From: Micromonospora sp. Llam0
GTDB lineage: Bacteria; Actinomycetota; Actinomycetes; Mycobacteriales; Micromonosporaceae
Assembly: GCF_003751085.1 (NCBI RefSeq)
Contig: NZ_RJJY01000001.1
Coordinates: 1,984,001 to 2,048,000 of the forward strand
Length of the DNA: 64,000 bases
Direction: 5' to 3'
Shown: positions 1 to 64,000 of the stretch, in pieces
Numbering within the stretch: the stretch's first letter is position 1
Layout: every line of letters begins with the position of its first letter
Notes under the pieces: model-generated
What the model saw: only the letters and a program-made list of their open reading frames with translations
Told to the model about the DNA's origin: nothing
Database searches by the model: none
Program-made: the position numbers and the translations under genes

Positions 1-192
1 GTGCTGGCCAGCGGGGACAGCCTGGACGGGGAGATGCCGGCCGGGGACTTCGTCCGGTGGGCCCGGCAGGTCGCCGACATGCTCGGGCAGCTGGCCCAGG
101 CCCGGGGTACGTCGCCGCAGTTGGCGCGGACCGCGGCGCAGGCGGTGTCCGCGCTGCAGCGCGGCGTGCTGGCGTACCAGATGACGGGGTGA
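1..192 (+). CDS. C-terminus of a HelY-like DEAD/DEAH helicase (partial)
   Basis: Only the last 63 codons are in the window. The fragment carries the AGDFVRWARQVADMLGQL stretch and ends in a GVLAYQ-type tail. This matches the end of the DSHCT domain of Ski2/Mtr4-like helicases, which actinobacteria carry as HelY, an ATP-dependent RNA/DNA helicase. A 5'-3' exonuclease gene lies 1 kb away, and these two genes are neighbours in mycobacteria too, which supports the call. The helicase core is upstream of the window, so its ATPase motifs cannot be checked. The call rests on a short tail. Confidence 0.65.
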   Translation: MLASGDSLDGEMPAGDFVRWARQVADMLGQLAQARGTSPQLARTAAQAVSALQRGVLAYQMTG

Positions 193-361
193 CTGCCGGT
201 CGACGGTCGAACTGCGTGCCGTAGTCGCCGGTACCGGTGGTGCGTCACAATGTCGACACGGCCCGGCGAAACAACCGAACGATCGCTTGCGAAGACCCTT
301 TCTGCTGCTCACCATCGGTCCGGGGAGTACCAGCCTGTGGTTCGGGCCTGAGGGGGCGGAC

Positions 362-1258
362 GTGGCAGAGATCGATCATTTCGAATATGGCTTCATTACG
401 CCAACGCTGAGCTACGCGTTGTCGGTGCTCGGTTCGTTTCTCGGACTGATCTGCGCCGTGCGGGTCCGCGAGTCGAATACCCCGGGCCGGCGGGCCTGGT
501 GGCTGTCGCTGTCGGCCTTCGCGATCGGTGGCACCGCCATCTGGACCATGCATTTCATGGCGATGCTCGGCTTCAGCGTGGCCGGCACCCAGATCCGGTA
601 CGACATCGCGATCACCATCGCCAGCGCGGTGATCGCGATCGCCGCGGTCGCTTTCGGGCTGTTTCTGGTCGGCTTCGGCCGCCCGTCGCTGGTGAAGATC
701 CTGCTCGGTGGGGTCATCACCGGCCTGGGCGTGGCCGCGATGCACTACACCGGGATGGCCGCGATGCGGCTCAACGGCGACATCGACTACGCCCCGGGCC
801 GGGTGACCCTGTCCGTGGTGATCGCGGTGATCGCGGCGACGGTGGCGCTGTGGCTGGCGGTCACGGTCCGCCGGCCGCTGGCGATGACCGGGTCCGCGCT
901 GCTGATGGGCGTCGCGGTCAACGGCATGCACTTCACCGGCATGACGGCGATGTCGGTGCACCTGCACGAGCCGACCGGCGTGCTCAACGGTGCGACCGCG
1001 GCCACCTTGCTGGTACCGATCGGCGTGGCGGTGCTGCTCGTGGTGATCGGCCTGGTGTACGCGGTGCTGTCGGCCCCGACCGAGGAGGACCGGGCGGCGG
1101 CGGCGTACCTCGACGCGCGGATCGCCGAGCGGCGCAGCACCCCACCGCCGCCCCCGGCTCGGCCGAACGGGTTCACCCCGCTGCGCAGCGGCTCGAACAC
1201 CAGCGGTGAGCAGAATGCGTCGAGCCGCTCAGGCGGGTTCAACGGGTTCAACGCCTGA
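362..1258 (+). CDS. MHYT-domain integral membrane sensor protein
   Basis: A membrane protein of about 298 residues with seven predicted hydrophobic spans. Three MHYT-type motifs (MHFM near residue 63, MHYT near 127, MHFT near 189) sit at helix ends. In this family the motif residues are proposed to bind a metal, probably copper, for sensing a diatomic gas or redox state. No GGDEF, EAL or kinase output domain is attached; the tail is a Pro/Ser/Asn-rich cytoplasmic extension. The GTG at 362 was chosen because the 25 codons before it encode no helix. The last 30 bases overlap the convergent exonuclease gene. Confidence 0.85.
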   Translation: MAEIDHFEYGFITPTLSYALSVLGSFLGLICAVRVRESNTPGRRAWWLSLSAFAIGGTAIWTMHFMAMLGFSVAGTQIRYDIAITIASAVIAIAAVAFGLFLVGFGRPSLVKILLGGVITGLGVAAMHYTGMAAMRLNGDIDYAPGRVTLSVVIAVIAATVALWLAVTVRRPLAMTGSALLMGVAVNGMHFTGMTAMSVHLHEPTGVLNGATAATLLVPIGVAVLLVVIGLVYAVLSAPTEEDRAAAAYLDARIAERRSTPPPPPARPNGFTPLRSGSNTSGEQNASSRSGGFNGFNA

Positions 1259-2206
1259 CCCGGTACCGTCCGTACCGCCGGACCCCCCAGCGCCGAGCGC
1301 CATCGCGTCGACCAGCCGCCGGCAGGAACCCGCGAGGTTCCACCGGTCCGCCAGCTCCATCAGCCGCCCGGGGTCGGCCGGTGCGGTAGGCAGCCGCACC
1401 GGTTCGACCGCCAGGTCGAGGTCCCGGGCCACCCGTACCACGGTCGGCGCGACCGCCAGGTAGTCGCGGGCGGCGGCCAGCCGGGCCCGCAGACCGGGAG
1501 CGAACCCGGACCGTGGGTCGTCCAGCGCCGCGACCAGCCCGGCCAGATCGCCGTACCGCTGCAGCAGCCGCGCGGCGGTCTTGGCGCCCACGCCCGGAAC
1601 TCCCGGCAGGCCGTCGCTCGGGTCGCCGCGCAGCGCGGCGAAGTCGGCGTACCCGGCCGGCGGCACCCCGAACCGCTGCTCGACGGCCGCGCCGTCACAG
1701 TCCTCCAACTTGGCGACCCCCCGGCCGACGTAGAGCAACCGGACCGGGTGGTCGTCGTCGACCAGCTGGAACAGATCCCGGTCGCCGGAGACCACCTCGA
1801 CCGGGCCGGCCTGCCGGGTGGCGAGCGTACCGAGCACGTCGTCGGCCTCGTAGCCGGCCACGCCGACCGCCGGCACTCCCAGCGCGGACAGCACGTCCAG
1901 CAGCACCGGCAGCTGCGGCACCAGGGTGTCCGGGACGATCTCCCCGCCGGTGGGTGCCACCCGGTGTGCCTTGTACGACGGCAGCAGCCGCACCCGCCAG
2001 GCGGGCCGCCAGTCGTGGTCGAGGGCGCAGATCAGCCGTGCCGGGCGCCGCCGGGTGATCAGCGCGGCCAGCATGTCGAGGAAACCGCGTACGGCGTTGA
2101 CCGGTTCGCCGTCGGCGGTGCGGGCGGCGGACTCGGGCACCCCGAAGTACGCCCGGAAGTACAGGCTCGGGGCGTCGACGGCGAGCAGGGGGTCGGATCG
2201 GTTCAC
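1229..2206 (-). CDS. 5'-3' exonuclease (PIN/FEN-type, PolA N-terminal-like)
   Basis: 325 residues, close to the stand-alone Pol I-type 5' nuclease size. An N-terminal PIN-like fold contains DAPSLYFRAYFG (11-22). The metal-binding acidic residues follow in order: YEADD at 119-123, GDRDLF at 141-146 and RGDPSDGLPGV at 193-203. The helix-hairpin-helix GVPGVGAKTA spans 202-211. The enzyme is expected to trim 5' ends or flaps in replication and repair. The C-terminus beyond residue 300 is a Gly/Glu-rich tail overlapping the MHYT gene. The ATG at 2206 precedes the PIN fold directly. Confidence 0.93.
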   Translation of the reverse strand: MNRSDPLLAVDAPSLYFRAYFGVPESAARTADGEPVNAVRGFLDMLAALITRRRPARLICALDHDWRPAWRVRLLPSYKAHRVAPTGGEIVPDTLVPQLPVLLDVLSALGVPAVGVAGYEADDVLGTLATRQAGPVEVVSGDRDLFQLVDDDHPVRLLYVGRGVAKLEDCDGAAVEQRFGVPPAGYADFAALRGDPSDGLPGVPGVGAKTAARLLQRYGDLAGLVAALDDPRSGFAPGLRARLAAARDYLAVAPTVVRVARDLDLAVEPVRLPTAPADPGRLMELADRWNLAGSCRRLVDAMALGAGGSGGTDGTGSGVEPVEPA

Positions 2207-2284
2207 GCGCTACAGCCTCGCACAGCCCGGTGACACCGCCGGTTGTCCGGCCCGGCAGTCGGGGCGGTGCGGCAGGCTGCCGAC

Positions 2285-3424
2285 ATGAGCTTCCTGCCCG
2301 GCCTGGAGCTGAGCCGCCGGTTTCACCACGCGGTGGTTGCGCCGACGATCGCCGCCCGGTTTCCCCGGCTGCGCTACGCCGCAGCCCGGATGGACACCGG
2401 TTCGGAGCTGTTCGGGTTCGACACGGAACGCTCCCGCGACCACGACTGGGGCCCACGGGTGCAGGTGTTCCTCGACAGCGCCGACGCCGGCCTGGCCGAC
2501 CAGGTGTGCGCCGCCGTCACCGAGGATCTGCCGGCGTCCTTCCTGGGCTTCCCGACCAGGTTCGCGCCGGACGCCGACCGCAGTCTGGGGGTGCCGGCGC
2601 TCGACGGTGCCCGGCACGGGGTGACGGTGACGGACGTGGCTGCCTGGTGCCAGCGGGTGCTGGGCTTCGATCCGGCCGACGGGCCGGGCCGGCTGGACTG
2701 GCTCGCCACCCCCACTCAGCGGCTCGCCGAGTTCACCGCCGGGGATGTGTTCCACGACGCCCTGCCGGACGTGGTGGCCCGGTCGGCCGGGGTGGTCGGT
2801 GGGCTGACCGGTCGCCGCGCGGTTCTCGCCTGGTACCCGCCGGACATCTGGCGGTACGTGCTGGCCGCGGCCTGGGCCCGGGTAGCCGGCGAGGAGCCGT
2901 TCGTCGGCCGGTGCGGGGAGGTCGGCGACGAGATCGGCGGCGCGGTGGTGACCGCCCGGATCGTGCGGGACCTGATGCGGCTGGCGTTGCTGGTCGGCCG
3001 CTGCTATCCGCCGTACCACAAGTGGCTGGGCAGCGCGTTCGCCCGGCTGCCGGACGACGACGGGCTGTGCGCGACGTTGGCCGCGGCGTTGTCGGCGACC
3101 GGATGGAGCGTGCGGCAGCGGCGGCTGTGCCAGGCGTACGAACTGCTGGCGGTGCGGACCAACCAGCTCGCGCTGGCCGCGCCGGTGGAACCGACGGTAC
3201 GGCCGTTCCGGGACCGGCCGTTCCTGGTGCTCGACGCGGCCCGGTTCGCGCGGGCCCTGTGGTCGGCGATCGGTGACCGCGGGCTGCGGGCGGTGCCGGT
3301 GCTGGGGGCGGTGGATCAGGTCGTCGACCACACCGCGCTGCTCACCGATGTCGCGCGGACCCGCATGGTGGTGGGTTGTGCCCTGGGGCTGGACCACGAC
3401 GGGACGCAGCCAAACGAACGTTAA
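2285..3424 (+). CDS. DUF4037 nucleotidyltransferase-like protein
   Basis: About 379 residues starting at the ATG that begins MSFLPGLELSRRF. The segment MDTGSELFGFDTERSRDHDW near residues 36-55 has the Gly-Ser plus spaced acidic pattern of nucleotidyltransferase-fold proteins and is the DUF4037 hallmark. The remainder is helical and ends in a DUF4037-type C-terminal region. Substrate and reaction are unknown. An alternative GTG start at 2243 adds 14 residues with no recognisable content. It lies divergent from the exonuclease gene and 80 bp upstream of an acyl-CoA dehydrogenase gene. Confidence 0.8.
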   Translation: MSFLPGLELSRRFHHAVVAPTIAARFPRLRYAAARMDTGSELFGFDTERSRDHDWGPRVQVFLDSADAGLADQVCAAVTEDLPASFLGFPTRFAPDADRSLGVPALDGARHGVTVTDVAAWCQRVLGFDPADGPGRLDWLATPTQRLAEFTAGDVFHDALPDVVARSAGVVGGLTGRRAVLAWYPPDIWRYVLAAAWARVAGEEPFVGRCGEVGDEIGGAVVTARIVRDLMRLALLVGRCYPPYHKWLGSAFARLPDDDGLCATLAAALSATGWSVRQRRLCQAYELLAVRTNQLALAAPVEPTVRPFRDRPFLVLDAARFARALWSAIGDRGLRAVPVLGAVDQVVDHTALLTDVARTRMVVGCALGLDHDGTQPNER

Positions 3425-3505
3425 GCTGGTGGGGTGTCGATCGGCACCGCCGGCCCGCCACAGCGGACCGGCGCCGGCCCGCTCACCACCCTGGAGCGCA
3501 CCACC

Positions 3506-4645
3506 ATGACCGTCGAACGCGTCCTGCCCACGCCCGAGGCATACGACCTGATCGAGTTGGCCACCGAGCTCGCCGACCGGGAGCTGGCCGGCCGGGCCGC
3601 CGATTTCGAGGCGCGGGCCGAATTCCCCCGGGAGGTGGTCCGCACCCTCGGCCGGGCCGGCCTGCTCGGCCTGCCGTTCGCGGAGTCCGACGGCGGCGCG
3701 GGCCAGCCCTACGAGGTGTATCTGCAGGTGCTGGAGGTGCTGGCCAGCCGCTGGTTGGCGGTCGCCGAGGCGGTCAGCGTGCACACGTTGTCCTGCTATC
3801 CGGTGGCCGAGTACGGCAGCGACCGGCAACGGAAGCTGCTGCCGGAGATGCTCGGCGGTGAGTTGCTCGGCGCGTACTGCCTCAGTGAGCCACAGGGCGG
3901 GTCGGACGCGGCGGCGCTGACCACCCGGGCGGTTCGCGACGGCGACGAGTACGTGGTGTCGGGGACGAAGGCGTGGATCACCCATGCCGCGGTGGCCGAC
4001 TTCTACAACGTCTTCTGCCGCACCGGCGGACCTGGAACGCGGGGCATCTCGTGTCTGTTCGTCCCGGCCGGCACCGCCGGCGTGCTGCCGCAGCCGGCGG
4101 AGCGCACCATGGGCCTGCGCTCCTCCCCGGTCGCCCAACTGGTGTTCGACCAGGCCAGGGTGCCGGCGGATCACCTGGTCGGTGCCGCGGGCACCGGCTT
4201 CGGTGTGGCGATGTCCGCGCTGGCCGCCGGCCGGCTGGGGATCGCCGCCTGCGCGGTCGGGCTGGCCCAGGCGGCGCTCGACCACGCGGTCGGCTACGCC
4301 CGGCAGCGGGAGCAGTTCGGCCGGCCGATCATCGACCTGCAGGGGCTGGGGTTCCTGCTGGCGGACATGGCCACCCAGGTGTCGGCCGCCCGGGCGGTGA
4401 CCCTGGCCGCGGCCCGGTTGCGCGACGCCGGTCGGGCGTACGCCGTCGAGGCGGCCAAGGCCAAGCTGTTCGCCACCGACGTCGCGATGAAGGTCACCGT
4501 CGACGCGGTCCAGGTGCTCGGCGGGTACGGCTACGTGGCCGACCATCCGGTGGAGCGGTACCTGCGGGAGGCGAAGGTGCTGCAGATCGTGGAGGGGACG
4601 AACCAGATCCAGCGGGTGGTGATCTCCCGGGCACTGGCCCGGTGA
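3506..4645 (+). CDS. acyl-CoA dehydrogenase
   Basis: About 379 residues, the usual size for a soluble FAD-dependent acyl-CoA dehydrogenase. Visible family motifs are YCLSEPQGGSDAAA (FAD/substrate loop), GTKAWITHA, the YARQREQFGRPI signature, the VLGGYGY loop, and C-terminal VEGTNQIQRVVISRAL, whose Glu is the usual catalytic base. It would oxidise an acyl-CoA to the 2-enoyl-CoA and pass electrons to ETF. The ATG at 3506 was preferred to the GTG at 3434 because CTGGAG lies about 10 nt upstream. The Lrp-type regulator gene starts 16 bp after the stop, suggesting one transcript. Confidence 0.93.
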   Translation: MTVERVLPTPEAYDLIELATELADRELAGRAADFEARAEFPREVVRTLGRAGLLGLPFAESDGGAGQPYEVYLQVLEVLASRWLAVAEAVSVHTLSCYPVAEYGSDRQRKLLPEMLGGELLGAYCLSEPQGGSDAAALTTRAVRDGDEYVVSGTKAWITHAAVADFYNVFCRTGGPGTRGISCLFVPAGTAGVLPQPAERTMGLRSSPVAQLVFDQARVPADHLVGAAGTGFGVAMSALAAGRLGIAACAVGLAQAALDHAVGYARQREQFGRPIIDLQGLGFLLADMATQVSAARAVTLAAARLRDAGRAYAVEAAKAKLFATDVAMKVTVDAVQVLGGYGYVADHPVERYLREAKVLQIVEGTNQIQRVVISRALAR

Positions 4646-4661
4646 CGGTAGGTTTCTCGCC

Positions 4662-5105
4662 GTGGAAGAGACCGATCGCGCTATCGTCGCCGCGCTGACC
4701 ACCGACGGCCGCGTGTCGTACACCGATTTGGCCGAGCGGGTGGGCCTGTCGGTGTCGGCGGTTCATCAGCGGGTGCGCCGGCTGGAGCAGCGCGGGGTGG
4801 TCAACGGCTACACCGCCCGGGTGTCGTACGAGGCGGTGGGGCTGCCGTTGAGCGCGTTCGTCGCGATCCGGCCGCTGGACCCTTCCCAGCCGGACGACGC
4901 CCCGGAACGGCTGTCGCATCTGGCGGAGATCGACTCCTGCTATTCGGTGGCGGGGGAGGACTTCTACCTGTTGCTGGTCCGGGTAGCGAGCCCGGCTGAC
5001 CTGGAACGGCTGCTGCAGGAGATTCGGACGGCGGCGAACGTCACCACTCGGACGACAGTGGTGCTGTCCACTCCGTACGAGTCGCGTCCGCCGAAGCTGG
5101 TCTGA
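4662..5105 (+). CDS. Lrp/AsnC-family transcriptional regulator
   Basis: 147 residues with the classic Lrp layout. An N-terminal winged HTH (ETDRAIVAALTTDGRVSYTDLAERVGLSVSAVHQRVRRLEQRGVV) is followed by the alpha/beta RAM (AsnC) ligand-binding domain, here SAFVAIRPLD through the VAGEDFYLLLVRV core. Such proteins bind amino acids and regulate nearby metabolic genes as octamers. It follows the acyl-CoA dehydrogenase gene by 16 bp, so branched-chain amino acid breakdown is a reasonable but unproven target. The start is a GTG at 4662. Confidence 0.93.
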   Translation: MEETDRAIVAALTTDGRVSYTDLAERVGLSVSAVHQRVRRLEQRGVVNGYTARVSYEAVGLPLSAFVAIRPLDPSQPDDAPERLSHLAEIDSCYSVAGEDFYLLLVRVASPADLERLLQEIRTAANVTTRTTVVLSTPYESRPPKLV

Positions 5106-5192
5106 GTCTGCCGCCTGGCGGTGCTCGTCACGGCCGTGGATGCAGGGCTCTTCCTATCGTCCTAGGACGCACTAGACATCGTGCTCCGCACC

Positions 5193-5217
5193 GTTTGAAG
5201 CCCACGACACCGGGCAT
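5193..5217 (+). promoter_or_regulatory. candidate stress-sigma promoter upstream of csbD
   Basis: GTTT at 5193-5196 and GGGCAT at 5212-5217 are separated by 15 nt. This resembles the actinobacterial SigB/SigF-type consensus GTTT-N14-16-GGGTA(C/T). The predicted transcription start would leave a leader of roughly 50 nt before the CsbD start at 5273. CsbD genes belong to general-stress regulons elsewhere. Call made by pattern only. Confidence 0.5.
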
Positions 5218-5272
5218 GCGGGAAGCACGGACGGAAACCGTTCGGTCAGGACCGCGATAGGAGTGATCGACC

Positions 5273-5467
5273 ATGGGCATGACCGACAAGGCACGCAACA
5301 AGGCCGAGGAGCTCAAGGGCCAGGCGAAGGAGCGCTACGGCGCGGCGACCGACAACGAGCAGATGCGGGCTGAGGGCGCCGCCGAGGCGAGTAAGGCCCG
5401 GACCAAGGACGCGGGGGAGCACGCGAAGGACGCCGGCCGGAACGTACGGGACGCGTTCAGCGGCTGA
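5273..5467 (+). CDS. CsbD-family stress-response protein
   Basis: 64 residues, highly charged and Ala/Lys/Glu-rich, starting MGMTDKARNKAEELKGQAKE, the hallmark of the CsbD family of small stress-induced proteins. It is predicted to be largely helical or disordered and cytosolic; its molecular role is unknown. AGGAGTG about 7 nt upstream of the ATG fits a ribosome-binding site, and a stress-sigma-like promoter lies at 5193-5217. The convergent KamA-family gene ends 15 bp downstream. Confidence 0.9.
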   Translation: MGMTDKARNKAEELKGQAKERYGAATDNEQMRAEGAAEASKARTKDAGEHAKDAGRNVRDAFSG

Positions 5468-5482
5468 CGAGCAGCGGCCGGA

Positions 5483-6874
5483 TCAGCCGGTGGTGGTCGT
5501 CCGTTGCCGGGACCACCACCGCTGTCCGGACTCCGGCAGCGTGTCGATCGGGTCGTAGTACGGGTACCGCCGCCCCAGGTCGTCGTCGGTGCCGTCGAGC
5601 GAGGTGCGGTAGTTCTTGGTCCAGTACGAGATGCCGTGCTCCCGGTCGTACTCGGTGAGCATGTGCACCCAGCGCTTGCCGACCAGCGGCACGTCGCACA
5701 CGATCCGTGGGGTGGCGTAGCCCGGCAGATAACCCATCAGGTCGTGCTGTAACTGTTGCGCGGTCCGGACCGGGACCCGCCAGTGCTCGGCGTTGGGGAT
5801 CATGTCGCAGAGATAGAAGTAGTACGGCAGGATGCCGGCTTCGCCCTGGAGCGCGAAACACAGGTCGAGCAGGCTGTGCAGGTCGGCGTTGACGCCGCGC
5901 ATCAGCACTCCCTGGTTGCGGACGTCGCGGATGCCCACGTCGAGCGCGGTCTGGGCGGCTCGGGCGACCAGCGGGGTGAGTGACTGCACGTGGTTGACGT
6001 GGGTGTGGATGGCGAGGTTGACGCCGCGGCTGGCGGCAGTGCGGGCAACGCGTTCCAGGCCGGCCACGACATCGGGTTGCAGCCAGTGCTGGGGTAGGCC
6101 CATGAGCGCCTTGGTGGCCAGCCGGATGTCGCGGATGCTGTCGATCTCCAGCAGGCTCTGCAGGTAGCTTTCGAGATGCCGCCAGGGGAGGTTGGCCACG
6201 TCGCCGCCGGAGACGACGACGTCGCGGACTCCGGGGTGCCCGCGCAGGTAGTCGAGATGTGCCTGGTAGCGGTTGGTGGGCTTCAGGGTCAGGCGGAGTT
6301 TGTCGATGGTCGGGGTGGAGTTGCCGACCAGGTCCATCCGGGTGCAGTGCCCGCAGTACTGCGGGCAGGTGGCGAGGAGTTCGGCGAGGACCTTGGTCGG
6401 GTAGCGGTGGGTCAGTCCTTCCGCCACCCACATGTCGTGTTCGTGCAGCGAGTCGCGGCTGGCGTACGGGTGGGACGGCCAGTCGGTCCGGCGGTCGCTG
6501 GCCAGCGGGAGCATGTAGCGCCGGATGGGGTCGGCCCGCAGGGAGTCGCCGTCGGGTGCGCTGACCGGCACCATCGTGTTGATCATCTGCGGGGTGACCA
6601 GCATGGACATGGTGGCGTGTCGGCTCTGATCGGCGCCGAGTTCGGCGTAGAAGTCGTCGTCGACGAGGTCGCCGAGGACGGCGTGCAGTTGGGCGACGGT
6701 CTTGACGCAGTGGGCCCGTTGCCACTGGGCGGACTGCCACTGGTCGGGGGTGACGTCGCGCCAGCCGGGTAGTCGGGTCCAGTCGGGTTCGACGAGTTCG
6801 CGGCGCTGGTATTCGTACGGCTGGGGCAGCGTCGGGGTGGTTCCGGGGCTGTCCGCCGAGTTGGGTTGCGGCAT
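5483..6874 (-). CDS. KamA-family radical SAM enzyme (lysine 2,3-aminomutase-like)
   Basis: 463 residues. The radical SAM cluster motif is C170-PQY-C174-GH-C177, i.e. CxxxCxxC as in lysine 2,3-aminomutase. Other family landmarks are present: VVSGGDVANLP, HTHVNHVQSLTP, the RGVNAD loop, and YYFYLCDMIPNAEHWRVPV with the conserved Cys-Asp. The canonical PLP-lysine segment DAPGGGGK is replaced by CDVPLVGKRW: the Lys is kept and the glycine run is lost. The protein could migrate the alpha-amino group of lysine or another amino acid. The changed PLP loop makes the substrate uncertain. No beta-amino-acid pathway genes are adjacent. Confidence 0.85.
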   Translation of the reverse strand: MPQPNSADSPGTTPTLPQPYEYQRRELVEPDWTRLPGWRDVTPDQWQSAQWQRAHCVKTVAQLHAVLGDLVDDDFYAELGADQSRHATMSMLVTPQMINTMVPVSAPDGDSLRADPIRRYMLPLASDRRTDWPSHPYASRDSLHEHDMWVAEGLTHRYPTKVLAELLATCPQYCGHCTRMDLVGNSTPTIDKLRLTLKPTNRYQAHLDYLRGHPGVRDVVVSGGDVANLPWRHLESYLQSLLEIDSIRDIRLATKALMGLPQHWLQPDVVAGLERVARTAASRGVNLAIHTHVNHVQSLTPLVARAAQTALDVGIRDVRNQGVLMRGVNADLHSLLDLCFALQGEAGILPYYFYLCDMIPNAEHWRVPVRTAQQLQHDLMGYLPGYATPRIVCDVPLVGKRWVHMLTEYDREHGISYWTKNYRTSLDGTDDDLGRRYPYYDPIDTLPESGQRWWSRQRTTTTG

Positions 6875-7055
6875 CGGTCCTCCTGGCTCGGTGCGTCCGG
6901 TGGGGCGTACCGCACTCCTGGATAATTTCCTGTGTGTTGACTAGTCTGCCGTAAGTCTTCCGGTCTTGCTAGGTGCTAGGTGGTGATTCGGTTGTCCATC
7001 GGTGGCTCCGACGGGCCGCTGTCGTCTCCCGCGCAGGTGGCGGCAGACTGAGCTG

Positions 7056-8678
7056 ATGACGACTCGTACGGTGGGTTCGGAGGCCGGGCTGCCCGTGGTG
7101 CTGTACCGGGGCGGCAGGTTGTACTGCCCGGCGGTGCCGGGAGCGACGGCGTTGGTGGTGCGTGACGGCCGGATCGGCTGGTTGGGTGCGGACGTGGACG
7201 CGCCACCGGCGGACGTCGTGGTCGACCTGGCCGGCGCGCTGGTGACTCCGGCCTTCGTCGACGCGCATGTGCACGCGACCGATACCGGTCTGGTGCTGTC
7301 CGGCCTGGATCTGTCGTCGGTGCGTTCGCCGGCCGAGCTGGTCGACCGGGTGGCCGGCTTTGCGGCGGGGCTGCCGGCTGACGCGGTGGTGCTGGGGCAC
7401 GGGTGGGACGAGTCGACGTGGCAGCGGCCGGTGCCGCCGGACGCGGGGCAGTTGTCGGCGGCGTCGGGCGGACGGCGGGTGTACCTGTCTCAGGCGTCGA
7501 TCCATTCGGCGTTGGTGTCGTCGGAGATGCTGGCGGCGGTGCCGGGCCTGGCGGAACGCTCCGATCCGCCAGGGTGGGTGCGGGAGGACGACCATCACGC
7601 GGTGCGGGCGGTGGCGTTCGGGTCGTTGACTTCGGCGCAGCGCAGCTCGGCGCAGCGGGCCGCGTTGGCTGCGGCGGCCGGGGCGGGTATCGCGGCGGTG
7701 CACGAGTGCGGCGGTCCGCAGACGTCGTCGGAGTCCGACTTCGTCGGCGTGTTGGCGATGTCGGGCGACGGCCTGCCGGAGGTGTACGGGTACTGGGGGG
7801 AGTTTCTGGGCGCGGCCCGGGCACGGGAGCTGGGTGCGGTGGCCGCCGGTGGTGACCTGTACGCGGACGGCGCGTTGGGGTCGCGGACGGCGTACCTGTC
7901 GCAGCCGTACGTCGACGACGGTGGCTGTGGCAGTTGTTTCCTGGACGCCGGTCAGGTCGCCGCGCATCTGGTGGACTGTGTCCGCTCGGGGGTGCAGGGT
8001 GGGTTCCACGCGATCGGTGACGCGGCGGTGGCGGCGGTCGTGGACGGCTTCGCGGTGGCGGCCGGCGAGGTCGGGGTGGAGCGGTTGCGGGCCGGCCGGC
8101 ACCGGGTGGAGCACGTCGAGCTGGTCGACAAGCGGTTGATCGGGGCGTTCGTCGAGTTCGGGGTGGTGGCCAGTGTGCAGCCGGCGTTCGACCGGTTGTG
8201 GGGTGGTGAGAGTCAGATGTACGCGGCCCGGCTGGGCGTGGACCGGGCGTTGGCGTCGAATCCGTTCGGGGCGTTGCACGGGGTGGGTGTCACGTTGGCG
8301 TTCGGTTCGGACTCGCCGGTGACGCCGCTGGATCCGTGGGGTGGGGTGCGGGCCGCGGCTTCGCATTTCAATCCGGCGTCGCGGTTGGCGGTTCGGTCGG
8401 CGTTCGCCGCGCACACCAGGGGCGGTTGGCGGGCGTTGCCGCCGGGTGTGGTGCGGACCGCGCAGGAGGGGGCGTTGGCGCTGGGTGCGGCGGCGACGTT
8501 CGCGGTGTGGGAGACGCCGGCGGGTGTGTCGGCGGACGGTCTGCCGGTCCTGGTCGCGGAGGATCCGGCGCTGCGTGGGCCGGCGGATCCGACGCCGTTG
8601 CCGCGGTGTCTGCGGACGGTGCTGCGGGGTCGGGAGATCTTCGTGGCGCCGGATCGGGCGGCGGCCGGCGTGGGGTGA
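7056..8678 (+). CDS. amidohydrolase family 3 metal-dependent hydrolase
   Basis: About 540 residues, the standard length for YtcJ-like amidohydrolase family 3 proteins. The metal-binding DAHVHATDTG follows the first beta-sandwich half. HGWDEST is typical of family 3, and later metal-ligand regions are seen at GFHAIGDAA and RVEHVELV. SDSPVTPLDPWGGVRAA is the C-terminal catalytic-Asp region. The enzyme probably hydrolyses an N-acyl or amide substrate, but the natural substrate is not predictable. The ATG at 7056 begins MTTRTVGSEAG; the longer GTG-start option at 7002 adds unconserved sequence. Confidence 0.9.
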   Translation: MTTRTVGSEAGLPVVLYRGGRLYCPAVPGATALVVRDGRIGWLGADVDAPPADVVVDLAGALVTPAFVDAHVHATDTGLVLSGLDLSSVRSPAELVDRVAGFAAGLPADAVVLGHGWDESTWQRPVPPDAGQLSAASGGRRVYLSQASIHSALVSSEMLAAVPGLAERSDPPGWVREDDHHAVRAVAFGSLTSAQRSSAQRAALAAAAGAGIAAVHECGGPQTSSESDFVGVLAMSGDGLPEVYGYWGEFLGAARARELGAVAAGGDLYADGALGSRTAYLSQPYVDDGGCGSCFLDAGQVAAHLVDCVRSGVQGGFHAIGDAAVAAVVDGFAVAAGEVGVERLRAGRHRVEHVELVDKRLIGAFVEFGVVASVQPAFDRLWGGESQMYAARLGVDRALASNPFGALHGVGVTLAFGSDSPVTPLDPWGGVRAAASHFNPASRLAVRSAFAAHTRGGWRALPPGVVRTAQEGALALGAAATFAVWETPAGVSADGLPVLVAEDPALRGPADPTPLPRCLRTVLRGREIFVAPDRAAAGVG

Positions 8679-9185
8679 GCGGGGGTGGCCGGTGACACGC
8701 CGGTGGCGGTGGTCGATGTCGCTGGGCCGGGTTGACAGCACCGGGGGTGGCCCGCGTACCGTCTTTGAGTCCTACCACGGGAAGCGGCTGTTGTTCGCTT
8801 CGTTTCTTCGTCCGCTGGCCGAGCGACTGTTGTCGCAGTGTGGTTGTGCCGCTCGTGGATCGCCACGGGTGGTGTCCGCATCGGCCAGGTCCAGTGGGCG
8901 AGGGTCGGCGAGGCGGCGCGAACCGGCCGCGACTTTCCGGTGTACGGGCAGGTGGTCGTGCGGGGCCAGTAGACAACGGTCCGTCGGGGGCAGCCAGTTC
9001 CCGGTTGGCCGGTCCGAAGGTCGCCGTACGGTCGTCCTGCCACATCGGCGGGGGAGGGGCCTGGGAGCGCGGGGCGCGGCCGATCGGCCGCGCCCCGATT
9101 TCTCGTTTGGCGGCTGATGCGTCGCCGGCTGTGGCTGTCGTCGTGGGATGGGCGGGATTGCCGGTAGCCTTCGTCGGACGGATCG
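8679..9185. other. 507-bp non-coding stretch between amidohydrolase and lnt
   Basis: No open frame here has convincing codon use or a recognisable motif on either strand. The only clear structure is the 26-bp perfect palindrome at 9071-9096, annotated separately. The stretch probably holds the lnt promoter. Confidence 0.6.
9071..9096 (+). terminator. strong 26-bp palindrome, terminator-like
   Basis: A perfect inverted repeat with 13-bp arms (GGGGCGCGGCCGA and its complement) and no unpaired loop, followed by GATTTCTCGTTT. It would form a very stable GC hairpin with a short T-containing tail, as in actinobacterial terminators. It lies nearly 400 bp after the amidohydrolase stop and 90 bp before lnt, so it may instead shield lnt from read-through. 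Confidence 0.6.
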
Positions 9186-10844
9186 GTGGCTGCCGTGGGT
9201 GGTGGCCTGGCGGGCGGGTGGGGCTTCGACGTGGCGACGGTGGATACGGCGGTGGCGCCGGAGCGGTCGCGGCCGGTAGCGGTCGCGGCGGTGGGTGGCC
9301 CGTTGGGGTTGCCGTGGGCGACCGGTCTGGCGGTGTTGGCGGGCGTGGCGCTGCTGGTGGCTTTTCCGCCGTACGGCTGGTGGTGGGCGGCCCCGGTGGG
9401 GGTGGCGGCGTTGTCGGTGGCGGTGCATCGGCGTCGGTTGCGGGCGGGTGCGGGTCTGGGGTTCGTGGCCGGGGTGGTGTTCTTCGCGCCGTTGCTGAGT
9501 TGGACGAATCTGCACACGGGCAGTTTGCCGTGGGTGCTGCTGTCGGGGTTGCAGGCCAGTTATCTGGCGCTGCTGGGTGCGGTGGCGGCGTTTGTGTCTC
9601 CGGTGGTGGATCGTCGCCGGGTGGTGCTGTGGCCGGTGGTGGCCGGGTTGTTGTGGGTGGGGCAGGAGGCGTTGCGGGGTCGGACGCCGTTCGGTGGGTT
9701 CCCGTGGGGGCGGTTGGCGTTCAGTCAGGGTGATTCGCCGGTGTTGTCGTGGGCGGCGGTGGGTGGGGCGCCGTTGGTGACGTTCGTGGTGGCGGTGGCC
9801 GGTGGGGTGTTGGCTGCGGGGGTGTGGCGTTCCTGGCGTTCGTGGCGGGGTTTGGCGCCGGTGGCCGGGGGTGTCGTGGTGGCGGTGCTGGTGCTGCTGG
9901 TGGGTGGGTTGGTGCCGGTGGGGGGCGGGTCGTCGGGTTCGGTGGTGGTGGCGCTGGTGCAGGGCAACGTGCCGCGGATGGGGTTGGATTTCAACGCTCA
10001 GCGGCGGGCTGTGTTGGACAACCATGTGCAGGGCACGGTCCGGTTGGCGCGGCAGGTGGCGGCCGGTGAGGTGCCGGCGCCGGATCTGGTGGTGTGGCCA
10101 GAGAACGCCAGCGACGTGGATCCGATGCGTGATGCGCGGGCGGCGGCGAGTATCGATGAGGCGGCGGCGGCTGTGGGGGTGCCGATCCTGGTGGGTGCGT
10201 TGGCGTACGGGCCCGGTGTCGGGGAGGTGCGCAACGTGAGTCTGGTGTGGGAGCCGGGTTCCGGTGGTGACGTCGAGCAGGTGTACGTGAAGCGGCATCC
10301 GGTGCCGTTCGCTGAGTATGTGCCGTTTCGGCGGTTGGCGCGGATGGTCACCGACCAGGTGGATCTGGTGCGGGCGGATTTCGTGGCCGGTTCGCAGCCG
10401 GGTGTGCTGCGGGTGGGTCCGGTGGCGGTCAGCGGCATCATCTGTTTCGAGGTGGCCTATGACGGGTTGGTCCGTGACACGGTGACCGGTGGTGCGCAGG
10501 TGTTGGCGGTTCAGACGAACAACGCGACGTTCAATGAGGCCGAGGCGGCGCAGCAGTTGGCGATGGTGCGGTTGCGGGCGGTGGAGCATGGTCGGGCCGG
10601 GTTGATGGCGTCGACCGTTGGCATATCGGCCTTTGTCGATCAGAATGGGCGGGTGTCGCAGCCGACCCGGTTCAACACGGCGGCCGCCGTGGTGAGTGAG
10701 CTCGAGCTCGGGGCGACGCGTACTCTTGCGACTCGGATGGGTTTCTGGCCCGAAGCGGTGCTGGTGGTGTTCGCCGGCGCGGTGCTGGTCGCCGCGGTGT
10801 GGCTGCGGCGGCGGGTGGTCAGTTCGGATACGGAGGTACGGTGA
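9186..10844 (+). CDS. lnt: apolipoprotein N-acyltransferase
   Basis: 552 residues. An N-terminal membrane domain of about six to eight spans (residues 45-245) is followed by a periplasmic nitrilase-fold domain. The catalytic triad is visible as E306 in WPEN, K369 in VKRHPVPFAEYVPFR and C420 in IICFE. A final transmembrane helix ends the protein near residue 535. The enzyme N-acylates the modified N-terminal Cys of lipoproteins. The stop overlaps the ppm1 start as GTGA, so the pair is translationally coupled. In Mycobacterium tuberculosis the two activities are fused in one polypeptide. The GTG at 9186 is the chosen start; a GTG at 9231 is possible. Confidence 0.93.
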   Translation: MAAVGGGLAGGWGFDVATVDTAVAPERSRPVAVAAVGGPLGLPWATGLAVLAGVALLVAFPPYGWWWAAPVGVAALSVAVHRRRLRAGAGLGFVAGVVFFAPLLSWTNLHTGSLPWVLLSGLQASYLALLGAVAAFVSPVVDRRRVVLWPVVAGLLWVGQEALRGRTPFGGFPWGRLAFSQGDSPVLSWAAVGGAPLVTFVVAVAGGVLAAGVWRSWRSWRGLAPVAGGVVVAVLVLLVGGLVPVGGGSSGSVVVALVQGNVPRMGLDFNAQRRAVLDNHVQGTVRLARQVAAGEVPAPDLVVWPENASDVDPMRDARAAASIDEAAAAVGVPILVGALAYGPGVGEVRNVSLVWEPGSGGDVEQVYVKRHPVPFAEYVPFRRLARMVTDQVDLVRADFVAGSQPGVLRVGPVAVSGIICFEVAYDGLVRDTVTGGAQVLAVQTNNATFNEAEAAQQLAMVRLRAVEHGRAGLMASTVGISAFVDQNGRVSQPTRFNTAAAVVSELELGATRTLATRMGFWPEAVLVVFAGAVLVAAVWLRRRVVSSDTEVR

Positions 10845-11644
10845 GCGAGGCGGTGTCGGCGGGCGGTGGCCCGGAGGGCTACCCGGGTGTCGGTCGGGTG
10901 CTGGTGGTCGTCCCCACCTACAACGAGGCGGAGAACGTACGTTTGATCACCGCCCGGATCCGCGACGCCGTGCCCCAGGTCGACGTGCTGATCGCCGACG
11001 ACAACTCGCCGGACGGAACCGGGGCGGTCGCCGATGAGCTGGCCGCCGCGGACGGTCAGGTGCATGTGCTGCACCGGCCGGGGAAGCAGGGTCTCGGCGC
11101 GGCCTACGTCGCCGGGTTCGGCTGGGCGCGGGAGCGCGGCTACGACGCGGTGGTCGAGATGGACGCCGACGGGTCGCATGCTCCGGAGCAGTTGCCGCAG
11201 CTGCTGGACGCGGCGCGGGACGCCGATGTGGTGATCGGTTCCCGGTGGGTGCCGGGCGGTGAGGTGGTGAACTGGCCCCGGCACCGGTGGGTGCTGTCGC
11301 AGGGGGCGAATCTGTACACCCGGTTGGCGTTGGGTATGCCGGTGCGGGACGCGACCGGTGGTTACCGGGTGTACCGGATCGCGGTGCTCGACAAGATCGA
11401 CTACGCGAGTGTGTCGTCGCAGGGCTATTCGTTCCAGGTGGAGCTGACCTGGCGGGCGCACCGTGAGGGGTTCCGCATCGTCGAGGTGCCGATCACGTTT
11501 GCGGAGCGGGAGCAGGGCGCGAGCAAGATGAGCGCGTCGATCGTGCGGGAGGCGTTGTGGCGGGTGACCGTCTGGGGGGTTCGGGCCCGCCGGGACGGGT
11601 TGACCGGTCGGCGTCGAGACACGGCGCCGGCGCGCTGGCCGTGA
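10841..11644 (+). CDS. ppm1: polyprenol monophosphomannose synthase
   Basis: 267 residues with a GT2 fold. VVVPTYNEAENV opens the Rossmann-like half, then IADDNSPDGTG and the metal-binding DAD motif in VVEMDADGSH (108-113), followed by DATGGYRVYR and QGYSFQVELTWRA. It transfers mannose from GDP-mannose to polyprenyl phosphate, the donor for extracytoplasmic mannosylation and lipoglycans. It lacks the C-terminal membrane domain of some homologues, consistent with membrane anchoring through the coupled Lnt. The GTG start sits inside the lnt stop codon, preceded by CGGAGG. Confidence 0.93.
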   Translation: MSEAVSAGGGPEGYPGVGRVLVVVPTYNEAENVRLITARIRDAVPQVDVLIADDNSPDGTGAVADELAAADGQVHVLHRPGKQGLGAAYVAGFGWARERGYDAVVEMDADGSHAPEQLPQLLDAARDADVVIGSRWVPGGEVVNWPRHRWVLSQGANLYTRLALGMPVRDATGGYRVYRIAVLDKIDYASVSSQGYSFQVELTWRAHREGFRIVEVPITFAEREQGASKMSASIVREALWRVTVWGVRARRDGLTGRRRDTAPARWP

Positions 11645-11700
11645 CGGCGGCGCGTGTCATGCTGGACAGGTGACGTGACGCCACGTTCGCAGGAGGTGAC

Positions 11701-12243
11701 ATGCGCCGGGGAGTGCGGTTGATCCCGTTGGCGTTGGCGGCCGGTCTGGTGCTGGAGGTCGCCGTTTTCCTGCTGATCGCCCATCAGATCGGCTACGGGT
11801 GGGCGTTGCTGCTGGTGCTGGCCGCTTCGCTGGCGGGTATGGCGCTGCTGCGTCGGGAAGGGATGCGTGCCTGGCGGAGTTTCCGGGCGGCGGCGCAGTC
11901 CGGTCGACCACCCGGCGAGCAGGTCAGTGACGGTCTGCTCGGGCTGGTCGCTGGCGTGTTGTTGGCGACGCCGGGGCTGGTCAGTGGCGTGTTCGGTGGT
12001 GTGTTGGCGGTGCCGCAGGTGCGGCGGGTGGTGCGGAGGCGGGTTCAGGTCGCCGCGGAGCGGCGGATGTCGTCGGCGGCGGCCGGGGAGATGTTCGGGC
12101 CGCGCCGGGTGCGGGTGTATCCGCCGCCGCCGTCGGCGGCGGACCGCCCGTCGGCGGGGTCTGCGGACGGTTCCGGTTCCGCACAGCAGGCCGCTGCGGC
12201 TGGTCCGACGATCGAAGGCGAGATCGTCGACCCGCCGCGGTGA
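11701..12243 (+). CDS. fxsA: FxsA family membrane protein
   Basis: 180 residues. Hydrophobic helices at about 5-25 and 30-48, then a third pair near 80-103, match the FxsA family, a small inner-membrane protein named for suppressing F exclusion of phage T7. The C-terminal 75 residues are a Pro/Ser-rich cytoplasmic tail with an EGEIVD motif common in actinobacterial members. AGGAGGTGAC gives a strong ribosome-binding site just before the ATG. Its role in actinobacteria is not known. Confidence 0.88.
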   Translation: MRRGVRLIPLALAAGLVLEVAVFLLIAHQIGYGWALLLVLAASLAGMALLRREGMRAWRSFRAAAQSGRPPGEQVSDGLLGLVAGVLLATPGLVSGVFGGVLAVPQVRRVVRRRVQVAAERRMSSAAAGEMFGPRRVRVYPPPPSAADRPSAGSADGSGSAQQAAAAGPTIEGEIVDPPR

Positions 12244-12269
12244 GCGGACACGCCGGCCGGGAGCGTGCC

Positions 12270-12306
12270 GACGCCCCTGACACCGGTGTACGGCGTCAGG
12301 GGCGTC
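12270..12306. terminator. bidirectional terminator between fxsA and rbpA
   Basis: Perfect 12-bp arms (GACGCCCCTGAC at 12270-12281 and GTCAGGGGCGTC at 12295-12306) enclose a 13-nt loop. It lies between two convergent genes, which fits a shared rho-independent-type terminator, although no long T run follows. Confidence 0.75.
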
Positions 12307-12349
12307 GGGTGTCTGGGCTACCCGCCGACGACCTCGCGGGGCTGGGCGG

Positions 12350-12691
12350 TCAGACGCCGCCGCGCCGGTTGCGGACCTCCTGCAGACGTTCGGCCAGGAT
12401 GTCCTCCAGTTCGGCGATCGACCGCCGTTCCAGGAGCATGTCCCAGTGGGTGCGCGGCGGCTTGGCCTTTTTCTGCTCCGGTTCGCTGCCGTCGACCAGC
12501 CGGGCGACGCTGCCGTCGAACTTGCATTCCCAGGTCACCGGCACCTCTGCGTCGACGGCGAACGGGACCTCGAACTGGTGGCCTTTGGCGCAGAGGTACT
12601 CGCGGGTCTGGCGCGGCGCGAGTTCCGTGTTGCGGTCGGACTCGTAGCTGACTGCTCCCAGACGGCTTCCGCGCAGCATGCGCTCGCCCAT
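12350..12691 (-). CDS. rbpA: RNA polymerase-binding protein RbpA
   Basis: 113 residues beginning MGERMLRGSRLGAVSYESDRN, the conserved RbpA N-terminal tail. A core barrel follows with Cys residues (CAKGHQFEVPF and WECKFDG), then a basic linker (EQKKAKPPRTHWDMLLERRS) and the sigma-interaction helix SIAELEDILAERL. RbpA stabilises RNA polymerase open complexes with the principal sigma factor and affects rifampicin tolerance. A SigR-like promoter is visible at 12732-12760. The gene is convergent with fxsA. Confidence 0.95.
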   Translation of the reverse strand: MGERMLRGSRLGAVSYESDRNTELAPRQTREYLCAKGHQFEVPFAVDAEVPVTWECKFDGSVARLVDGSEPEQKKAKPPRTHWDMLLERRSIAELEDILAERLQEVRNRRGGV

Positions 12692-12731
12692 GATCGGCTA
12701 TCCCCTCGGTCGTGGTGCTGGTCTTCAGGTG

Positions 12732-12760
12732 TAACGATGTGCACGGGGCGGGCGATTCCC
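12732..12760 (-). promoter_or_regulatory. SigR-like (disulfide-stress) promoter of rbpA
   Basis: On the minus strand GGGAAT (12755-12760) and CGTT (12733-12736) are separated by 18 nt, matching the SigR-type consensus GGGAAT-N18/19-GTT of actinobacteria. Transcription would begin about 30-35 nt upstream of the rbpA ATG at 12691. rbpA of Streptomyces is a known SigR target. Confidence 0.6.
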
Positions 12761-12934
12761 GCTGTCCGCGGGCGCTGCCTGGTAGCGGCAGGGCCCGCGC
12801 CCGGACGTGTGCGAGCGTATCCGGCCGATGCTCGCTGCTGCCGTGTCACCGGTGCGCGGACGCCGTCGCCGCCGGGGTGAAACATGGCGTTAACGAAGTC
12901 TGGCACATCGGTGACGATGTGGATGCGATGTAGG

Positions 12935-14074
12935 TCACTGTGCGGGCGCCGCCGGGGGGGTGTCGACCGGCCGGTGGGTGGTGCTGAGCGCTGCCAGCGC
13001 GGTGGCGAGGTCGCTGACCTGGCGGGACAGTTCCGTGACCCGGGCCTGGGCGTTGTCACGTTCGGTCCGGGCGGTGTCGAGCGCGGCGGCCAGCTCTGTC
13101 GCGGTGTGTCGGGCCTGGTCGGCGCGGGCGACGGCGGCGGTGGTCTGCGCGCGGGCGGTGTCGGTGTCGGCACGGGCGGTGTCGGCATCGTGCTGTGCCG
13201 CGTCGGCCCGCCGCTGCCACTGGTCGATGTCTGCGCGCGCCTGGTGCAGCGCCTCGAGCGCGGCGGCGGTTTCTGTGTGCGCCCGGGCGGCGTCTGCCCG
13301 GGCGGCCTCGGCTTGCGCGTCGGCCCGGTCGGCGCGGATGTCGGCCTGCCGGCGGTGGCCGTCGGCGGTGCGCGCGGCTTCGCCGGCGTCGGCTGCTGCG
13401 GCGGTGGCCGCTGCGGCCTCCCGGGTGAGTTCGTCGATGACGCGTCGGTCGTCGTCACGTTGCCGGGTCAGTTGGTCCAGTTGTTCGCGGACGGCGTCGC
13501 GGTCGTGTTCGGCCTGCCGCAGCAGTGCGTCGGCGGCGGCGGCCCGTTGCTGCGCGGCGGCCTGTTCCGTCTGTGCCTGCGCGGCCTGCTGGCGGGCTGC
13601 TGCGGCTTCGGCGATCGCGGCTTCGGCGCGTGTCTCGACGGTTTCGGCTCGGGCGGCGGCCTGCGCGGCGGTCTGTTGTGCCCGGGTGGCGGCTTCGGTG
13701 GCGGCTTCGGCTGTCTGCCGCGCGTCGTCGCGTTCGGCTTGGGCGGCGGCGAGGGTGGCGGCGGCTTCGGCCCGGACTTCGGCGACGCGTCGGTCGACGC
13801 CGGCCGGGGAGAGTTCGGCGTGCAGTGTCTCGGTGAGGGTGCCGACCATCTGGTCGAGGCGGTCGACGAGTTCCCAGCTGCGGGCGATCTGGCCGGCGAG
13901 GCCGGGGGCGTCGCGGCGGCGCATCCGGTTGGCGCGGGAGGCGCGTTGGCAGGCTCCGTCGTTGTCGCGGCAGTACCGGAAGGGGCGGCCGGCGGCTGCC
14001 CGTTGCGGTACGGGTGCGCCGCAGTGTGCGCAGGGCCGGGTGGCGGTCTCGGGGTCCGGCTGTGGGGTGTCCAT
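12935..14074 (-). CDS. zinc-finger plus long coiled-coil protein, unknown function
   Basis: 379 residues beginning MDTPQPDPETATRPCAHCG. Residues 15-40 hold a likely zinc site, CAHC followed by RYCRDNDGACQ. Residues 60-370 are Ala/Glu/Arg/Gln-rich heptad-like sequence, predicted to be one long coiled coil. No membrane span or enzymatic motif is present. The layout recalls KfrA- or cytoskeletal-type filament proteins, but the similarity is compositional only. The opposite strand has long glycine-rich open frames that are artefacts of this composition. The ATG at 14074 is the first Met before the zinc motif; the longer frame upstream looks non-coding. Confidence 0.7.
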   Translation of the reverse strand: MDTPQPDPETATRPCAHCGAPVPQRAAAGRPFRYCRDNDGACQRASRANRMRRRDAPGLAGQIARSWELVDRLDQMVGTLTETLHAELSPAGVDRRVAEVRAEAAATLAAAQAERDDARQTAEAATEAATRAQQTAAQAAARAETVETRAEAAIAEAAAARQQAAQAQTEQAAAQQRAAAADALLRQAEHDRDAVREQLDQLTRQRDDDRRVIDELTREAAAATAAAADAGEAARTADGHRRQADIRADRADAQAEAARADAARAHTETAAALEALHQARADIDQWQRRADAAQHDADTARADTDTARAQTTAAVARADQARHTATELAAALDTARTERDNAQARVTELSRQVSDLATALAALSTTHRPVDTPPAAPAQ

Positions 14075-14195
14075 CGCCGCCGAAGTGTAATTGCCGGGGT
14101 GGATCCGGACCGCTGCGGTGGTGGACGCGGCCGCTGCGCTGATCTGGTCGAGGGAGCTGACCGCCGGGGCGCTGTGGCCGGTTCCGGTCGCCTTC

Positions 14196-15344
14196 TTACG
14201 CGTGGTAGCCGTCGAGGCGGGACAGGACGTACAGCATGACTTCGTCTGGCCCGCCGCCGATCGACCATACGGGGCTGTCCCGGAAGTGCCGGGCGGTCCA
14301 CATCTCTTCCATGTACCCGACACCTCCGTGGAACTGCAGGCAGGTAGCGGAGATCTCGCGGGCCAGGCGGCCCACCTCAAGTTTCGCGACGGACGCGAAC
14401 CGGAGCACGTCCTCGCCTCGGATGTACGCATCCGCGGCTGCATAGTTGTAGTGCCGCAGAATGTCCAGCCGTGCGCTCAGCTCCGCGAGGGTGTAGTTGA
14501 TGTACTGGTTGTCGATCAAGGGCTTGCCATGGGCATGGCGGGTCTTCAGATAATCCGCAGTCCGGGTCAGGGCCGTCTCCATGCTGCCGACCGCGGCGTA
14601 ACACAACGCGAGGCGCTCGTTCTGAAATTGGCTCATCTGCTGGTAGAAGCCCAGGTTGATCTCGCCGATCGTGTTGCTGACCGGGACCCGCATGTCGGTG
14701 AATGTCAGCTCGGCGGTGTCGGAGGAGCGCATGCCGAGCTTGTCGAGCTTGCGGTGGACTTGGAAGCCAGGTGTGTCGGTAGGGACGACGATCTGCGTGA
14801 AGCTGCCATTTCCGGGCTCGTCGGACGTGCGGGCCAGCAGACAGATCCAGTCGGCCTGGATGCCGTTGGTGACATAGAGCTTCGAGCCGTTGATCACCCA
14901 GTTGTCGCCGTCGCGCACCGAGCGGGTGCGTATGGCGGCTACGTCGGATCCCGCATCGGGCTCGGTCACCGCGACAGAGCAGACCGCCTCGCCTTTGATC
15001 GCCGGGACCAGGTAATTGTGTTTGAGTTCCTCGCTGCCGAATTGGTGCAGGGACGGGGTCGCCATGTCTGTCTGGACGCCGATGCCCACAGCAACGCCAC
15101 AGGGGCCCACGCGGCCGAGCTCCTCGTGCAGGATCACCGTGAAGAGGTGGTCCGCGCCCTGGCCGCCGTACCTCTCGTCATACTCCACGCCGAGCAGGCC
15201 GAGTTGACCCATCTTCATGAACAGTTCGTGTGCGGGGAAGATTCCATTTGCCTCCCATTCCTCAGCGTACGGTCCGATTTCCTTTTCGGCGAAGTCGCGA
15301 ACCAGTTGACGAAAGGCATTGTGCTCGGCGGTGAAAGTTGCCAT
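14196..15344 (-). CDS. acyl-CoA dehydrogenase family protein in an NRPS-type cluster
   Basis: 382 residues with full family motifs: VAVTEPDAGSDVAAIRTRS, GSKLYVTNGIQADW, the KTRHAHGKPLID signature, LQFHGGVGYMEEM, and IGGGPDEVMLYVLSRL at the C-terminus. It is the last gene of the minus-strand run thioesterase, carrier protein, adenylation enzyme, FAD monooxygenase, dehydrogenase. In such settings related enzymes desaturate an aminoacyl or acyl thioester held on a carrier protein rather than a CoA ester. That role is inferred from context. 192 bp without a gene separate it from the FAD enzyme upstream. Confidence 0.88.
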   Translation of the reverse strand: MATFTAEHNAFRQLVRDFAEKEIGPYAEEWEANGIFPAHELFMKMGQLGLLGVEYDERYGGQGADHLFTVILHEELGRVGPCGVAVGIGVQTDMATPSLHQFGSEELKHNYLVPAIKGEAVCSVAVTEPDAGSDVAAIRTRSVRDGDNWVINGSKLYVTNGIQADWICLLARTSDEPGNGSFTQIVVPTDTPGFQVHRKLDKLGMRSSDTAELTFTDMRVPVSNTIGEINLGFYQQMSQFQNERLALCYAAVGSMETALTRTADYLKTRHAHGKPLIDNQYINYTLAELSARLDILRHYNYAAADAYIRGEDVLRFASVAKLEVGRLAREISATCLQFHGGVGYMEEMWTARHFRDSPVWSIGGGPDEVMLYVLSRLDGYHA

Positions 15345-15536
15345 TGTTCATCACTCCCGGATCGATCGAAGATCCACTTGACCTTGAGCCACGATTCGTT
15401 GACCTCGACAGCCACGGGTGCGAGGTCCCGTGATCGACAGCCAGCTTCCACGGCGACCGCAGGACGTTCTCCCTGTCCCGCCGATGTCCCGTACTACGCC
15501 TGGAGCTCGACGTGATCCGCGCGTCGCTGAGCGGCA

Positions 15537-16724
15537 TCACAGGAGGGCGAGCAGTTTGGGCGTGTAGAGCGCATCGATCGATGTGACTCCGGCTACCACG
15601 TCGAGGTAGATGCCGACGAGTTCCGGATCGGACTGCACGGCCCGCAGCAGGGCAAGCCGTTCCTCGTGGGCAGGGGCGAGCCGAGCGACGCCGAGCGTGG
15701 CTTGGTAGCCTGCGGCGAGTGTCGCGTCCCGGTCCCTGGCAAATCGAACCAGGGCCGCGTCGAGCTGCTCAGGGTCGCCGCCGAGTGTGCCTCCTACCTC
15801 GCGCACCAGGTTTTCCACCTGCAGGAAAGCGTCGCTCATGCCTCGCGCCGTGATGGAGTCCTTGTGGTGTCCGGCATCACCCACGAGTACCCATCCGGGC
15901 CCTGCCGCTTGCCGGAAGAAGTTTCGCTGGTCGCCGCTGCCGCTCAGACGCTCCACGGGCGTGCCGGCCCGCATCCGTTCGTACAGTGCCGGCGTGGTGG
16001 TGCGTATCTGCTCCTGGTAAGCGCGGCGTGCGTCGGCGCGGACCTCCTCGAAGCGGGATTGCGGGAAGTAGACCAGGACGAGGGTGGCGTCGTCGTTGGT
16101 GGGCACGGTCGCGACCCAGCTACCGGTCCGTTCGTACAGTTCCAGTTCGGCGGGGAGGTTCTGCCAGTACATGTAGTACGCGCAGGTCAGCAGCGGGTCC
16201 TGCACGCTGTGTGGGGCCTCCACCAGCTCGGCCACGGTGGAGCGCATACCGTCCGCGCCGATCACCAGACGCGCGTGTTCGGTGAAGCTCAGGCTTCCCT
16301 GCCGGCCCTCGACGCCGATGACCCGGCCCGCTCCGTCTCCCAGCAGGCCGGTCACCCGGCAGCGTTCACGATACTCGGCACCGGCCGTGGCGGCCGCGTC
16401 CACCAACAGGGCGTCCAGGACACGGCGCCGGGGGGCGAATTCCGTTGGCTGCCCCGACGCGCCCCGGGCGTACCCTTCGATGCGGATGTCGGCGACCTGG
16501 TAGGTCGTTCGCTGCAGTGGTGGGCAACCCGAGGCTCGGACCTGTTCCAGCAACCCCCAGCGGGCGAGTGCCGCGACTCCGGGCTGGTGGATGAGATGCG
16601 AGGAGAGGGTGTCGGAGCCATACGCCGACTTGTCGAGCACGAGTATCCGGTAGCCCGCTTGGGCCAGCAACATTGCGGTAGGTGCGCCAGCGCAGCGCGC
16701 CCCCACCACGATGGCGTCGTACAT
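15537..16724 (-). CDS. FAD-dependent monooxygenase/oxidoreductase of the mini cluster
   Basis: 395 residues. An N-terminal FAD-binding Rossmann fold reads VVGARCAGAPTAMLLAQAGYRILVLDKS, a GxRCAGxxxA variant of GxGxxG. LVIGADGMRS is the middle FAD contact, and VLVGDAGHHKDSITARGMSDAF is the second FAD (GD) motif. This variant is typical of geranylgeranyl-reductase-like or halogenase/hydroxylase-like enzymes from natural-product clusters. No tryptophan-halogenase WxWxIP motif is seen, so hydroxylation or dehydrogenation is likelier than halogenation. The substrate is plausibly the carrier-bound amino acid. The ATG at 16724 follows a GAGG about 7 nt upstream. Confidence 0.85.
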   Translation of the reverse strand: MYDAIVVGARCAGAPTAMLLAQAGYRILVLDKSAYGSDTLSSHLIHQPGVAALARWGLLEQVRASGCPPLQRTTYQVADIRIEGYARGASGQPTEFAPRRRVLDALLVDAAATAGAEYRERCRVTGLLGDGAGRVIGVEGRQGSLSFTEHARLVIGADGMRSTVAELVEAPHSVQDPLLTCAYYMYWQNLPAELELYERTGSWVATVPTNDDATLVLVYFPQSRFEEVRADARRAYQEQIRTTTPALYERMRAGTPVERLSGSGDQRNFFRQAAGPGWVLVGDAGHHKDSITARGMSDAFLQVENLVREVGGTLGGDPEQLDAALVRFARDRDATLAAGYQATLGVARLAPAHEERLALLRAVQSDPELVGIYLDVVAGVTSIDALYTPKLLALL

Positions 16725-16784
16725 GAGGATGCCTCATAACGGACGTTGGCGAGCCTGGCTCGGAGAGGGACAGAGAGAAGCGGA

Positions 16785-19133
16785 TCATTTTGCTGACGGT
16801 TCGCTCTGATGAATCCTGGCGCTGCTTGCGAACCAGCTGACAGGTCTGGCTATGGCCGAGAGTCGGCGTCGGTCGATTTTCCCGTTTGCCGTGACAGGCA
16901 TCTGATCCACAACCGCCCAGAGCGGGGGGACCATGTAGGACGGAAGGTGGTCACGTAAGCGCTCACTCAGCTCGGCGGGTGTGATAGCCTTCCCTGGCCT
17001 CAGCTCAACTGCGGCTATCAGCTTCTTGTCAACACTGTCGCCGTCCGTGACCGTCACGACCGAGTTTCTTACTTCCTCCTGAGCGTTCAAAGACTCACTG
17101 ATCGCAGGTAGCTCAATACGGAATCCACGGATCTTCACCTGGTCATCCTCCCGCCCCAGGAAGCGGAGTCGACCAGCCGCGTCGATGCGCACCATGTCAC
17201 CTGTTCGATAAAGTCGCTCAGGAACGTCAGGCGAGAATGAGCCAAACGCCTCGCCGGTTCCCTCTTCGTCCTCGAAGTAGCCGGCGGCAAGACCTTCTCC
17301 GGCGCAGTACAACTCACCGACAGCTCCGGGCATCAGCAGCCTTGCACGTTTGTCCAGAACATATACCCGCGTTCCCGGGACGGGTATCCCGATGGGAATC
17401 GGTCCATCAATTTCTGTCGAATCGCGAACCGAGTGTACTGTCGTGAAGGTGGTGTTTTCGGTTGGACCGTAGCCGTTTGTGACCACGAGACCCGGATTTT
17501 CCGTCAGGGCTTGTTTGATCTGTTCGTGGGGAACGATATCGCCACCGGTCAAAAGGTGCCGCAGGCTGCCAAATGGTTTTGTTGCGAATTCTTGAACAAG
17601 CCTGAAGAGACCTGCGGTGAGCCAGGCTACGGTTATTTGACGCTCCGCAAGAAAATCGCCTATTTCCATCGGGGACAGGTGGTCCGGTGGGCAGACTTCA
17701 AGGACCGAGCCCGTCAGCAGGCTGCCCCAGATTTCAAGCGTAGAGGCATCGAATGCGAGTGGCGACATCCGAAGGAAGCGTTCACCCGGGCCCAGCGTCA
17801 GGTATTTCCCACCGTGTACCAGTCGGATGATGCCGCGGTGCGGGATCGCCACGCCTTTGGGCTCACCTGTCGAGCCAGATGTGAAGGCAATATACGCCAG
17901 CCGGTTGGGGTCGGGACGGACGGGGGATACACTCTTGCCCTGGGCCACCCATCCTCGATGCCATGAACTGACCAAACGTACGTCGTGCGAGGCGATGCGG
18001 CTAGTCCCGTCGTCGGCGACGATCGCAGCAGCGGGAGAAGCCTTGGCAATTATCTTCGCAGTGTGGGAATCGGGTTGCGACAGGTCGATCCCAATATATA
18101 TGGAGCCCGTCCAGAGCGTCCCCAGCACTGCGACTGTCTCCGCCACCGACCGTGGAACTCCGATCAGCACGGTATCGCCCTCTCGGACGCCGGCAGCGCG
18201 CAGTAGATGCGCCTGTTCAGTTGCGGCCACGGCCAATTCAGAGTAGGTCAGCACCGACTCTGCGTCCCGCACGGCAGGTGCAGCCGGCCATCGCTGGGCC
18301 GCGCGGCGAAAAAGCTCGTCCACGGATGAAGAAGGAAAGACGCGACTCGTTTGATTGATGGTTTGGAGAATCTTCCGCGCTTCGGCGGAGATACACCGTA
18401 CATCCGCCAGCGTGATGTCGGATGGGTCTGCCGTCATCGAATCCAGAAGCTGGTCCACGGCGGCCAGGTAATCCGTGACGAACCTCTCCGCCTCGCCACC
18501 GTCCCACAAACCCGTTGCAAAGATTGCGTATCCTGAGAATGACTGAACTGAGTCATTCATTTCTATAGCGATATCGAACTCGGATCTGACGGCAACGACT
18601 TCCCCAGCTCGGGTCGTAGCAGGCTCAGCGTTAATCTCCTCCGGGCTTTCCCGGCCATGCACGGCAAAGAAGGTCTGGATGAGCGGATGACGTCGACCGT
18701 GCTGTTCCATGCCCAGCCGTGCTGCGACTGTACCGGATGGAACATTTCCCCTGTCCAGACTCCATGTCAGCGACTCGTGGACGGCATGGATGAACTCTTC
18801 CGGTCCGAAGTCATCGTTGACATCCAGACGGACCGGAACAGGCTTGCTGACACTGCCGACGCCGACAAGTAGAGTGCTTGCGCCGGTCAATCTGCTCAGC
18901 GTGAGGCCGAATGCAGCCAAGAGAATGGAGAGTGGAGGCACGCTCGATGTTTGCGATCGCCTACGCAGTAGCGTTGTGGTTTCCGCGGATATTTCGATGG
19001 GGAGTCGACTGCTGCGCGTGTCATGACGCGGATGGGGATTGTCTGATGGTATTTCCAGAACCGTCGGCACTCCCGCCAATCTCTCCAGCCACATTTCGAT
19101 TGTTTGCTCTTCCTGGTTGTCAAGTGTTTCCAT
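16785..19133 (-). CDS. NRPS: half condensation domain plus adenylation domain
   Basis: 782 residues. Residues 1-240 correspond only to the C-terminal half of a condensation domain: WLERLAGVPTVLEIPSDNPHP is the usual mid-domain segment, then HPLIQTFFAVHG and EFDIAIEM. The N-terminal half with HHxxxDG is absent. Residues 265-760 are a complete adenylation domain: AFTSGSTGEPKG (A3), FDASTLEIW (A4), NGYGPTENTTF (A5), YRTGDMVR (A7), and the catalytic Lys in NGKIDRRRL (A10). No carrier domain follows. Reading the pocket by eye gives D-A-L-W-L-G-G-T-F-K, close to the valine code D-A-F-W-I-G-G-T-F-K. It probably loads Val or a similar aliphatic residue onto the separate carrier protein. Base composition is clearly lower in G+C than its neighbours. 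Confidence 0.85.
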   Translation of the reverse strand: METLDNQEEQTIEMWLERLAGVPTVLEIPSDNPHPRHDTRSSRLPIEISAETTTLLRRRSQTSSVPPLSILLAAFGLTLSRLTGASTLLVGVGSVSKPVPVRLDVNDDFGPEEFIHAVHESLTWSLDRGNVPSGTVAARLGMEQHGRRHPLIQTFFAVHGRESPEEINAEPATTRAGEVVAVRSEFDIAIEMNDSVQSFSGYAIFATGLWDGGEAERFVTDYLAAVDQLLDSMTADPSDITLADVRCISAEARKILQTINQTSRVFPSSSVDELFRRAAQRWPAAPAVRDAESVLTYSELAVAATEQAHLLRAAGVREGDTVLIGVPRSVAETVAVLGTLWTGSIYIGIDLSQPDSHTAKIIAKASPAAAIVADDGTSRIASHDVRLVSSWHRGWVAQGKSVSPVRPDPNRLAYIAFTSGSTGEPKGVAIPHRGIIRLVHGGKYLTLGPGERFLRMSPLAFDASTLEIWGSLLTGSVLEVCPPDHLSPMEIGDFLAERQITVAWLTAGLFRLVQEFATKPFGSLRHLLTGGDIVPHEQIKQALTENPGLVVTNGYGPTENTTFTTVHSVRDSTEIDGPIPIGIPVPGTRVYVLDKRARLLMPGAVGELYCAGEGLAAGYFEDEEGTGEAFGSFSPDVPERLYRTGDMVRIDAAGRLRFLGREDDQVKIRGFRIELPAISESLNAQEEVRNSVVTVTDGDSVDKKLIAAVELRPGKAITPAELSERLRDHLPSYMVPPLWAVVDQMPVTANGKIDRRRLSAIARPVSWFASSARIHQSEPSAK

Positions 19134-19250
19134 CAGTCACCTCTCCTGCCGGACGTCTTGCCCCCTCGCTGCTGCGAAAACAGCCGTACGGAACCCAGGC
19201 TGGAGGGAAGTACCACGATTTTCCACAAGCGGGCGGGAGCCCATTGCGGG

Positions 19251-19538
19251 TTAACCTGAGGTTTTCCCGAGATTCTCGCTCATCAGTTGACTGAGGACGG
19301 CGGCCTGGCCCTGGACGGTTGGGGATCGGAGGACGTGAGTGGCCTTGATTGCGAGTCCGGAGGATTTCGCGAGCTTCGCGACGAGAGAGATGAGCACGAA
19401 CGAGTCGCCGCCCGCGTCAAAGAAACTGGTGTCGTCATTGAACGTGTCGTGACCAAGCGTATTTCGCCAGACGGAACGGACAAGATGGATGAGTTCGGAT
19501 GGAACCGGGGCCTGTTCATCAGCATGCGGAGAATTCAT
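19251..19538 (-). CDS. stand-alone peptidyl carrier protein
   Basis: About 95 residues with one carrier-protein fold. The phosphopantetheine attachment motif is SFFDAGGDSFVLISLVAKL, where the Ser of GGDSF takes the arm. It lies 117 bp upstream of the adenylation gene, which lacks its own carrier, and is therefore the likely in-trans acceptor. GGAAG six nt before the ATG at 19538 favours this start over an ATG at 19550. No phosphopantetheinyl transferase is encoded nearby. Confidence 0.9.
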   Translation of the reverse strand: MNSPHADEQAPVPSELIHLVRSVWRNTLGHDTFNDDTSFFDAGGDSFVLISLVAKLAKSSGLAIKATHVLRSPTVQGQAAVLSQLMSENLGKTSG

Positions 19539-19698
19539 TGAGGCTTCCATCGTCTATCCCTGTCCAGTTGATTGGTTTTGTAAGGAACGGCAGTCTGATG
19601 ATGAGCGATGGACCTCCGTGTTCAGTTGCTGAGCTTGTTGCGGCGTATGTGTGTCTGATTCCGAGAATTCCGGAAGGAACAGCCCACGAAGTAGCACC

Positions 19699-20466
19699 TC
19701 ATGCGGTCATCGTGCCGAGCTTGGCGAGGTTCAGTACGTCACACAAGTCCGCAAGCAGCATGGCTTCTTCATACTTCAGGTAGAAATGTCCACCAGGTAG
19801 CACCTGGAACTGAAAGGCGTCATGCGTCATGTCTGCCCAGCCGTGCATCTGCTCCGGGCTGAGTTCGGGATCATCGCTGCCGGCGTACCCGTATATCGGG
19901 CAGGAGAGCGGAGGGCGTTGGCCACCGGAATAGCCTGCCGTCAGGTGGTAGTCGGCGAGGACGGCAGGGAGCATTGCCTCCCGCAGGTCGGGATCGTCGA
20001 AGACCACAGCACTGTTTGCGTCCAGGCTCACGGCATGCGCGATGATGTCCTCGTCGGTGCCGTAGTCCGTACGGCGGCCGGCCAGCGCCTGGGGCGGTCG
20101 TCTCGCGGACACGCACAGGGCTGCCGGGGGGCAGTCTCGATCCTGGAGGCGTAGCGCCACTTCGTGTGCCACCGAAGCACCCATGCAGTGGCCGAAGAGT
20201 ACCAATCTCGTCTGTGCGAGATCGCCGAGCGCGTCGGCGATCTCATCCGCGAGAGGCTCCAGCCCGGGTGAGTACGGATCGTCGAACCGATCGTCCCGGC
20301 CCGGGTATCTGACAGCCATGACGCCGACGTCCGATGGCAGTCCTGCTGGCCAGGTGCGGTAAGTGCTTGCCCCGGCACCGGCGTGAGGAAAACAGAGCAG
20401 CTTCGTTCTGCATTCGTCGCCATCACGGAAGCGGCGAATCCACCGATTTTCCACCGGATTCTTCAT
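19699..20466 (-). CDS. type II thioesterase with Cys in place of the nucleophilic Ser
   Basis: About 255 residues with an alpha/beta-hydrolase fold typical of NRPS/PKS editing thioesterases: LLCFPHAGAGASTYRTW (oxyanion region), GRDDRFDDPY, the nucleophile elbow LFGHCMGAS, the acid region GYAGSDDPELSP, and the catalytic His in LPGGHFYL. The elbow normally reads GHSMGA; here the codon is TGC, so the nucleophile would be Cys. Its usual job is to strip misloaded acyl groups from carrier proteins. It opens the minus-strand mini cluster. The ATG at 20466 was chosen because the upstream 69 codons of open frame lack family similarity. Confidence 0.88.
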   Translation of the reverse strand: MKNPVENRWIRRFRDGDECRTKLLCFPHAGAGASTYRTWPAGLPSDVGVMAVRYPGRDDRFDDPYSPGLEPLADEIADALGDLAQTRLVLFGHCMGASVAHEVALRLQDRDCPPAALCVSARRPPQALAGRRTDYGTDEDIIAHAVSLDANSAVVFDDPDLREAMLPAVLADYHLTAGYSGGQRPPLSCPIYGYAGSDDPELSPEQMHGWADMTHDAFQFQVLPGGHFYLKYEEAMLLADLCDVLNLAKLGTMTA

Positions 20467-21051
20467 TGCACTAAGCTCTTCGAAGAAGTCGGTGGGGCTG
20501 CCTTCGGTGAGCGGAAAGCGTGATGGCGAATGATGGCGGCGCGAGGAAGTGAATTTTTTCCTAACAACACCATGAGAGTTCTCCAGAGTGCACGAGAAGG
20601 AGTTGCTTGAACTTTCTACCATGCCGTCTGTCACAGAGGAAGACCCGAGGTGGGTCACGTAGATGATCATCATTCATGATATGGCTGTGACCTGCTTCTA
20701 TGCCCTGGACTGCACTGAAATTCGCGTACCAGTCGGTCGCGGCGACCTCGTCAAAATGCCGTTATTCGATGGGTATTTCTCACACTTCCGAGACGGGTGG
20801 CATTATCCGATGTGGATGCCGAACGTCGAACAGTGAGTTCCGGTTCTGAACATGAACTGGCCGGCACGGTCGTGGGTGAGATCAGCGGCCGCCCTGACGG
20901 TGTGCGACACGTCCGCGGTGACCGTGACGCCCGGCAGGTCGAGGGTCCGTAACGGGGCACGGGTGGTGGCGGGTTCGCAGGTCCCGCCGCCGTCGGCCGG
21001 CGCCTGGGCGAGTGAGCCCGACGACGACCGCGTCCGTCGAGCGTGGGGGTG
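20467..21051. other. 585-bp gap upstream of the mini cluster
   Basis: The part at 20467-20850 is relatively AT-rich, holds the short palindrome GATGATCATC at 20662-20671, and probably contains the promoter of the thioesterase-led operon. The part at 20815-21051 is GC-rich and, on the minus strand, stays open for about 75 codons in the same frame as the upstream ATP-grasp gene after its stop. It reads GVTVTADVSHTVRAAADL and ends GTHCSTFGIHIG. It has no good start codon and may be a remnant. Confidence 0.45.
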
Positions 21052-21912
21052 TCAGTCCGCCTGCAGGGCCGCGACGAGACGGTCGAGTGCGTCCGGCGTG
21101 GTCTGGGGCAGGAACAGGGAAGGCTCAACCAGTTCCAGTTCCAGGACGGATGGCCTGCCGTGGTCGTCGCGGACGAGGTCGACACGGGCGTAGAGCGGGA
21201 CACCGAACCACTCGGTCACCACATCGACGGCCTCCTGCGCGGCGGCGATCTGTTCCGGGTCGGCGACGTGCGGGGTGCTGGTCTCCGGCACGAACAGGTC
21301 GTCGACCGGGTCGGTGCGGGGCAGCGCCACCCGTTTGTTCGCGGCGTGGCTGTACCTGCCGGTGAAGAAGACGAGGGGCCATTCGCCGTCGTCGGCCACG
21401 GATGTAAGCCGTGGCTGGACGAGCACGCTGGTGCCGGCGGCGTGCAGTCTCCGTACGTGTGCGTACGCTTCGTTGTGCTGCGCCGGTCCGTACGTGGCGA
21501 CGTGGCGGCTTCCCGCGCCGACGGCTGGCTTCACCACGAAATCGCCGGCGGGAAGGTGCGGGCGGTGTCCCGGCTCCACGAACGTGGTCCGCGTGACGGG
21601 CACCCCGGCCCGGTCGAGATCGGCGAGGTAGTGCTTGTCCAGGCTCCACCGCAGCATCGGTAGCGGGTTACGCAGGTCCGTCACCTGTTCGACCGCTTCC
21701 AGCCAGGTGAGGAACTGTCTGAGCCGCTGCGGATAGTCCCAGGTCGAGCGTAGGACGGCCCGGTCGTAGTCGGCCCACCGCACCGTGGGGTCGTCCCACA
21801 CCACCACGTCGACTGCGATGCCGGCCCGCCGCAGAGCCGGCAGAGCCAGTGGTTCGTCCTCGTCGTGTCCGTGTGCCTGGCGGGCCGAGACCCATGCCAG
21901 CCGGGTGACCAT
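21052..21912 (-). CDS. ATP-grasp domain protein
   Basis: 286 residues starting MVTRLAWVSARQAHGHDEDEP. An N-terminal pre-ATP-grasp half (AVLRSTWDYPQRLRQFLTWLE) precedes the ATP-grasp fold: FVVKPAVGAGSRHV (nucleotide-binding Lys and loop), SVLVQPRLTSV, PLVFFTGRYSHAANK, and metal-binding VLELELVEPSLFL. The RSTWDY segment is characteristic of a family often annotated as glutathione synthetase-like. The product would be an amide or similar bond made through an acyl phosphate; substrates are unknown. The ATG at 21912 is preferred because the 85 upstream codons look non-coding. Confidence 0.82.
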   Translation of the reverse strand: MVTRLAWVSARQAHGHDEDEPLALPALRRAGIAVDVVVWDDPTVRWADYDRAVLRSTWDYPQRLRQFLTWLEAVEQVTDLRNPLPMLRWSLDKHYLADLDRAGVPVTRTTFVEPGHRPHLPAGDFVVKPAVGAGSRHVATYGPAQHNEAYAHVRRLHAAGTSVLVQPRLTSVADDGEWPLVFFTGRYSHAANKRVALPRTDPVDDLFVPETSTPHVADPEQIAAAQEAVDVVTEWFGVPLYARVDLVRDDHGRPSVLELELVEPSLFLPQTTPDALDRLVAALQAD

Positions 21913-21965
21913 GTGCTGATCGTACGGCCCGGCCCGACGCGGGTCGGGCCGTACGGCGGCAGGGG

Positions 21966-22295
21966 TCAGCGGTCGTCGCCACTGCCACTGAGGACACCAC
22001 GGTTCTGGCGGCTGGCCAGTTTGGCAAGGTTGGCTGCCGCGATGTCGTCCAGTGAGAGGTCGAGGTAGTCGGCGAGGGTCGCCACGTACCACAGGACATC
22101 GCCCAGTTCCTTGGCGATGCCGGCCCGGTCGAGCCTGGACTCGTCGCTGTCGCAGTCTCGGACCCACTTCTTGAACTTCTCGGCGATCTCACCCGATTCG
22201 CCGACGAGTCCGAGTACCAGATGGAGCAGCTCGTTCTTCTTGTCGCGCGAGGCGGCCGTGCGGAGGGCGCCGCGCTGATAGTCGTCCAGGTCCAT
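21966..22295 (-). CDS. MazG-like nucleotide pyrophosphohydrolase
   Basis: 109 residues, the size of a single MazG/dUTPase-like all-alpha domain. The metal-binding pattern GLVGESGEIAEKFKKW plus KELGDVLWYVATLAD (ExxE...ExxD) is intact. Such enzymes hydrolyse NTPs or dNTPs to monophosphate and pyrophosphate and may clean the nucleotide pool. It ends 54 bp before the start of the ATP-grasp gene on the same strand, so co-transcription is possible. Confidence 0.9.
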   Translation of the reverse strand: MDLDDYQRGALRTAASRDKKNELLHLVLGLVGESGEIAEKFKKWVRDCDSDESRLDRAGIAKELGDVLWYVATLADYLDLSLDDIAAANLAKLASRQNRGVLSGSGDDR

Positions 22296-22480
22296 GGCGG
22301 ACCAGTATGGCGGCTTACTTCCACCCGGCTCCGCTCCACACCTCCGGCTGGATTAATGGATTACTGTTATCCGTAATTCGATAAACCGGGCAGGGGTGTG
22401 GTTGGCTGAGGGGCATACATCATAATGACAGTTATGCGGCAACAACACACTACCTGTATGGTGTAGTGGTGGGTGATGAC

Positions 22481-22963
22481 ATGGTGTTCTGCCGGAAATG
22501 TGGCCAGACGAAGCCACGCACCGCCTTCTACGACCAGCTGCACTCGGCTCTGCCCCGCAGACCATGCAAGGCCTGCATTCTGGCGGACAAACGTGCCCGC
22601 TACGCGACCAAGGACGGCGACCGCGTCTCGCACGCGCAGGTCCTGCGTGAGAAGTACAACCTCACTGCGGCGCAGTACGAGCAGATGCTGGCCGACCAGG
22701 CAGGGCGGTGCGCGATCTGCGGTCAGTACGAGACAGCGCGCGGCCGTGGCGGTGCGCCACGGCGCCTGGTGGTCGACCACGACCACCGCAGCGGAGTCGT
22801 CCGGCAGTTGCTCTGCCACCGCTGCAATCTGGTGACATGGGCGGTCGAGGAGAACCCCGCTCTGCTGGACAAGGTGCGGGCGTATCTGGAAACGCATCTC
22901 GTCGCACCGGGTGCGCCGGCCAGCTCCTGCCTGCCGGCTACGACGCCGCCGTTATCCGGTTGA
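22481..22963 (+). CDS. recombination endonuclease VII family HNH nuclease
   Basis: About 160 residues. Residues 4-40 form a small zinc ribbon (CRKCGQTKPRTAFY ... PCKAC). The C-terminal half has the endonuclease VII/HNH signature: CAICGQ, then the catalytic VDHDHRSGVVRQLLCHRCN. The pattern is that of T4 endonuclease VII-like enzymes common in actinophages and integrated elements. Function may be branched-DNA cleavage or nicking. No phage structural genes are adjacent, so it looks like an orphan gene. The ATG at 22481 is used; GTG codons at 22466 and 22469 are alternatives. The upstream 150 bp is AT-rich. Confidence 0.85.
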   Translation: MVFCRKCGQTKPRTAFYDQLHSALPRRPCKACILADKRARYATKDGDRVSHAQVLREKYNLTAAQYEQMLADQAGRCAICGQYETARGRGGAPRRLVVDHDHRSGVVRQLLCHRCNLVTWAVEENPALLDKVRAYLETHLVAPGAPASSCLPATTPPLSG

Positions 22964-23473
22964 GGCCCCGACCGGCCCGACGGAAGCATCAGCCGGTGCC
23001 GACCTTCGATGAGTACGTCGCAGCAAGCGGTAGCCGACAGTGCTGACACCATCGCCGACGTGATTGACGGCGAGACCACCGTCAAGGTCTTGCGCATCCG
23101 GGACGGTGCCGTGGATCTGCTACCCCGCAACCTGCGCTGACCCGTCACCCCTGGTGACCGCGCGGTGATCCCCGGCAAGGTGGTCTGCGTGGTGCGTCGA
23201 AGCTGAGCGTGTCCGCCCGTAGCGGGGGCAGGAGCGCGGGCCACCAGGTCGCGGTGTCGCCGGGGTGAACGGATCGAAGGCGCCTGGATCAACCGCCAAC
23301 GAAACGCGCACGGGTGCCACTCAGGTGAGGACGAGGAGGTCCAGGGCGTCAACCACGGGTCTGGTCTCACGTTGCGCTACCTTGGGGCCGCAGGGGTGCC
23401 GACATCTGATGTGTCGATCCGTAGGCTTGTCCGGAATCGGCACGTCGGCGACGGTCTCGGCGAGGATGGTGCG
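22964..23473. other. 510-bp gap with possible small or degraded coding sequence
   Basis: The stretch holds a 43-codon reading frame at 23009-23140 (listed separately) and, one frame over, the words PTFDEYVAASGS near 22997-23032. The latter resemble the N-terminus of SigE-family ECF sigma factors but soon run into a stop. From 23141 on nothing is recognisable. Confidence 0.4.
23009..23140 (+). CDS. possible 43-residue protein, unknown
   Basis: ATG at 23009 to TGA at 23138-23140. The reading is acidic then basic (it includes ADTIADVIDGETTVKVLRIRDGAVD), has plausible actinobacterial codon use and carries no signal peptide. No strong ribosome-binding site precedes it. It could be a small protein or debris of a larger gene; another frame across the same start resembles a sigma-factor N-terminus. 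Low confidence. Confidence 0.25.
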   Translation: MSTSQQAVADSADTIADVIDGETTVKVLRIRDGAVDLLPRNLR

Positions 23474-24286
23474 GTGGCAGGCGCGGATCGACGTGGCCTC
23501 GGTCAGGTGTTCAACGAGGTGCCGGAGCTGTACGACAGGGTCCGGCCGGGGTACCCCGACGCGTTGTTCGCCGACCTCGTCACCATCACCGGCATACGTG
23601 AGAGGTCGCCTGTGCTTGAGGTGGGCTGCGGTACCGGTCAGGCGACCCGTTCGCTGGCGGCGCTCGGGTGTTCGGTGACCGCCATCGAGCCGGGCGCGGG
23701 TATGGCCGCGCTTGCCCGCCGACGGCTCGCCACCTTCGGCAACGTCACCGTCGAGTCGTCGACGTTCGAAGAGTGGGACGACCGCGGTCGACGCTTCGAC
23801 CTCCTCGTGGCAGCTTCAGCGTGGCACTGGGTCGATCCTGCGATCGGCTGGCGGCGAGCACGCGAGGTGCTCCACCCCGGGGGCTGGATGGCGGTGCTCG
23901 GCCACGTCGTCATCCGCCGGCCCGGCGAGCCGGAGGCGTACGCGGAGACCGCCGATCTCCACGAACTGTTCTCCCCCGGGAATCCCGACTGGGGCCGTCC
24001 GCCGCTTGAGGGCGACGTGCGCAGCACCGACGAGGGCTGGGGACTGGTCGACGATCCTGGCGGCCGGTTCGGCCCCACGATCGTGCGCTGGTACCCCACC
24101 GTTCAGTGGTTCGACGGCGACGGGTTTGCCGACCTCCTGCGCTCGCAGTCGCCGTACCGCAGGCTCGATCACGACGTCCGCGAGCCGCTGCTCGACGCCA
24201 TCGCCGAGCGCATCCGCACCCGCATGAGCGACCGAGCGGCACGCCGGTACCTGAGTGTCCTGCGTATCGGTCAGCGCGCGGACTGA
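23474..24286 (+). CDS. class I SAM-dependent methyltransferase
   Basis: 270 residues. Motif I VLEVGCGTGQATRSLA lies near residue 45, post-I VTAIEPGAGMAALARRRL follows, and LLVAASAWHWVDPAIGWRRAREVLHPGGWMAV covers motifs II-III. The AWHWVD wording is typical of a family of bacterial methyltransferases active on small molecules. The start GTG at 23474 follows GAGGA with good spacing and immediately precedes the conserved FNEVPELYDRVRPGYPDALF opening; longer starts add unconserved residues. The substrate is unknown. Confidence 0.87.
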   Translation: MAGADRRGLGQVFNEVPELYDRVRPGYPDALFADLVTITGIRERSPVLEVGCGTGQATRSLAALGCSVTAIEPGAGMAALARRRLATFGNVTVESSTFEEWDDRGRRFDLLVAASAWHWVDPAIGWRRAREVLHPGGWMAVLGHVVIRRPGEPEAYAETADLHELFSPGNPDWGRPPLEGDVRSTDEGWGLVDDPGGRFGPTIVRWYPTVQWFDGDGFADLLRSQSPYRRLDHDVREPLLDAIAERIRTRMSDRAARRYLSVLRIGQRAD

Positions 24287-24368
24287 TTTCAACGGTGATC
24301 CGGGCGTGCCGCCGGGATCCGCGCCGCGTCGGCTGCGAGGTCGGCGAGCCGGTACGGATGCGGGGTGA

Positions 24369-24848
24369 TCACTGCGGTGCGTTCTCCGACGCCGACGCCA
24401 GCAGCTGCGTCAGCCGGTCCAGGCCGGCTCTGATCAGCCGGGCGTACTCGTCGTCGCCCAGGGCGTCGATGCCCGCCTGCGCGTGCCGCAGGTGTTCCCG
24501 GGCCCGGTCGAGGTCACCGAGCTTGCGGTGACACTCGCCGAGGTTGAGGTGCAGCGACGGGTACAGGCCGGCCACCGGCAGGGCCACCCCGGCCTGCGCC
24601 ACCCGGGTGTCGGTGAGCAGGTCGGCCGCGGCCAGGGCCCGCTGGTCCCAGAGCAGCTCCTGGTGCACGTCGTCCTGCACGTCGGCCATCGCGTGGGCGA
24701 GGACGCAGACGTGCAGCGGATCCCCGTCCTGTCCGCCGATCTCGTCCCAGATCCGGGTGAACAGGTCACGGGCGGCGTCCCGTTGGCCACGCTGGTGGTG
24801 CAGCTGCACCCCGTCGTTGATGCGGGCGAGCGTGGCGTCGACGGTCAT
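24369..24848 (-). CDS. small tetratricopeptide-repeat protein
   Basis: 159 residues, all-helical, starting MTVDATLARINDGVQLHHQRGQ. The segments ARDLFTRIWDEIG, LYPSLHLNLGECHRKLGDLDRAREHLRHAQAGI and DDEYARLIRAGLDRL read as TPR-like helix pairs. It probably mediates a protein contact. Its ATG overlaps the stop of the upstream MerR-type gene (ATGA), so the two were translationally coupled. That regulator gene is frameshifted, which may lower expression of this protein. Confidence 0.7.
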   Translation of the reverse strand: MTVDATLARINDGVQLHHQRGQRDAARDLFTRIWDEIGGQDGDPLHVCVLAHAMADVQDDVHQELLWDQRALAAADLLTDTRVAQAGVALPVAGLYPSLHLNLGECHRKLGDLDRAREHLRHAQAGIDALGDDEYARLIRAGLDRLTQLLASASENAPQ

Positions 24849-25691
24849 CGGTCGCTCCCGGCAAGAGGTACGTGTCGCGGCGACACCGATCGTAGTCGGT
24901 CGGCCGGACCCGGCCGGTCGACCGTCGCGCGGCGGCCCGGGGCGGCGGCGAGCGTAAGCACCGTGGCCAGTGCGGCGGCGGCGTCGAGCAGGGCCCGGGA
25001 CCGGGTGGTGAGGTCGGCGTCGCGGACCGCCAACGCGGCGGTGACGTCGGCCGACCGGCCGGCGGCGCGCAGTCGCGGCATCAGGGCCCGCAGCGGTGCG
25101 ACCCGGAAGCCGGCCTGACGTAGCTGGTGCACGACGCGGGCGTCGCGGACCTGGGCCGGGGTGTAACGGCGCGGACCGCCCGGTCGGTCGCGGCCGGGCA
25201 CGACGAGACCCTCGGCGTGCCAGTGCCGCAGGGTCGACGGGCGTACGCCGAGAGCAGCGGCCAGCTCGGAGATGCTCATCGCGTCGCAGTCGCGTACGTC
25301 GTCGAGGGGTTCGGCGGTGATGGCCCGGGCGGCCAGCTGGGCCTGTCGCAGGTCGGCGCGTTCGGTGTGCAGCCGGGCGTGGGCCGCGTCGAGCAGGGCG
25401 AGCATCCCGTCGGCTGGGCGGCGGTGGGCGGCCCGGACGATCCTGCGGGCCGCCCACCGCCGTGGCCAGGGCACGGTAGGCCAGCGCCGACTGCAGGTGC
25501 AGTTCCCCGAACACCCGGTGGCCGGTGGCGGTACGGGCCGCCGGCGGCAGGACGCCGTCGCGTTCCAGGTTGCGGATCTGCTGAACGCCGTACCCGGCCC
25601 GCCGGGCGACGTCGACCGTGCGCATTCGCAGCGAGTGGAGACCTTCCGCCTCGTCCACCTGCTGTCGTGACCGTGAAGTCTCCATAAGCAC
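24845..25691 (-). pseudogene. double-HTH MerR-family regulator, frameshifted
   Basis: The N-terminal HTH (MRTVDVARRAGYGVQQIRNL to FGELHLQSALAYRALATAVGG) is in one frame. The rest (ARRIVRAAHRRPADGMLALLDAAHARL, then a second HTH ISELAAALGVRPSTLRHW) is in another; the switch falls around 25445-25460 at GGCGGCCCGC. Restoring one base makes a continuous protein of about 280 residues, co-linear with the intact paralogue at 27415-28182. The start is ATG at 25691 or at 25625. It is divergent from the DUF6194 gene. A sequencing error cannot be excluded. Confidence 0.75.
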
Positions 25692-25711
25692 TGCAATGTA
25701 ACGCTTGAGGT

Positions 25712-26182
25712 ATGACCCAGGACGAGATCATCGCGTTCGTCGCCGGTCTCGGCGACGTACTGACCCTCAGACCGGCGTCCGGCGACGGCACGCCGCCGAT
25801 CAGCTGGGGCGACACGTTCTTCTACGTCTCGCCCGACGGCACGGTCCCGACCAGGCGGCAGCCGTTCGCGACGATCGTGACCAAGGACTACCCGGGCGAC
25901 GCGACGTCGCGCCTGGACCGGCCAGGGGTGTTCCGGCTCAACGTCGCCGTCGGACGCGACGATTTCCTGCGGCACGCCGGGCACGAGCCTCGCGGGGCCG
26001 CCCCGGCCGGGGTCGATCCCGCCGCCGCCGACATCCTGTTCGCCCATCCCGTGTACGGGGCCGGCGGCTGGCTGGCGGTGGTCGACCCCGGTCCGCGCAC
26101 CGACGCCGTGGTGCGTGATCTGCTGCGCGCGGCACACCGACACGCCGGCGCACACCACCGACGACAAGCCGGCAGGAGTTAG
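25712..26182 (+). CDS. DUF6194 family protein
   Basis: 156 residues starting MTQDEIIAFVAGLGDV. The central text ISWGDTFFYVSPDG, PFATIVTKDYPGD and GVFRLNVAVGRDDF followed by FAHPVYGAGGWLAVVDPG is characteristic of DUF6194, a soluble family of unknown function seen in actinobacteria and often found beside MerR or ArsR regulators. Only 20 bp separate it from the divergent MerR-type start, so their promoters must overlap the coding ends. Confidence 0.8.
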   Translation: MTQDEIIAFVAGLGDVLTLRPASGDGTPPISWGDTFFYVSPDGTVPTRRQPFATIVTKDYPGDATSRLDRPGVFRLNVAVGRDDFLRHAGHEPRGAAPAGVDPAAADILFAHPVYGAGGWLAVVDPGPRTDAVVRDLLRAAHRHAGAHHRRQAGRS

Positions 26183-26207
26183 CGGGTGGGCGCGCGCCCA
26201 CCCGCTG

Positions 26208-27374
26208 TCACCGTGGTGTGCCCGGTCGGGGGACGTGGTTGACGAACACGACGCCGTCGACCGTGTCGAGCCGTGCCGGGTCCAGCGGGAAGTAGGCGAA
26301 GTCCGGGCTGACCCGTGGGACGGCTCCGGTGAGGGTCCGGGTCAGTCGGCGGGTCTCGACGAGGCAGGTGTCCCACGGCAGGGCGGCCAGGACACCTTCG
26401 ACGGTGTCCGGCGGTGGGGTGTCGTCGCCGAGGGTGCCGAGGGCGGAGGCCAGGTAGGCGTACCGGTCGCCGAGGCGGGCCGCGGTGATCGCGCCCGCAC
26501 TCCACATTCGCAGCTGCTGGTCGCCGAACGACATGACGCTGCGGTTGCGCTGCAGGTGCAGGTTGTGGGCGAAGACTAGGGCGGGGCCGTGGTCGGCGAC
26601 GGCCCGTAGGTTGGCGGCCATCATCGCGTCCCGCAGCGCCGACAGCCGGGCGATCCGGGTCGGGGACGGGTCGGCCATCGCGTGGTGGTAGCGGAGCAGA
26701 CCGACGGCGGTACGCCCGTACAGTTCCGCCCGTTCGCGGTCGGTGGCGTCCAGCTGCGGTGCCTGGGTGTCGAGCAGCGCCAGCAGGTCGTCGGTGATCA
26801 GCCGGAGCTGTTGGGCGTCGGTGGACCGGCCGATCGACCGGGACGGGTCGGTGACGGTGGCCGGGTCGGACCAGCGGTCGTCCGGGCCGAGCAGTGTGTC
26901 GAGAGTGTCCCGGGTGCCCGGTGGCGGGCCGTCGAGCAGGTCGTGCAGGCCGGTGAGTGCCTGGCGTGGGCTGGCCGCCCAGTACTCCAGGGGGCCGTCG
27001 AAGCCGTGGAACCGTAGTTTGTCGTCGTGGTCGTCGTTGTAGGCCCGCATCCAGCTGACGAGGTCGCGGTTGGCCGGTGAGGTGCCGAACTGGTGGCTGA
27101 AGCCGTGACGCATGACGTCGTCGAGGGTGCCGGTGCCCGTCGTGACGTACTCGTCGACGACGAGGCCCATCAGGCAGTCGCTTTCGACGGCGATCGACCG
27201 GTAGCCCTCGTGGGTGACGAGGTGCCGGAAGATCTCGTTGCGCAGCTGGCCGAGTTCCGCCACGAAGTGCCGGGCCTCGCCGAGGCCGAGCAGCAGGGGT
27301 CGGGCGGGCAGCGACCGCAGGAATGCCGAGATGCCCGCGCCGTCGGCGGGTCGGGCGGTGTCCGTGATATCCAT
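26208..27374 (-). CDS. erythromycin esterase family protein
   Basis: 388 residues with the EreA/EreB-type fold. LLLGLGEARHFVAEL carries the Glu-His active-site pair (family GExTH), IAVESDCLMGLVVDEYV the second acidic site, MRAYNDD and LRFHGFDGPLEYW the middle landmarks, and VFAHNLHLQRNRS the later His region. The family includes macrolide esterases and many enzymes of unknown substrate, so resistance is possible but not proven. A 7-bp-arm palindrome lies 3 nt upstream of the start codon, between it and the divergent MerR-type regulator. Confidence 0.85.
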   Translation of the reverse strand: MDITDTARPADGAGISAFLRSLPARPLLLGLGEARHFVAELGQLRNEIFRHLVTHEGYRSIAVESDCLMGLVVDEYVTTGTGTLDDVMRHGFSHQFGTSPANRDLVSWMRAYNDDHDDKLRFHGFDGPLEYWAASPRQALTGLHDLLDGPPPGTRDTLDTLLGPDDRWSDPATVTDPSRSIGRSTDAQQLRLITDDLLALLDTQAPQLDATDRERAELYGRTAVGLLRYHHAMADPSPTRIARLSALRDAMMAANLRAVADHGPALVFAHNLHLQRNRSVMSFGDQQLRMWSAGAITAARLGDRYAYLASALGTLGDDTPPPDTVEGVLAALPWDTCLVETRRLTRTLTGAVPRVSPDFAYFPLDPARLDTVDGVVFVNHVPRPGTPR

Positions 27375-27377
27375 TCC

Positions 27378-27395
27378 TTCAACGGTATCGTTGAA
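27378..27395. promoter_or_regulatory. palindromic operator between esterase and MerR-type genes
   Basis: TTCAACG-GTAT-CGTTGAA, perfect 7-bp arms with a 4-nt spacer, located 3 nt upstream of the esterase ATG and 20 nt upstream of the MerR-type ATG. The position at a divergent promoter suggests that the regulator controls both genes. MerR proteins usually bind such dyads within stretched promoter spacers. Confidence 0.65.
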
Positions 27396-27414
27396 ACAAC
27401 GGTGTAAGGTTTGT

Positions 27415-28182
27415 ATGCGTTCGGTGCTGTGGACGCCTCGTCAACTTTCAAACCGTGGGGTAGCTGTGCGGCCGGTGGACCTGGCGCGGGAACATGGCCT
27501 GTCCCCTCAGGCGGTGCGCAACTACGAGCAGGCCGGTGTCCTGCCGGCGGCCACGCGGACCGCCGCGGGTTACCGGGTCTACACGCCGGTGCATGCGCAG
27601 GCGCTGCGGGCGTTCGTCGCGCTGGTGGCCGGGCACGGTCACGCCACGGCGACGTCGATCATGCGGGCGGTGAACCGGGGTGCGGTCGACGACGCGCTGC
27701 GGCTCGTCGACGACAGTCACTGCCAGTTGGTCGAGGACCGGCGTACCGTGCAGGCGGTCGAGGTCGCGCTGCGTGATCTGGCGCCGGTCGCGCCCGAGCG
27801 TGGCGGGATGTTCATCGGCCCGTTGGCGGCGCGGCTCGGTCTGCGCCCGGCCACCCTGCGCGCGTGGGAGGCCGCCGGTCTGGTCCGGCCAGGCCGGGAC
27901 CGACGGACCGGCTACCGGGTCTACGACGCGGCCGACGTGCGGGACGTGATGCTGGTCCACCAGTTGCGCCGGGGTGGCCATCTGCTGGCGCAGATCGCGC
28001 CGTTGATCACGCAGGTCCGTTCGGCCGGTGGCGTCGCCCCGCTGGAGTCGACGCTGCGTGTCTGGCGGGACCGGCTGTCCGCGCGGGGCCGGGCGATGCT
28101 CGCCGGTGCCGCCGAACTGGACGCCTATCTGCGTGTCCGGGCGGCGGCGTCAGCCGGGTCGGCGGCGGGTGGGCCGGACTGA
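27415..28182 (+). CDS. MerR-family regulator with two HTH modules
   Basis: About 255 residues. A first MerR HTH (VRPVDLAREHGLSPQAVRNYEQAGVLPAATRTAAGYRVY) and a second (FIGPLAARLGLRPATLRAWEAAGLVRPGRDRRTGYRVYDAADVRDVMLVHQLRRGG) are joined by a helical segment; a C-terminal helix completes it. The TAAGYRVY and GYRVYDAADVRDV strings are textbook MerR wing motifs. It is divergent from the erythromycin-esterase-like gene, with an 18-bp palindrome between them, and is a paralogue of the frameshifted gene at 24845-25691. The ATG at 27415 has AAGG upstream; a GTG at 27466 is an alternative. Confidence 0.85.
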   Translation: MRSVLWTPRQLSNRGVAVRPVDLAREHGLSPQAVRNYEQAGVLPAATRTAAGYRVYTPVHAQALRAFVALVAGHGHATATSIMRAVNRGAVDDALRLVDDSHCQLVEDRRTVQAVEVALRDLAPVAPERGGMFIGPLAARLGLRPATLRAWEAAGLVRPGRDRRTGYRVYDAADVRDVMLVHQLRRGGHLLAQIAPLITQVRSAGGVAPLESTLRVWRDRLSARGRAMLAGAAELDAYLRVRAAASAGSAAGGPD

Positions 28183-28231
28183 TTCTCGGTGGCCGGGGTC
28201 GCCCGGTGCGGGTCAGACTCGTCGCGTGTCG

Positions 28232-28975
28232 ATGTTCGACGATCTGATCGCCGAGGCTTCGGCGGTGCCGGTGGCGGGCTGGGATTTCTCCTGGTTCGCT
28301 GGCCGGGCCACCGAGCAGCGGCCGTCCTGGGGGTACGCGCGGCTGCTGGGCCGTCAGATGGCCGGTGCCCGGCGGGCGGTGGATTTGCAGACCGGTGGCG
28401 GCGAGGTGCTGGCTGGCGTCGCGTCGGTGCCGCCGCTGCTGGTGGCGACGGAGGGCTGGCCGCCGAACGTGGCCGTTGCGCGGCGGCGGCTGGCGCCGCT
28501 GGGTGTGCATGTCGTGCGCGCCGCGCAGGACGGCGGGCTGCCGTTGCGGTCCGCCTGTTTCGACCTGGTGGTGAGCCGGCATCCGACGGTGGTGGGCTGG
28601 TCCGAGGTGGCGCGGGTGCTGGCGTCGGGCGGTTCGTACCTGTCTCAGCAGATCGGCCCGGACTCGGTCGGTGAGCTGCGGGCGGCGTTGGGGGTGTCGG
28701 TGCCGCCGCGTGCCGATCAGCGTCCGGACCGGGTGCGGGAGGCGGCGACGGCGGCCGGTCTGGACGTGGTGGACCTGCGGATGGAGTCGCTGCGGGTGGA
28801 GTTCTTCGACATCGCCGCGGTGGTCGTGTTCCTGCGGAAGGTGGTGTGGACGGTGCCGGGTTTCACCGTGGACCGCTACCGGGACCGGTTGGCGGCGCTG
28901 CACCGCAGGATCCGCGCCGAGGGGGTGTTCGTGGCGTACTCGCGTCGGGTGCTGGTGCGGGCGTACCGGCGGTGA
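28232..28975 (+). CDS. SAM-dependent methyltransferase-like protein
   Basis: 247 residues starting MFDDLIAEASAVPVAGWDFSWF. A degenerate motif I (AVDLQTGGGEVLAGVA), the post-I ATEGWPPNVAVARRRLAPLGV, and FDLVVSRHPTVVGWSEVARVLASGGSYLSQQIG indicate a class I methyltransferase fold resembling the YcgJ/rRNA large-subunit methyltransferase A-like group. The WDFSWFAGRATEQRPSWGYARLL opening is typical of that actinobacterial group. Substrate unknown. It follows the MerR-type gene by about 50 bp on the same strand. Confidence 0.8.
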   Translation: MFDDLIAEASAVPVAGWDFSWFAGRATEQRPSWGYARLLGRQMAGARRAVDLQTGGGEVLAGVASVPPLLVATEGWPPNVAVARRRLAPLGVHVVRAAQDGGLPLRSACFDLVVSRHPTVVGWSEVARVLASGGSYLSQQIGPDSVGELRAALGVSVPPRADQRPDRVREAATAAGLDVVDLRMESLRVEFFDIAAVVVFLRKVVWTVPGFTVDRYRDRLAALHRRIRAEGVFVAYSRRVLVRAYRR

Positions 28976-29023
28976 CGCTGGTACGCCCGGGAGCGGGCAT
29001 TCCGCATCTCGCCAGCCAGACCG

Positions 29024-29067
29024 ACCTCACCTAACCCCTATATACCCCCATGGGGGTTAGGTGAGGT
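29024..29067. promoter_or_regulatory. nested palindrome upstream of the RHH-ClpN gene
   Basis: Outer arms of 15 bp are perfect: ACCTCACCTAACCCC at 29024-29038 and its complement at 29053-29067. The 14-nt interval holds a second, overlapping palindrome CCCCCATGGGGG at 29045-29056 in the context TATACCCCCATGGGGGTT. The inner element resembles CsoR/RcnR-type operators (TACCCC...GGGGTA). The outer arms could be a dimer-of-dimers site or an RNA hairpin. It ends 41 nt before the GTG start of the RHH-ClpN gene. Confidence 0.75.
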
Positions 29068-29108
29068 ACGCTCGTCGGGTCCGACCCTGCACCGAGGAGG
29101 CGAAAGCC

Positions 29109-29888
29109 GTGCCGAAGATCAACGTTTATCTGCCGGACGACCTCGCGGATGCGGTCCGCGACACCGGCATCGCGGTGTCGGCGGTGTGTCAGCGGGCACT
29201 GGAACAGGCCGTCCGACGGGTCACCGCGATCCGGGCGACGAACCTGGCCGATCTGGACGCCGACCAGTTGGCGGCGCAGCTGCCCCACCTGACCGCCCGT
29301 ACCCGTGACGTACTGCTTCGGGCCCGGACACAGGCGCGCTCCGCCCACGCCGCCGAGGTCGGCACCCGGCACCTGCTGGCCGCGCTGCTCGACGAGGGTG
29401 ACAACCTCGGTGTCCGGGTGCTGCAGACGATCGAGGTGCTGTCGGCCCAGGTCACGGCCCGGTTGGCCGCCGTGGTCACGATGAGCGAGTCGGCCCCGAC
29501 GAGTGCCCCGGTGCCGACCCTGCGGTTCACCGGCACCGGGGCGAGCGCGCTCGAGTTGGCCGTCACCGAGGCCACTGCGCTCGGGCACAACTACGTCGGC
29601 TGTGAGCATCTGCTGCTCGGGCTGGTCGCCGAGCCGGACGGCACCGCCGGGCGGGTGCTGCGTGAATCCGGTGTCGAGCTGCGGGCGACCCGGCGCGCGG
29701 TGGTGGCGGCCCTCGCCGGGTACGCGCACCTGCGTGCCCAGGCGGCGACCACGTCCGACGGCGGCGTGACCGCGCCGGCCGGGACGGATCCGCTCGCTGC
29801 GGTCGCGGCCCTGGTCCGCCGTGAGCTGGCGCCGGTCACCCGGCGACTGGAGCAGTTGGAGCGCCGGGTCGGGGCCTCGGCCGAGTAG
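29109..29888 (+). CDS. ribbon-helix-helix plus Clp N-domain protein
   Basis: 259 residues. Residues 1-45 (MPKINVYLPDDLADAVRD ... SAVCQRALEQAV) form a CopG-type ribbon-helix-helix DNA-binding domain. Residues 60-210 hold two Clp N-domain repeats: LTARTRDVLLRARTQARS ... GTRHLLAALLDEGDNLGVRVL, and ALELAVTEATALGHNYVGCEHLLLGLVAEPDGTAGRVLRESG. The C-terminus is helical. There is no AAA+ ATPase domain, so it is not a ClpC chaperone but perhaps a regulator that senses substrates with its Clp-N fold. The GTG follows GAGGAGGCGAAAGCC. A prominent palindrome upstream suggests autoregulation. Confidence 0.82.
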   Translation: MPKINVYLPDDLADAVRDTGIAVSAVCQRALEQAVRRVTAIRATNLADLDADQLAAQLPHLTARTRDVLLRARTQARSAHAAEVGTRHLLAALLDEGDNLGVRVLQTIEVLSAQVTARLAAVVTMSESAPTSAPVPTLRFTGTGASALELAVTEATALGHNYVGCEHLLLGLVAEPDGTAGRVLRESGVELRATRRAVVAALAGYAHLRAQAATTSDGGVTAPAGTDPLAAVAALVRRELAPVTRRLEQLERRVGASAE

Positions 29889-30039
29889 GACCGGGTCCAT
29901 CGACGTTCGCGGGCCTGGATGTGCGCGTCGTCGGTGCTAGAACACGGTGACCGGCGTCGGTGCGGGAACGCAACGGAACCGGTTCGGGAAGGCGGTCCGG
30001 GACGATGACTGTCCCCGAACAGGTCAAAGGAGGTCTTCC

Positions 30040-30273
30040 ATGCCTGTGCTCACCCTCGACTGCCGGCAGGGCAACGACCGCCGGATCCGGGCGACCCTTC
30101 GGGCCGAGCTGACCGCTGTGGTCGCCCGGATCATCGGCTGCCCGCCGGAGGCGGTGACGGTGGTGATCCGCGACTGTGAACCCGGGTACCGCCGCGTGCC
30201 GGCCGCGAGTCACACGCCGTTGCCCGACGGGATGCCCAGTTGGTCGAACTCTGCGGCGGCCCGGCCCCGGTAG
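30040..30273 (+). CDS. 4-oxalocrotonate tautomerase-like protein
   Basis: 77 residues starting MPVLTLDCRQGNDRRI, with Pro-2 becoming the catalytic N-terminal proline after Met removal. RATLRAELTAVVARIIGCPPEAVTVVIRDCEPG is the helix-strand core of the 4-OT superfamily. AAAGGAGG lies 7 nt upstream of the ATG. Family similarity stops near residue 56. The last 20 codons run antisense to the end of the TPR gene on the other strand, suggesting that the original 3' end was replaced when the TPR fragment arrived. Confidence 0.7.
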   Translation: MPVLTLDCRQGNDRRIRATLRAELTAVVARIIGCPPEAVTVVIRDCEPGYRRVPAASHTPLPDGMPSWSNSAAARPR

Positions 30274-31150
30274 TCGTCGGCGGCTTCGGTGTCTCCGCCT
30301 GCCCGCAGCGTCGCCGACAGGCCTGCGAGAGCCCGGGCCGCCTCGATCCGGTAGCCGACCCCGGTGGCTATGTCGTGGGCCGCGGTGTGCAGATCGGTTG
30401 CCGCCGCGTACTTTCCCTGGCCGCGGTACACCCTGCCGAGGATGTTGCGCACCGTGGCCTGCCGCAGGGGGGCGCGGCTGCTGCCGTCGAGTTCCAGGGC
30501 CCGTTGCGCGTGCCGCATCGCTGCGGCGTTCTCGCCCAGTCGGTGCCGGACCTGGGCGTACAGGGCGTGCACGCGTGACATCTCCGCGGCCGGCGCGGAC
30601 TCCGCGTTGAGTTCGAGCACCCGGTCGAGGCAGCTGCCGGCCTGTTCGTCCTGGTCCATCGCGAGGTGGGCGACGGCCAGATCGGTCAGTGCGAGGGCTT
30701 CCATGTCCCAGGCACCGATCCGGTGGTTCAGCTCGATGGCGTGGCGGGCCGCCTCGGCCGCCTCCTGGTAGCGGCCGCAGTGTTCGTGCAGGCTGCTGAG
30801 GTCGGTCAGCGACTGGGCTTCCGCTCGGTACGCGCCCAGTTCGTGCTTGAGTCCGATGGAACGCCGCAGGTGTGCCCGCGCCTCGTCGTAACGGCCCAGT
30901 GTGGCGAGTAGCAGGCCGAGCATTCCGGTGCTCTGCGCTTGCCCTGTTCTGTCGTGGAGGGCCACGGCGAGGTCCAGGCTTTCCTCGGTCGCCGTGAGGC
31001 CGTCGTGGAGCCGACCCAGCCGCCAGGCTGCGGCCGCCACATCGGACAGACCGCGCGCCAGCAGTGACTGGTCGTGCAGGGCGCGGGCACACTCGACGCC
31101 CAGGGTCGCGATGCGGTGGAACTCCTCGAACCGGCCGCGGTACGGATCCG
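30210..31150 (-). pseudogene. TPR-repeat protein lacking its N-terminus
   Basis: About 310 codons of clear TPR sequence: ALHDQSLLARGLSDVAAAAWRLGRLHDGL, QSTGMLGLLLATLGRYDEARAHLRRSIGLKHELGA, LSSLHEHCGRYQEAAEAARHAIELNHRIG, and further repeats to GIPSGNGV. Such C-terminal arrays belong to large SARP or NB-ARC regulators, but the N-terminal DNA-binding and NTPase parts are missing. The similarity begins abruptly at about 31150, exactly where the LysK part of the neighbouring fusion gene ends in another frame. The frame stays open to 31628 only as a shadow of LysK. No good independent start or ribosome-binding site was seen. Confidence 0.7.
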
Positions 31151-32521
31151 GTCCAGCGCCCCGGTGAGCCGGTCGGGGGCGGACACCGCCTGGAATCCCG
31201 CCGAGTGGCCACTGGGCACGGCCGCGGTCACCCGCAGTTTGAACAGGCCGAAGTAGCCCAGCGTCAGGGCGCCGGAGCCGCTCGGCTCGCCCACCACGAC
31301 CGCGTCCGCCGGGTAGTGGTCGCGGACGTGGAACGCGCCCCGCGACGAGGACACCTCCTCCTCGACGGCGCCGACGACGCGCAGGCGCCAGCCGTCGGGG
31401 ACGTCGGTGCTCGCCAGCACGTCCAGGAACGCGGTCAGCGAGGCCTTCGCGTCCACCGTGCCGCGTCCGTGCAGGACCGCCGGGTCGTCGCCGGTCCAGC
31501 GCACCGGCCAGGTGAACGGCACGGTGTCGAGATGGCCGAGCAGCAGCAGCGTCCGGGGTCCGTCGCCGCGCTCGGCGACCAGGTTGCCCACCTCGTCGAC
31601 CCGGGCGGTCAGGCCCCGGTCGCGGCACCAGCCGGCGAGGTAGGCGGCCAGTTCGTGCTCGTCGTGGGAGACCGACGGGATCTGCGCGGCGCGGCTGAGC
31701 AGGCGCAGGTCCGCGGCGGGTTCCTCGGTGGCCCAGAAACGGGTCCAGCCGCGGTCGTCGGCCATCGTGTGCGGTCCGGTGATGGCCACGTGGGCGGTTC
31801 CGCGCAGCGCCAGTTCCGCGGCGCGCACCTTCTGCCGCATCCGGCCGGTGGCGTACCGGCCGCAGTCGCCGGCGACCGCGTCCCGGACGGTCGAGGTCGG
31901 CTCGGCCGGGTCGCTCAACACCCCCGGCGTGCCGGTGACCAGCCGCAGGTGGTCGGCGTCGAGCGCGTTGGCGAGGGTCGCGGCCAGCACGTCGGCGTCG
32001 ACGTTGAGTTCGGCGCCACCGGCCGCGTCACGGACCGGAGGGCTCAGGCAGACCACGTCGTACGCGTCGAGCAGGGCGGTGAGCCGCGCCGCGTCGACTC
32101 CGGACACGGTGCCCGCCCGGTGGTCGTGGACGATCTTGGGTCGGCCGTCGCGAACCACCCGCAGCGGCCGGTTGGCGGTGCCGGTCACCAGCGCGGCGTC
32201 GGCGGCTACGCAGGCGTGCGCCGCGAGGCCGTGCGCCGCCAGCCCCGCCTCCACCGCCGGCAGGGTGATCTGCCGGTAGGCGGCGACGATGTGCGGCATC
32301 TCCGTCGGCGGGCAGTACCGGACGGTGTCGCCGTTGCCGAGGGTGAGCTGCGGCATGTCCCGGCCCGCCGAACGGTAGTACCGCTCGATGCCTTCGGCCC
32401 CGCCGGCCACCATGAGTACCCGGGCGCCGCGCGCCCGGATCGCCGCGATCTCGGCGAAGACGCCGGGGTGCAGCAGGGTGCTGCTGCCGATCTTGATGAC
32501 GTACAGCGACCGGCGGCTCAT
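30806..32521 (-). CDS. LysZ-like kinase fused to a truncated LysK-like M20 peptidase
   Basis: Residues 1-268 are an amino-acid-kinase fold close to LysZ, the carrier-protein-bound aminoadipate/glutamate kinase: LYVIKIGSSTLLHPG, VMVAGGAEGIERYYR, HACVAADAALVTGTANRP, and INITG-type C-terminal region VRAAELALRGTAHVAITG. Residues 270-457 are an M20 metallopeptidase like LysK: LLLGHLDTVPF, GRGTVDAKASL, VEEEVSSSRGA and VVGEPSG supply four of the usual five metal or catalytic positions. Similarity ends at DRLTGALDRIRT (about 31150); the remaining 114 codons are out of frame with a TPR gene. The last catalytic His region of M20 is therefore lost. The ATG overlaps the lysY-like stop (ATGA). Confidence 0.8.
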   Translation of the reverse strand: MSRRSLYVIKIGSSTLLHPGVFAEIAAIRARGARVLMVAGGAEGIERYYRSAGRDMPQLTLGNGDTVRYCPPTEMPHIVAAYRQITLPAVEAGLAAHGLAAHACVAADAALVTGTANRPLRVVRDGRPKIVHDHRAGTVSGVDAARLTALLDAYDVVCLSPPVRDAAGGAELNVDADVLAATLANALDADHLRLVTGTPGVLSDPAEPTSTVRDAVAGDCGRYATGRMRQKVRAAELALRGTAHVAITGPHTMADDRGWTRFWATEEPAADLRLLSRAAQIPSVSHDEHELAAYLAGWCRDRGLTARVDEVGNLVAERGDGPRTLLLLGHLDTVPFTWPVRWTGDDPAVLHGRGTVDAKASLTAFLDVLASTDVPDGWRLRVVGAVEEEVSSSRGAFHVRDHYPADAVVVGEPSGSGALTLGYFGLFKLRVTAAVPSGHSAGFQAVSAPDRLTGALDRIRTAAGSRSSTASRPWASSVPAPCTTSHCWRAVCPMWRPQPGGWVGSTTASRRPRKAWTSPWPSTTEQGKRRAPECSACYSPHWAVTTRRGHTCGVPSDSSTNWARTERKPSR

Positions 32522-33540
32522 GGCGTCACCGCCGTGAACGGCAGGGCCAGGGACTGTTCGAATCCGTACAGCAGGTTCAGCGTCTGCACCGCCTGGCCGG
32601 ACGCGCCCTTGAGCAGGTTGTCCAGCGCGGCGACCGCGACGTACTCGTCGTCACGGACGCTCACCGCGACCTCCGCGACGTTGCTACCCACCACACTCTT
32701 GAGCATCGGGAAGTCTCCCGGGCTCTTCGGCGCGGTGCGTGCCCGCACGAACGGTGTCCGGGCGTACGCCGTGCCGTAGGCCCGTTTGACCTGCAGCGCG
32801 GACACGCCGGGACGCAGCCGCCCGTACGCGGTGACCACGATGCCCCGGGCCACGTCGAGGCTGTAGGTGGAGAACCGCAGCCGCGGTGGCTCGCCGGTGA
32901 CCGCGCCGAGTGCCTGGGCGATCTCCGGTGCGTGCCGATGGCCGTACGGCTTGTGGACCCGGAAGTTGCCGATCCGGTCGGCGGGGTGCTCGCTGGACCG
33001 GCTGCCGCTGCCGCTGGCGCCGGTCTTCGCGTCGACGACGACGTCGCCTGCGGTCAGCCCTGCGGCGACCAGCGGCCGCAGTGCGTACAAGGTGGTGACG
33101 GCCATGCAGCCGGGCAGGTTGATGAACCGGTCCTCGACCGGCGGTTCGTCGAACTCCGGGACGACGTACCGGAACGGTTCGGTCCACGCCTGCGACTCGG
33201 GGTAGTGCGCGGCGGCCTGCCCGGGGTCGGTGAGGCGGAAGTCCCCGGCCAGGTTGATCACCCGCTGGGCCCGTTCGGCGAGCTTGGGCATCTGGGCGGG
33301 CAGGGCGCCGCCCGGCAGGCAGCCGAACGCCACGTCGACCTCGTCGACCGCGTCGACGGGCTGGAACCGCAGCCCGGCCGCGCGGGGATGGTTGCGCACC
33401 CCGGCCAGCACCGATGTGATCGGTCGGCCGGTGTGCCGTTCGCTGGACAGGTAGGTCAGTTCCACGTGCGGGTGGTCCAGCAGCAGCCGGACCAGTTCGG
33501 CGCCGGTGTAACCGCTGGCGCCCAGGACCGCGACCCGCAC
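32518..33540 (-). CDS. LysY/ArgC-type acyl-phosphate reductase
   Basis: About 340 residues. VRVAVLGASGYTGAELVRLLL is the NADP-binding start, and FINLPGCMAVTTLYALRPL contains the catalytic Cys in PGCxA. VDAKTGASGSGSRSSEHP, VHKPYGHRHAPEI and the basic His region are those of the ArgC/LysY family. In LysW-type pathways this enzyme reduces the carrier-bound acyl phosphate to the semialdehyde. The GTG at 33540 gives the usual short N-terminus; TTG at 33558, overlapping the aminotransferase stop, is an alternative. It sits between the DegT aminotransferase and the kinase fusion, matching the order of chemistry. Confidence 0.88.
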   Translation of the reverse strand: MRVAVLGASGYTGAELVRLLLDHPHVELTYLSSERHTGRPITSVLAGVRNHPRAAGLRFQPVDAVDEVDVAFGCLPGGALPAQMPKLAERAQRVINLAGDFRLTDPGQAAAHYPESQAWTEPFRYVVPEFDEPPVEDRFINLPGCMAVTTLYALRPLVAAGLTAGDVVVDAKTGASGSGSRSSEHPADRIGNFRVHKPYGHRHAPEIAQALGAVTGEPPRLRFSTYSLDVARGIVVTAYGRLRPGVSALQVKRAYGTAYARTPFVRARTAPKSPGDFPMLKSVVGSNVAEVAVSVRDDEYVAVAALDNLLKGASGQAVQTLNLLYGFEQSLALPFTAVTP

Positions 33541-33550
33541 CGCGCTGCGC

Positions 33551-34870
33551 TCAGCCAAGACGGGCCGCCTTCTCGTAGGGCCGCCGGTACTCACGCTCGG
33601 CGACGAGCTTGCGGATGGCGTCGGGGCGGGCCGCGACCTTGCGGAACGCGTCGGCGTACCGGATCACCCGCTCGTACTCCACCGGCGAGCGCAGCTCCCG
33701 GCAGAGCACGACGGTGCTCTCCAGCATCGACACGACGTTCGGGAAGTCGGTCGGTTGGTGGTCGCGGACCGCGTCCGGGTTCAGCGTGAACGGATACCCG
33801 TTGCCGAACCCGTCGCGGTGGCGGAACGGCAGGTGGCACGGGATCGGCGTGTTCTGCCACTCGCGGGCCGGGACACCCTCGGCGGTGAGCAGCTCGTGCA
33901 CCGCCTCCTTGACCGCCCACACGGGCAGGTCGTCGAGGCCGACCACGGCCGGGGCGAGCCCGACGCGGTACATGTTGTAGGCGTGGGTGTGCCCGTCGGG
34001 CACGTAGGGGGCGGTGAACAGGCCGGTCTCGCCGAGCGCACCGGCCAGCAGCGCGGCGTTGCGGGCCCGGACCGCGTCGTAGTACGGCAGCCGCTTGAGC
34101 TGGCTCGCCCCGAACGCCGCCGCCACCCAGGACATCCGGTAGTCGATGCCGGTGCGCTCCAGGAACTCCGTCGCCCGGGCGTACGCGGCGTCGGAGCCGA
34201 AGAACGCGATGCCGCCCTCGCCGCCCAGCGGGAAGTTCTTGTCCGCCATCAGGCTCTGTCCGGCGGCGTCACCGAGCGAACCGCACATCCGCTCGCCGAT
34301 CCGCGCGGAGTGCGCGTGTGACGCGTCCTCCACCAGGGCCAGGCCGTGCCGCTGGCACACCTGGCGCAGCGCCGCCACGTCGGCGGGCAGCCCGTGCACG
34401 TGCACGGGCATGATCGCCCTGGTCCGCCCGGTGACCGCCGCCTCGGCGGCCTGCGGCGACATGCAGTACGTGCGCGGGTCGATGTCGACGAACACGGGTA
34501 CGGCCTTCGCGGCGACGACGGCCTGCGCGGTGGCGATGAACGTGAACGCCGGCACGATGACCTCGTCGCCGGGCTGCACCCCGGCACCGATCAGCGCCAG
34601 GTGCAGGCTGGAGGTACCGCTCGCGGTCGGCAGCGCGTGCCGGGCACCGACGTAGTCGCGGTAGTCGCCGGCGAAGTCCGCGACGACCTTGTCCGGGTCG
34701 TTGCGCTGCGCCAGCAGCATGGTGAACACGTCCTCCTTGGTGATCACCGGGAAGACGGTGCGGCGCTGCCCGGACGCGATCATCGCCGGGCCGCCGAACT
34801 GGGCGAGTTCAACGTCGACGTCCCGCTCGTCGGGCAGCGGCAGCGGGGCCGACGGGAAGTCAGTGATCAT
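33551..34870 (-). CDS. DegT/DnrJ/EryC1/StrS-family PLP aminotransferase
   Basis: 439 residues, full-length for the sugar/cyclitol aminotransferase family. PTASGTSSLHLALIGAGVQPGDEVIVPAFTF is the cofactor phosphate region and LALVEDASHAHSARI contains the PLP-contacting Asp. ADKNFPLGGEGG has the Schiff-base Lys. The C-terminal half continues with DYRMSWVAAAFGASQLKRL. In the classical LysW pathway a class III enzyme (LysJ) aminates the aldehyde; a DegT enzyme in that place is unusual and suggests a different substrate. The ATG overlaps the stop of the half-size DegT-like gene (ATGA), so the two are translationally coupled. Confidence 0.88.
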   Translation of the reverse strand: MITDFPSAPLPLPDERDVDVELAQFGGPAMIASGQRRTVFPVITKEDVFTMLLAQRNDPDKVVADFAGDYRDYVGARHALPTASGTSSLHLALIGAGVQPGDEVIVPAFTFIATAQAVVAAKAVPVFVDIDPRTYCMSPQAAEAAVTGRTRAIMPVHVHGLPADVAALRQVCQRHGLALVEDASHAHSARIGERMCGSLGDAAGQSLMADKNFPLGGEGGIAFFGSDAAYARATEFLERTGIDYRMSWVAAAFGASQLKRLPYYDAVRARNAALLAGALGETGLFTAPYVPDGHTHAYNMYRVGLAPAVVGLDDLPVWAVKEAVHELLTAEGVPAREWQNTPIPCHLPFRHRDGFGNGYPFTLNPDAVRDHQPTDFPNVVSMLESTVVLCRELRSPVEYERVIRYADAFRKVAARPDAIRKLVAEREYRRPYEKAARLG

Positions 34871-35502
34871 CGCTGGGTACCTCCGGTCACTGCGGGCGTA
34901 CGGGTGCCGGCCTGCATCAGCGCCATCCGGACACAGGCGGCGACCAGCGGGCTCAGCCGGTAGTTGAACTGGACACCCGGCGCCAGGCCGGGTTCGGCCT
35001 CCTGCTGCGTCCACATGGTGCGCAGGTCGAAGGCACCGAAGATCTTCAGCCGCTCGGCGCGGGCCCAGATCCGTTCGTCGTCGGTGAGCATCGCCGCCGC
35101 CGGGCCGAAGCCGAGGCCGGTCAGGTCCACGGCCAGCGCCGGCGCGGTGCGGTTGCGCGCGACCGCGGCGAACTCGTCGACGTTGTCCGGGGTCAGGCTG
35201 ATCAGGTCGAACGCCGGGATCGGACCGTCGCTGGCCCGTACCCCGAGCCAGTCGACGAACGAGGCGGCGGCCGGGTCGAGCCCGGGCAGTACGGCCGCGT
35301 CGCCGTGTCCGATGCCCTGCCCGCACAGCGCCGCGTGGACCGCGGCGGTGCGGCTGTTGACCAGGACCGCCCGGGACCGGCCGCTGCGTCTGGTCAGCAG
35401 CCGTTCCAGTGCCGGTAGTTCCTTGTCGTTCTTCTCGATGCTCATCACCACGCCGGAGGTCAGCACCCGGGTGAGGACGAGCGCGGTGTCGAACCGTTCC
35501 AT
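34867..35502 (-). CDS. half-size DegT-aminotransferase-like protein
   Basis: 211 residues. SRAVLVNSRTAAVHAALCGQGIGHGDAAVLPG aligns with the TASGTSSLHLALIGAGVQPGDEVIVPA segment of the next gene, and QFNYRLSPLVAACVRMALMQAG with the FNYRLS-type C-terminal region of DegT enzymes. Between them the domain is strongly shortened. ERLKIFGAFDLRTM has one Lys at roughly the position of the Schiff-base Lys, but the GEGG context is gone. It may be a non-catalytic partner of the full DegT enzyme, forming a heteromer. AAGGAAG precedes the ATG at 35502. Function is unproven. Confidence 0.65.
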   Translation of the reverse strand: MERFDTALVLTRVLTSGVVMSIEKNDKELPALERLLTRRSGRSRAVLVNSRTAAVHAALCGQGIGHGDAAVLPGLDPAAASFVDWLGVRASDGPIPAFDLISLTPDNVDEFAAVARNRTAPALAVDLTGLGFGPAAAMLTDDERIWARAERLKIFGAFDLRTMWTQQEAEPGLAPGVQFNYRLSPLVAACVRMALMQAGTRTPAVTGGTQR

Positions 35503-35571
35503 CGGGTCTTCCTTTCTGCGGCCGCCCGCGTCGGCCCGGCGCGGGCGGCCGCCGCAGTAACGAGATTGAGA

Positions 35572-36453
35572 TCAGGCGGCGAGGGTGAGCCCGGAGCGCG
35601 CCACCTGGGTCGCGTACGCCACGCAGTGGCCGGCCACGTCCACGCCGTGGGTGTCGGAGGATCGGGCGAACTCGGGGTTCGCGTTGACCTCCAGCACCAC
35701 CATCGCGCCGGTGGCACGGTCCTCGATCAGGTCCACGCCGTAGAAGCCGGGGCCCAGCGCGGCGACGACGTCGGCACAGAGCCGGCCGATCTCCGCGCAG
35801 ATCTCCACGCGTTCCACCTGGGCTCCCAGGTGGGTGTTGGTACGCCAGTGTTCGCTGCGCCGCCGGAACGCGACGACCGGACGCTCACCCACGACGATGA
35901 CGCGCAGGTCGTGGCCGGGCTTGTCGACGTACCGCTGTACCAGCACGGGGAACAGCTTGCCGGCCGCGTCGGCGGACTCCCGGCCGCCGGTCCACGCCTC
36001 CAGCTCGCCCTGGTCGCACAGCCGGACGACGCCCCGGCCCCAGGACCCGGACGGTGGTTTCACCACCACCGGCCAGCCGAGTTCCGCCACGGCCTGGCGC
36101 ACCTGGTCGTGGGTGAACGCGTGCCGGGTCGTCGGATGCCCGATGCCGTGCCGATCGAACAGCAGCGCCTGCAGGCCCTTGTCGCCGCAGACCTCGATCG
36201 CCGAGGCGCTGTTGACGGTGGTGATCCCGGCCCGCTCCAGACGCCGGGCGATGCTCAGCGCCTCGCGGTGCGACAGGTTCCTGATCAGCGCGACCCGGGG
36301 CGGCTCCTCGCAGCCGGAAAGCACCTCGCCGATGTCGGGTGGCAGTGCCGGGCGGGCGGACAGGCCCTGCGCGCGCAGGGCGCCCAGGAGCCGCCGTTCC
36401 TCCGGGCGCAGCACCGTCACCGACAGCAGGACGTCGGTAGGCGCGCCGCTCAT
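35572..36453 (-). CDS. LysX/RimK-type ATP-grasp ligase for the carrier protein
   Basis: 293 residues. VALIRNLSHREALSIARRLERAGITTVNSASAIEVCGDKG matches the N-terminal half of LysX/RimK ligases. WPVVVKPPSGSWGRGVV is the ATP-binding loop, and HDLRVIVVGERPVVAFRRRSEHWRTNTHLGA plus VVLEVNANPEF supply the ATP-grasp metal and RimK motifs. LysX-type enzymes join the alpha-amino group of a substrate to the C-terminal Glu of LysW. The start ATG at 36453 overlaps the carrier-protein stop, so carrier and ligase are made together. About 70 bp separate it from the half-size DegT gene. Confidence 0.9.
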   Translation of the reverse strand: MSGAPTDVLLSVTVLRPEERRLLGALRAQGLSARPALPPDIGEVLSGCEEPPRVALIRNLSHREALSIARRLERAGITTVNSASAIEVCGDKGLQALLFDRHGIGHPTTRHAFTHDQVRQAVAELGWPVVVKPPSGSWGRGVVRLCDQGELEAWTGGRESADAAGKLFPVLVQRYVDKPGHDLRVIVVGERPVVAFRRRSEHWRTNTHLGAQVERVEICAEIGRLCADVVAALGPGFYGVDLIEDRATGAMVVLEVNANPEFARSSDTHGVDVAGHCVAYATQVARSGLTLAA

Positions 36454-36641
36454 TCGCCCCAGTCCTCCTCCACCTCCGGTGCGATGCAGACCTCGTACAC
36501 GCCGTCGGCCGCCGCCGTCAGTTCGTGCTCCTGGCCGCATGCCGAGCACTCGATGATTTCGCCCTTCTCGGCGTCGCCGTCGATGGTGAGCGGGCTGTCG
36601 CAGACGAGGCAGACCACAGCTTTGTCGGCGATAACCGGCAT
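36450..36641 (-). CDS. LysW-like amino-group carrier protein
   Basis: 63 residues starting MPVIADKAVVCLVCDSPL. Two CxxC knuckles (CLVC and CSAC, residues 11-14 and 32-35) form a zinc ribbon. The acidic tail ends in EEDWGE, matching the EDWGE C-terminus by which LysW-type carriers form an isopeptide bond from the last Glu to a substrate amine. The protein is very acidic, as are known carriers. It leads the operon; AGGAAGAAGG precedes the ATG at 36641. An in-frame ATG at 36716 would add 25 residues without similarity. Confidence 0.92.
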   Translation of the reverse strand: MPVIADKAVVCLVCDSPLTIDGDAEKGEIIECSACGQEHELTAAADGVYEVCIAPEVEEDWGE

Positions 36642-36808
36642 GACCTTCTTCCTTTCTGTCCTCGGTCGATGGCTGCTTCCGGGGCGGGCCGTTTCCCGGC
36701 TCCCGGGCATCTCCAAGGTAAGAAGGCCGGGTCCGACGGCGCACTACGGAACCACGAAGCGACTCAATTGACGGGTGGGTTCCGCCGGCTCCCGCCCGGG
36801 GGCGCCGG

Positions 36809-37594
36809 TCAGTCCAGCAGCGCGGCCGTCCAGTCCGCTGCCCGGTCGCCGATGTGCTCGGCGTCGCGGCGCCAGGTCTCGCCGTGGCCGTCGTCCCACA
36901 GCCGGGTCCATGGCAGCACGCCGGCGGCCGACTGCTCGGCGAGGAAGTCGTGCATCGACCGGGCCCGGCGGGCCAGCAGCGGGACGAGGTCACGGCGCTG
37001 GCGTTCGTCGAGGCGGTACGCGTCGACGAGGGTCCGTAGCCGGCGGGCGGCGTCGGGGCGCTGCCAGGCGGGGTCGGCGGTCAGCGGCACGAACGCCTTG
37101 GCCGCGTAGGCGAGGTCCCACAGCCGGGTGCCCGGCGCGGCGGTGTCCCAGTCGATGAAGGCCCAGCGGTCACCGACGACCAGGTTCCAGGGCGCGAGGT
37201 CGTGGTGGACGACCAGATCGGTGCCGTCGGGTGGGATGAGCCGCCGCCAGACGGCACCCGGTGGTGGGGTGAAGCTGGCGGCCGCGTCGTGCAGGTCGCG
37301 TACGAGCCGGCCGACCCGGCGCAGGGCCGCGTCCGGGCCGAGCAGGTCGAACCGGTCCGGCCAGGGGACCGTTCCGGGCAGGTAGGTCAGCACCTCGCGG
37401 CCGGCGGCGTCGACGCCGAGCGGTCGGGGTGCGCCGCCGAACCCGACGTCGTGCAGGTGGGCGAGGAAGGCGTACACAGCGGGGGTCCACGCGCCGGCGG
37501 GTCGGCGGACCGTGTCGCCGACCCGGACGACGGCGTCGGCGACGTTGCCGCCGGTTAGCGGCTGTTCCGGTGGGCTGTCGGCGGGGGTGGGCAC
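36809..37594 (-). CDS. aminoglycoside phosphotransferase (APH)-fold protein
   Basis: 261 residues with a kinase-like fold. The catalytic loop VVHHDLAPWNLV (HxDxxxxN) and the metal-binding WAFIDWDTAAPGTRLWDLAY (IDW/D) are intact. The N-lobe is short (VVRVGDTVRRPAGAWTPAVYAFLAHL). Members phosphorylate aminoglycosides, choline-like compounds or other small molecules; nothing here fixes the substrate. It ends 167 bp upstream of the carrier-protein gene on the same strand but appears to be a separate unit. Confidence 0.85.
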   Translation of the reverse strand: MPTPADSPPEQPLTGGNVADAVVRVGDTVRRPAGAWTPAVYAFLAHLHDVGFGGAPRPLGVDAAGREVLTYLPGTVPWPDRFDLLGPDAALRRVGRLVRDLHDAAASFTPPPGAVWRRLIPPDGTDLVVHHDLAPWNLVVGDRWAFIDWDTAAPGTRLWDLAYAAKAFVPLTADPAWQRPDAARRLRTLVDAYRLDERQRRDLVPLLARRARSMHDFLAEQSAAGVLPWTRLWDDGHGETWRRDAEHIGDRAADWTAALLD

Positions 37595-37693
37595 GGCGGT
37601 GATCCTGCCGGACGCCAGCGGGTCCGGACGACCGGTTTGTCCCGCGTACGGGACGACTTGACGCCCTCAAGGTTGCGCGCTATAGCTATAAGT

Positions 37694-37718
37694 AAGTTGA
37701 GTCTGCGGGGCTCAACTT
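37694..37718. promoter_or_regulatory. HAIR-like HspR operator upstream of hsp20
   Basis: AAGTTGAG (37694-37701) and CTCAACTT (37711-37718) are perfect 8-bp arms with a 9-nt spacer. The core GTTGAGT-N7-GCTCAAC differs at three positions from the HspR HAIR consensus CTTGAGT-N7-ACTCAAG and keeps the exact arm spacing. It lies 40 bp before the Hsp20 start, so heat-shock repression by an HspR-type protein is likely. Confidence 0.7.
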
Positions 37719-37757
37719 GAGGTAGCGAGAAGCCCGCACCCGTGAGGAGGTCCGACA

Positions 37758-38183
37758 ATGTTGATGCGCACCGACCCGTTCCGGGAGATCGACCGGATCG
37801 CCGAGCAGTTCTTCGGCACCACCACCCGTCCGGCCGTCATGCACCTGGACGCCTACCGCGACGGCGACTGGTTCTACGCCGCGTTCGACCTGCCCGGCGT
37901 CGACCCGGACAGCATCGAGTGCACCGTGGAACGCAACGTCCTGACGGTGCGCGCCCAGCGCCACCGCCCCACCGGCGACAAGGTCGAACTCGTCGCCGCC
38001 GAGCGGCCGATGGGCACGTTCACCCGGCAGCTGTTCCTCGGTGACACCCTCGACACCGACAAGCTGGAGGCCGGCTACGAGGCCGGCGTGCTGACCCTGC
38101 GGATCCCGGTGGCGGAGCGCGCCAAGCCGCGCCGGGTCTCGATCAGCGTCGGCGACGACGGCCGCCGGCAGCTCAGCAGCTGA
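37758..38183 (+). CDS. Hsp20/alpha-crystallin small heat-shock protein
   Basis: 141 residues, typical of the actinobacterial Hsp18/Hsp20 type. The alpha-crystallin domain spans about 30-125: AFDLPGVDPDSIECTVERNVLTVRAQR, then GTFTRQLFLGDTLDTDKLEAGYEAGVLTLRIPVAE with the conserved A-x-x-x-G-V-L-x-L-x-I-P signature. It binds unfolding proteins without ATP and forms large oligomers. GAGGAGG lies about 10 nt before the ATG. A HAIR-like operator upstream suggests heat-shock control. Confidence 0.95.
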   Translation: MLMRTDPFREIDRIAEQFFGTTTRPAVMHLDAYRDGDWFYAAFDLPGVDPDSIECTVERNVLTVRAQRHRPTGDKVELVAAERPMGTFTRQLFLGDTLDTDKLEAGYEAGVLTLRIPVAERAKPRRVSISVGDDGRRQLSS

Positions 38184-38304
38184 AACCCACACCGCCTGTC
38201 CCCGTCCGGAGCCGGAGCGCACCGGGCGGGGACTCGTCGTGTCCGGCGGGGGACAAGCCGGCAAACGCCTCGCGCGGGTGTCGCCGGCCGGGCATCCTGG
38301 GCAG

Positions 38305-39129
38305 ATGATCGACCCCCGGTTGACCGGGCACGTCGCGATCGTGACCGGCGCGAACCAGGGCATCGGCGCGGCGATCGCGCTCGCCCTGGCCACCCAGGGC
38401 GCCGCGGTGCTCGCCGCGTACCTGCGGATGGACCCGTCCCCCTACGCCGACGATCCGTCGTTCCCCGCCCAGTACGGGCGGGTCCGCGCCCAGGACGCCC
38501 GCAGCGTCGTCGACCGGATCGTCGCTGCCGGCGGCAAGGCGGTGGCCGTGGAGGCGGACCTGGCGGACCCGGCTACCCCGGCCCGGCTGTTCGACGAGGC
38601 GGCGGCCTCGTTCGGTCCGGTCGACATCCTGGTCAACAACGCCAGCGGCTGGCTCAGCGACACGTTCCGGCCGGACAGCCGGGACCGGTTCGGCCGGCCG
38701 TTGACCCACGTCGACGCCGGCACCTTCGACCGCCAGTTCGCCGTCGACGCCCGCGCCCCGGCGCTGCTGATCGCCGAGTTCGCCCGCCGGCACCTGGCCC
38801 GCAAGGCCAGCTGGGGGCGGATCGTCGGGTTGACCTCCGGCGGCCCGCACGGCTTCCCCGAGGAGGTGTCGTACGGGGCGGCCAAGGCCGCGCAGGAGAA
38901 CTACACCATGTCGGCCGCCGCCGAGCTCGCCCCGTACGGGGTCACCGCCAACGTGGTGCAGCCGCCGGTCACCGACACCGGCTGGGTGACGCCGGAGGTG
39001 GAGAAGCAGCTCACCGGTTCGAGTCCGCTGAGTCGCATCGCCCGCCCGGAGGACGTCGCCGAGGTCGTCACCCTGCTCGCCTCGCACCAGGCCCGTTACG
39101 TGACCGGCCAGATCGTCCGGATGTCCTGA
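38305..39129 (+). CDS. short-chain dehydrogenase/reductase
   Basis: 274 residues. The cofactor motif GANQGIGAAIALALA, NNAS for the fourth strand, catalytic Ser region LTSGGPHGF, and the YGAAKAA active-site Tyr-Lys are all present. It ends AEVVTLLASHQARYVTGQIVRMS, as in classical SDRs of the FabG/3-oxoacyl type. The substrate is unknown. The ATG at 38305 directly precedes the Rossmann fold. The gene is alone on its strand between hsp20 and a recombinase gene. Confidence 0.93.
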   Translation: MIDPRLTGHVAIVTGANQGIGAAIALALATQGAAVLAAYLRMDPSPYADDPSFPAQYGRVRAQDARSVVDRIVAAGGKAVAVEADLADPATPARLFDEAAASFGPVDILVNNASGWLSDTFRPDSRDRFGRPLTHVDAGTFDRQFAVDARAPALLIAEFARRHLARKASWGRIVGLTSGGPHGFPEEVSYGAAKAAQENYTMSAAAELAPYGVTANVVQPPVTDTGWVTPEVEKQLTGSSPLSRIARPEDVAEVVTLLASHQARYVTGQIVRMS

Positions 39130-39243
39130 CCGGGTGGTACCCGCGCGGCGCGGCCGCCGCCGTCCGGGGTCACGTACAGCGCGGAAAGATCACGTACGGC
39201 GTTTCGGCGTCGTCGGCGGCACCGGCTTTGGCATCCTGCTGCG

Positions 39244-40257
39244 ATGCGTCACCCCACCACCCCCGGTCTCGTCCCCCGGCCGGTCGACCGCGGCCTGACC
39301 GCCGCCACCGCCCCGGTCGACTTCACCGAGGCGTGGCTGCGTAACCGGCGGCTCTCCGAGCACACCCGGGCCGCCTACCGTCGGGACGTGACCGGCTGGC
39401 TGTCGTGGTGCGCCGCCACCGGGCTCGACCCGCTGCAGGCGTCGTTCCTGGACGTCAACGCGTACGCCCGGGCGTTGGAGGCCACCGTCGACCAGCGCAG
39501 CGGACGGCTGCTGACCCCGGCGACGGTGGCCCGGAAACTGTCCGCCATGTCCAGCTGGTACGCGTTCCTGGTGCGGCTGCGGGCGGTGCCGGCCAACCCG
39601 GTGACCGACGCGGACCGGCCGCGGATCGACCGGGACCATTCGGCGACTGTCGGGTTGAGCCCCGACCAGGTCGACGCGTTGTTCGCGGCCGCCCGCGCCG
39701 ACACCGGGGCGAGCGGTGCGCGCAACCTCGCCGTGCTGGCGCTGCTGGCCGATCTGGGGCTGCGCGTCGGTGAACTGGTCAGCCTCGACGTCGCCGACGT
39801 CGGCGACGAGCGGGGGCACCGCAGTGTCCGGTTCGTCGGCAAGGGCGGCCGGTCCCGCCGCCGGGCGCTCGCGCCGGACACGGCTGCGGCGCTCGACGCG
39901 TACCTGGCTGTCCGGGCCCGGGCCGCCGGTGTCGCGGCCGACGCGCTCGACGGCCCGCTGCTGGCCACCGCCAGCGGCGCCCGGCTGGACCGGCACGCGG
40001 TGTTCCGGCTGGTCCGGCGGCTGGCCCGGGCCGCCGGTCTGCCGGCGTGGGACCGGCTGTCGCCGCACTCGCTGCGGCACGCGTTCGCCACCACCGCCCG
40101 CGCCGAAGGGGTGCCGCTGGAGGACGTGCAGGACGCGATGGGGCACGCCGATCCGCGGACCACCCGCCGGTACGACCGGGACCGGTACAACCTGGACCGG
40201 GATCCGGCGTACCGGATCGCGGCCGCGCGGGCCGCCCGCGCCGCCGCGTCCAGTTGA
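39244..40257 (+). CDS. tyrosine recombinase/integrase
   Basis: 337 residues. An N-terminal SAM-like core-binding domain (FTEAWLRNRRLSEHTRAAYRRDVTGWLSWC) precedes the catalytic domain with the R-H-R-H-Y set: R in DLGLRVGEL, HSLRHAFAT, GHADPRTTRRY. The XerC/D-like length suggests a stand-alone recombinase rather than a large integrase. No tRNA gene, direct repeats or excisionase gene were seen next to it, so an attachment site could not be placed. It converges on terC with 22 bp between stops. Confidence 0.9.
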   Translation: MRHPTTPGLVPRPVDRGLTAATAPVDFTEAWLRNRRLSEHTRAAYRRDVTGWLSWCAATGLDPLQASFLDVNAYARALEATVDQRSGRLLTPATVARKLSAMSSWYAFLVRLRAVPANPVTDADRPRIDRDHSATVGLSPDQVDALFAAARADTGASGARNLAVLALLADLGLRVGELVSLDVADVGDERGHRSVRFVGKGGRSRRRALAPDTAAALDAYLAVRARAAGVAADALDGPLLATASGARLDRHAVFRLVRRLARAAGLPAWDRLSPHSLRHAFATTARAEGVPLEDVQDAMGHADPRTTRRYDRDRYNLDRDPAYRIAAARAARAAASS

Positions 40258-40279
40258 GCGTCTCACCGGATCCGGCAGG

Positions 40280-41284
40280 TCACCGTTGTCGCTGCTGGTC
40301 GTCGTGGCCGCGCAGCGAACCGGCGTGGGCGCGGGCGGTCGGGTCGCGGTGGACCTTGACCAGGCTGGCGACGACGGTGACGGTGAGGATCACCAGGATC
40401 AGCCCCAGCGACACCGGGGTCTGCACCTCGGGGACCCGGTCGTCGAGGGTGTGGCCCCAGTGCAGCACCAGTTTGACGCCGATCAGCGCCAGCACCAGCG
40501 CCAGCCCGGTGGACAGGTAGACCAGCCGGTCCAGCAGGCCTTTCACCAGGAAAAACAGTGCCCGCAGCCCGATCAGGGCGAAGGCGTTGGCGACGAAGAC
40601 GATGTACGGCTGCTGGGTGACACCGAACACGGCGGGGATCGAGTCGAGGGCGAACAGCAGGTCGGTGCTGCCGATCGCGATCAGCACGATGAACAGTGGG
40701 GTGACGACACGGCGACCGTCGAGGCGGGTGACGAGCCGCCCGTCGACGTAGTCCGGTGTCACCGGCAGCACCCGCCGGGTGGCGCGGACCAGCACGTTGT
40801 CGTCGACCTGCGGGTCCTCGTTGCGGTGCCGGAACAGCTGCACGGCGGTGAAGATCAGCAGCAGGCCGAAGACCAGGAACATGAAGGAGAACAGGTTCAG
40901 CAGGGTGGCGCCGGCGGCGATGAAGATCGCCCGCAGGACCAGCGCGGCGATGATGCCGAAGGTGAGCACCTTGTGCTGATGTTCCTCGGGAACGGCGAAG
41001 GTGCTGATGATGATGACGAAGACGAACAGGTTGTCGACGGACAGGCTCTTCTCCACCAGGTAGCCGGCGAAGTACTCGGTGCCGTAGTCGCCGCCGGCCC
41101 AGGCCATGAACACCAGGCCGAACACGACGGCGACCGCGACGTAGAACACCGACCAGGCGACCGCCTCATTGAACCCGACGGCGTGCGGTCGGATCGCCGC
41201 GACCGCCAGGTCGAGGGCGAGCAGCGCGATGATGACGACGAGCGTGACGGCCCACACGCCCGGGCCGATCTCCAGCGAACCCAT
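40280..41284 (-). CDS. terC: TerC family integral membrane protein
   Basis: 334 residues with about nine hydrophobic spans. Family signatures are VEKSLSVDNLFVFVIII, HKVLTFGIIAALVLRAIFI, IGSTDLLFALDSIPAVFGVTQQPYIVFVANAFALIGLRALFFL and the acidic residues within membrane helices. TerC proteins act in tellurite resistance or as manganese/calcium exporters that metallate secreted proteins. ATG at 41284 (MGSLEIGPG) chosen; a longer ATG start at 41335 adds 17 residues. Confidence 0.93.
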   Translation of the reverse strand: MGSLEIGPGVWAVTLVVIIALLALDLAVAAIRPHAVGFNEAVAWSVFYVAVAVVFGLVFMAWAGGDYGTEYFAGYLVEKSLSVDNLFVFVIIISTFAVPEEHQHKVLTFGIIAALVLRAIFIAAGATLLNLFSFMFLVFGLLLIFTAVQLFRHRNEDPQVDDNVLVRATRRVLPVTPDYVDGRLVTRLDGRRVVTPLFIVLIAIGSTDLLFALDSIPAVFGVTQQPYIVFVANAFALIGLRALFFLVKGLLDRLVYLSTGLALVLALIGVKLVLHWGHTLDDRVPEVQTPVSLGLILVILTVTVVASLVKVHRDPTARAHAGSLRGHDDQQRQR

Positions 41285-41440
41285 GTCAGAGATCGTGCAC
41301 CTGTCGGCGGCGTCGCGCGCGCCGACACACGGCATTGGTGGACGATCCGGGACGTTGCGCTACGATGCCCGGCCGCCGGGTGATGCCCGGCCGCGCAGGC
41401 TCGGTTGCTCATGGCCGCCGGCCCGCCCGGGCGACGGGAC

Positions 41441-43237
41441 TCAGGTCCGGCTGAGCAGTTCCAGGTGCCGGTGGGCGTCGGCGGCGATGTCGGCGCCGAC
41501 CAGCCAGCGTCGGGTCCACAGCCGGGCCGCCACCTGGGCGGCGTCGGTGTCGTCGGAACCCGCCGCGTCGCCGTCGCGGCCGGATCCCCCGACACCGGGC
41601 CCGTCGGCCAGGTCGACGAGCAGCGCGGCGGCCAACGTGTACGCCGTCCGCAGCGCCAGCGGGCGCGCGCCGGCCGCCGTGTCGGCCCCACCCGGGTCGG
41701 CCGCGACCCGGGCCAGGTCCGTACGCAGCCGCCCGGCGGCGTCGGTGAGCGCCGCGGCCACCTCGGGGTCGGCGGCGGTGGCGGCCGCCCGGTCGACCCG
41801 GGCCAGCAGCGGCCCGGCGGCCTTTTCGCGGGTCACCGCCCGCAGCGCGTCCAACGCCAACACCGTGGTGGTGCCCTCCCAGATCGGCAGCACCTGGGCG
41901 TCACGCAGCAGCCGGGGCACGCCGGTGTCCTCGACGTAACCAGCGCCGCCGAAACATTCGACGTACTCGCTGGCGGCGGCGACCGCGAGCCGGCCGGTGG
42001 CGAGCTTCGCCAGCGGTGCGGCCAGCCGCAGTTCGGCCGCCGGGTCCACCTCGGCGGTGGCGTCCGCTCCGCCGGGTGTCGACCGGCCGGCGACGCCGGC
42101 CTCGACCTGTCCGAGCAGGTCGAACACGTGGCCGGCGAGGACGAACGCGCCGGCGGCGTCGACGGCGAGGGTGCCGAGCAGGCCACGGTGCGCCGGGGAG
42201 TCGACCAGCCGGCCGCCGGCCACCCGCCGGGCCGTGGCGTAGGCGTGCGCGTACGCCAGACCGCGGCGCATCCCGCTGGCCGCGGCGGAGGCGTTGTGCA
42301 GCCGGGTCACCACCACCAGAGTCATCGCCCGGGCCAGGCCGGGCCGGGCGGGGTCGCCCAGCGGCAGCGCGTACGCGTCGCGCAGGCCGACCTCGGCGGT
42401 GGGCAACGCCCGGGTGCCGAGCTTGTCCTTGAGCCGGTGCACCCACACGCCGGGGGCGGGCGCGTACGGGTCGGTGCCGGTGCCGGCAAGCGGCGAGTCG
42501 GCGGCGTAGCGGGGCACCAGGAACGGCACGAGCGTGCGGCTGCCGTCGGCGGCGCCGACCGGGCGGGCCAGGGCGACCGCGACCGCCGAGTCGACCGCGG
42601 AGCAGAACCACTTCTCGCCGGTGAGCCGCCAACCGTCGCCGTCGACGGCGGGGTGCGCCACGGTGGTCGACCCGGACAGGTCGGAGCCGCCCTGGGCTTC
42701 GGTCATCCACTGCCCGCTGGTGATCGCGGCGGCGGGGTCGGTGGCGGTGAGCCGGGGCAGCCAGGTGTCGCGGACCGCCGAATCGACGTCGGGGTGTCGC
42801 AGCAGCGCGGCGGCCCCGTCGGCCATCGCCACCGGGCAGGAGAACGTCGCCGACTCCGGCGCGTACAGGTGCAGCAGGGCGTGCTGCACCACCCGGGCGT
42901 CCGGGCCGAAGGCGGCGCGGGTGTCGGCGCGGTACGGCAGCGCGACCAGGGCGTGCCGGGCGGCGGCGGCCCGCAGCCGCTGCCAGCCGGCGCAGGTGTC
43001 GACCCGGTCGACGCGCCGACCCCACGGGTCGTAGCGGACCAGCCGGGGCGGCCGCTGTTCGGCGTCGGTGTGCGCGGCCCGCAGCGGGCCGGCGACGTCG
43101 GCGGCGAGGGCGGCCAGCCGGTGCCGGGCGGCGGTGTGCGTGGCCGGGCCGAGTCGGTGGCGCAGCCACCGGTCGAGCAGCCAGTCGGTGCGGTACGGGT
43201 CGCCGGGGGCGGGCACAGGTTGGACGTACCGGTTCAC
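41441..43237 (-). CDS. AidB-like acyl-CoA dehydrogenase family protein
   Basis: 598 residues, longer than classic acyl-CoA dehydrogenases and matching AidB. The N-terminal extension ([24 protein letters not shown]) is AidB-type. [19 protein letters not shown] and [13 protein letters not shown] are FAD-domain motifs, [42 protein letters not shown] the C-terminal signature. AidB is linked to protection from alkylating damage and binds DNA through its C-terminus. Whether this protein does either is unknown. A long open frame on the opposite strand is an artefact. Confidence 0.88.
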
Positions 43238-43353
43238 GATGATCGATCCTCCTCGCCACGCACAGCTGTTACTACCCGACAGTAACCTGCGGTGGGTTTC
43301 GCTGGCAGCGTGACGGTCTTCCGGACGGTCGCGCCGGGCGGCACAGTAGCGTT

Positions 43354-44361
43354 ATGCGACTGCTGATGCTGGGCGGCACCGGGTTCGTCGGCCGGTGCGT
43401 CGTCGAGGAGGCGTTGGCGCGCGGCTGGTCGGTCACCCTGCTGCACCGCGGCCACCGGCCGGCGCCGGCCGGCGCGCAGGTGGTCGTCGGCGACCGGACG
43501 GCCGCCGACGGGCTCGCCGGGCTACGCACCGGCGGCTGGGACCTGGCCGTCGACACCTGGGCCGGCGCGCCGTCGGTGGTCCGCGACGCGACCCGGCTGC
43601 TACGCGACCGGGTCGGGCACTACACGTACGTGTCGAGCCGCTCGGTGTACGCGTACCCGCCGCCGGCCGGGCTCGACGAGACCGGGCCGGTGGTCGACGG
43701 GTCCGACGACGACGGCGACGTCCCCTACGCCCGCGCCAAACGCGGCGGTGAACTCGCCGCGCTCGCCGCCTTCGGTGACCGGGCGCTGCTGGCCCGCGCC
43801 GGGCTGATCCTCGGTCCGTACGAGGACGTCGGTCGGTTGCCGTGGTGGCTGCACCGCGTCGCCCGGGGCGGCGACGTGCCCGCACCCGGGCCGCCCGACC
43901 TGCCGCTGCAGTACGTCGACGCCCGGGATCTGGCGGCCTGGCTGCTCGACGCCGCCGCCGCCGGTGTCGGCGGACCGGTCAACGTGGTCAGCCCGCGCGG
44001 CCACACCACGATGGGTGATCTGCTGACCCACTGCGTCGATGTGACCGGGGCGGCCGCCCGGCTGCGCTGGGTCGACCCGGCGGCGGTGGCCGCCGCCGGT
44101 GTCGCGCCCTGGACCGAGCTGCCGATCTGGCTGCCTCCGGGTAAGCTGCACGACGCGCTGCACCACGGCGACGTGTCCCGGGCACTGGCCACCGGGCTGC
44201 GCTGCCGGCCGGCGGCCGAGACCGTCGCCGACACCTGGACCTGGCTGACCAGCGTGGACCACCGTCCGGCGCTGCGTACCGACCTGCCGCCGCTGGGGCT
44301 CGACGCGGGTCAGGAGGCCACGCTGCTCGCCGCCGCCGAAGCGGATCCGTCCGCCGGCTGA
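43354..44361 (+). CDS. NAD-dependent epimerase/dehydratase family protein
   Basis: 335 residues. LLMLGGTGFVGRCVVEEALARGW is the NAD-binding GxxGxxG start, YVSSRSVY the strand-5 region, and PYARAKRGGE the equivalent of the YxxxK active site (here Y-A-R-A-K). GLILGPYEDVGRLPWWLHRVARGGDVPAPGPPDLPLQYVDARDLA is the extended-SDR substrate loop typical of reductase-like members in actinobacteria. The substrate is unknown. It is divergent from the AidB-like gene. Confidence 0.88.
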   Translation: MRLLMLGGTGFVGRCVVEEALARGWSVTLLHRGHRPAPAGAQVVVGDRTAADGLAGLRTGGWDLAVDTWAGAPSVVRDATRLLRDRVGHYTYVSSRSVYAYPPPAGLDETGPVVDGSDDDGDVPYARAKRGGELAALAAFGDRALLARAGLILGPYEDVGRLPWWLHRVARGGDVPAPGPPDLPLQYVDARDLAAWLLDAAAAGVGGPVNVVSPRGHTTMGDLLTHCVDVTGAAARLRWVDPAAVAAAGVAPWTELPIWLPPGKLHDALHHGDVSRALATGLRCRPAAETVADTWTWLTSVDHRPALRTDLPPLGLDAGQEATLLAAAEADPSAG

Positions 44362-44370
44362 CGTGGTCGG

Positions 44371-45072
44371 CTAGCCGGGTCCGAGGTCGCCGGTGCGGTG
44401 GTGCCGCCGGCACAGCACCTGGTACCGCACGTCGCAGTGGTCGACGGTGTCACCGATCACCACCTGTTCGCCGTGCCGGGCCACCACACCGTCGACGACG
44501 CGGGCGTTGAGCAGGCCCTGCCGGCCGCACCAGCAGAGCACCTCGACCTGGATGCGGCACACCTCGTCGGCGATCTCGAACAGCCGCTGCGCCGCCGGGA
44601 ACAGCACCGACCGGAAGTCACTGGCCAGTCCGAACGCGAACACGTCGACGTCGTAGCCGTCGACCAGGTCGGCCATCTGCCCGACCTGGTCGACGGTGTA
44701 GAAACACGCCTCGTCGCAGATCAGGTAGTCGACCCGGGTGCCGTCCGCCCAACGGCCGCGCACCAGCGCCACCAGGTCCAGGTCGTCGGTGACCTCGATC
44801 GCCGAGTGGGCCAGCCCGATCCGGGTGGTCACCTGCGGCCCCATCGACCGGTCGTTGCGGGTCAGCACCAGACCCCGGCGGCCCTGCCGGGCGTGGTTGT
44901 GGTCCATCTGCAGGGCCAGCGTCGACTTGCCGCAGTCCATCGGACCCCAGAAGAACTTCAACGCCGCCCCGTGCCGCAGCCGCCCGTCACCGGCGGCCAG
45001 GCAGGCGGTCGCCAACGCGGACTGGTCGCCGCCGCCCGGCCCGGCCATCCTCGGCTGACTGTCGTCGGTCAC
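44371..45072 (-). CDS. tdk: thymidine kinase
   Basis: 233 residues. Walker A is FFWGPMDCGKSTLALQM; DYLICDEACFYTVDQVGQM carries the Walker B Asp and catalytic Glu; the CWCG pair and CRRHH near the end are the zinc-ribbon ligands of type II TKs. It phosphorylates thymidine for salvage. The first 30 residues are an unconserved extension. The gene converges with the epimerase gene, 9 bp apart. Confidence 0.92.
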   Translation of the reverse strand: MTDDSQPRMAGPGGGDQSALATACLAAGDGRLRHGAALKFFWGPMDCGKSTLALQMDHNHARQGRRGLVLTRNDRSMGPQVTTRIGLAHSAIEVTDDLDLVALVRGRWADGTRVDYLICDEACFYTVDQVGQMADLVDGYDVDVFAFGLASDFRSVLFPAAQRLFEIADEVCRIQVEVLCWCGRQGLLNARVVDGVVARHGEQVVIGDTVDHCDVRYQVLCRRHHRTGDLGPG

Positions 45073-45201
45073 GACCGGGCAGCTTACTAGCCGTTACCGC
45101 CGGCACCGGCGGCCCGGGTCGCGATGCCGGGTCAGGCGGCGATGCCGGATCGGGTCCGGGCCGGGCGGCGATGTCGGACCACTGTGGCAGGATCTGCCGC
45201 C

Positions 45202-45612
45202 ATGTTCCCCCGCACCTGGACTCTCACCCACATCGAACGTGTCATCCGTACCGCCTGGTCCGCCGACACCTGCGATCCGGCCGACCTGGCCGACTGGCAC
45301 ACCGGCAACCCGGCCCGCGGCCAGTGCGGCGTCACCGCGCTGGTGCTGCACGACCTGCTCGGCGGCGAGCTGCTGGTCGGGGAGGTGAGCGCCGGTGGGC
45401 GGCGGACCGGCCAGCACTGGTGGAACCGGCTCGGTGTGGTCGAGATCGACCTGACCCGTGACCAGTTCGGCCCGCACGAGCGGATCAGCGGCGCTACGGT
45501 CGTCGACCGCCCGGACGGTCCGCCGCGCCGCTGCCGCGAACAGTACGAGACGCTGCGTACCCGGGTGTTGAAGCAGCTCGGTGCCGACACCACGGTGGCG
45601 GCCGGCCGATAG
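45202..45612 (+). CDS. YunG-like protein
   Basis: 136 residues starting MFPRTWTLTHIERVIRTAWSADTCDPADLADWHTGNPARGQCGVTALVL. The SxDTC...W...NPxxGQCxVTAL pattern with Cys residues and following His/Trp (GQHWWNRL, EIDLTRDQF) is that of the YunG family, predicted cysteine-protease- or transglutaminase-like but uncharacterised. It precedes the Hsp70-like gene by 60 bp and may share its transcript. The ATG at 45202 starts the family-like sequence. Confidence 0.7.
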   Translation: MFPRTWTLTHIERVIRTAWSADTCDPADLADWHTGNPARGQCGVTALVLHDLLGGELLVGEVSAGGRRTGQHWWNRLGVVEIDLTRDQFGPHERISGATVVDRPDGPPRRCREQYETLRTRVLKQLGADTTVAAGR

Positions 45613-45672
45613 CATCCCCGCCGGGCGACGGGAGCGTACGCCGGCACCAACCCGGGAGAGGACAGACAGATT

Positions 45673-48429
45673 GTGAACGGACCGGTACGGCTCGCCGTCG
45701 ACCTGGGCACCACGCACACCGTCGCGGTGGTCCGCCGCGGCGACGAGCCACCTCGGCCGCTGCTGTTCGACGGCACTCCGCTGCTGGCCTCCGGGGTCTG
45801 CGTCGACGCCGCCGGGGGCGTCCACAGCGGACGTGACGCGCAGCGGTTGGCCGCCGGGGAGCCGCACCGGTTCGAGCCGCACCCGAAACGCCGCGTCGAC
45901 GACGGTACGGTGCTGCTGGGCGACCGGGAGCTGCCGGTCGTCCAACTGCTGGCGGTGACCCTGCGCCGGGTCGCCGCCGAGGCCGCGACCGCCGGCGTGC
46001 ATCCGGCCGGCGGCACCGTGCTGACCTGCCCCGCCGACTGGGGCACCCCGCGTCGGGACCTGCTGCGCGCGGCCGCCACGGCGGCCGGACTGGGCCCGGT
46101 GCGGCTGCTCGACGAGCCGATCGCGGCCGCCACCTACTGTGTCCGGGTGCTGGGCCGGCAGGTGCCGCCGGGCGGCACGCTGGCCGTGTTCGACTTCGGC
46201 GGCGGCACCCTCGACGTGGCGGTGGTCCGCAACGAGCCTGCGGTGGGCGGCGTCGGTGGGCTGCGGGTGCTGGCCACGGGCGGGCTCGACGACCTCGGCG
46301 GGCTCGACGTCGACGAGGCGTTGGTCGCCCACCTCGGTCACCTGGTCGCGGTCCGGGACCCGCAGCTGTGGCAGCGGCTCAGCCGGCCGGTGACCGCCGC
46401 CGACCGCCGCGACCGGCTCGCTTTCCGGTCCGAGGTGCGGGCCGCGAAGGAGATGCTGTCGCGGGCCTCGGCGGCGCCGGTGACGGTGCCCGGGCGGGAC
46501 GATCCGATGCATCTGACCCGCGAGGAACTGGACCGGATCGCCGGGCCACTGGTCGACCGGGCGGTCGACGAGACCCGCCGGGTGCTGCAGCTGGCCGGGG
46601 TCGACCCGGCGCGGCTGGTCGGACTGCTGCTGGTCGGCGGGGCGAGCCGGATGCCGCTGGTCGCCAGCCGGTTGCACGCCCGGCTCGGGGTCGCCCCGTC
46701 GGTGCCGGAGCAGCCCGAGCTGCCGGTGGCGTTCGGCGCGCTGCACCACACGCCGTCGACGGATGGCGCGGCGCCGTCGACCGCCGCGCCAGCCGCGCCG
46801 CACCCCGTACAGGCAGGCCCACCGACGGCCGGTCCGGTCACGTCGGGGCCGGCCGGATCCTGGCCGGGGACACCACAGGCTGGTGGACGGCCGACACCGC
46901 CGCCGGGCGGCCACCGGCCGCCGCGCCGCCGTTGGCGCGGCCGGGCGGTCGCGGCGGTCGCCGCCGCCGTGGCGGTGACGCTGGCCGCCGGGATCGGCCT
47001 GACCAACGGCTGGCTGCTCGACCAGTTCACCGGTGTCGGTGACGGCGGCGGGCCGGGCGACACCGATCTGTTCGGTGGACTGCTCGGCGACGGCGACAAC
47101 GGCGGGACCGGTGACACCGCCGGCGGCCTGACCGAGGTGCACCAGGTGACGTTGCCCGCCGGCACCGGCGGCTCGTCGGTCACCGTCGCCGGTGACCTCG
47201 CCGTGTACGCGGCGGTCGCCGTCGGCGGCACCACCGTCACCGCGGTACCGGCCGACGGCGGCGACCCGGCCTGGACCGCCACGGTGGACGTCGAACCGAC
47301 GGAGGTGCGGCTCACCGCCGTCGGTGGGCTGCTCGTCGTCGACGCCGTCGACTCGGCGACCGACGGCGGCGACGACATGCGGGTCGTGCTCGACGCCGCC
47401 GACGGCACGGTGCGGTGGAAACGCAGCTGGCAGGACCGTACCGACGTGGTTCGGCTGGGCACCGACGTGATCGTCGAGATCAAGGACGGCATCTTCGACA
47501 ACGCGGTCGCCCGGATCGACCTGACCACCGGGAAGCAGCGGTGGCGACGCGACGCCCCCGACGACGACCTGCTGGTCCTCGACGCGTCCCGGATCCGGGC
47601 GGCGACCCGGTGGACCGGCACGGAAGGTGACGAGGACGCCGGGGTGCTGCCCGCCGCAGGGTACGGGCTGCGGGACAACCGGCACGCCGCGCCGGACCGG
47701 GTCGTCGAGCTGAGTGAGGGCAGCGGCCGGGGGTTCGTGCTGGACACCGGCGACGGTGACCCGATCGCCAGCGGTGACCTGCCGCTGGACCACGACGCGT
47801 GGACCGTCTACGAAGGGCTCGCGATCGGCAAGCTGTCCGACGAGGCGTCACCGGGGCGGGCCGTGCTGGCCGCGTACGACCTCGACGGGTTCACCCTCAC
47901 CTGGGAGGTCCCGCTGCCGGCCGGCGACACCATCGAACTGGTAAAACCGTGCGGGGCGCGACTGGTGTGCGCGGCGGTCGACGGCGGCACGTACCGCACG
48001 ATCGCCGTCGACATCGGCACCGGCGATGAGAAGTGGAACCGTCCGACCGCGTTCGGATTCGAGGACAACTGGTACGCGGTGCCGGGTGGGCTCGTCTTCG
48101 GTGATCAGACGTTCGGCACGGTCGACGACTTCTACCTGCTCGACGACGCCGGTGCTGAGATCACCGCCGCCGACGACACCCGGTCGGCGGCGGCGGTGAC
48201 CGACGGCCGGGTGGTGGTGCTGGGCCACCGGATCGACACGGCGTCGAGGACCGCTGTGCCGCAGGTCTCGGTGTGGGACGCGGCGACCGGGCGACGGACC
48301 GCACCGGTAGACGTCGGCGTCGACCTGGCGACCAGCCGGGTGACGCACGCGGTGGTCGGCGGCGACACCGTCGCGGTGGTCACCGCCGACCATCAGGTGC
48401 GGGTGCTGTCCGTGACCGGGCCCGGCTGA
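45673..48429 (+). CDS. Hsp70-fold ATPase with membrane anchor and PQQ-like beta-propeller
   Basis: 918 residues. Residues 1-355 are an actin/Hsp70 ATPase: LAVDLGTTHTVAVV (phosphate 1), VFDFGGGTLDVAVV (phosphate 2), LLLVGGASRMPLV (adenosine). A Pro/Thr/Ala linker leads to a single transmembrane helix near 415-438. Residues 470-918 have repeated WTATVDV/VRWKRSW/KQRWRRDA/KWNRPTAF-type strands typical of PQQ-like or WD40 propellers outside the membrane. There is no substrate-binding domain of DnaK. The design suggests a transmembrane sensor or scaffold with ATP-dependent inside part. The GTG at 45673 follows GGGAGAGGA. Confidence 0.85.
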   Translation: MNGPVRLAVDLGTTHTVAVVRRGDEPPRPLLFDGTPLLASGVCVDAAGGVHSGRDAQRLAAGEPHRFEPHPKRRVDDGTVLLGDRELPVVQLLAVTLRRVAAEAATAGVHPAGGTVLTCPADWGTPRRDLLRAAATAAGLGPVRLLDEPIAAATYCVRVLGRQVPPGGTLAVFDFGGGTLDVAVVRNEPAVGGVGGLRVLATGGLDDLGGLDVDEALVAHLGHLVAVRDPQLWQRLSRPVTAADRRDRLAFRSEVRAAKEMLSRASAAPVTVPGRDDPMHLTREELDRIAGPLVDRAVDETRRVLQLAGVDPARLVGLLLVGGASRMPLVASRLHARLGVAPSVPEQPELPVAFGALHHTPSTDGAAPSTAAPAAPHPVQAGPPTAGPVTSGPAGSWPGTPQAGGRPTPPPGGHRPPRRRWRGRAVAAVAAAVAVTLAAGIGLTNGWLLDQFTGVGDGGGPGDTDLFGGLLGDGDNGGTGDTAGGLTEVHQVTLPAGTGGSSVTVAGDLAVYAAVAVGGTTVTAVPADGGDPAWTATVDVEPTEVRLTAVGGLLVVDAVDSATDGGDDMRVVLDAADGTVRWKRSWQDRTDVVRLGTDVIVEIKDGIFDNAVARIDLTTGKQRWRRDAPDDDLLVLDASRIRAATRWTGTEGDEDAGVLPAAGYGLRDNRHAAPDRVVELSEGSGRGFVLDTGDGDPIASGDLPLDHDAWTVYEGLAIGKLSDEASPGRAVLAAYDLDGFTLTWEVPLPAGDTIELVKPCGARLVCAAVDGGTYRTIAVDIGTGDEKWNRPTAFGFEDNWYAVPGGLVFGDQTFGTVDDFYLLDDAGAEITAADDTRSAAAVTDGRVVVLGHRIDTASRTAVPQVSVWDAATGRRTAPVDVGVDLATSRVTHAVVGGDTVAVVTADHQVRVLSVTGPG

Positions 48430-48457
48430 TTGGGCGGCCCGTCGGGCCGCCCAATCA
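48427..48457. terminator. bidirectional terminator between the Hsp70-like and protease genes
   Basis: TGATTGGGCGGCCCG (48427-48441) and its perfect complement (48443-48457) form 15-bp arms around one base. The left arm starts with the stop codon of the Hsp70-like gene. The convergent protease gene ends 9 bp further on, so one hairpin serves both. Confidence 0.85.
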
Positions 48458-48465
48458 GGCCACGG

Positions 48466-49503
48466 TCAGTAGACGTTGACCCCGTACGCCGCCAGCGCGT
48501 CGGCGACCGGCTGGTGGTAGGCCCGGCACTCGGCCCGGTTGCTGCCCGAGTGCAGACCCAACGCGGTGGTGCCGGCGAACACCGCGCCGCCGCTGTCGCC
48601 CTTGTCCACGCACAGGCTGGTCTGGAACAGCCCGGTCACCGGGCCGGCCGAGTAGTTGACGGTGACGTTGACCGCGACGACCGGGCCGGTGGTGACCCCG
48701 GTGGTGCTGCCGCTCTTGCTGACCGTCTGCCCGACGTACGGGTTGCCGGCGCCGGTGATGTCCCGCAGCGTCCCGTCGTACAGGTTGACCGCCCCGGGCC
48801 GGTAGACGGTGGTGTCGACCCAGCGGACCAGGCCGAAGTCGTCGCCGGGGAAGTTGCTGGCCACTGTGGTGCCGGCGTCGGCGACCCCGTCGACCATCCA
48901 CTGCGTCCGCGACTCGGTGCAGTGCCCGGCGGTGAGGAAACCCGGCCGGCCGGCGGTGTCGTACACGTTGAACCCGAGCGAGCAGCGGCCGTTGGAGTAG
49001 ATCGGGTCGCCGCCGGCCGCGGTGGTCTCCACCGTGCCGGCGACGCGTTCGACGCGGACGGCGTCGCCGAAGCGGGCCGCGACCGCCTCGACCAGCGCCA
49101 GCCGGGCACCGGTGACGGTCTCGTCGACCGAGACCACCACCTGGTTGCTGACCGGGTCGGCGTACCAACTGGTCCCCGGCACGGCCGCCGACCGCGACAA
49201 CGCACCAGTGACCCGGGCCAGGTCGTCAGCGCCGCGTTCAACGGTGCGGGCCACCCCACCGGCGGCCCGCACCGCACGGGCGGCCGTCTCATCGGTCACG
49301 GTCACCACCAGATCACCGGTTACCTCGTCCCGGTACGCCCCGGCGGACCGGTCACCGAGCCGGTCGGCCAGGACCAGGGCCGCCTCACCGCCGAGTTCGG
49401 GGGCGGGCCCGGGGGCAGCGGCCGCCGGACTCGCCAGCAGACCACCGACCAGTACGGCGGTGGCGGCCAGCGCGGTGCCGATCTGTCTGATCGGCGTTGA
49501 CAT
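48466..49503 (-). CDS. secreted S1-family serine protease (streptogrisin/alpha-lytic type), copy 1
   Basis: 345 residues. A signal peptide (MSTPIRQIGTALAATAVLVGGLLASPAAAA) is followed by an alpha-lytic-protease-type prodomain at about 31-165. The mature domain carries His194 in LTAGHC, Asp222 in DDFGLVRW and Ser304 in KGDSGGAVF, plus paired Cys residues (C174/C195; CVD and ECR). It would be exported and self-cleaved. A 319-nt tract of its signal/prodomain coding region is identical to that of the second protease gene at 51578-52624. The promoter lies between it and the divergent membrane-protein gene. Confidence 0.92.
   Translation of the reverse strand: MSTPIRQIGTALAATAVLVGGLLASPAAAAPGPAPELGGEAALVLADRLGDRSAGAYRDEVTGDLVVTVTDETAARAVRAAGGVARTVERGADDLARVTGALSRSAAVPGTSWYADPVSNQVVVSVDETVTGARLALVEAVAARFGDAVRVERVAGTVETTAAGGDPIYSNGRCSLGFNVYDTAGRPGFLTAGHCTESRTQWMVDGVADAGTTVASNFPGDDFGLVRWVDTTVYRPGAVNLYDGTLRDITGAGNPYVGQTVSKSGSTTGVTTGPVVAVNVTVNYSAGPVTGLFQTSLCVDKGDSGGAVFAGTTALGLHSGSNRAECRAYHQPVADALAAYGVNVY
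49139..49457. repeat. 319-nt tract identical to 52251-52569
   Basis: Base-by-base reading shows no difference over 319 nt between this tract and 52251-52569 (constant offset 3112). It covers codons about 16-121 of the protease prodomain. Both edges are sharp, and beyond them the two genes differ at many positions. Direct orientation. Confidence 0.95.
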
Positions 49504-49685
49504 GTCCCTCACACAGTCCTCCTGCGATCTGGTGAACGTGAGATGTCCGGGCAGGACGGCGATCATCATCGCCGCTGGCGGCAGCGCTGCACACCGTGCC
49601 ATTGCCCATTTGTGGGCGACCATCGGGCCAGTGCCCGACGCTGACCGGTGCCGTACACCCGGCCGTGGCGAGTGGACCTGCCACA

Positions 49686-50480
49686 ATGGGCGGCATGATG
49701 TCCCGCCGCCCCGGCCCCGTCCCGGTCGCCGTGGGCGGTGTCCTGGCTGCTGCTCTGGTCGGCCTCGTGGCGTTCCTGGCCGCGCAGGGCCTCGACCGGG
49801 CCGACCAGTGGGCCGGCGTGCTGGCCCTGTTCCTCGGGGTGGCGGCGCTGACCGTGCAGGCCTGGGGGCTGTGGTCGTCGACGCGGTGGCCGACCGGTGA
49901 CGCCGTCGCCGCCGATCCGCCGACCGACGCACCGGCGCCGGTGGCCGAGCCGGCTGCCCGTAGGTCCGTCCGGCTGCCGGTGATCCTGTCGGCGCTGCTG
50001 GTCGCCGCCGCCGTAGGGGTGAGCGTGGCGGCGTTGCGCGACGCCGACTCGACGGTGGACGGCGCACCGGGGTGGGTCGAGGTCGGCAGCGGCAGCGGCG
50101 TCGTGCTCGGCGACCATCAGAGTATCGACCTGGACACCGGGCAGGTCGGCGGTGAGCACCTGCCGGGTGGGGATCTGTTCCTGTCCCAGCGGTCGGACCG
50201 GGTGACCGCGCTCGACGGTGGGGAGCTGGCGGTGCTCGACGTGACCGGGGAGCACACCGTGCGTCGTTGCCTGGACGCCGCGCCGCAGGCCTGGGACGGC
50301 ATGATCAACGGCTTGTACGGGCTGCCGGCCGGTACGGACATCTGCCTGACCGACGGTCAGACGAACGCCGCGATGCTCACCGTCGAGCACCCGCCGGACG
50401 TACTGGCCCGCACGTTGACCTTCAGCTACACGCGCTGGCAGCTGCGGGATCCGACCACCGGGGCGGCGCCGGCACGCTGA
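49686..50480 (+). CDS. membrane protein of unknown function
   Basis: About 264 residues. Three hydrophobic spans: VAVGGVLAAALVGLVAFLAA, WAGVLALFLGVAALTVQAWGLW and LPVILSALLVAAAVGVSVAAL. The 150-residue C-terminal part is probably extracellular and reads like a beta-rich domain (VEVGSGSGVVLGDHQSIDLDTGQVGGEHLPGGDLFLSQ ... CLDAAPQAW ... TDICLTDGQTNAAMLTVE) with two Cys that may pair. No enzymatic motif. The start ATG at 49686 is followed three codons later by two further Met codons. Confidence 0.7.
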   Translation: MGGMMSRRPGPVPVAVGGVLAAALVGLVAFLAAQGLDRADQWAGVLALFLGVAALTVQAWGLWSSTRWPTGDAVAADPPTDAPAPVAEPAARRSVRLPVILSALLVAAAVGVSVAALRDADSTVDGAPGWVEVGSGSGVVLGDHQSIDLDTGQVGGEHLPGGDLFLSQRSDRVTALDGGELAVLDVTGEHTVRRCLDAAPQAWDGMINGLYGLPAGTDICLTDGQTNAAMLTVEHPPDVLARTLTFSYTRWQLRDPTTGAAPAR

Positions 50481-50552
50481 CCGCGCCGGTTCCCGCCCGG
50501 CGGGGCCGGGCATACTGGGGCGTTGTCGACGGACGCTGCGGGGGAGGACCGG

Positions 50553-51533
50553 ATGATCATCGACGTTGCGGAGATCGAGGCGGCGGCGCGGCGGATCGCC
50601 GGTCATGTGGTGCGGACGCCGACGGTGCCCAGCCCCGGCCTGTCCGGGCTGCTCGGCGTGCCGGTGACGGCGAAGCTGGAGCTGCTGCAGCGTACCGGGT
50701 CGTTCAAGGCGCGGGGCGCGGCGGCGAAGCTGCTGACCCTCGACGACGGGCAGCGGGCGGCCGGTGTGGTGGCGGTCAGCGGCGGCAACCACGGCATCGC
50801 GGTGGCGGTGATGGCGCAGGCCCTGGACGTGAAGGCGACGGTGGTGATGCCGCGTTCCGCGCCGGAGCGGGCGGTGGAGGTTGCCGCCGCCGCCGGGGCG
50901 ACGGTGCGGGTGGTCGACACCATGGCGGAGGCGTTCGACCTGACGGCGCGGTTGCAGTCCGACGGGCTGGCCCTGGTGCATCCGTTCGACGACCCGGTGG
51001 TGGTCGCCGGGCAGGGCACCGTCGGCCTGGAGTTCGCCGACGACGCGTTCGCCGACGACCGGACGGCACCGACGGACGTGCTGGTCAGCGTCGGCGGCGG
51101 CGCGTTGATCTCCGGGGTGGCGGCTGCGCTGCGGGCCCGCCGGCCCGGCGTACGGGTCTGGGGGGTGGAGACCGACGGCGCGTCGGCGATGGCGCAGGCC
51201 TGCGGGCACGGCGGCCCGCTGCCGGTGAAGCTGTCGTCGATCGTGTCGACGTTGAGCGCGCCGACGGTGTCGCAGCTGACCTACGACCACGTCACCGAGC
51301 TGGTCACCGACGTGCTGGTGGTGTCGGACGCGGAGGCGGTGCGCGGCAGCCTGGACCTGGCCGAGCAGGCCAAGGTGTGGGCGGAGCCGGCAGCCGGGTG
51401 TCTGCTGCCGGCCGCCCGCCGGGTGGTCGAGCGGGTCGGCCCGGACGTCCGGCTCGGCCTGGTGGTCTGCGGCGGCAACGTCACCGTCGCCGACCTGGCC
51501 GGTTGGGCCCGTCGGTTCAACCTGACCGGCTGA
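50553..51533 (+). CDS. PLP-dependent threonine/serine dehydratase
   Basis: 326 residues, short type without a C-terminal regulatory ACT domain, like catabolic dehydratases or serine racemases. The Schiff-base Lys is in LLQRTGSFKARGA; VSGGNHGIAVA binds substrate, SVGGGALISG the PLP phosphate, and VVCGGNVTV ends the fold. It deaminates Thr or Ser to the 2-oxoacid. GGGAGGAC lies about 8 nt before the ATG at 50553; a TTG or ATG further upstream is less likely. It converges with protease copy 2. Confidence 0.92.
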   Translation: MIIDVAEIEAAARRIAGHVVRTPTVPSPGLSGLLGVPVTAKLELLQRTGSFKARGAAAKLLTLDDGQRAAGVVAVSGGNHGIAVAVMAQALDVKATVVMPRSAPERAVEVAAAAGATVRVVDTMAEAFDLTARLQSDGLALVHPFDDPVVVAGQGTVGLEFADDAFADDRTAPTDVLVSVGGGALISGVAAALRARRPGVRVWGVETDGASAMAQACGHGGPLPVKLSSIVSTLSAPTVSQLTYDHVTELVTDVLVVSDAEAVRGSLDLAEQAKVWAEPAAGCLLPAARRVVERVGPDVRLGLVVCGGNVTVADLAGWARRFNLTG

Positions 51534-51577
51534 TCCGACGGGCCGGGCACGGCACCGGCGTACCGGCGCCGGCGCGG

Positions 51578-52624
51578 TCAGTACACCCGGGCGTTGTACG
51601 CCGCGAGCACCTCGGTCACCGGCTGGTGGTAGGAGATGCACGCACCGACAATCCCGCCCGAGGTCAGGCCCAGGGCCGTGTTGTGGGCGAACACCGCGCC
51701 GCCGCTGTCGCCACCGGCGGTGCACAGATTGGTCCGAAACAGCCCGGACACCGGGCCGGCCGAGTAGTTCGCCGTAACGTTCACGGCGGTCACCGACCCC
51801 CGGGTCAGCCCGGTGGTGCTGCCGCTGGCGCCCAGCGCCTGCCCGACGTACGGGTTGCCGGCCCGACTGATGTCACGGGTGCTCCCGTTGTACATGTTGA
51901 CCGCACCGGGCCGGTTGGCGTTGGGGTTGTCCCAGCGGACCAGGCCGAAGTCGTTGCCGGGGAAGCTGCTGGCGACTGTGGTGCCGGCGTTGGCGACCCC
52001 GTCGACGGTCCAGAACACCCGGTTGTTGGTGCAGTGCCCGGCGGTGAGGAACATCGGCCGGTTCGCGGCATCAGCCACGTTGAACCCGAGCGAGCAGCGG
52101 ACGCCGGAGTGGATCGGGTCGCCGCCGGCGGCGGTCGTCCGCAGGACGCCGGGCATCCGTTCGACGCGGACGGCGTCGTCGAAGCGGGCCGCGACCGCCT
52201 CGACCAGCGCCAGCCGGGTACCGGTGACGGTCGCGTCGACCGAGACCACGACCTGGTTGCTGACCGGGTCGGCGTACCAACTGGTCCCCGGCACGGCCGC
52301 CGACCGCGACAACGCACCAGTGACCCGGGCCAGGTCGTCAGCGCCGCGTTCAACGGTGCGGGCCACCCCACCGGCGGCCCGCACCGCACGGGCGGCCGTC
52401 TCATCGGTCACGGTCACCACCAGATCACCGGTTACCTCGTCCCGGTACGCCCCGGCGGACCGGTCACCGAGCCGGTCGGCCAGGACCAGGGCCGCCTCAC
52501 CGCCGAGTTCGGGGGCGGGCCCGGGGGCAGCGGCCGCCGGACTCGCCAGCAGACCACCGACCAGTACGGTGCCGGTCGCGAACGCCGCGCCGATCCGGCG
52601 GATCGACAGGGGTGGCACGATCAT
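51578..52624 (-). CDS. secreted S1-family serine protease, copy 2
   Basis: 348 residues with the same layout as copy 1: signal peptide ending VLVGGLLASPAAAA, alpha-lytic-type prodomain, and a mature domain with LTAGHC, NDFGLVRWDN and GGDSGGAVF. The mature part differs from copy 1 at many residues (for example CTNNRVFW instead of CTESRTQW), whereas most of the prodomain is identical at DNA level. Different mature specificities after a shared prodomain are plausible. The ATG at 52624 has AGGAGGA upstream. Confidence 0.92.
   Translation of the reverse strand: MIVPPLSIRRIGAAFATGTVLVGGLLASPAAAAPGPAPELGGEAALVLADRLGDRSAGAYRDEVTGDLVVTVTDETAARAVRAAGGVARTVERGADDLARVTGALSRSAAVPGTSWYADPVSNQVVVSVDATVTGTRLALVEAVAARFDDAVRVERMPGVLRTTAAGGDPIHSGVRCSLGFNVADAANRPMFLTAGHCTNNRVFWTVDGVANAGTTVASSFPGNDFGLVRWDNPNANRPGAVNMYNGSTRDISRAGNPYVGQALGASGSTTGLTRGSVTAVNVTANYSAGPVSGLFRTNLCTAGGDSGGAVFAHNTALGLTSGGIVGACISYHQPVTEVLAAYNARVY
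52251..52569. repeat. 319-nt tract identical to 49139-49457
   Basis: Second copy of the identical protease signal/prodomain tract, same orientation, offset 3112. Flanking parts of the two genes are visibly diverged. Confidence 0.95.
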
Positions 52625-52709
52625 TCGTCCTCCTGCGGGAATCGATTCGTCCGATTCTGGATGAATCGATCCTCGCGGCGGCCGGGTTGCTAATACACCA
52701 GGCGGTTCC

Positions 52710-53327
52710 CTACACATCGACATCCGCCGGCGCACCGGGCCAGTGGCGCAGCGATGCGTCGATGGCGTCCAGGATGCGGGGCCAGCTGTCCTGCGGGTCG
52801 GGGTCGCTGTGGCTGAATCCGCCGGCGGCCGCCAGGTCGAGGTAGCCGTGGATGGTGGCGCCGATCAGCCGTACCGCGTGGGTCTGTTCCTGTTCGGGCA
52901 GCCGGTAGCCGTGCAGCACCGCGCGCAGCAGCCGGGTGTGCCGGCCGCCGGCGCTGGCGGCGGCGGTGGCCGGGTCGAGCCGCAGCCGGGCGGCGGCGTA
53001 GCGGCCGGGGTGCTCGCGGGCGTAGTCGCGGTAGGCGTCGGCGAGCCCGGCCAGCGCGTCCCTGCCGGCCCGGCCGGCGACGGCGTCGGCGGCCCGGTCG
53101 GCTAGCTCGGCCAGCGCGAGCAGGGCGATCCGGGTCCTCAGGTCGTCGGAGCCGCGTACGTGTGCGTACAGGCTGGCGACGGCGACGCCGACGTGGCGGG
53201 CCAGCGCGGAGACGGTCACCCGGTCGAAGCCGATCTCGTCGGCGAGTTCCGCGCCGGCCGTGGTCAGCCGCTGCGCGTTCAGTCCGGCCCGCGCCACCCG
53301 TACCCGCCTCCTCCGTCGAACCGACAT
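52710..53327 (-). CDS. TetR-family regulator with WHG-type C-terminal domain
   Basis: 205 residues. The N-terminal HTH reads TAGAELADEIGFDRVTVSALARHVGVAVASLYAHVRGSDDLRTRI. The C-terminal region (HPGRYAAARLRLDPATA, IGATIHGYLDLAAAGGFSH) matches the WHG ligand-binding group. It is divergent from the FBP-domain gene, and a 9-bp-arm palindrome lies directly between the two start codons. It therefore probably represses both itself and that gene; the inducer is unknown. Confidence 0.9.
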   Translation of the reverse strand: MSVRRRRRVRVARAGLNAQRLTTAGAELADEIGFDRVTVSALARHVGVAVASLYAHVRGSDDLRTRIALLALAELADRAADAVAGRAGRDALAGLADAYRDYAREHPGRYAAARLRLDPATAAASAGGRHTRLLRAVLHGYRLPEQEQTHAVRLIGATIHGYLDLAAAGGFSHSDPDPQDSWPRILDAIDASLRHWPGAPADVDV

Positions 53328-53337
53328 CGATTATGCG

Positions 53338-53360
53338 TTTGCCTAACACCTTTAGGCAAA
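53338..53360. promoter_or_regulatory. TetR-type operator in the divergent promoter
   Basis: TTTGCCTAA (53338-53346), 5-nt spacer CACCT, TTAGGCAAA (53352-53360): perfect 9-bp arms, the usual size for a TetR dimer site. It is 10 bp upstream of the TetR-family start and 15 bp upstream of the FBP-domain start and stands out as AT-rich in GC-rich surroundings. Confidence 0.8.
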
Positions 53361-53375
53361 ACTAGCCTGCCCGGT

Positions 53376-53867
53376 ATGACACCACTGACCGAGCAGGAGA
53401 TCCGCGCCGCGTTCGTCAACTGCACCAAGGGGGAGACGAAACGCCTGTACGTGCCGCGTGACCTCGCCGGCCGGCCGTGGGACGACCTGGACTACCTCGG
53501 CTGGCGCGACCCGCAGTCGCCGGCCCGCGCCTACCTGGTCACCGAGCTGGCGGGCCGGCCCGCGGCGGTCGCGCTGCGCTGCCCCGACCCGGCCGCCCGC
53601 CACCTGCGGCGCAACATGTGCTCGATCTGCCTGACCGCGCCGCAGGCCGGGGTGTCGTTGATGGTCGCCCCGAAGGCGGGCCGGGCCGGCCAGCAGGGCA
53701 ACTCGGTCGGCACCTACCTGTGCAGCGACCTCGCCTGCTCGCTGTACGTGCGTGGCAAGAAGGACCCGGGGCCGGGGGCCAGACTGCAGGAGTCACTGAC
53801 CCTGCAGGAGAAGGCCGCCCGAACCCTGGCCGCCGTCGCCGCGTTCGTCGCCAAGGTGACCGGCTGA
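53376..53867 (+). CDS. FBP-domain protein (EF-G-binding treble-clef type)
   Basis: 163 residues. An N-terminal helical/beta region (EQEIRAAFVNCTKGETKRLYVPRD) precedes a zinc treble-clef: MCSICLT and CSDLACSLYVRGK provide four Cys. This is the layout of the FBP family related to FusB/FusC, proteins that bind EF-G and in staphylococci rescue it from fusidic acid. In actinobacteria the role is unproven; a translation factor or antibiotic-protection role is possible. A TetR-type regulator and operator sit immediately upstream. Confidence 0.85.
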   Translation: MTPLTEQEIRAAFVNCTKGETKRLYVPRDLAGRPWDDLDYLGWRDPQSPARAYLVTELAGRPAAVALRCPDPAARHLRRNMCSICLTAPQAGVSLMVAPKAGRAGQQGNSVGTYLCSDLACSLYVRGKKDPGPGARLQESLTLQEKAARTLAAVAAFVAKVTG

Positions 53868-53873
53868 CAGCTT

Positions 53874-54929
53874 CTACCGCAGCGTCGCGGCCCGGCGGCG
53901 GTGCGACAGCGTGACGTGGTGGTGCGCTCCGGCGTGTCCGGCCGGGTCGGTGTGCACGGTCGCCGACACCAGCCGGGGTACGGCGTGGGTAAGCTGGTGT
54001 TCGGCGTCGGCGGCGACCTCGTGCGCGGCGAGCAGGCTCAGGTCGGCGTCGACGACGAGGTCGGCTTCGGCGTGCAGCCGGTGGCCGATCCAGCGCAGCC
54101 GTACCGCGGTCACGTCGCGGACACCGGGCACCGCGCGCAGGGTCGTTTCGGCGGTGTCGACCAAAGCCGGGTCGACGGCGTCCATCAGCCGCCGGTACAC
54201 CTCGCGGGCGGCGTCGCGCAGCACGTACAGGATCGCGACGGTGATGGCGAGGCCGACCAGCGGGTCGGCCCACTGCCAGCCGACCGCCGCGCCCCCGGCG
54301 GCGGCGACGACCGCCAGCGAGGTGAACCCGTCGGTACGGGCGTGCAGCCCGTCGGCGACCAGCGCGGCCGAACCGATGCGCCGGCCGACCCGGATCCGGT
54401 AGCGGGCGACGATCTCGTTGCCGGCGAACCCGACGACCCCGGCGGCGGCCACCCACGGCACGTGGCTCATCGGCGCCGGGTGGATAAGCCGGTCGACGGC
54501 GGTCGCGCCGGCGGCGATCGCCGAGCCGGCGATGACGACCACGATGACGATGCCGGCGAGGTCCTCGGCGCGGCCGAACCCGTACGTGTAGGCGCGGGTG
54601 GCGGCGCGCCGGCCGATCAGGAACGCGATGGCCAGCGGTACGGCGGTGAGCGCGTCGGTGACGTTGTGCAGGGTGTCGCCGAGCAGCGCCACCGAGCCGG
54701 AGGCGGCGACGATGACGGCCTGGGCGGCGGCGGTGGCGGCGAGGACCGCCAGGGAGATCCACAGGGCGCGGAGTCCGTCGCGGGACGCTTCGAGGGAGTC
54801 GTCGACCTTGGCGGCGGTGTCGTGGGTGTGGGGGGTGAGCCGGTGCAGCGCCCGTCGCCACCAGGCCCGCCGCACCGGATGCCGGTGACCGTGCGGGTGG
54901 TGGTCGTGACGGTGGTGGTCGTGGTCCAT
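53874..54929 (-). CDS. cation diffusion facilitator transporter
   Basis: 351 residues. A His-rich N-terminus (MDHDHHRHDHHPHGHRH) is followed by six spans. SVALLGDTLHNVTDALTAVPLAIAF contains the HNxxD metal site and LVADGLHARTDGFTSLAVV the second HxxxD site. A cytosolic C-terminal ferredoxin-like domain (VRDVTAVRLRWIGHRLHAEADLVVD) ends in a His-rich tail. It exports Zn or a similar divalent cation in exchange for protons. It is divergent from an ArsR-type regulator with start codons 23 bp apart. Confidence 0.92.
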   Translation of the reverse strand: MDHDHHRHDHHPHGHRHPVRRAWWRRALHRLTPHTHDTAAKVDDSLEASRDGLRALWISLAVLAATAAAQAVIVAASGSVALLGDTLHNVTDALTAVPLAIAFLIGRRAATRAYTYGFGRAEDLAGIVIVVVIAGSAIAAGATAVDRLIHPAPMSHVPWVAAAGVVGFAGNEIVARYRIRVGRRIGSAALVADGLHARTDGFTSLAVVAAAGGAAVGWQWADPLVGLAITVAILYVLRDAAREVYRRLMDAVDPALVDTAETTLRAVPGVRDVTAVRLRWIGHRLHAEADLVVDADLSLLAAHEVAADAEHQLTHAVPRLVSATVHTDPAGHAGAHHHVTLSHRRRAATLR

Positions 54930-54951
54930 GGCGATGGCAGAATACGTGCTC

Positions 54952-55308
54952 ATGTACGCACGCGACAACGCTGCAGGTGCCACCGATGGGCAGCAGCCAC
55001 CGACCGGCGCGCAGGTCGACACGGCGGTGACCGCGTTGAAGATGCTGGCCGACCCGACCCGGCTACGCCTGCTGTGGCAGCTGCGCGACGGTGAACACGA
55101 CGTCGGCACCCTCGCGGCGGCGGTCGGCGCCGCCCGCCCCGCCGTGTCGCAGCACCTGGCGAAACTGCTGCTCGCCGGCCTGGTCGCCAGCCGCCGCGAC
55201 GGCCGCCGGGTGCTCTACCGGGCGCGCGGCGGCCACGTCCGCCGCCTGGTCACCGAGGCCCTGTGCGCCGCAGACCACCACCTGACCGGCGCCCCCGACC
55301 ACGACTGA
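54952..55308 (+). CDS. ArsR-family metal-responsive repressor
   Basis: 118 residues. The winged HTH reads ALKMLADPTRLRLLWQLRDGEHDVGTLAAAVGAARPAVSQHLAKLLLAGLVASRRDGRRVLYRA. The C-terminus ALCAADHHLTGAPDHD gives Cys, Asp and His at the alpha-5 metal site typical of Zn/Ni/Co sensors such as NmtR or SmtB. It is divergent from a CDF exporter gene and is its likely repressor. The ATG at 54952 lies within the AT-containing intergenic stretch; an ATG at 54928 would overlap the exporter start. Confidence 0.9.
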   Translation: MYARDNAAGATDGQQPPTGAQVDTAVTALKMLADPTRLRLLWQLRDGEHDVGTLAAAVGAARPAVSQHLAKLLLAGLVASRRDGRRVLYRARGGHVRRLVTEALCAADHHLTGAPDHD

Positions 55309-55383
55309 TCCCACATTGCCGGCTGGCCCGGCCGGCTAGAACGAGTGTCGGCCGACGTCGACGGCTGACTAGCATCACCGGCC

Positions 55384-55998
55384 GTGGACGACAGACGGTG
55401 GCGGGATCCGCAGTGGTTGGCCTGGGTGCGGGACTGGATCGACGGCCGGCTCGCCGCGGTGCAGCTCGACCTGGCCGACGACGTCGACGACCTGCTCGCC
55501 CTCGGCGTGCCCGACCGGCGGCTGGCCACCCTGCCGCAGGCGTACGCACGGATCGTCGACGCCGTCGGCGCCGATCGACGGTTCCGCGACGCGGCACCGA
55601 TGGTGGCCGACCTGTGCGCCGAGCTCGCGCAGTACGGGCTGCCGGAGCTGCTGCAGCACGACGACCTGCACGACGCGCAGGTCTTCGTCCGCGACGGCCG
55701 CCACCTCATCATGGACTGGGGCGACGCCTGCGTGTCGCATCCGTTCCTCACCCTGTCGGTCACCCTCGACGGTGGGCTGGCGTGGGGGCTCGACGACGTA
55801 CGGGACTCGGTCGACACCACACCGTTCCGGGACGCCTACCTGGCGCCGTACGCCGAACGGTTCACCGGCGACCTGGTGGCCGCCACCCGGGTGGCATCGC
55901 GCCTGGGCTGGGTGTGCCGTGCGGTCAACGGGCACGTGCCCGGCGACGACAAGCAGACCGTCACCCGGCTGCGGATGTTCCTCGACGGCCGACCGTAG
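55384..55998 (+). CDS. APH-fold phosphotransferase copy with internal deletion
   Basis: 204 codons. The first 23 residues (VDDRRWRDPQWLAWVRDWIDGRL) and all residues from [12 protein letters not shown] on match the intact gene at 61750-62667. A 303-bp block is missing in frame. The lost part encodes the N-lobe with the nucleotide-binding strand region (DVWFKANAESLRHEAAV). The catalytic [10 protein letters not shown] and MDWGDA motifs remain. Without the N-lobe it is probably not an active kinase, though the frame is fully open. Deletion ends share only a CG dinucleotide. Confidence 0.8.
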   Translation: MDDRRWRDPQWLAWVRDWIDGRLAAVQLDLADDVDDLLALGVPDRRLATLPQAYARIVDAVGADRRFRDAAPMVADLCAELAQYGLPELLQHDDLHDAQVFVRDGRHLIMDWGDACVSHPFLTLSVTLDGGLAWGLDDVRDSVDTTPFRDAYLAPYAERFTGDLVAATRVASRLGWVCRAVNGHVPGDDKQTVTRLRMFLDGRP

Positions 55999-56000
55999 CC
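55452..56000. repeat. 549-nt tract identical to 62121-62669
   Basis: Direct repeat, constant offset 6669, no mismatch found by eye. It covers the C-terminal two thirds of the phosphotransferase-like gene and ends 2 nt after the stop codon. About 60 bp upstream of both genes are also similar, with a few differences. Confidence 0.92.
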
Positions 56001-56289
56001 GCGCCAGGGACACCACAGGTCGGGGTCACGAAACATTGATCTATACCCGGAGTCAAGATTCATATTGACAAACATGACTTACCGTTCAAAAATGTGGTAA
56101 CGGGAAGGTCTTGTCGATGCGCCAGGCAACGCGGTGCGCACGGTCGGTTCACCAGCCACACACGCAGTCATGTCTGGCGGTGACATGACTGATCACCCCC
56201 TTTCCGGCTGGTCGCGAATCCAGCCCGCGCCAGGCGGAGTCGAAGCTTCGGGCGATCACCCCAACCTCTCGCAGAAGGAAGGAATCAGT
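55999..56289. other. AT-rich intergenic region before the secreted protein gene
   Basis: 291 bp of visibly lower G+C than the flanks, with AT runs around 56030-56100. Likely promoter of the secreted-protein gene. A low-quality reading frame from 56134 is in frame with that gene but encodes no signal peptide. Confidence 0.5.
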
Positions 56290-57504
56290 GTGGGATCGAG
56301 CAATGTTGTCCGCACGCGACGCCGTCGCCGCGCCTTCGCGGCGGCGACCGTGACACTGTTGACAATTGGCAGCCTCCTGGCTGTCAGGCCTGCTCACGCT
56401 CAAGAGCCTGACCCTGTCGATGTAAACCGGCGGGAGCAGGCAAAAGTAGTCACGTTGCCATCAAGAGTGGGTGTCGAGGATGCGCTCAGTATCCTGGAGA
56501 AGATCGACATCCAGGTTCTGGAGCTGCGGTTCTCCGGCAATGGCGTGGTGGGCGGCATCATCCCGATGGATGGCGTGACCGCCAAGGACCAGGCAAACTG
56601 GGCCGAGCTCGCGTTTCAGCGACGGTTCAATCGTCGCCCGGTGGTATCCGCACTGGTCGTCCGGGCGTCGACATCCTCGACCGAGATCGAGAGGTTGCAG
56701 GGCGTGATGACTGCGGCGTCACCTGCGGTCACCACCACCGCGCCGGCAGTGGTGTCGAGAAGGTTTTCGGTTGAGCGTGCACGCGACACCGTGCAACCTC
56801 TCGACGGTTCCATCGATGAGCACTACCCATCAATATGGGAAGGCGACACCTACCGTACCGTCTACCCACCGGTACAGGCAGAACTTCGAGCTTATGACTA
56901 CTGGTTCGTCTACGAAAGCGCCTACAGCGCGCAACCTTCGACTTTTCCGAGTGATTGGGGAATGGAACTCGGCATAACAACGTGGAACGATGATCTTCCT
57001 GGCTGGGTCGTCCGCCCGTTTTGTCCGCCCGGCTTTGGTGACTCCGATTGGGACTTCTGGTCCGGCACCTACGAGATGGGTGGCATTTGGGGGGCGAACG
57101 TCCCGGAATCCTCTGCTCCCTACGCCGACTACAACATCGCAAGTGATGGTTGCGACGAGAACGGAGTCGAGATCGGAATCGGTTTCCCGCACCAACTGGC
57201 CCAGGACACACTGTACCTGGCGTTCGCCGAGCTGTATCCTGGCAACGAAAGCTCTTCGCGGATGGCCGCGTCCGTAAGCATGAAGAGTAACGACTGCAAC
57301 AATCTTGGACTATCCCCGCAGACCGATTGTATGGGACTGAACACCGATCGAGATCCTCCAGCTGGGTTCGACGGCAGCGCCCTGCTGGTCAACTCAAGCC
57401 GCAACTGGACAGTGCCGGCCTGCTTCCTGATGGGAGAGGGATTCACCAATCCGATTCGCTACGCTCCGGGAGTAAGCGGCTGTCCAACCGTGGTCTACTA
57501 CTGA
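56290..57504 (+). CDS. secreted protein of unknown function
   Basis: 404 residues starting at GTG 56290 (VGSSNVVRTRRRRR...), with GGAAGG about 8 nt upstream. A Sec signal peptide has an Arg-rich start, a hydrophobic core (AAATVTLLTIGSLLAV) and a cleavage site AHA-QE. The mature part begins with a domain of about 100 residues (VGVEDALSILEKIDIQVLELRFSGNGVVGGIIP). The second half is aromatic- and Cys-rich (YWFVYESAYSAQPS, FCPPGFGDSDWDFW, NDCNNLGLSPQTDC), suggesting disulfides. The family is not recognised. G+C is about 57% in a sampled line, well below its neighbours, which suggests transfer. Confidence 0.75.
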   Translation: MGSSNVVRTRRRRRAFAAATVTLLTIGSLLAVRPAHAQEPDPVDVNRREQAKVVTLPSRVGVEDALSILEKIDIQVLELRFSGNGVVGGIIPMDGVTAKDQANWAELAFQRRFNRRPVVSALVVRASTSSTEIERLQGVMTAASPAVTTTAPAVVSRRFSVERARDTVQPLDGSIDEHYPSIWEGDTYRTVYPPVQAELRAYDYWFVYESAYSAQPSTFPSDWGMELGITTWNDDLPGWVVRPFCPPGFGDSDWDFWSGTYEMGGIWGANVPESSAPYADYNIASDGCDENGVEIGIGFPHQLAQDTLYLAFAELYPGNESSSRMAASVSMKSNDCNNLGLSPQTDCMGLNTDRDPPAGFDGSALLVNSSRNWTVPACFLMGEGFTNPIRYAPGVSGCPTVVYY

Positions 57505-57603
57505 CGCCTACGCTGATAGTGCCGGCCCAGGTAGTCTGACCGTCACCGGTTCCATGGCTGCCTGGGCGCACTGGCCATTGTCGGTCTCAGGGAGATGATC
57601 AGG

Positions 57604-58281
57604 ATGTCGCAGCAGAGTCCTCGGCGCCGATTCGGCGGGGAACAGCTGTTCATCTGGTACCTCGCGACCGCAGCCGCCGCTGCGGTGGTCGGCGTGGTCG
57701 CCGGCGGAGTCGGCCTGCTGGTGCTGTCCGCGTTGCGAATCGGGTGTCGTCCCACCGGTGGGGACGTACTGCCCGGCGGCGAGCTGCAGTGCCCCGACGG
57801 CACCGGCAAGGTCCTCCCGGCGTTGGTGTTCGCGGGTCTCGGCTGCGTCGTCGTCCTGGCGGTGGCGGCGGAGCTGCTCAGCCGGCGGGGCGACGCCTCC
57901 ACGGTTGCCCGCGTGGCCCGGCACGGCTTGTGGCTGGCCGCCTGGGTGGTGGCGCTGCCCGGCCTGGCGTGGGTCAGCGTGGTGTCCACCTCGGCGGCGA
58001 CACGACAGGCCTTCTGGGGTGTCGTGGTGGGCGTCTGCGCGGCGATCGCCTTCGTCGCGATTCCGCTGGTCACGTCCTACGTCCGTCCGGCGTACGCGAC
58101 AGTGGTGCTGGCGGCGTGTCTGGCGGTGCCGGCCACCGCCGTGCTGGTCGGCTTGTGGTTGCCGCTGCTCGTACCGCTCGCCCTGCCGGTGACCGCCATC
58201 TGGCTGGTGGCGTTGTGGCTGTCACGGGCGGCCCATCGGATCAGCGTGACAGCTGCGGCGAGCCAGGTGAGCGGCCCGTAG
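57604..58281 (+). CDS. multi-pass membrane protein of unknown function
   Basis: 225 residues with six predicted spans: FIWYLATAAAAAVVGVVAGG, a loop with two Cys, VLPALVFAGLGCVVVLAVAA, GLWLAAWVVALPGLAWVSVV, AFWGVVVGVCAAIAFVAIPL, YATVVLAACLAVPATAVLV and a last pair near 185-210. No transport or catalytic motif was seen. GGGAGATGATCAGG precedes the ATG at 57604. It may be coregulated with the secreted protein gene 100 bp upstream. Confidence 0.7.
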   Translation: MSQQSPRRRFGGEQLFIWYLATAAAAAVVGVVAGGVGLLVLSALRIGCRPTGGDVLPGGELQCPDGTGKVLPALVFAGLGCVVVLAVAAELLSRRGDASTVARVARHGLWLAAWVVALPGLAWVSVVSTSAATRQAFWGVVVGVCAAIAFVAIPLVTSYVRPAYATVVLAACLAVPATAVLVGLWLPLLVPLALPVTAIWLVALWLSRAAHRISVTAAASQVSGP

Positions 58282-58396
58282 GCCGGTCACGGGCCGGATT
58301 GCCCGCTACCCCGAGAGGGTGAGACGCAGCGAGACCGACGGGCGCAGCCAGGCATGGTGCCAGGCCAGGCCAGGCCGCCGCGCGGTCGTCGCCGCT

Positions 58397-58650
58397 GATC
58401 TCTCCGAGCTGCGCGGACCGGTCAGCGGGGTCGTCGAGCTGCCGCACCGGCTGCACTGGCAGCCGGACCGCCGGGTCGACCTCTCGGCAATCCCGCGCTG
58501 CTGCGGTGGATGTACGAGACCGGCACCAACACCAGGTGGTACGGCTGCAGCCGGTGCGGTTCGACCGGCACCGCCAGCCGGTGATGACGCGGATCGGTCC
58601 AGCCAGGGGACCAGATCGATGTCGAGCGGGGTGTCGGGTCGCCACGACGT
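58397..58650 (+). pseudogene. degraded coding remnant
   Basis: In one frame the text DLSELRGPVSGVVELPHRLHW and QPDRRVDLS is clean protein-like sequence. The continuation NPALLRWMYET is in a different frame, the switch lying near 58485, and similarity then fades. This looks like the start of an actinobacterial hypothetical protein family broken by frameshift and deletion. The original gene cannot be named. Confidence 0.4.
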
Positions 58651-58670
58651 TGCCGCCGTGGCGACCCGGC

Positions 58671-59296
58671 CGATTCGACAGCTGGGACGAGGCTGTCACC
58701 CACCTGTGCGCCCTGTCCGACCGGCCCGGTCCGGTCGTCCTGGATGAGTTTCCCTATTTGAGCAAGGTTGAGCCGGCCCTGCCGTCGATCCTGCAGCGGG
58801 AAATCGACCGGGCCGTGTCGGATGAGCGGCCGTTGTCGCTGCTGCTCTGCGGATCCGCGATGTCGGTCACGGGTGGGCTGCTGGCCGGGTCCGCCCCGCT
58901 GCGCAGCCGGGCCAGCCTGGAACTCGTCGTCCAGCCCTTCGACCACGTCCTCACCGCCCGGTTCTGGGGGCTGAGCGACCCGAGACTCGCCGTGCTGCAC
59001 CACGCCGTGGTCGGCGGCACCCCGGCGTACCGGCGCTTCGTCGGCGACGACGCGCCACGCGACCTCGACGACTTCGACGGCTGGCTGACCCGCACCGTGC
59101 TCAACCCGGCCACCCCGTTGTTCCGCGAGGCACGGTATCTACTGGAGGAGGAAGCCGACGTCCGGGACACCGCGCTGTACCACTCAGTGCTGGCCGCCGT
59201 CGCCGCCGGCAACAACACCAGAGGCGGGATCGCCGGCTACATCGGCCGCAAGGCGGCGGACATCGGCCACCACCTCAACGTTTTGGAGGACAGCCA
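58671..59296 (+). pseudogene. DUF234-type AAA ATPase, N-terminal truncated 5' part
   Basis: The frame encodes FDSWDEAVTHLCALSDRPGPVVLDEFPYLSKV (Walker B VVLDEF), the sensor-like LLLCGSAMSVTGGLL, and the middle region VVGGTPAYRRFVGDDAP and DTALYHSVLAAVAAGNNTRGGIAGYIGRKAADIGHHLNVLEDS. These are typical of archaeal-type ATPases with a C-terminal DUF234 domain. The Walker A part is missing at the 5' end. The gene is then cut by the insertion element at 59297 and continues at 61096. The product cannot be functional. Confidence 0.75.
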
Positions 59297-61095
59297 GACC
59301 CTGATGGCTTATTCGGTGTAGGTCAGGCGGCGAGGGTGAAGTCGAGGCGTTGGAGGTGTGTTGTCCGGGTGCGGTCGAGGGGGTGTCCGGTCCAGTAGCT
59401 GTCGAGGCGGATGATGTTGATCGCGGTGGCCGTGAGGGTGTGTTCGAGTCTGGTCTTGGGCAGGCCTCGGTAACGGGCGGTACGGATCCCGGTGACATGG
59501 GTGCTTTGGCGCATGGTGCCCTCGACTCCGGCGCGGACGGCGTAGCGGGCCTTCCACTCGGAGGTGTTCTGCTGGATGCGGGCAGCGGTGAGGGCTTCGT
59601 GTAGGTCACGGGGGTGGATGGTGATCTGGCGGCGGGTGCCTCGGGTGCATTCCTGGCGGGTGGGGCAGGGCTGGCAGACGCTCTTCGGCCAGGACACCAC
59701 GATGGTGTCGGTGTCGCGTTGTCGGCAGGGTGACCAGCTTGTGCTGGTGTTGCCCTGGGGACAGACGCCGTGGCGGGTGTCGAAGTCGAAGGTGAACGCC
59801 GCTTTGTCGTAGCCTCGCCCGGCGCGGGCCTGCGCGGACGGGTCGATCAGCATCGGGGAGGTCAGGGTGATCCCGTGCCGGCGGGCGGCGGGCGGCGGTG
59901 ATCTCGGCGGACGGGTATCCGGAGTCGACGAGGTGCTCGGCGGGAGTCAGTGCCTTGTCGGCCAGTCGCTGGTGGATGATGGCGGTCATGGCCGAGTCCG
60001 GGACGGTCGCGGTGGTGGTGGCCACGTTCGTGATCAGGTTCGGGTGTTCTCCGCGTCCGGTTTCCCGGCCGGTGGTGCCGGTCGGTGGGTCGCAGGTCTC
60101 GGTGAAGTGGACCTTGTAGCCGCCCCAGCCGGTGTCGCGTTTGACGCTGTATCGGGCGTCCGGGTCGTATGGGGAGATGAGGCGGTCTCTGCCGGGCGGG
60201 ACACCGTCCCCGTCCGGGGCGTGTTCCCGCCGTCGCGCCTCCTGTCCGGCGCCGTCGGTGTCGCGGTAGAACTGCTGGATCCAGATCAGGCGTAACGTCT
60301 GTGTCGCTGGGATCTGTGCCAGCCATTCCGGTGCGTCCGGGTGGTGCGCCGCGTCGAGCAGGTGGTAGCCGTCGATGCCGTAGCGGACCGTCAACTCGTC
60401 ACGTCTGGTCTGGCTCTCGGGCAGGCGTAGGTTGTCGACGCGGGTGCCGTAGACGCCGGTCCAGGAATCGTCGATGACCGAGGTGAGCCAGTGCGGTGCC
60501 GCCGCGGCGAGGGCTTCCAACGCCGCCCGTAGTGTCTCTCCGGCCAGTTCGAGGCGGTTGAGGTCGCGGATCGCGCCGAGTACGTGGGTGGAATCGGTGC
60601 GTTGGCGGCCCCGGGCCTTGACCAGTCCGAGCCCGGCCAGGCGTCGCAGCAGGGCGTCCAGGGCCAGGCTGGTCAGGTCACCGGCGACCAGCCGGTCCCG
60701 GAACTCCGACAGGACGGTGGGGTCGAAACCCGGATCGTCGAGTTCCAGACCGAGGGCGTATTTCCAGGTGATTCGGTCCCGGACCGCGTCGGCGGCCTGA
60801 CGGTCGGTCAGGTTCTCCGAGAACTGCAACACGCTGGCGGTCATCAACTGTGCCGGGGAGATCCCCGGCCGTCCCCGGAGCCCGAACGCCGCCGAGAACC
60901 GGGCGTCCTCGTACACCTGGCCGAGTTCGTCACGGATCCGCGTCGCCAGGTTCCCTTTCCGGAACGCCGCCCGCGCCATCCGCGCGGTCTGCTCCGGAAC
61001 GTCTGGCCACGGCCTCGGTTGCATCGACATGACCACAACAACCCTACTGACCCACCGAAGGAGACGGGTACACGGCCGAATAAGCCATCAGGGTC
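59297..61095. mobile_element. IS1182-like insertion sequence with 20-bp terminal repeats
   Basis: 1799 bp. Perfect 20-bp terminal inverted repeats: GACCCTGATGGCTTATTCGG at 59297-59316 and its complement at 61076-61095. A 6-bp target duplication CAGCCA flanks it (59291-59296 and 61096-61101). Removing the element and one duplication copy reconnects the ATPase gene as LEDSHLLVREPDVF. It carries one transposase gene on the minus strand, frameshifted. The clean repeats suggest a fairly recent insertion. Confidence 0.9.
59323..61030 (-). pseudogene. IS1182-family transposase, frameshifted
   Basis: The first part (MSMQPRPWPDVPEQTARMARAAFRKGNLATRIRDELG, FLRGRPGISPAQLMTASVLQFSENLTDRQAADAVRDRITWKYALGLEL, TDSTHVLGAIRDLNR, LTVRYGIDGYHLLDA) has the DUF772 N-terminus and DDE Asp sites. 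After YPSAEITAA the frame is lost. The rest (GITLTSPMLIDPSAQARAGRGYDKAAF ... CQPCPTRQECTRG ... VEGTMRQSTHVTGIRTARYRGLPKTRLEHTLTATAIN) is in another frame. A 7-nt tandem duplication (CGGCGGG twice, 59879-59892 on the plus strand) explains the shift. Total length is about 550 residues if restored, as in the family. Confidence 0.88.
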
Positions 61096-61694
61096 CAGCC
61101 ACCTGCTCGTGCGGGAACCGGACGTGTTCCGGTCCGGCCGGGCCGTCTACCGGAATCGCGGAGCCGTTGATCACCTTCTACCAGGTGATCATGCGACCGC
61201 AGTGGGGCCTGCTGGAGAGCGGGCGGGCCGAGCTGGTGTGGCGCGACGCCCGTTCCAGGTTCGCCGCGCAGGTGATCGGTCCGCACTTCGAACGGCTGTG
61301 CCGGGCGTACGCCCTGACCGCCCCGCCGGAGCGGTTCGGCGCGCTGCCCGGTGAGGTCGGCGCGGGAGTCGTCACCGATCCGCAGCGACGACGCCGGATC
61401 GAAGTGGACGTCGCCGTGTTCGCTCCGGCGGTCCCGGGAGAGCGGCGCCGTCTGCTCTCCCTGGGCGAGGTGAAGTGGGGCGAGGTGAAGTGGGGCGAGG
61501 TGAAGTGGGCACGCCACGTCGACCGGCTGCGCCGGGCCCGCGACCTGCTCGCCGGCCGTGGCTACGACACCCGCGACACGGTGTTGACCTGCTACAGCGG
61601 GGTCGGATTCGAACCGGGCCTGATCGACGACGGTGAACCGGTCCGCACGGTCGGGCTCGCCGACCTCTACCCGTCCCCTTCGGCCACTCAGTGA
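61096..61694 (+). pseudogene. 3' part of the IS-interrupted DUF234 ATPase gene
   Basis: Continues the target gene after the insertion element: HLLVREPDVFRSGRAVYR in one frame, then a further one-base shift near 61153. The remainder (IAEPLITFYQVIMRPQWGLLESGRAELVWRDARSRFAAQVIGPHFERLCRAYAL ... RRRIEVDVAVFAPAV ... SLGEVKW) is the DUF234 domain with its nuclease-like E-x-K motif. That motif is triplicated by a 15-bp tandem repeat. With a missing 5' end, an insertion and a frameshift, this is a multi-hit pseudogene. Confidence 0.75.
61464..61508 (+). repeat. three tandem 15-bp units encoding GEVKW
   Basis: GGCGAGGTGAAGTGG is repeated exactly three times at 61464-61478, 61479-61493 and 61494-61508. 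Each unit encodes G-E-V-K-W, the DUF234 nuclease-like motif. In-frame expansion of a catalytic motif in a pseudogene suggests slippage after loss of selection. Confidence 0.95.
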
Positions 61695-61749
61695 CGTCCT
61701 GGCCGGCTAAAACGAGTGTCGGGTCGACGGCTGACTAGCATCACCGGCT

Positions 61750-64000
<2,251 letters not shown>

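Follow-up and report, generated by a model that had tools for sequence, protein, structure and literature searches.

A LysW-type carrier-protein gene block of Micromonospora sp. Llam0 is most likely the remnant of a nine-gene cassette

LysW-dependent biosynthesis of lysine or arginine occurs in Thermus and archaea, where amination is carried out by LysJ, a class III aminotransferase. Six ORFs in a 64,000-nucleotide stretch of the Micromonospora sp. Llam0 genome (the window) combine homologs of this carrier-protein machinery with a half-size and a full-size DegT protein. The original prediction was that these six genes make a secondary-metabolite building block on the carrier through an unusual amination step. 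We asked whether the block is such a pathway and what it would make. Genome mining would call a carrier-protein cluster here. We conclude instead, with a probability of roughly 0.83, that the block represents the 5′ portion of a carrier cassette of the transketolase type and is most likely an inactive secondary-metabolite remnant left by a deletion of ~7.5 kb. This corrects the apparent six-gene pathway. Comparison with relatives also reveals a cassette of nine genes, well conserved, in which a half-size and a full-size aminotransferase protein are paired.

Content of the gene block

We found all six predicted ORFs in place on the minus strand (Table 1), and the ATGA overlaps claimed for lysW/lysX, half-degT/degT, and argC/lysZ can be read in the sequence. 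The carrier, too, is as described, with both CxxC pairs and the EDWGE end, and it exceeds the cut-off of PF21344 (31.9 bits; cut-off, 27). LysX matches PF08443 at 86.4 bits. LysW and LysX both score below the NCBIfam cut-offs of primary-pathway proteins (NF041070, 51.7 bits against 75; TIGR02144, 213 bits against 275.6). ArgC exceeds that of TIGR01850 (265 bits; cut-off, 233.6). The kinase matches PF00696 at 66 bits and the full-size DegT matches PF01041 at 226 bits; the PF01041 match of the half-size protein is confined to its residues 12 to 76 and covers the N-terminal part of the family. Thus, LysX-, LysZ-, and LysY/ArgC-type proteins are all encoded within one operon with the carrier. A genome search showed that lysW is present in a single copy. 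An APH-like gene upstream of lysW (36809-37594) was considered as part of the cluster and rejected, as it occurs in no fetched locus except the window's own DNA. One paper (PMC9570651) names AziR, a resistance protein of the APH-like class, in connection with azinomycin.

Table 1. Features of the carrier-protein gene block (window positions)
Feature	Position	Strand	Basis or remarks
lysW-type carrier, 63 aa	36450..36641	-	PF21344; two CxxC pairs, C-terminus EDWGE
lysX-type ATP-grasp ligase	35572..36453	-	PF08443, TIGR02144 (below cut-off)
half-size DegT, 211 aa	34867..35502	-	partial PF01041; 8Y96 chain C match
full-size DegT aminotransferase, 439 aa	33551..34870	-	PF01041; 8Y96 chain A match
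ArgC/LysY-type reductase	32518..33558	-	TIGR01850 over cut-off; TTG start assumed
chimeric ORF, 571 codons	30806..32521	-	complete LysZ + ~200 N-terminal LysK residues + out-of-frame regulator sequence
junction CCGCGG	31135..31140	-	common to lysK and SARP sides (DNA alignments to G095 lysZK and SARP genes)
SARP regulator 3′ relic, TPR repeats	30210..31140	-	other frame than lysK; G095 SARP match, TPR families

The presence of LysW, LysX, LysY, and LysZ homologs would fit primary biosynthesis of lysine or arginine through LysW. However, a second argC adjoins argJ at C1:1600738-1602938, and dapB lies elsewhere in the genome. No LysW match was found in the six other genomes of the genus (0/6), and 38 of the 354 family genomes, this one included, have a LysW relative. 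Of aminotransferase families, searches of the block found only DegT and no LysJ-type class III enzyme. Because argC-argJ and dapB are separate, LysW is single copy, and the six other genomes of the genus have no LysW match, the block does not supply the cell with its lysine or arginine, and we rejected a primary operon as highly improbable. The separate primary genes support the secondary-metabolite assignment of the original prediction, as do the intact clusters of two relatives in this subtype, which end in permease, SDR, and SARP genes.

The chimeric lysZ-lysK gene and its junction

The last ORF had been described as a LysZ kinase. The kinase domain is there, but the description missed what follows it. 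Residues 271 to 464 match the M20-family [LysW]-lysine hydrolase (LysK), and the ORF is therefore a LysZ-LysK fusion. The best 120 of 472 matches include an intact LysZK of 627 aa from Solwaraspora sp. WMMD937 that is identical at 451 of 462 residues (98%). The match ends at residue 462 of 627, so the LysK hydrolase of the window is not intact, and from residue 463 the ORF reads regulator sequence out of frame. Translated in another frame, the DNA past the junction gives the C-terminal TPR part of a SARP. Its 315 aligned residues are 63% identical to positions 726 to 1040 of the SARP of an intact relative, G095, a 1,051-aa protein with BTAD, NB-ARC, and TPR domains. Codon-position GC past the junction is 0.79/0.50/0.82 in the SARP frame, the usual pattern of high-GC coding sequence, versus 0.50/0.82/0.78 in the continued LysK frame. 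The LysK and SARP homologies meet at a single CCGCGG.

In G095, lysW, lysX, half-degT, degT, argC, lysZK, tktN, tktC, and the permease, SDR, and SARP genes lie in this order on one strand. A Streptomyces camelliae plasmid has the same order by its record annotation, with one opposite-strand regulator gene preceding the SARP gene. The two junction points are ~7.5 kb apart in G095. Since in the intact relatives this interval contains the LysK end, tktN, tktC, genes for a permease and an SDR, and a full-length SARP gene, ~7.5 kb appears to be deleted from the window. A single deletion between two copies of CCGCGG would have joined lysK and the SARP gene. It would have taken the C-terminal part of LysK, with its conserved GPGDSxLDHT motif, along with both transketolase genes, the permease and SDR genes, and most of the regulator gene. 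The proposed microhomology comes from G095 only, because CCGCGG was not seen at the corresponding places of the S. camelliae genes.

The lost parts that we queried (LysK, TktN, TktC, the permease, and the N-terminal part of the SARP) have no close copy elsewhere in the genome. The split transketolase genes are absent from the window, and the best matches in its own genome are 36% identical for TktN and 34% for TktC, compared with 63 to 75% and 63 to 79% in the nearest relatives. For the permease, the best match is 33% identical over most of the protein, plus a 56-residue stretch at 50%; the nearest relatives reach 73 to 81%. The SARP N-terminal part has a best match of 42%, and LysK has no match outside the locus at an E value of 0.001.

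An assembly artifact joining the two homologies would mean that the strain has an intact cluster. The junction is known from a single assembly, the other genes look undamaged, and the LysZK protein of WMMD937 is intact at 98% identity. But no close copy of the missing parts that we queried is found elsewhere in a two-contig assembly rated 100% complete, and we consider an artifact unlikely. The WMMD937 cluster may itself differ, because only its intact LysZK is shown and no Solwaraspora-labeled TktN is among the best 120 of 7008 proteins. The remaining ORFs of the window have no stop or frameshift, which is a point against an old remnant, as such a remnant would show them.

The nine-gene cassette in relatives and its predicted chemistry

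The original prediction called for a search of genome databases for conserved clusters. We searched one genome per species with an alignment of 17 half-DegT sequences and took as half-DegT those proteins with the peptide ERLKIFGA or DLRTMWTQ. There were 112 matching stretches, 72 of which encode a half-DegT relative, at 71 distinct loci. Counts rest on translated searches, as a rough GC-based gene caller put several ORFs on the wrong strand; the best-match protein lists used were the best 120 of 326, the best 120 of 472, and the best 120 of 7008. We found that DegT, ArgC, LysZ, LysK, TktN, and TktC are matched in all 71 other half-DegT loci, and the LysK matches extend to at least residue 349 of 362 in every one (71/71). 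LysW is matched at 67 loci and LysX at 68. At 67 of the 71 loci, the full set of nine genes stands in the same order, and this retention of genes and order argues that the block is not a chance assembly. The four exceptions are the contig-edge loci L056, L058, and L118 and locus L120, where matches are split into several pieces and LysW is missing; at L078, DegT is partial, with a best match only 135 residues long. The LysW C terminus is ExWGE in 67/67 relatives (EDWGE in 39, ETWGE in 27, and ESWGE in 1). Hosts include Streptomyces, Kitasatospora, Nocardiopsis, Saccharothrix, Paenibacillus, Chromobacterium, Chitinimonas, Kosakonia, and Prodigiosinella.

Within the family of the window's host, such a half-DegT is matched at 6 of 30 short loci around LysW relatives (own locus included). 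A seventh, L029, has only a weak match that lies over its DegT match. Other LysW loci of the family match LysX, ArgC, LysZ, or transketolase but lack a half-DegT, which therefore marks a subtype. What lies beyond the cassette varies. At 59 of the 71 loci, there is a gene whose product groups by sequence with an ATP-grasp protein of the L-amino-acid-ligase type (one member tested by Pfam), which suggests that dipeptides may be made there. In G095, S. camelliae, L051, L052, L053, L058, and L062, permease, SDR, and SARP matches follow tktC instead. At L117, one permease match of 31% belongs to a different kind.

The six genes of the window could nevertheless be a working pathway if the DegT pair aminated the carrier-bound semialdehyde directly, giving an ornithine- or lysine-like block that another hydrolase releases. 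In its favor, neither the five ORFs from lysW to argC nor the LysZ domain is interrupted or shortened. However, TktN and TktC are present in 71/71 relatives and missing here, LysK is truncated, and the genome search listed no further LysK-like match. We therefore do not uphold the predicted six-gene pathway, which we consider quite unlikely. Because the deletion would have removed the LysK end, the transketolases, permease and SDR, and much the greater part of the SARP, the window copy is most likely inactive.

DegT enzymes use an Asn of the partner subunit near PLP. In the cassette, the full-size DegT retains K211 and D182, each in 71 of 72 alignment rows (one gap), and has D243 at the position where other DegT proteins have Asn. 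The half-size protein is without the catalytic middle but keeps N180-Y-R182. A profile comparison of the half-size protein with DegT aligned only 43 columns with a probability of 30, and we place no weight on it. Both proteins match chains of one solved structure, PDB 8Y96: the half-size protein matches chain C (E value, 1.3e-64) and the full-size protein matches chain A (E value, 1.8e-162; 545 bits). Adjacent genes of the window are thus homologous to both subunits of a hetero-oligomeric aminotransferase, and we infer that their products form such a complex. This agrees with the predicted role of the pair in the amination slot. The step is not new: the structure was solved in 2024, the pair occurs at 71 other loci, and the 8Y96 hetero-oligomer rules out a new aminotransferase type. 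Among open-licence PMC papers, we recognized none that covers the Serratia structure or a cassette with the half-DegT/DegT pair, though such papers may exist elsewhere.

From protein families and gene order, we propose the following chemistry for the intact cassette, LysW, LysX, half-DegT, DegT, ArgC, LysZ-LysK, TktN, and TktC, as a system of the transketolase-type amino-group-carrier-protein kind. In the usual order of LysW reactions, LysX would attach glutamate to LysW at its C-terminal Glu, and phosphorylation by LysZ and reduction by ArgC would give a carrier-bound semialdehyde. The split transketolase would then lengthen this by a two-carbon ketol unit. The ketone so formed would be aminated by the hetero-oligomer of half-DegT and DegT, and LysK would free an amino acid like 2,6-diamino-5,7-dihydroxyheptanoic acid (DADH). 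By analogy, a DADH-like diamino-dihydroxy acid is probably the product, because an N2-acetyl-DADH adduct of the DegT enzyme Fic25 is known and carrier/transketolase routes to DADH are described in papers (see below). In the window, with LysK cut and the transketolase missing, the pathway would most likely stall on the carrier.

A broader reading, to which we give even odds as a whole, is that the nine-gene module of Actinobacteria, Firmicutes, and beta- and gammaproteobacteria, on plasmids in some cases, makes one DADH-like block via an obligate split-active-site aminotransferase. The half subunit would supply an Asn/Arg motif no longer present in the catalytic subunit, which is a residue-level prediction of how two DegT subunits share one active site. 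As part of this same reading, hosts would finish the block differently, with an L-amino-acid ligase in many and with permease, SDR, and SARP in the window's subtype, and the window would be a natural deletion mutant.

Comparison with known systems

The Thermus and archaeal LysW pathway has homologs of LysW, LysX, LysY, LysZ, and LysK in common with the cassette. In contrast to that pathway, the DegT pair here replaces LysJ, the relatives have split transketolase genes, and the genome has separate primary pathways.

Fic25 of Streptomyces ficellus, an enzyme of the ficellomycin pathway that is not known to need a half-size partner, is likewise a DegT enzyme acting on a DADH-type compound. The title of PDB 8GYJ (one of three entries, with 8GYH and 8GYI) names a PLP-N2-acetyl-DADH adduct. 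Fic25 is far more distant from the window DegT than 8Y96 chain A is (242 versus 545 bits).

Two papers (PMC9303977, PMC9570651) describe how the DADH of vazabitide A and s56-p1 is assembled on an amino-group carrier; for the azinomycin DADH route, a review names two transketolase components, as a pair, along with an aminotransferase. Like the product proposed for the cassette, these blocks are built on a carrier; the window is without the transketolase pair. For the iso-maleimycin cluster BGC23a of Streptomyces sp. QL37, one paper states that LysW and RimK homologs are needed for a secondary metabolite and names neighbors that differ from those of the window, an isopropylmalate synthase and an AMP ligase (PMC12022981). 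QL37 also encodes a LysZ-LysK protein of the window's type (P0201), among the best 120 of 472 matches.

Among the closest known systems is the hetero-oligomeric aminotransferase of Serratia sp. ATCC 39006 (PDB 8Y96, 8Y97, and 8Y98, released 2024-12-18; named in the titles of 8Y96 and 8Y98), whose half-size and full-size DegT subunits are both clearly homologous to the window's pair. Locus L110 encodes the crystallized Serratia half subunit (198/198 residues shown) within the same nine-gene cassette. The window differs in that its cassette is truncated, and its half-DegT is 46% identical to that of L110. The product is best sought in intact versions of the cassette, in other actinomycetes, in Paenibacillus, or in the Serratia/Prodigiosinella strain.

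Other genes of the window and its genome

Among the fetched loci, the APH-type phosphotransferase family gene found no match except the window's own DNA. Elsewhere in the window's genome, we found that a TktN match (36%) and a TktC match (34%) adjoin each other (G000:C2:1710026-1711265). This pair is apparently another split transketolase, without LysW.

Window features and plasmid-borne cassettes
Feature	Location	Strand	Remarks
Small NRPS-like gene group	window 14196-19538	minus	
Acyl-CoA dehydrogenase	window 14196-15344	minus	NRPS-like group
FAD-binding oxidoreductase	window 15537-16724	minus	NRPS-like group
Condensation-adenylation protein	window 16785-19133	minus	NRPS-like group
Stand-alone carrier protein	window 19251-19538	minus	NRPS-like group
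Erythromycin-esterase family protein	window 26208-27374	minus	PF05139, 155 bits
APH-type phosphotransferase family protein	window 36809-37594	minus	Immediately upstream of lysW
L154, Streptomyces camelliae plasmid	NZ_CP115301.1, 10815-24615		Intact cluster, window's subtype
L155, Staphylococcus epidermidis plasmid	NZ_CP043848.1, 12966-21686		Full cassette, LysW through split transketolase

Cassettes in other genomes

The cassettes at L154 and L155 are plasmid borne. The S. camelliae plasmid is linear (273 kb). In the S. epidermidis cassette, which comes from a blood isolate, an ATP-grasp protein gene follows the split transketolase, and the half-DegT is 40% identical to that of the window. In Enterobacter sp. 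EA-1 (locus L120, 9249-16396), the cassette matches were split into several pieces and LysW was not matched; this locus is either a decaying copy or poor sequence.

We also found two loci (L142 and L143) with matches to LysW-LysX-ArgC-LysZ-LysK-TktN-TktC plus an SDR (47 to 48%), in which neither half-DegT nor DegT was matched. From their gene content, these loci are a subtype whose predicted amination or reduction step differs.
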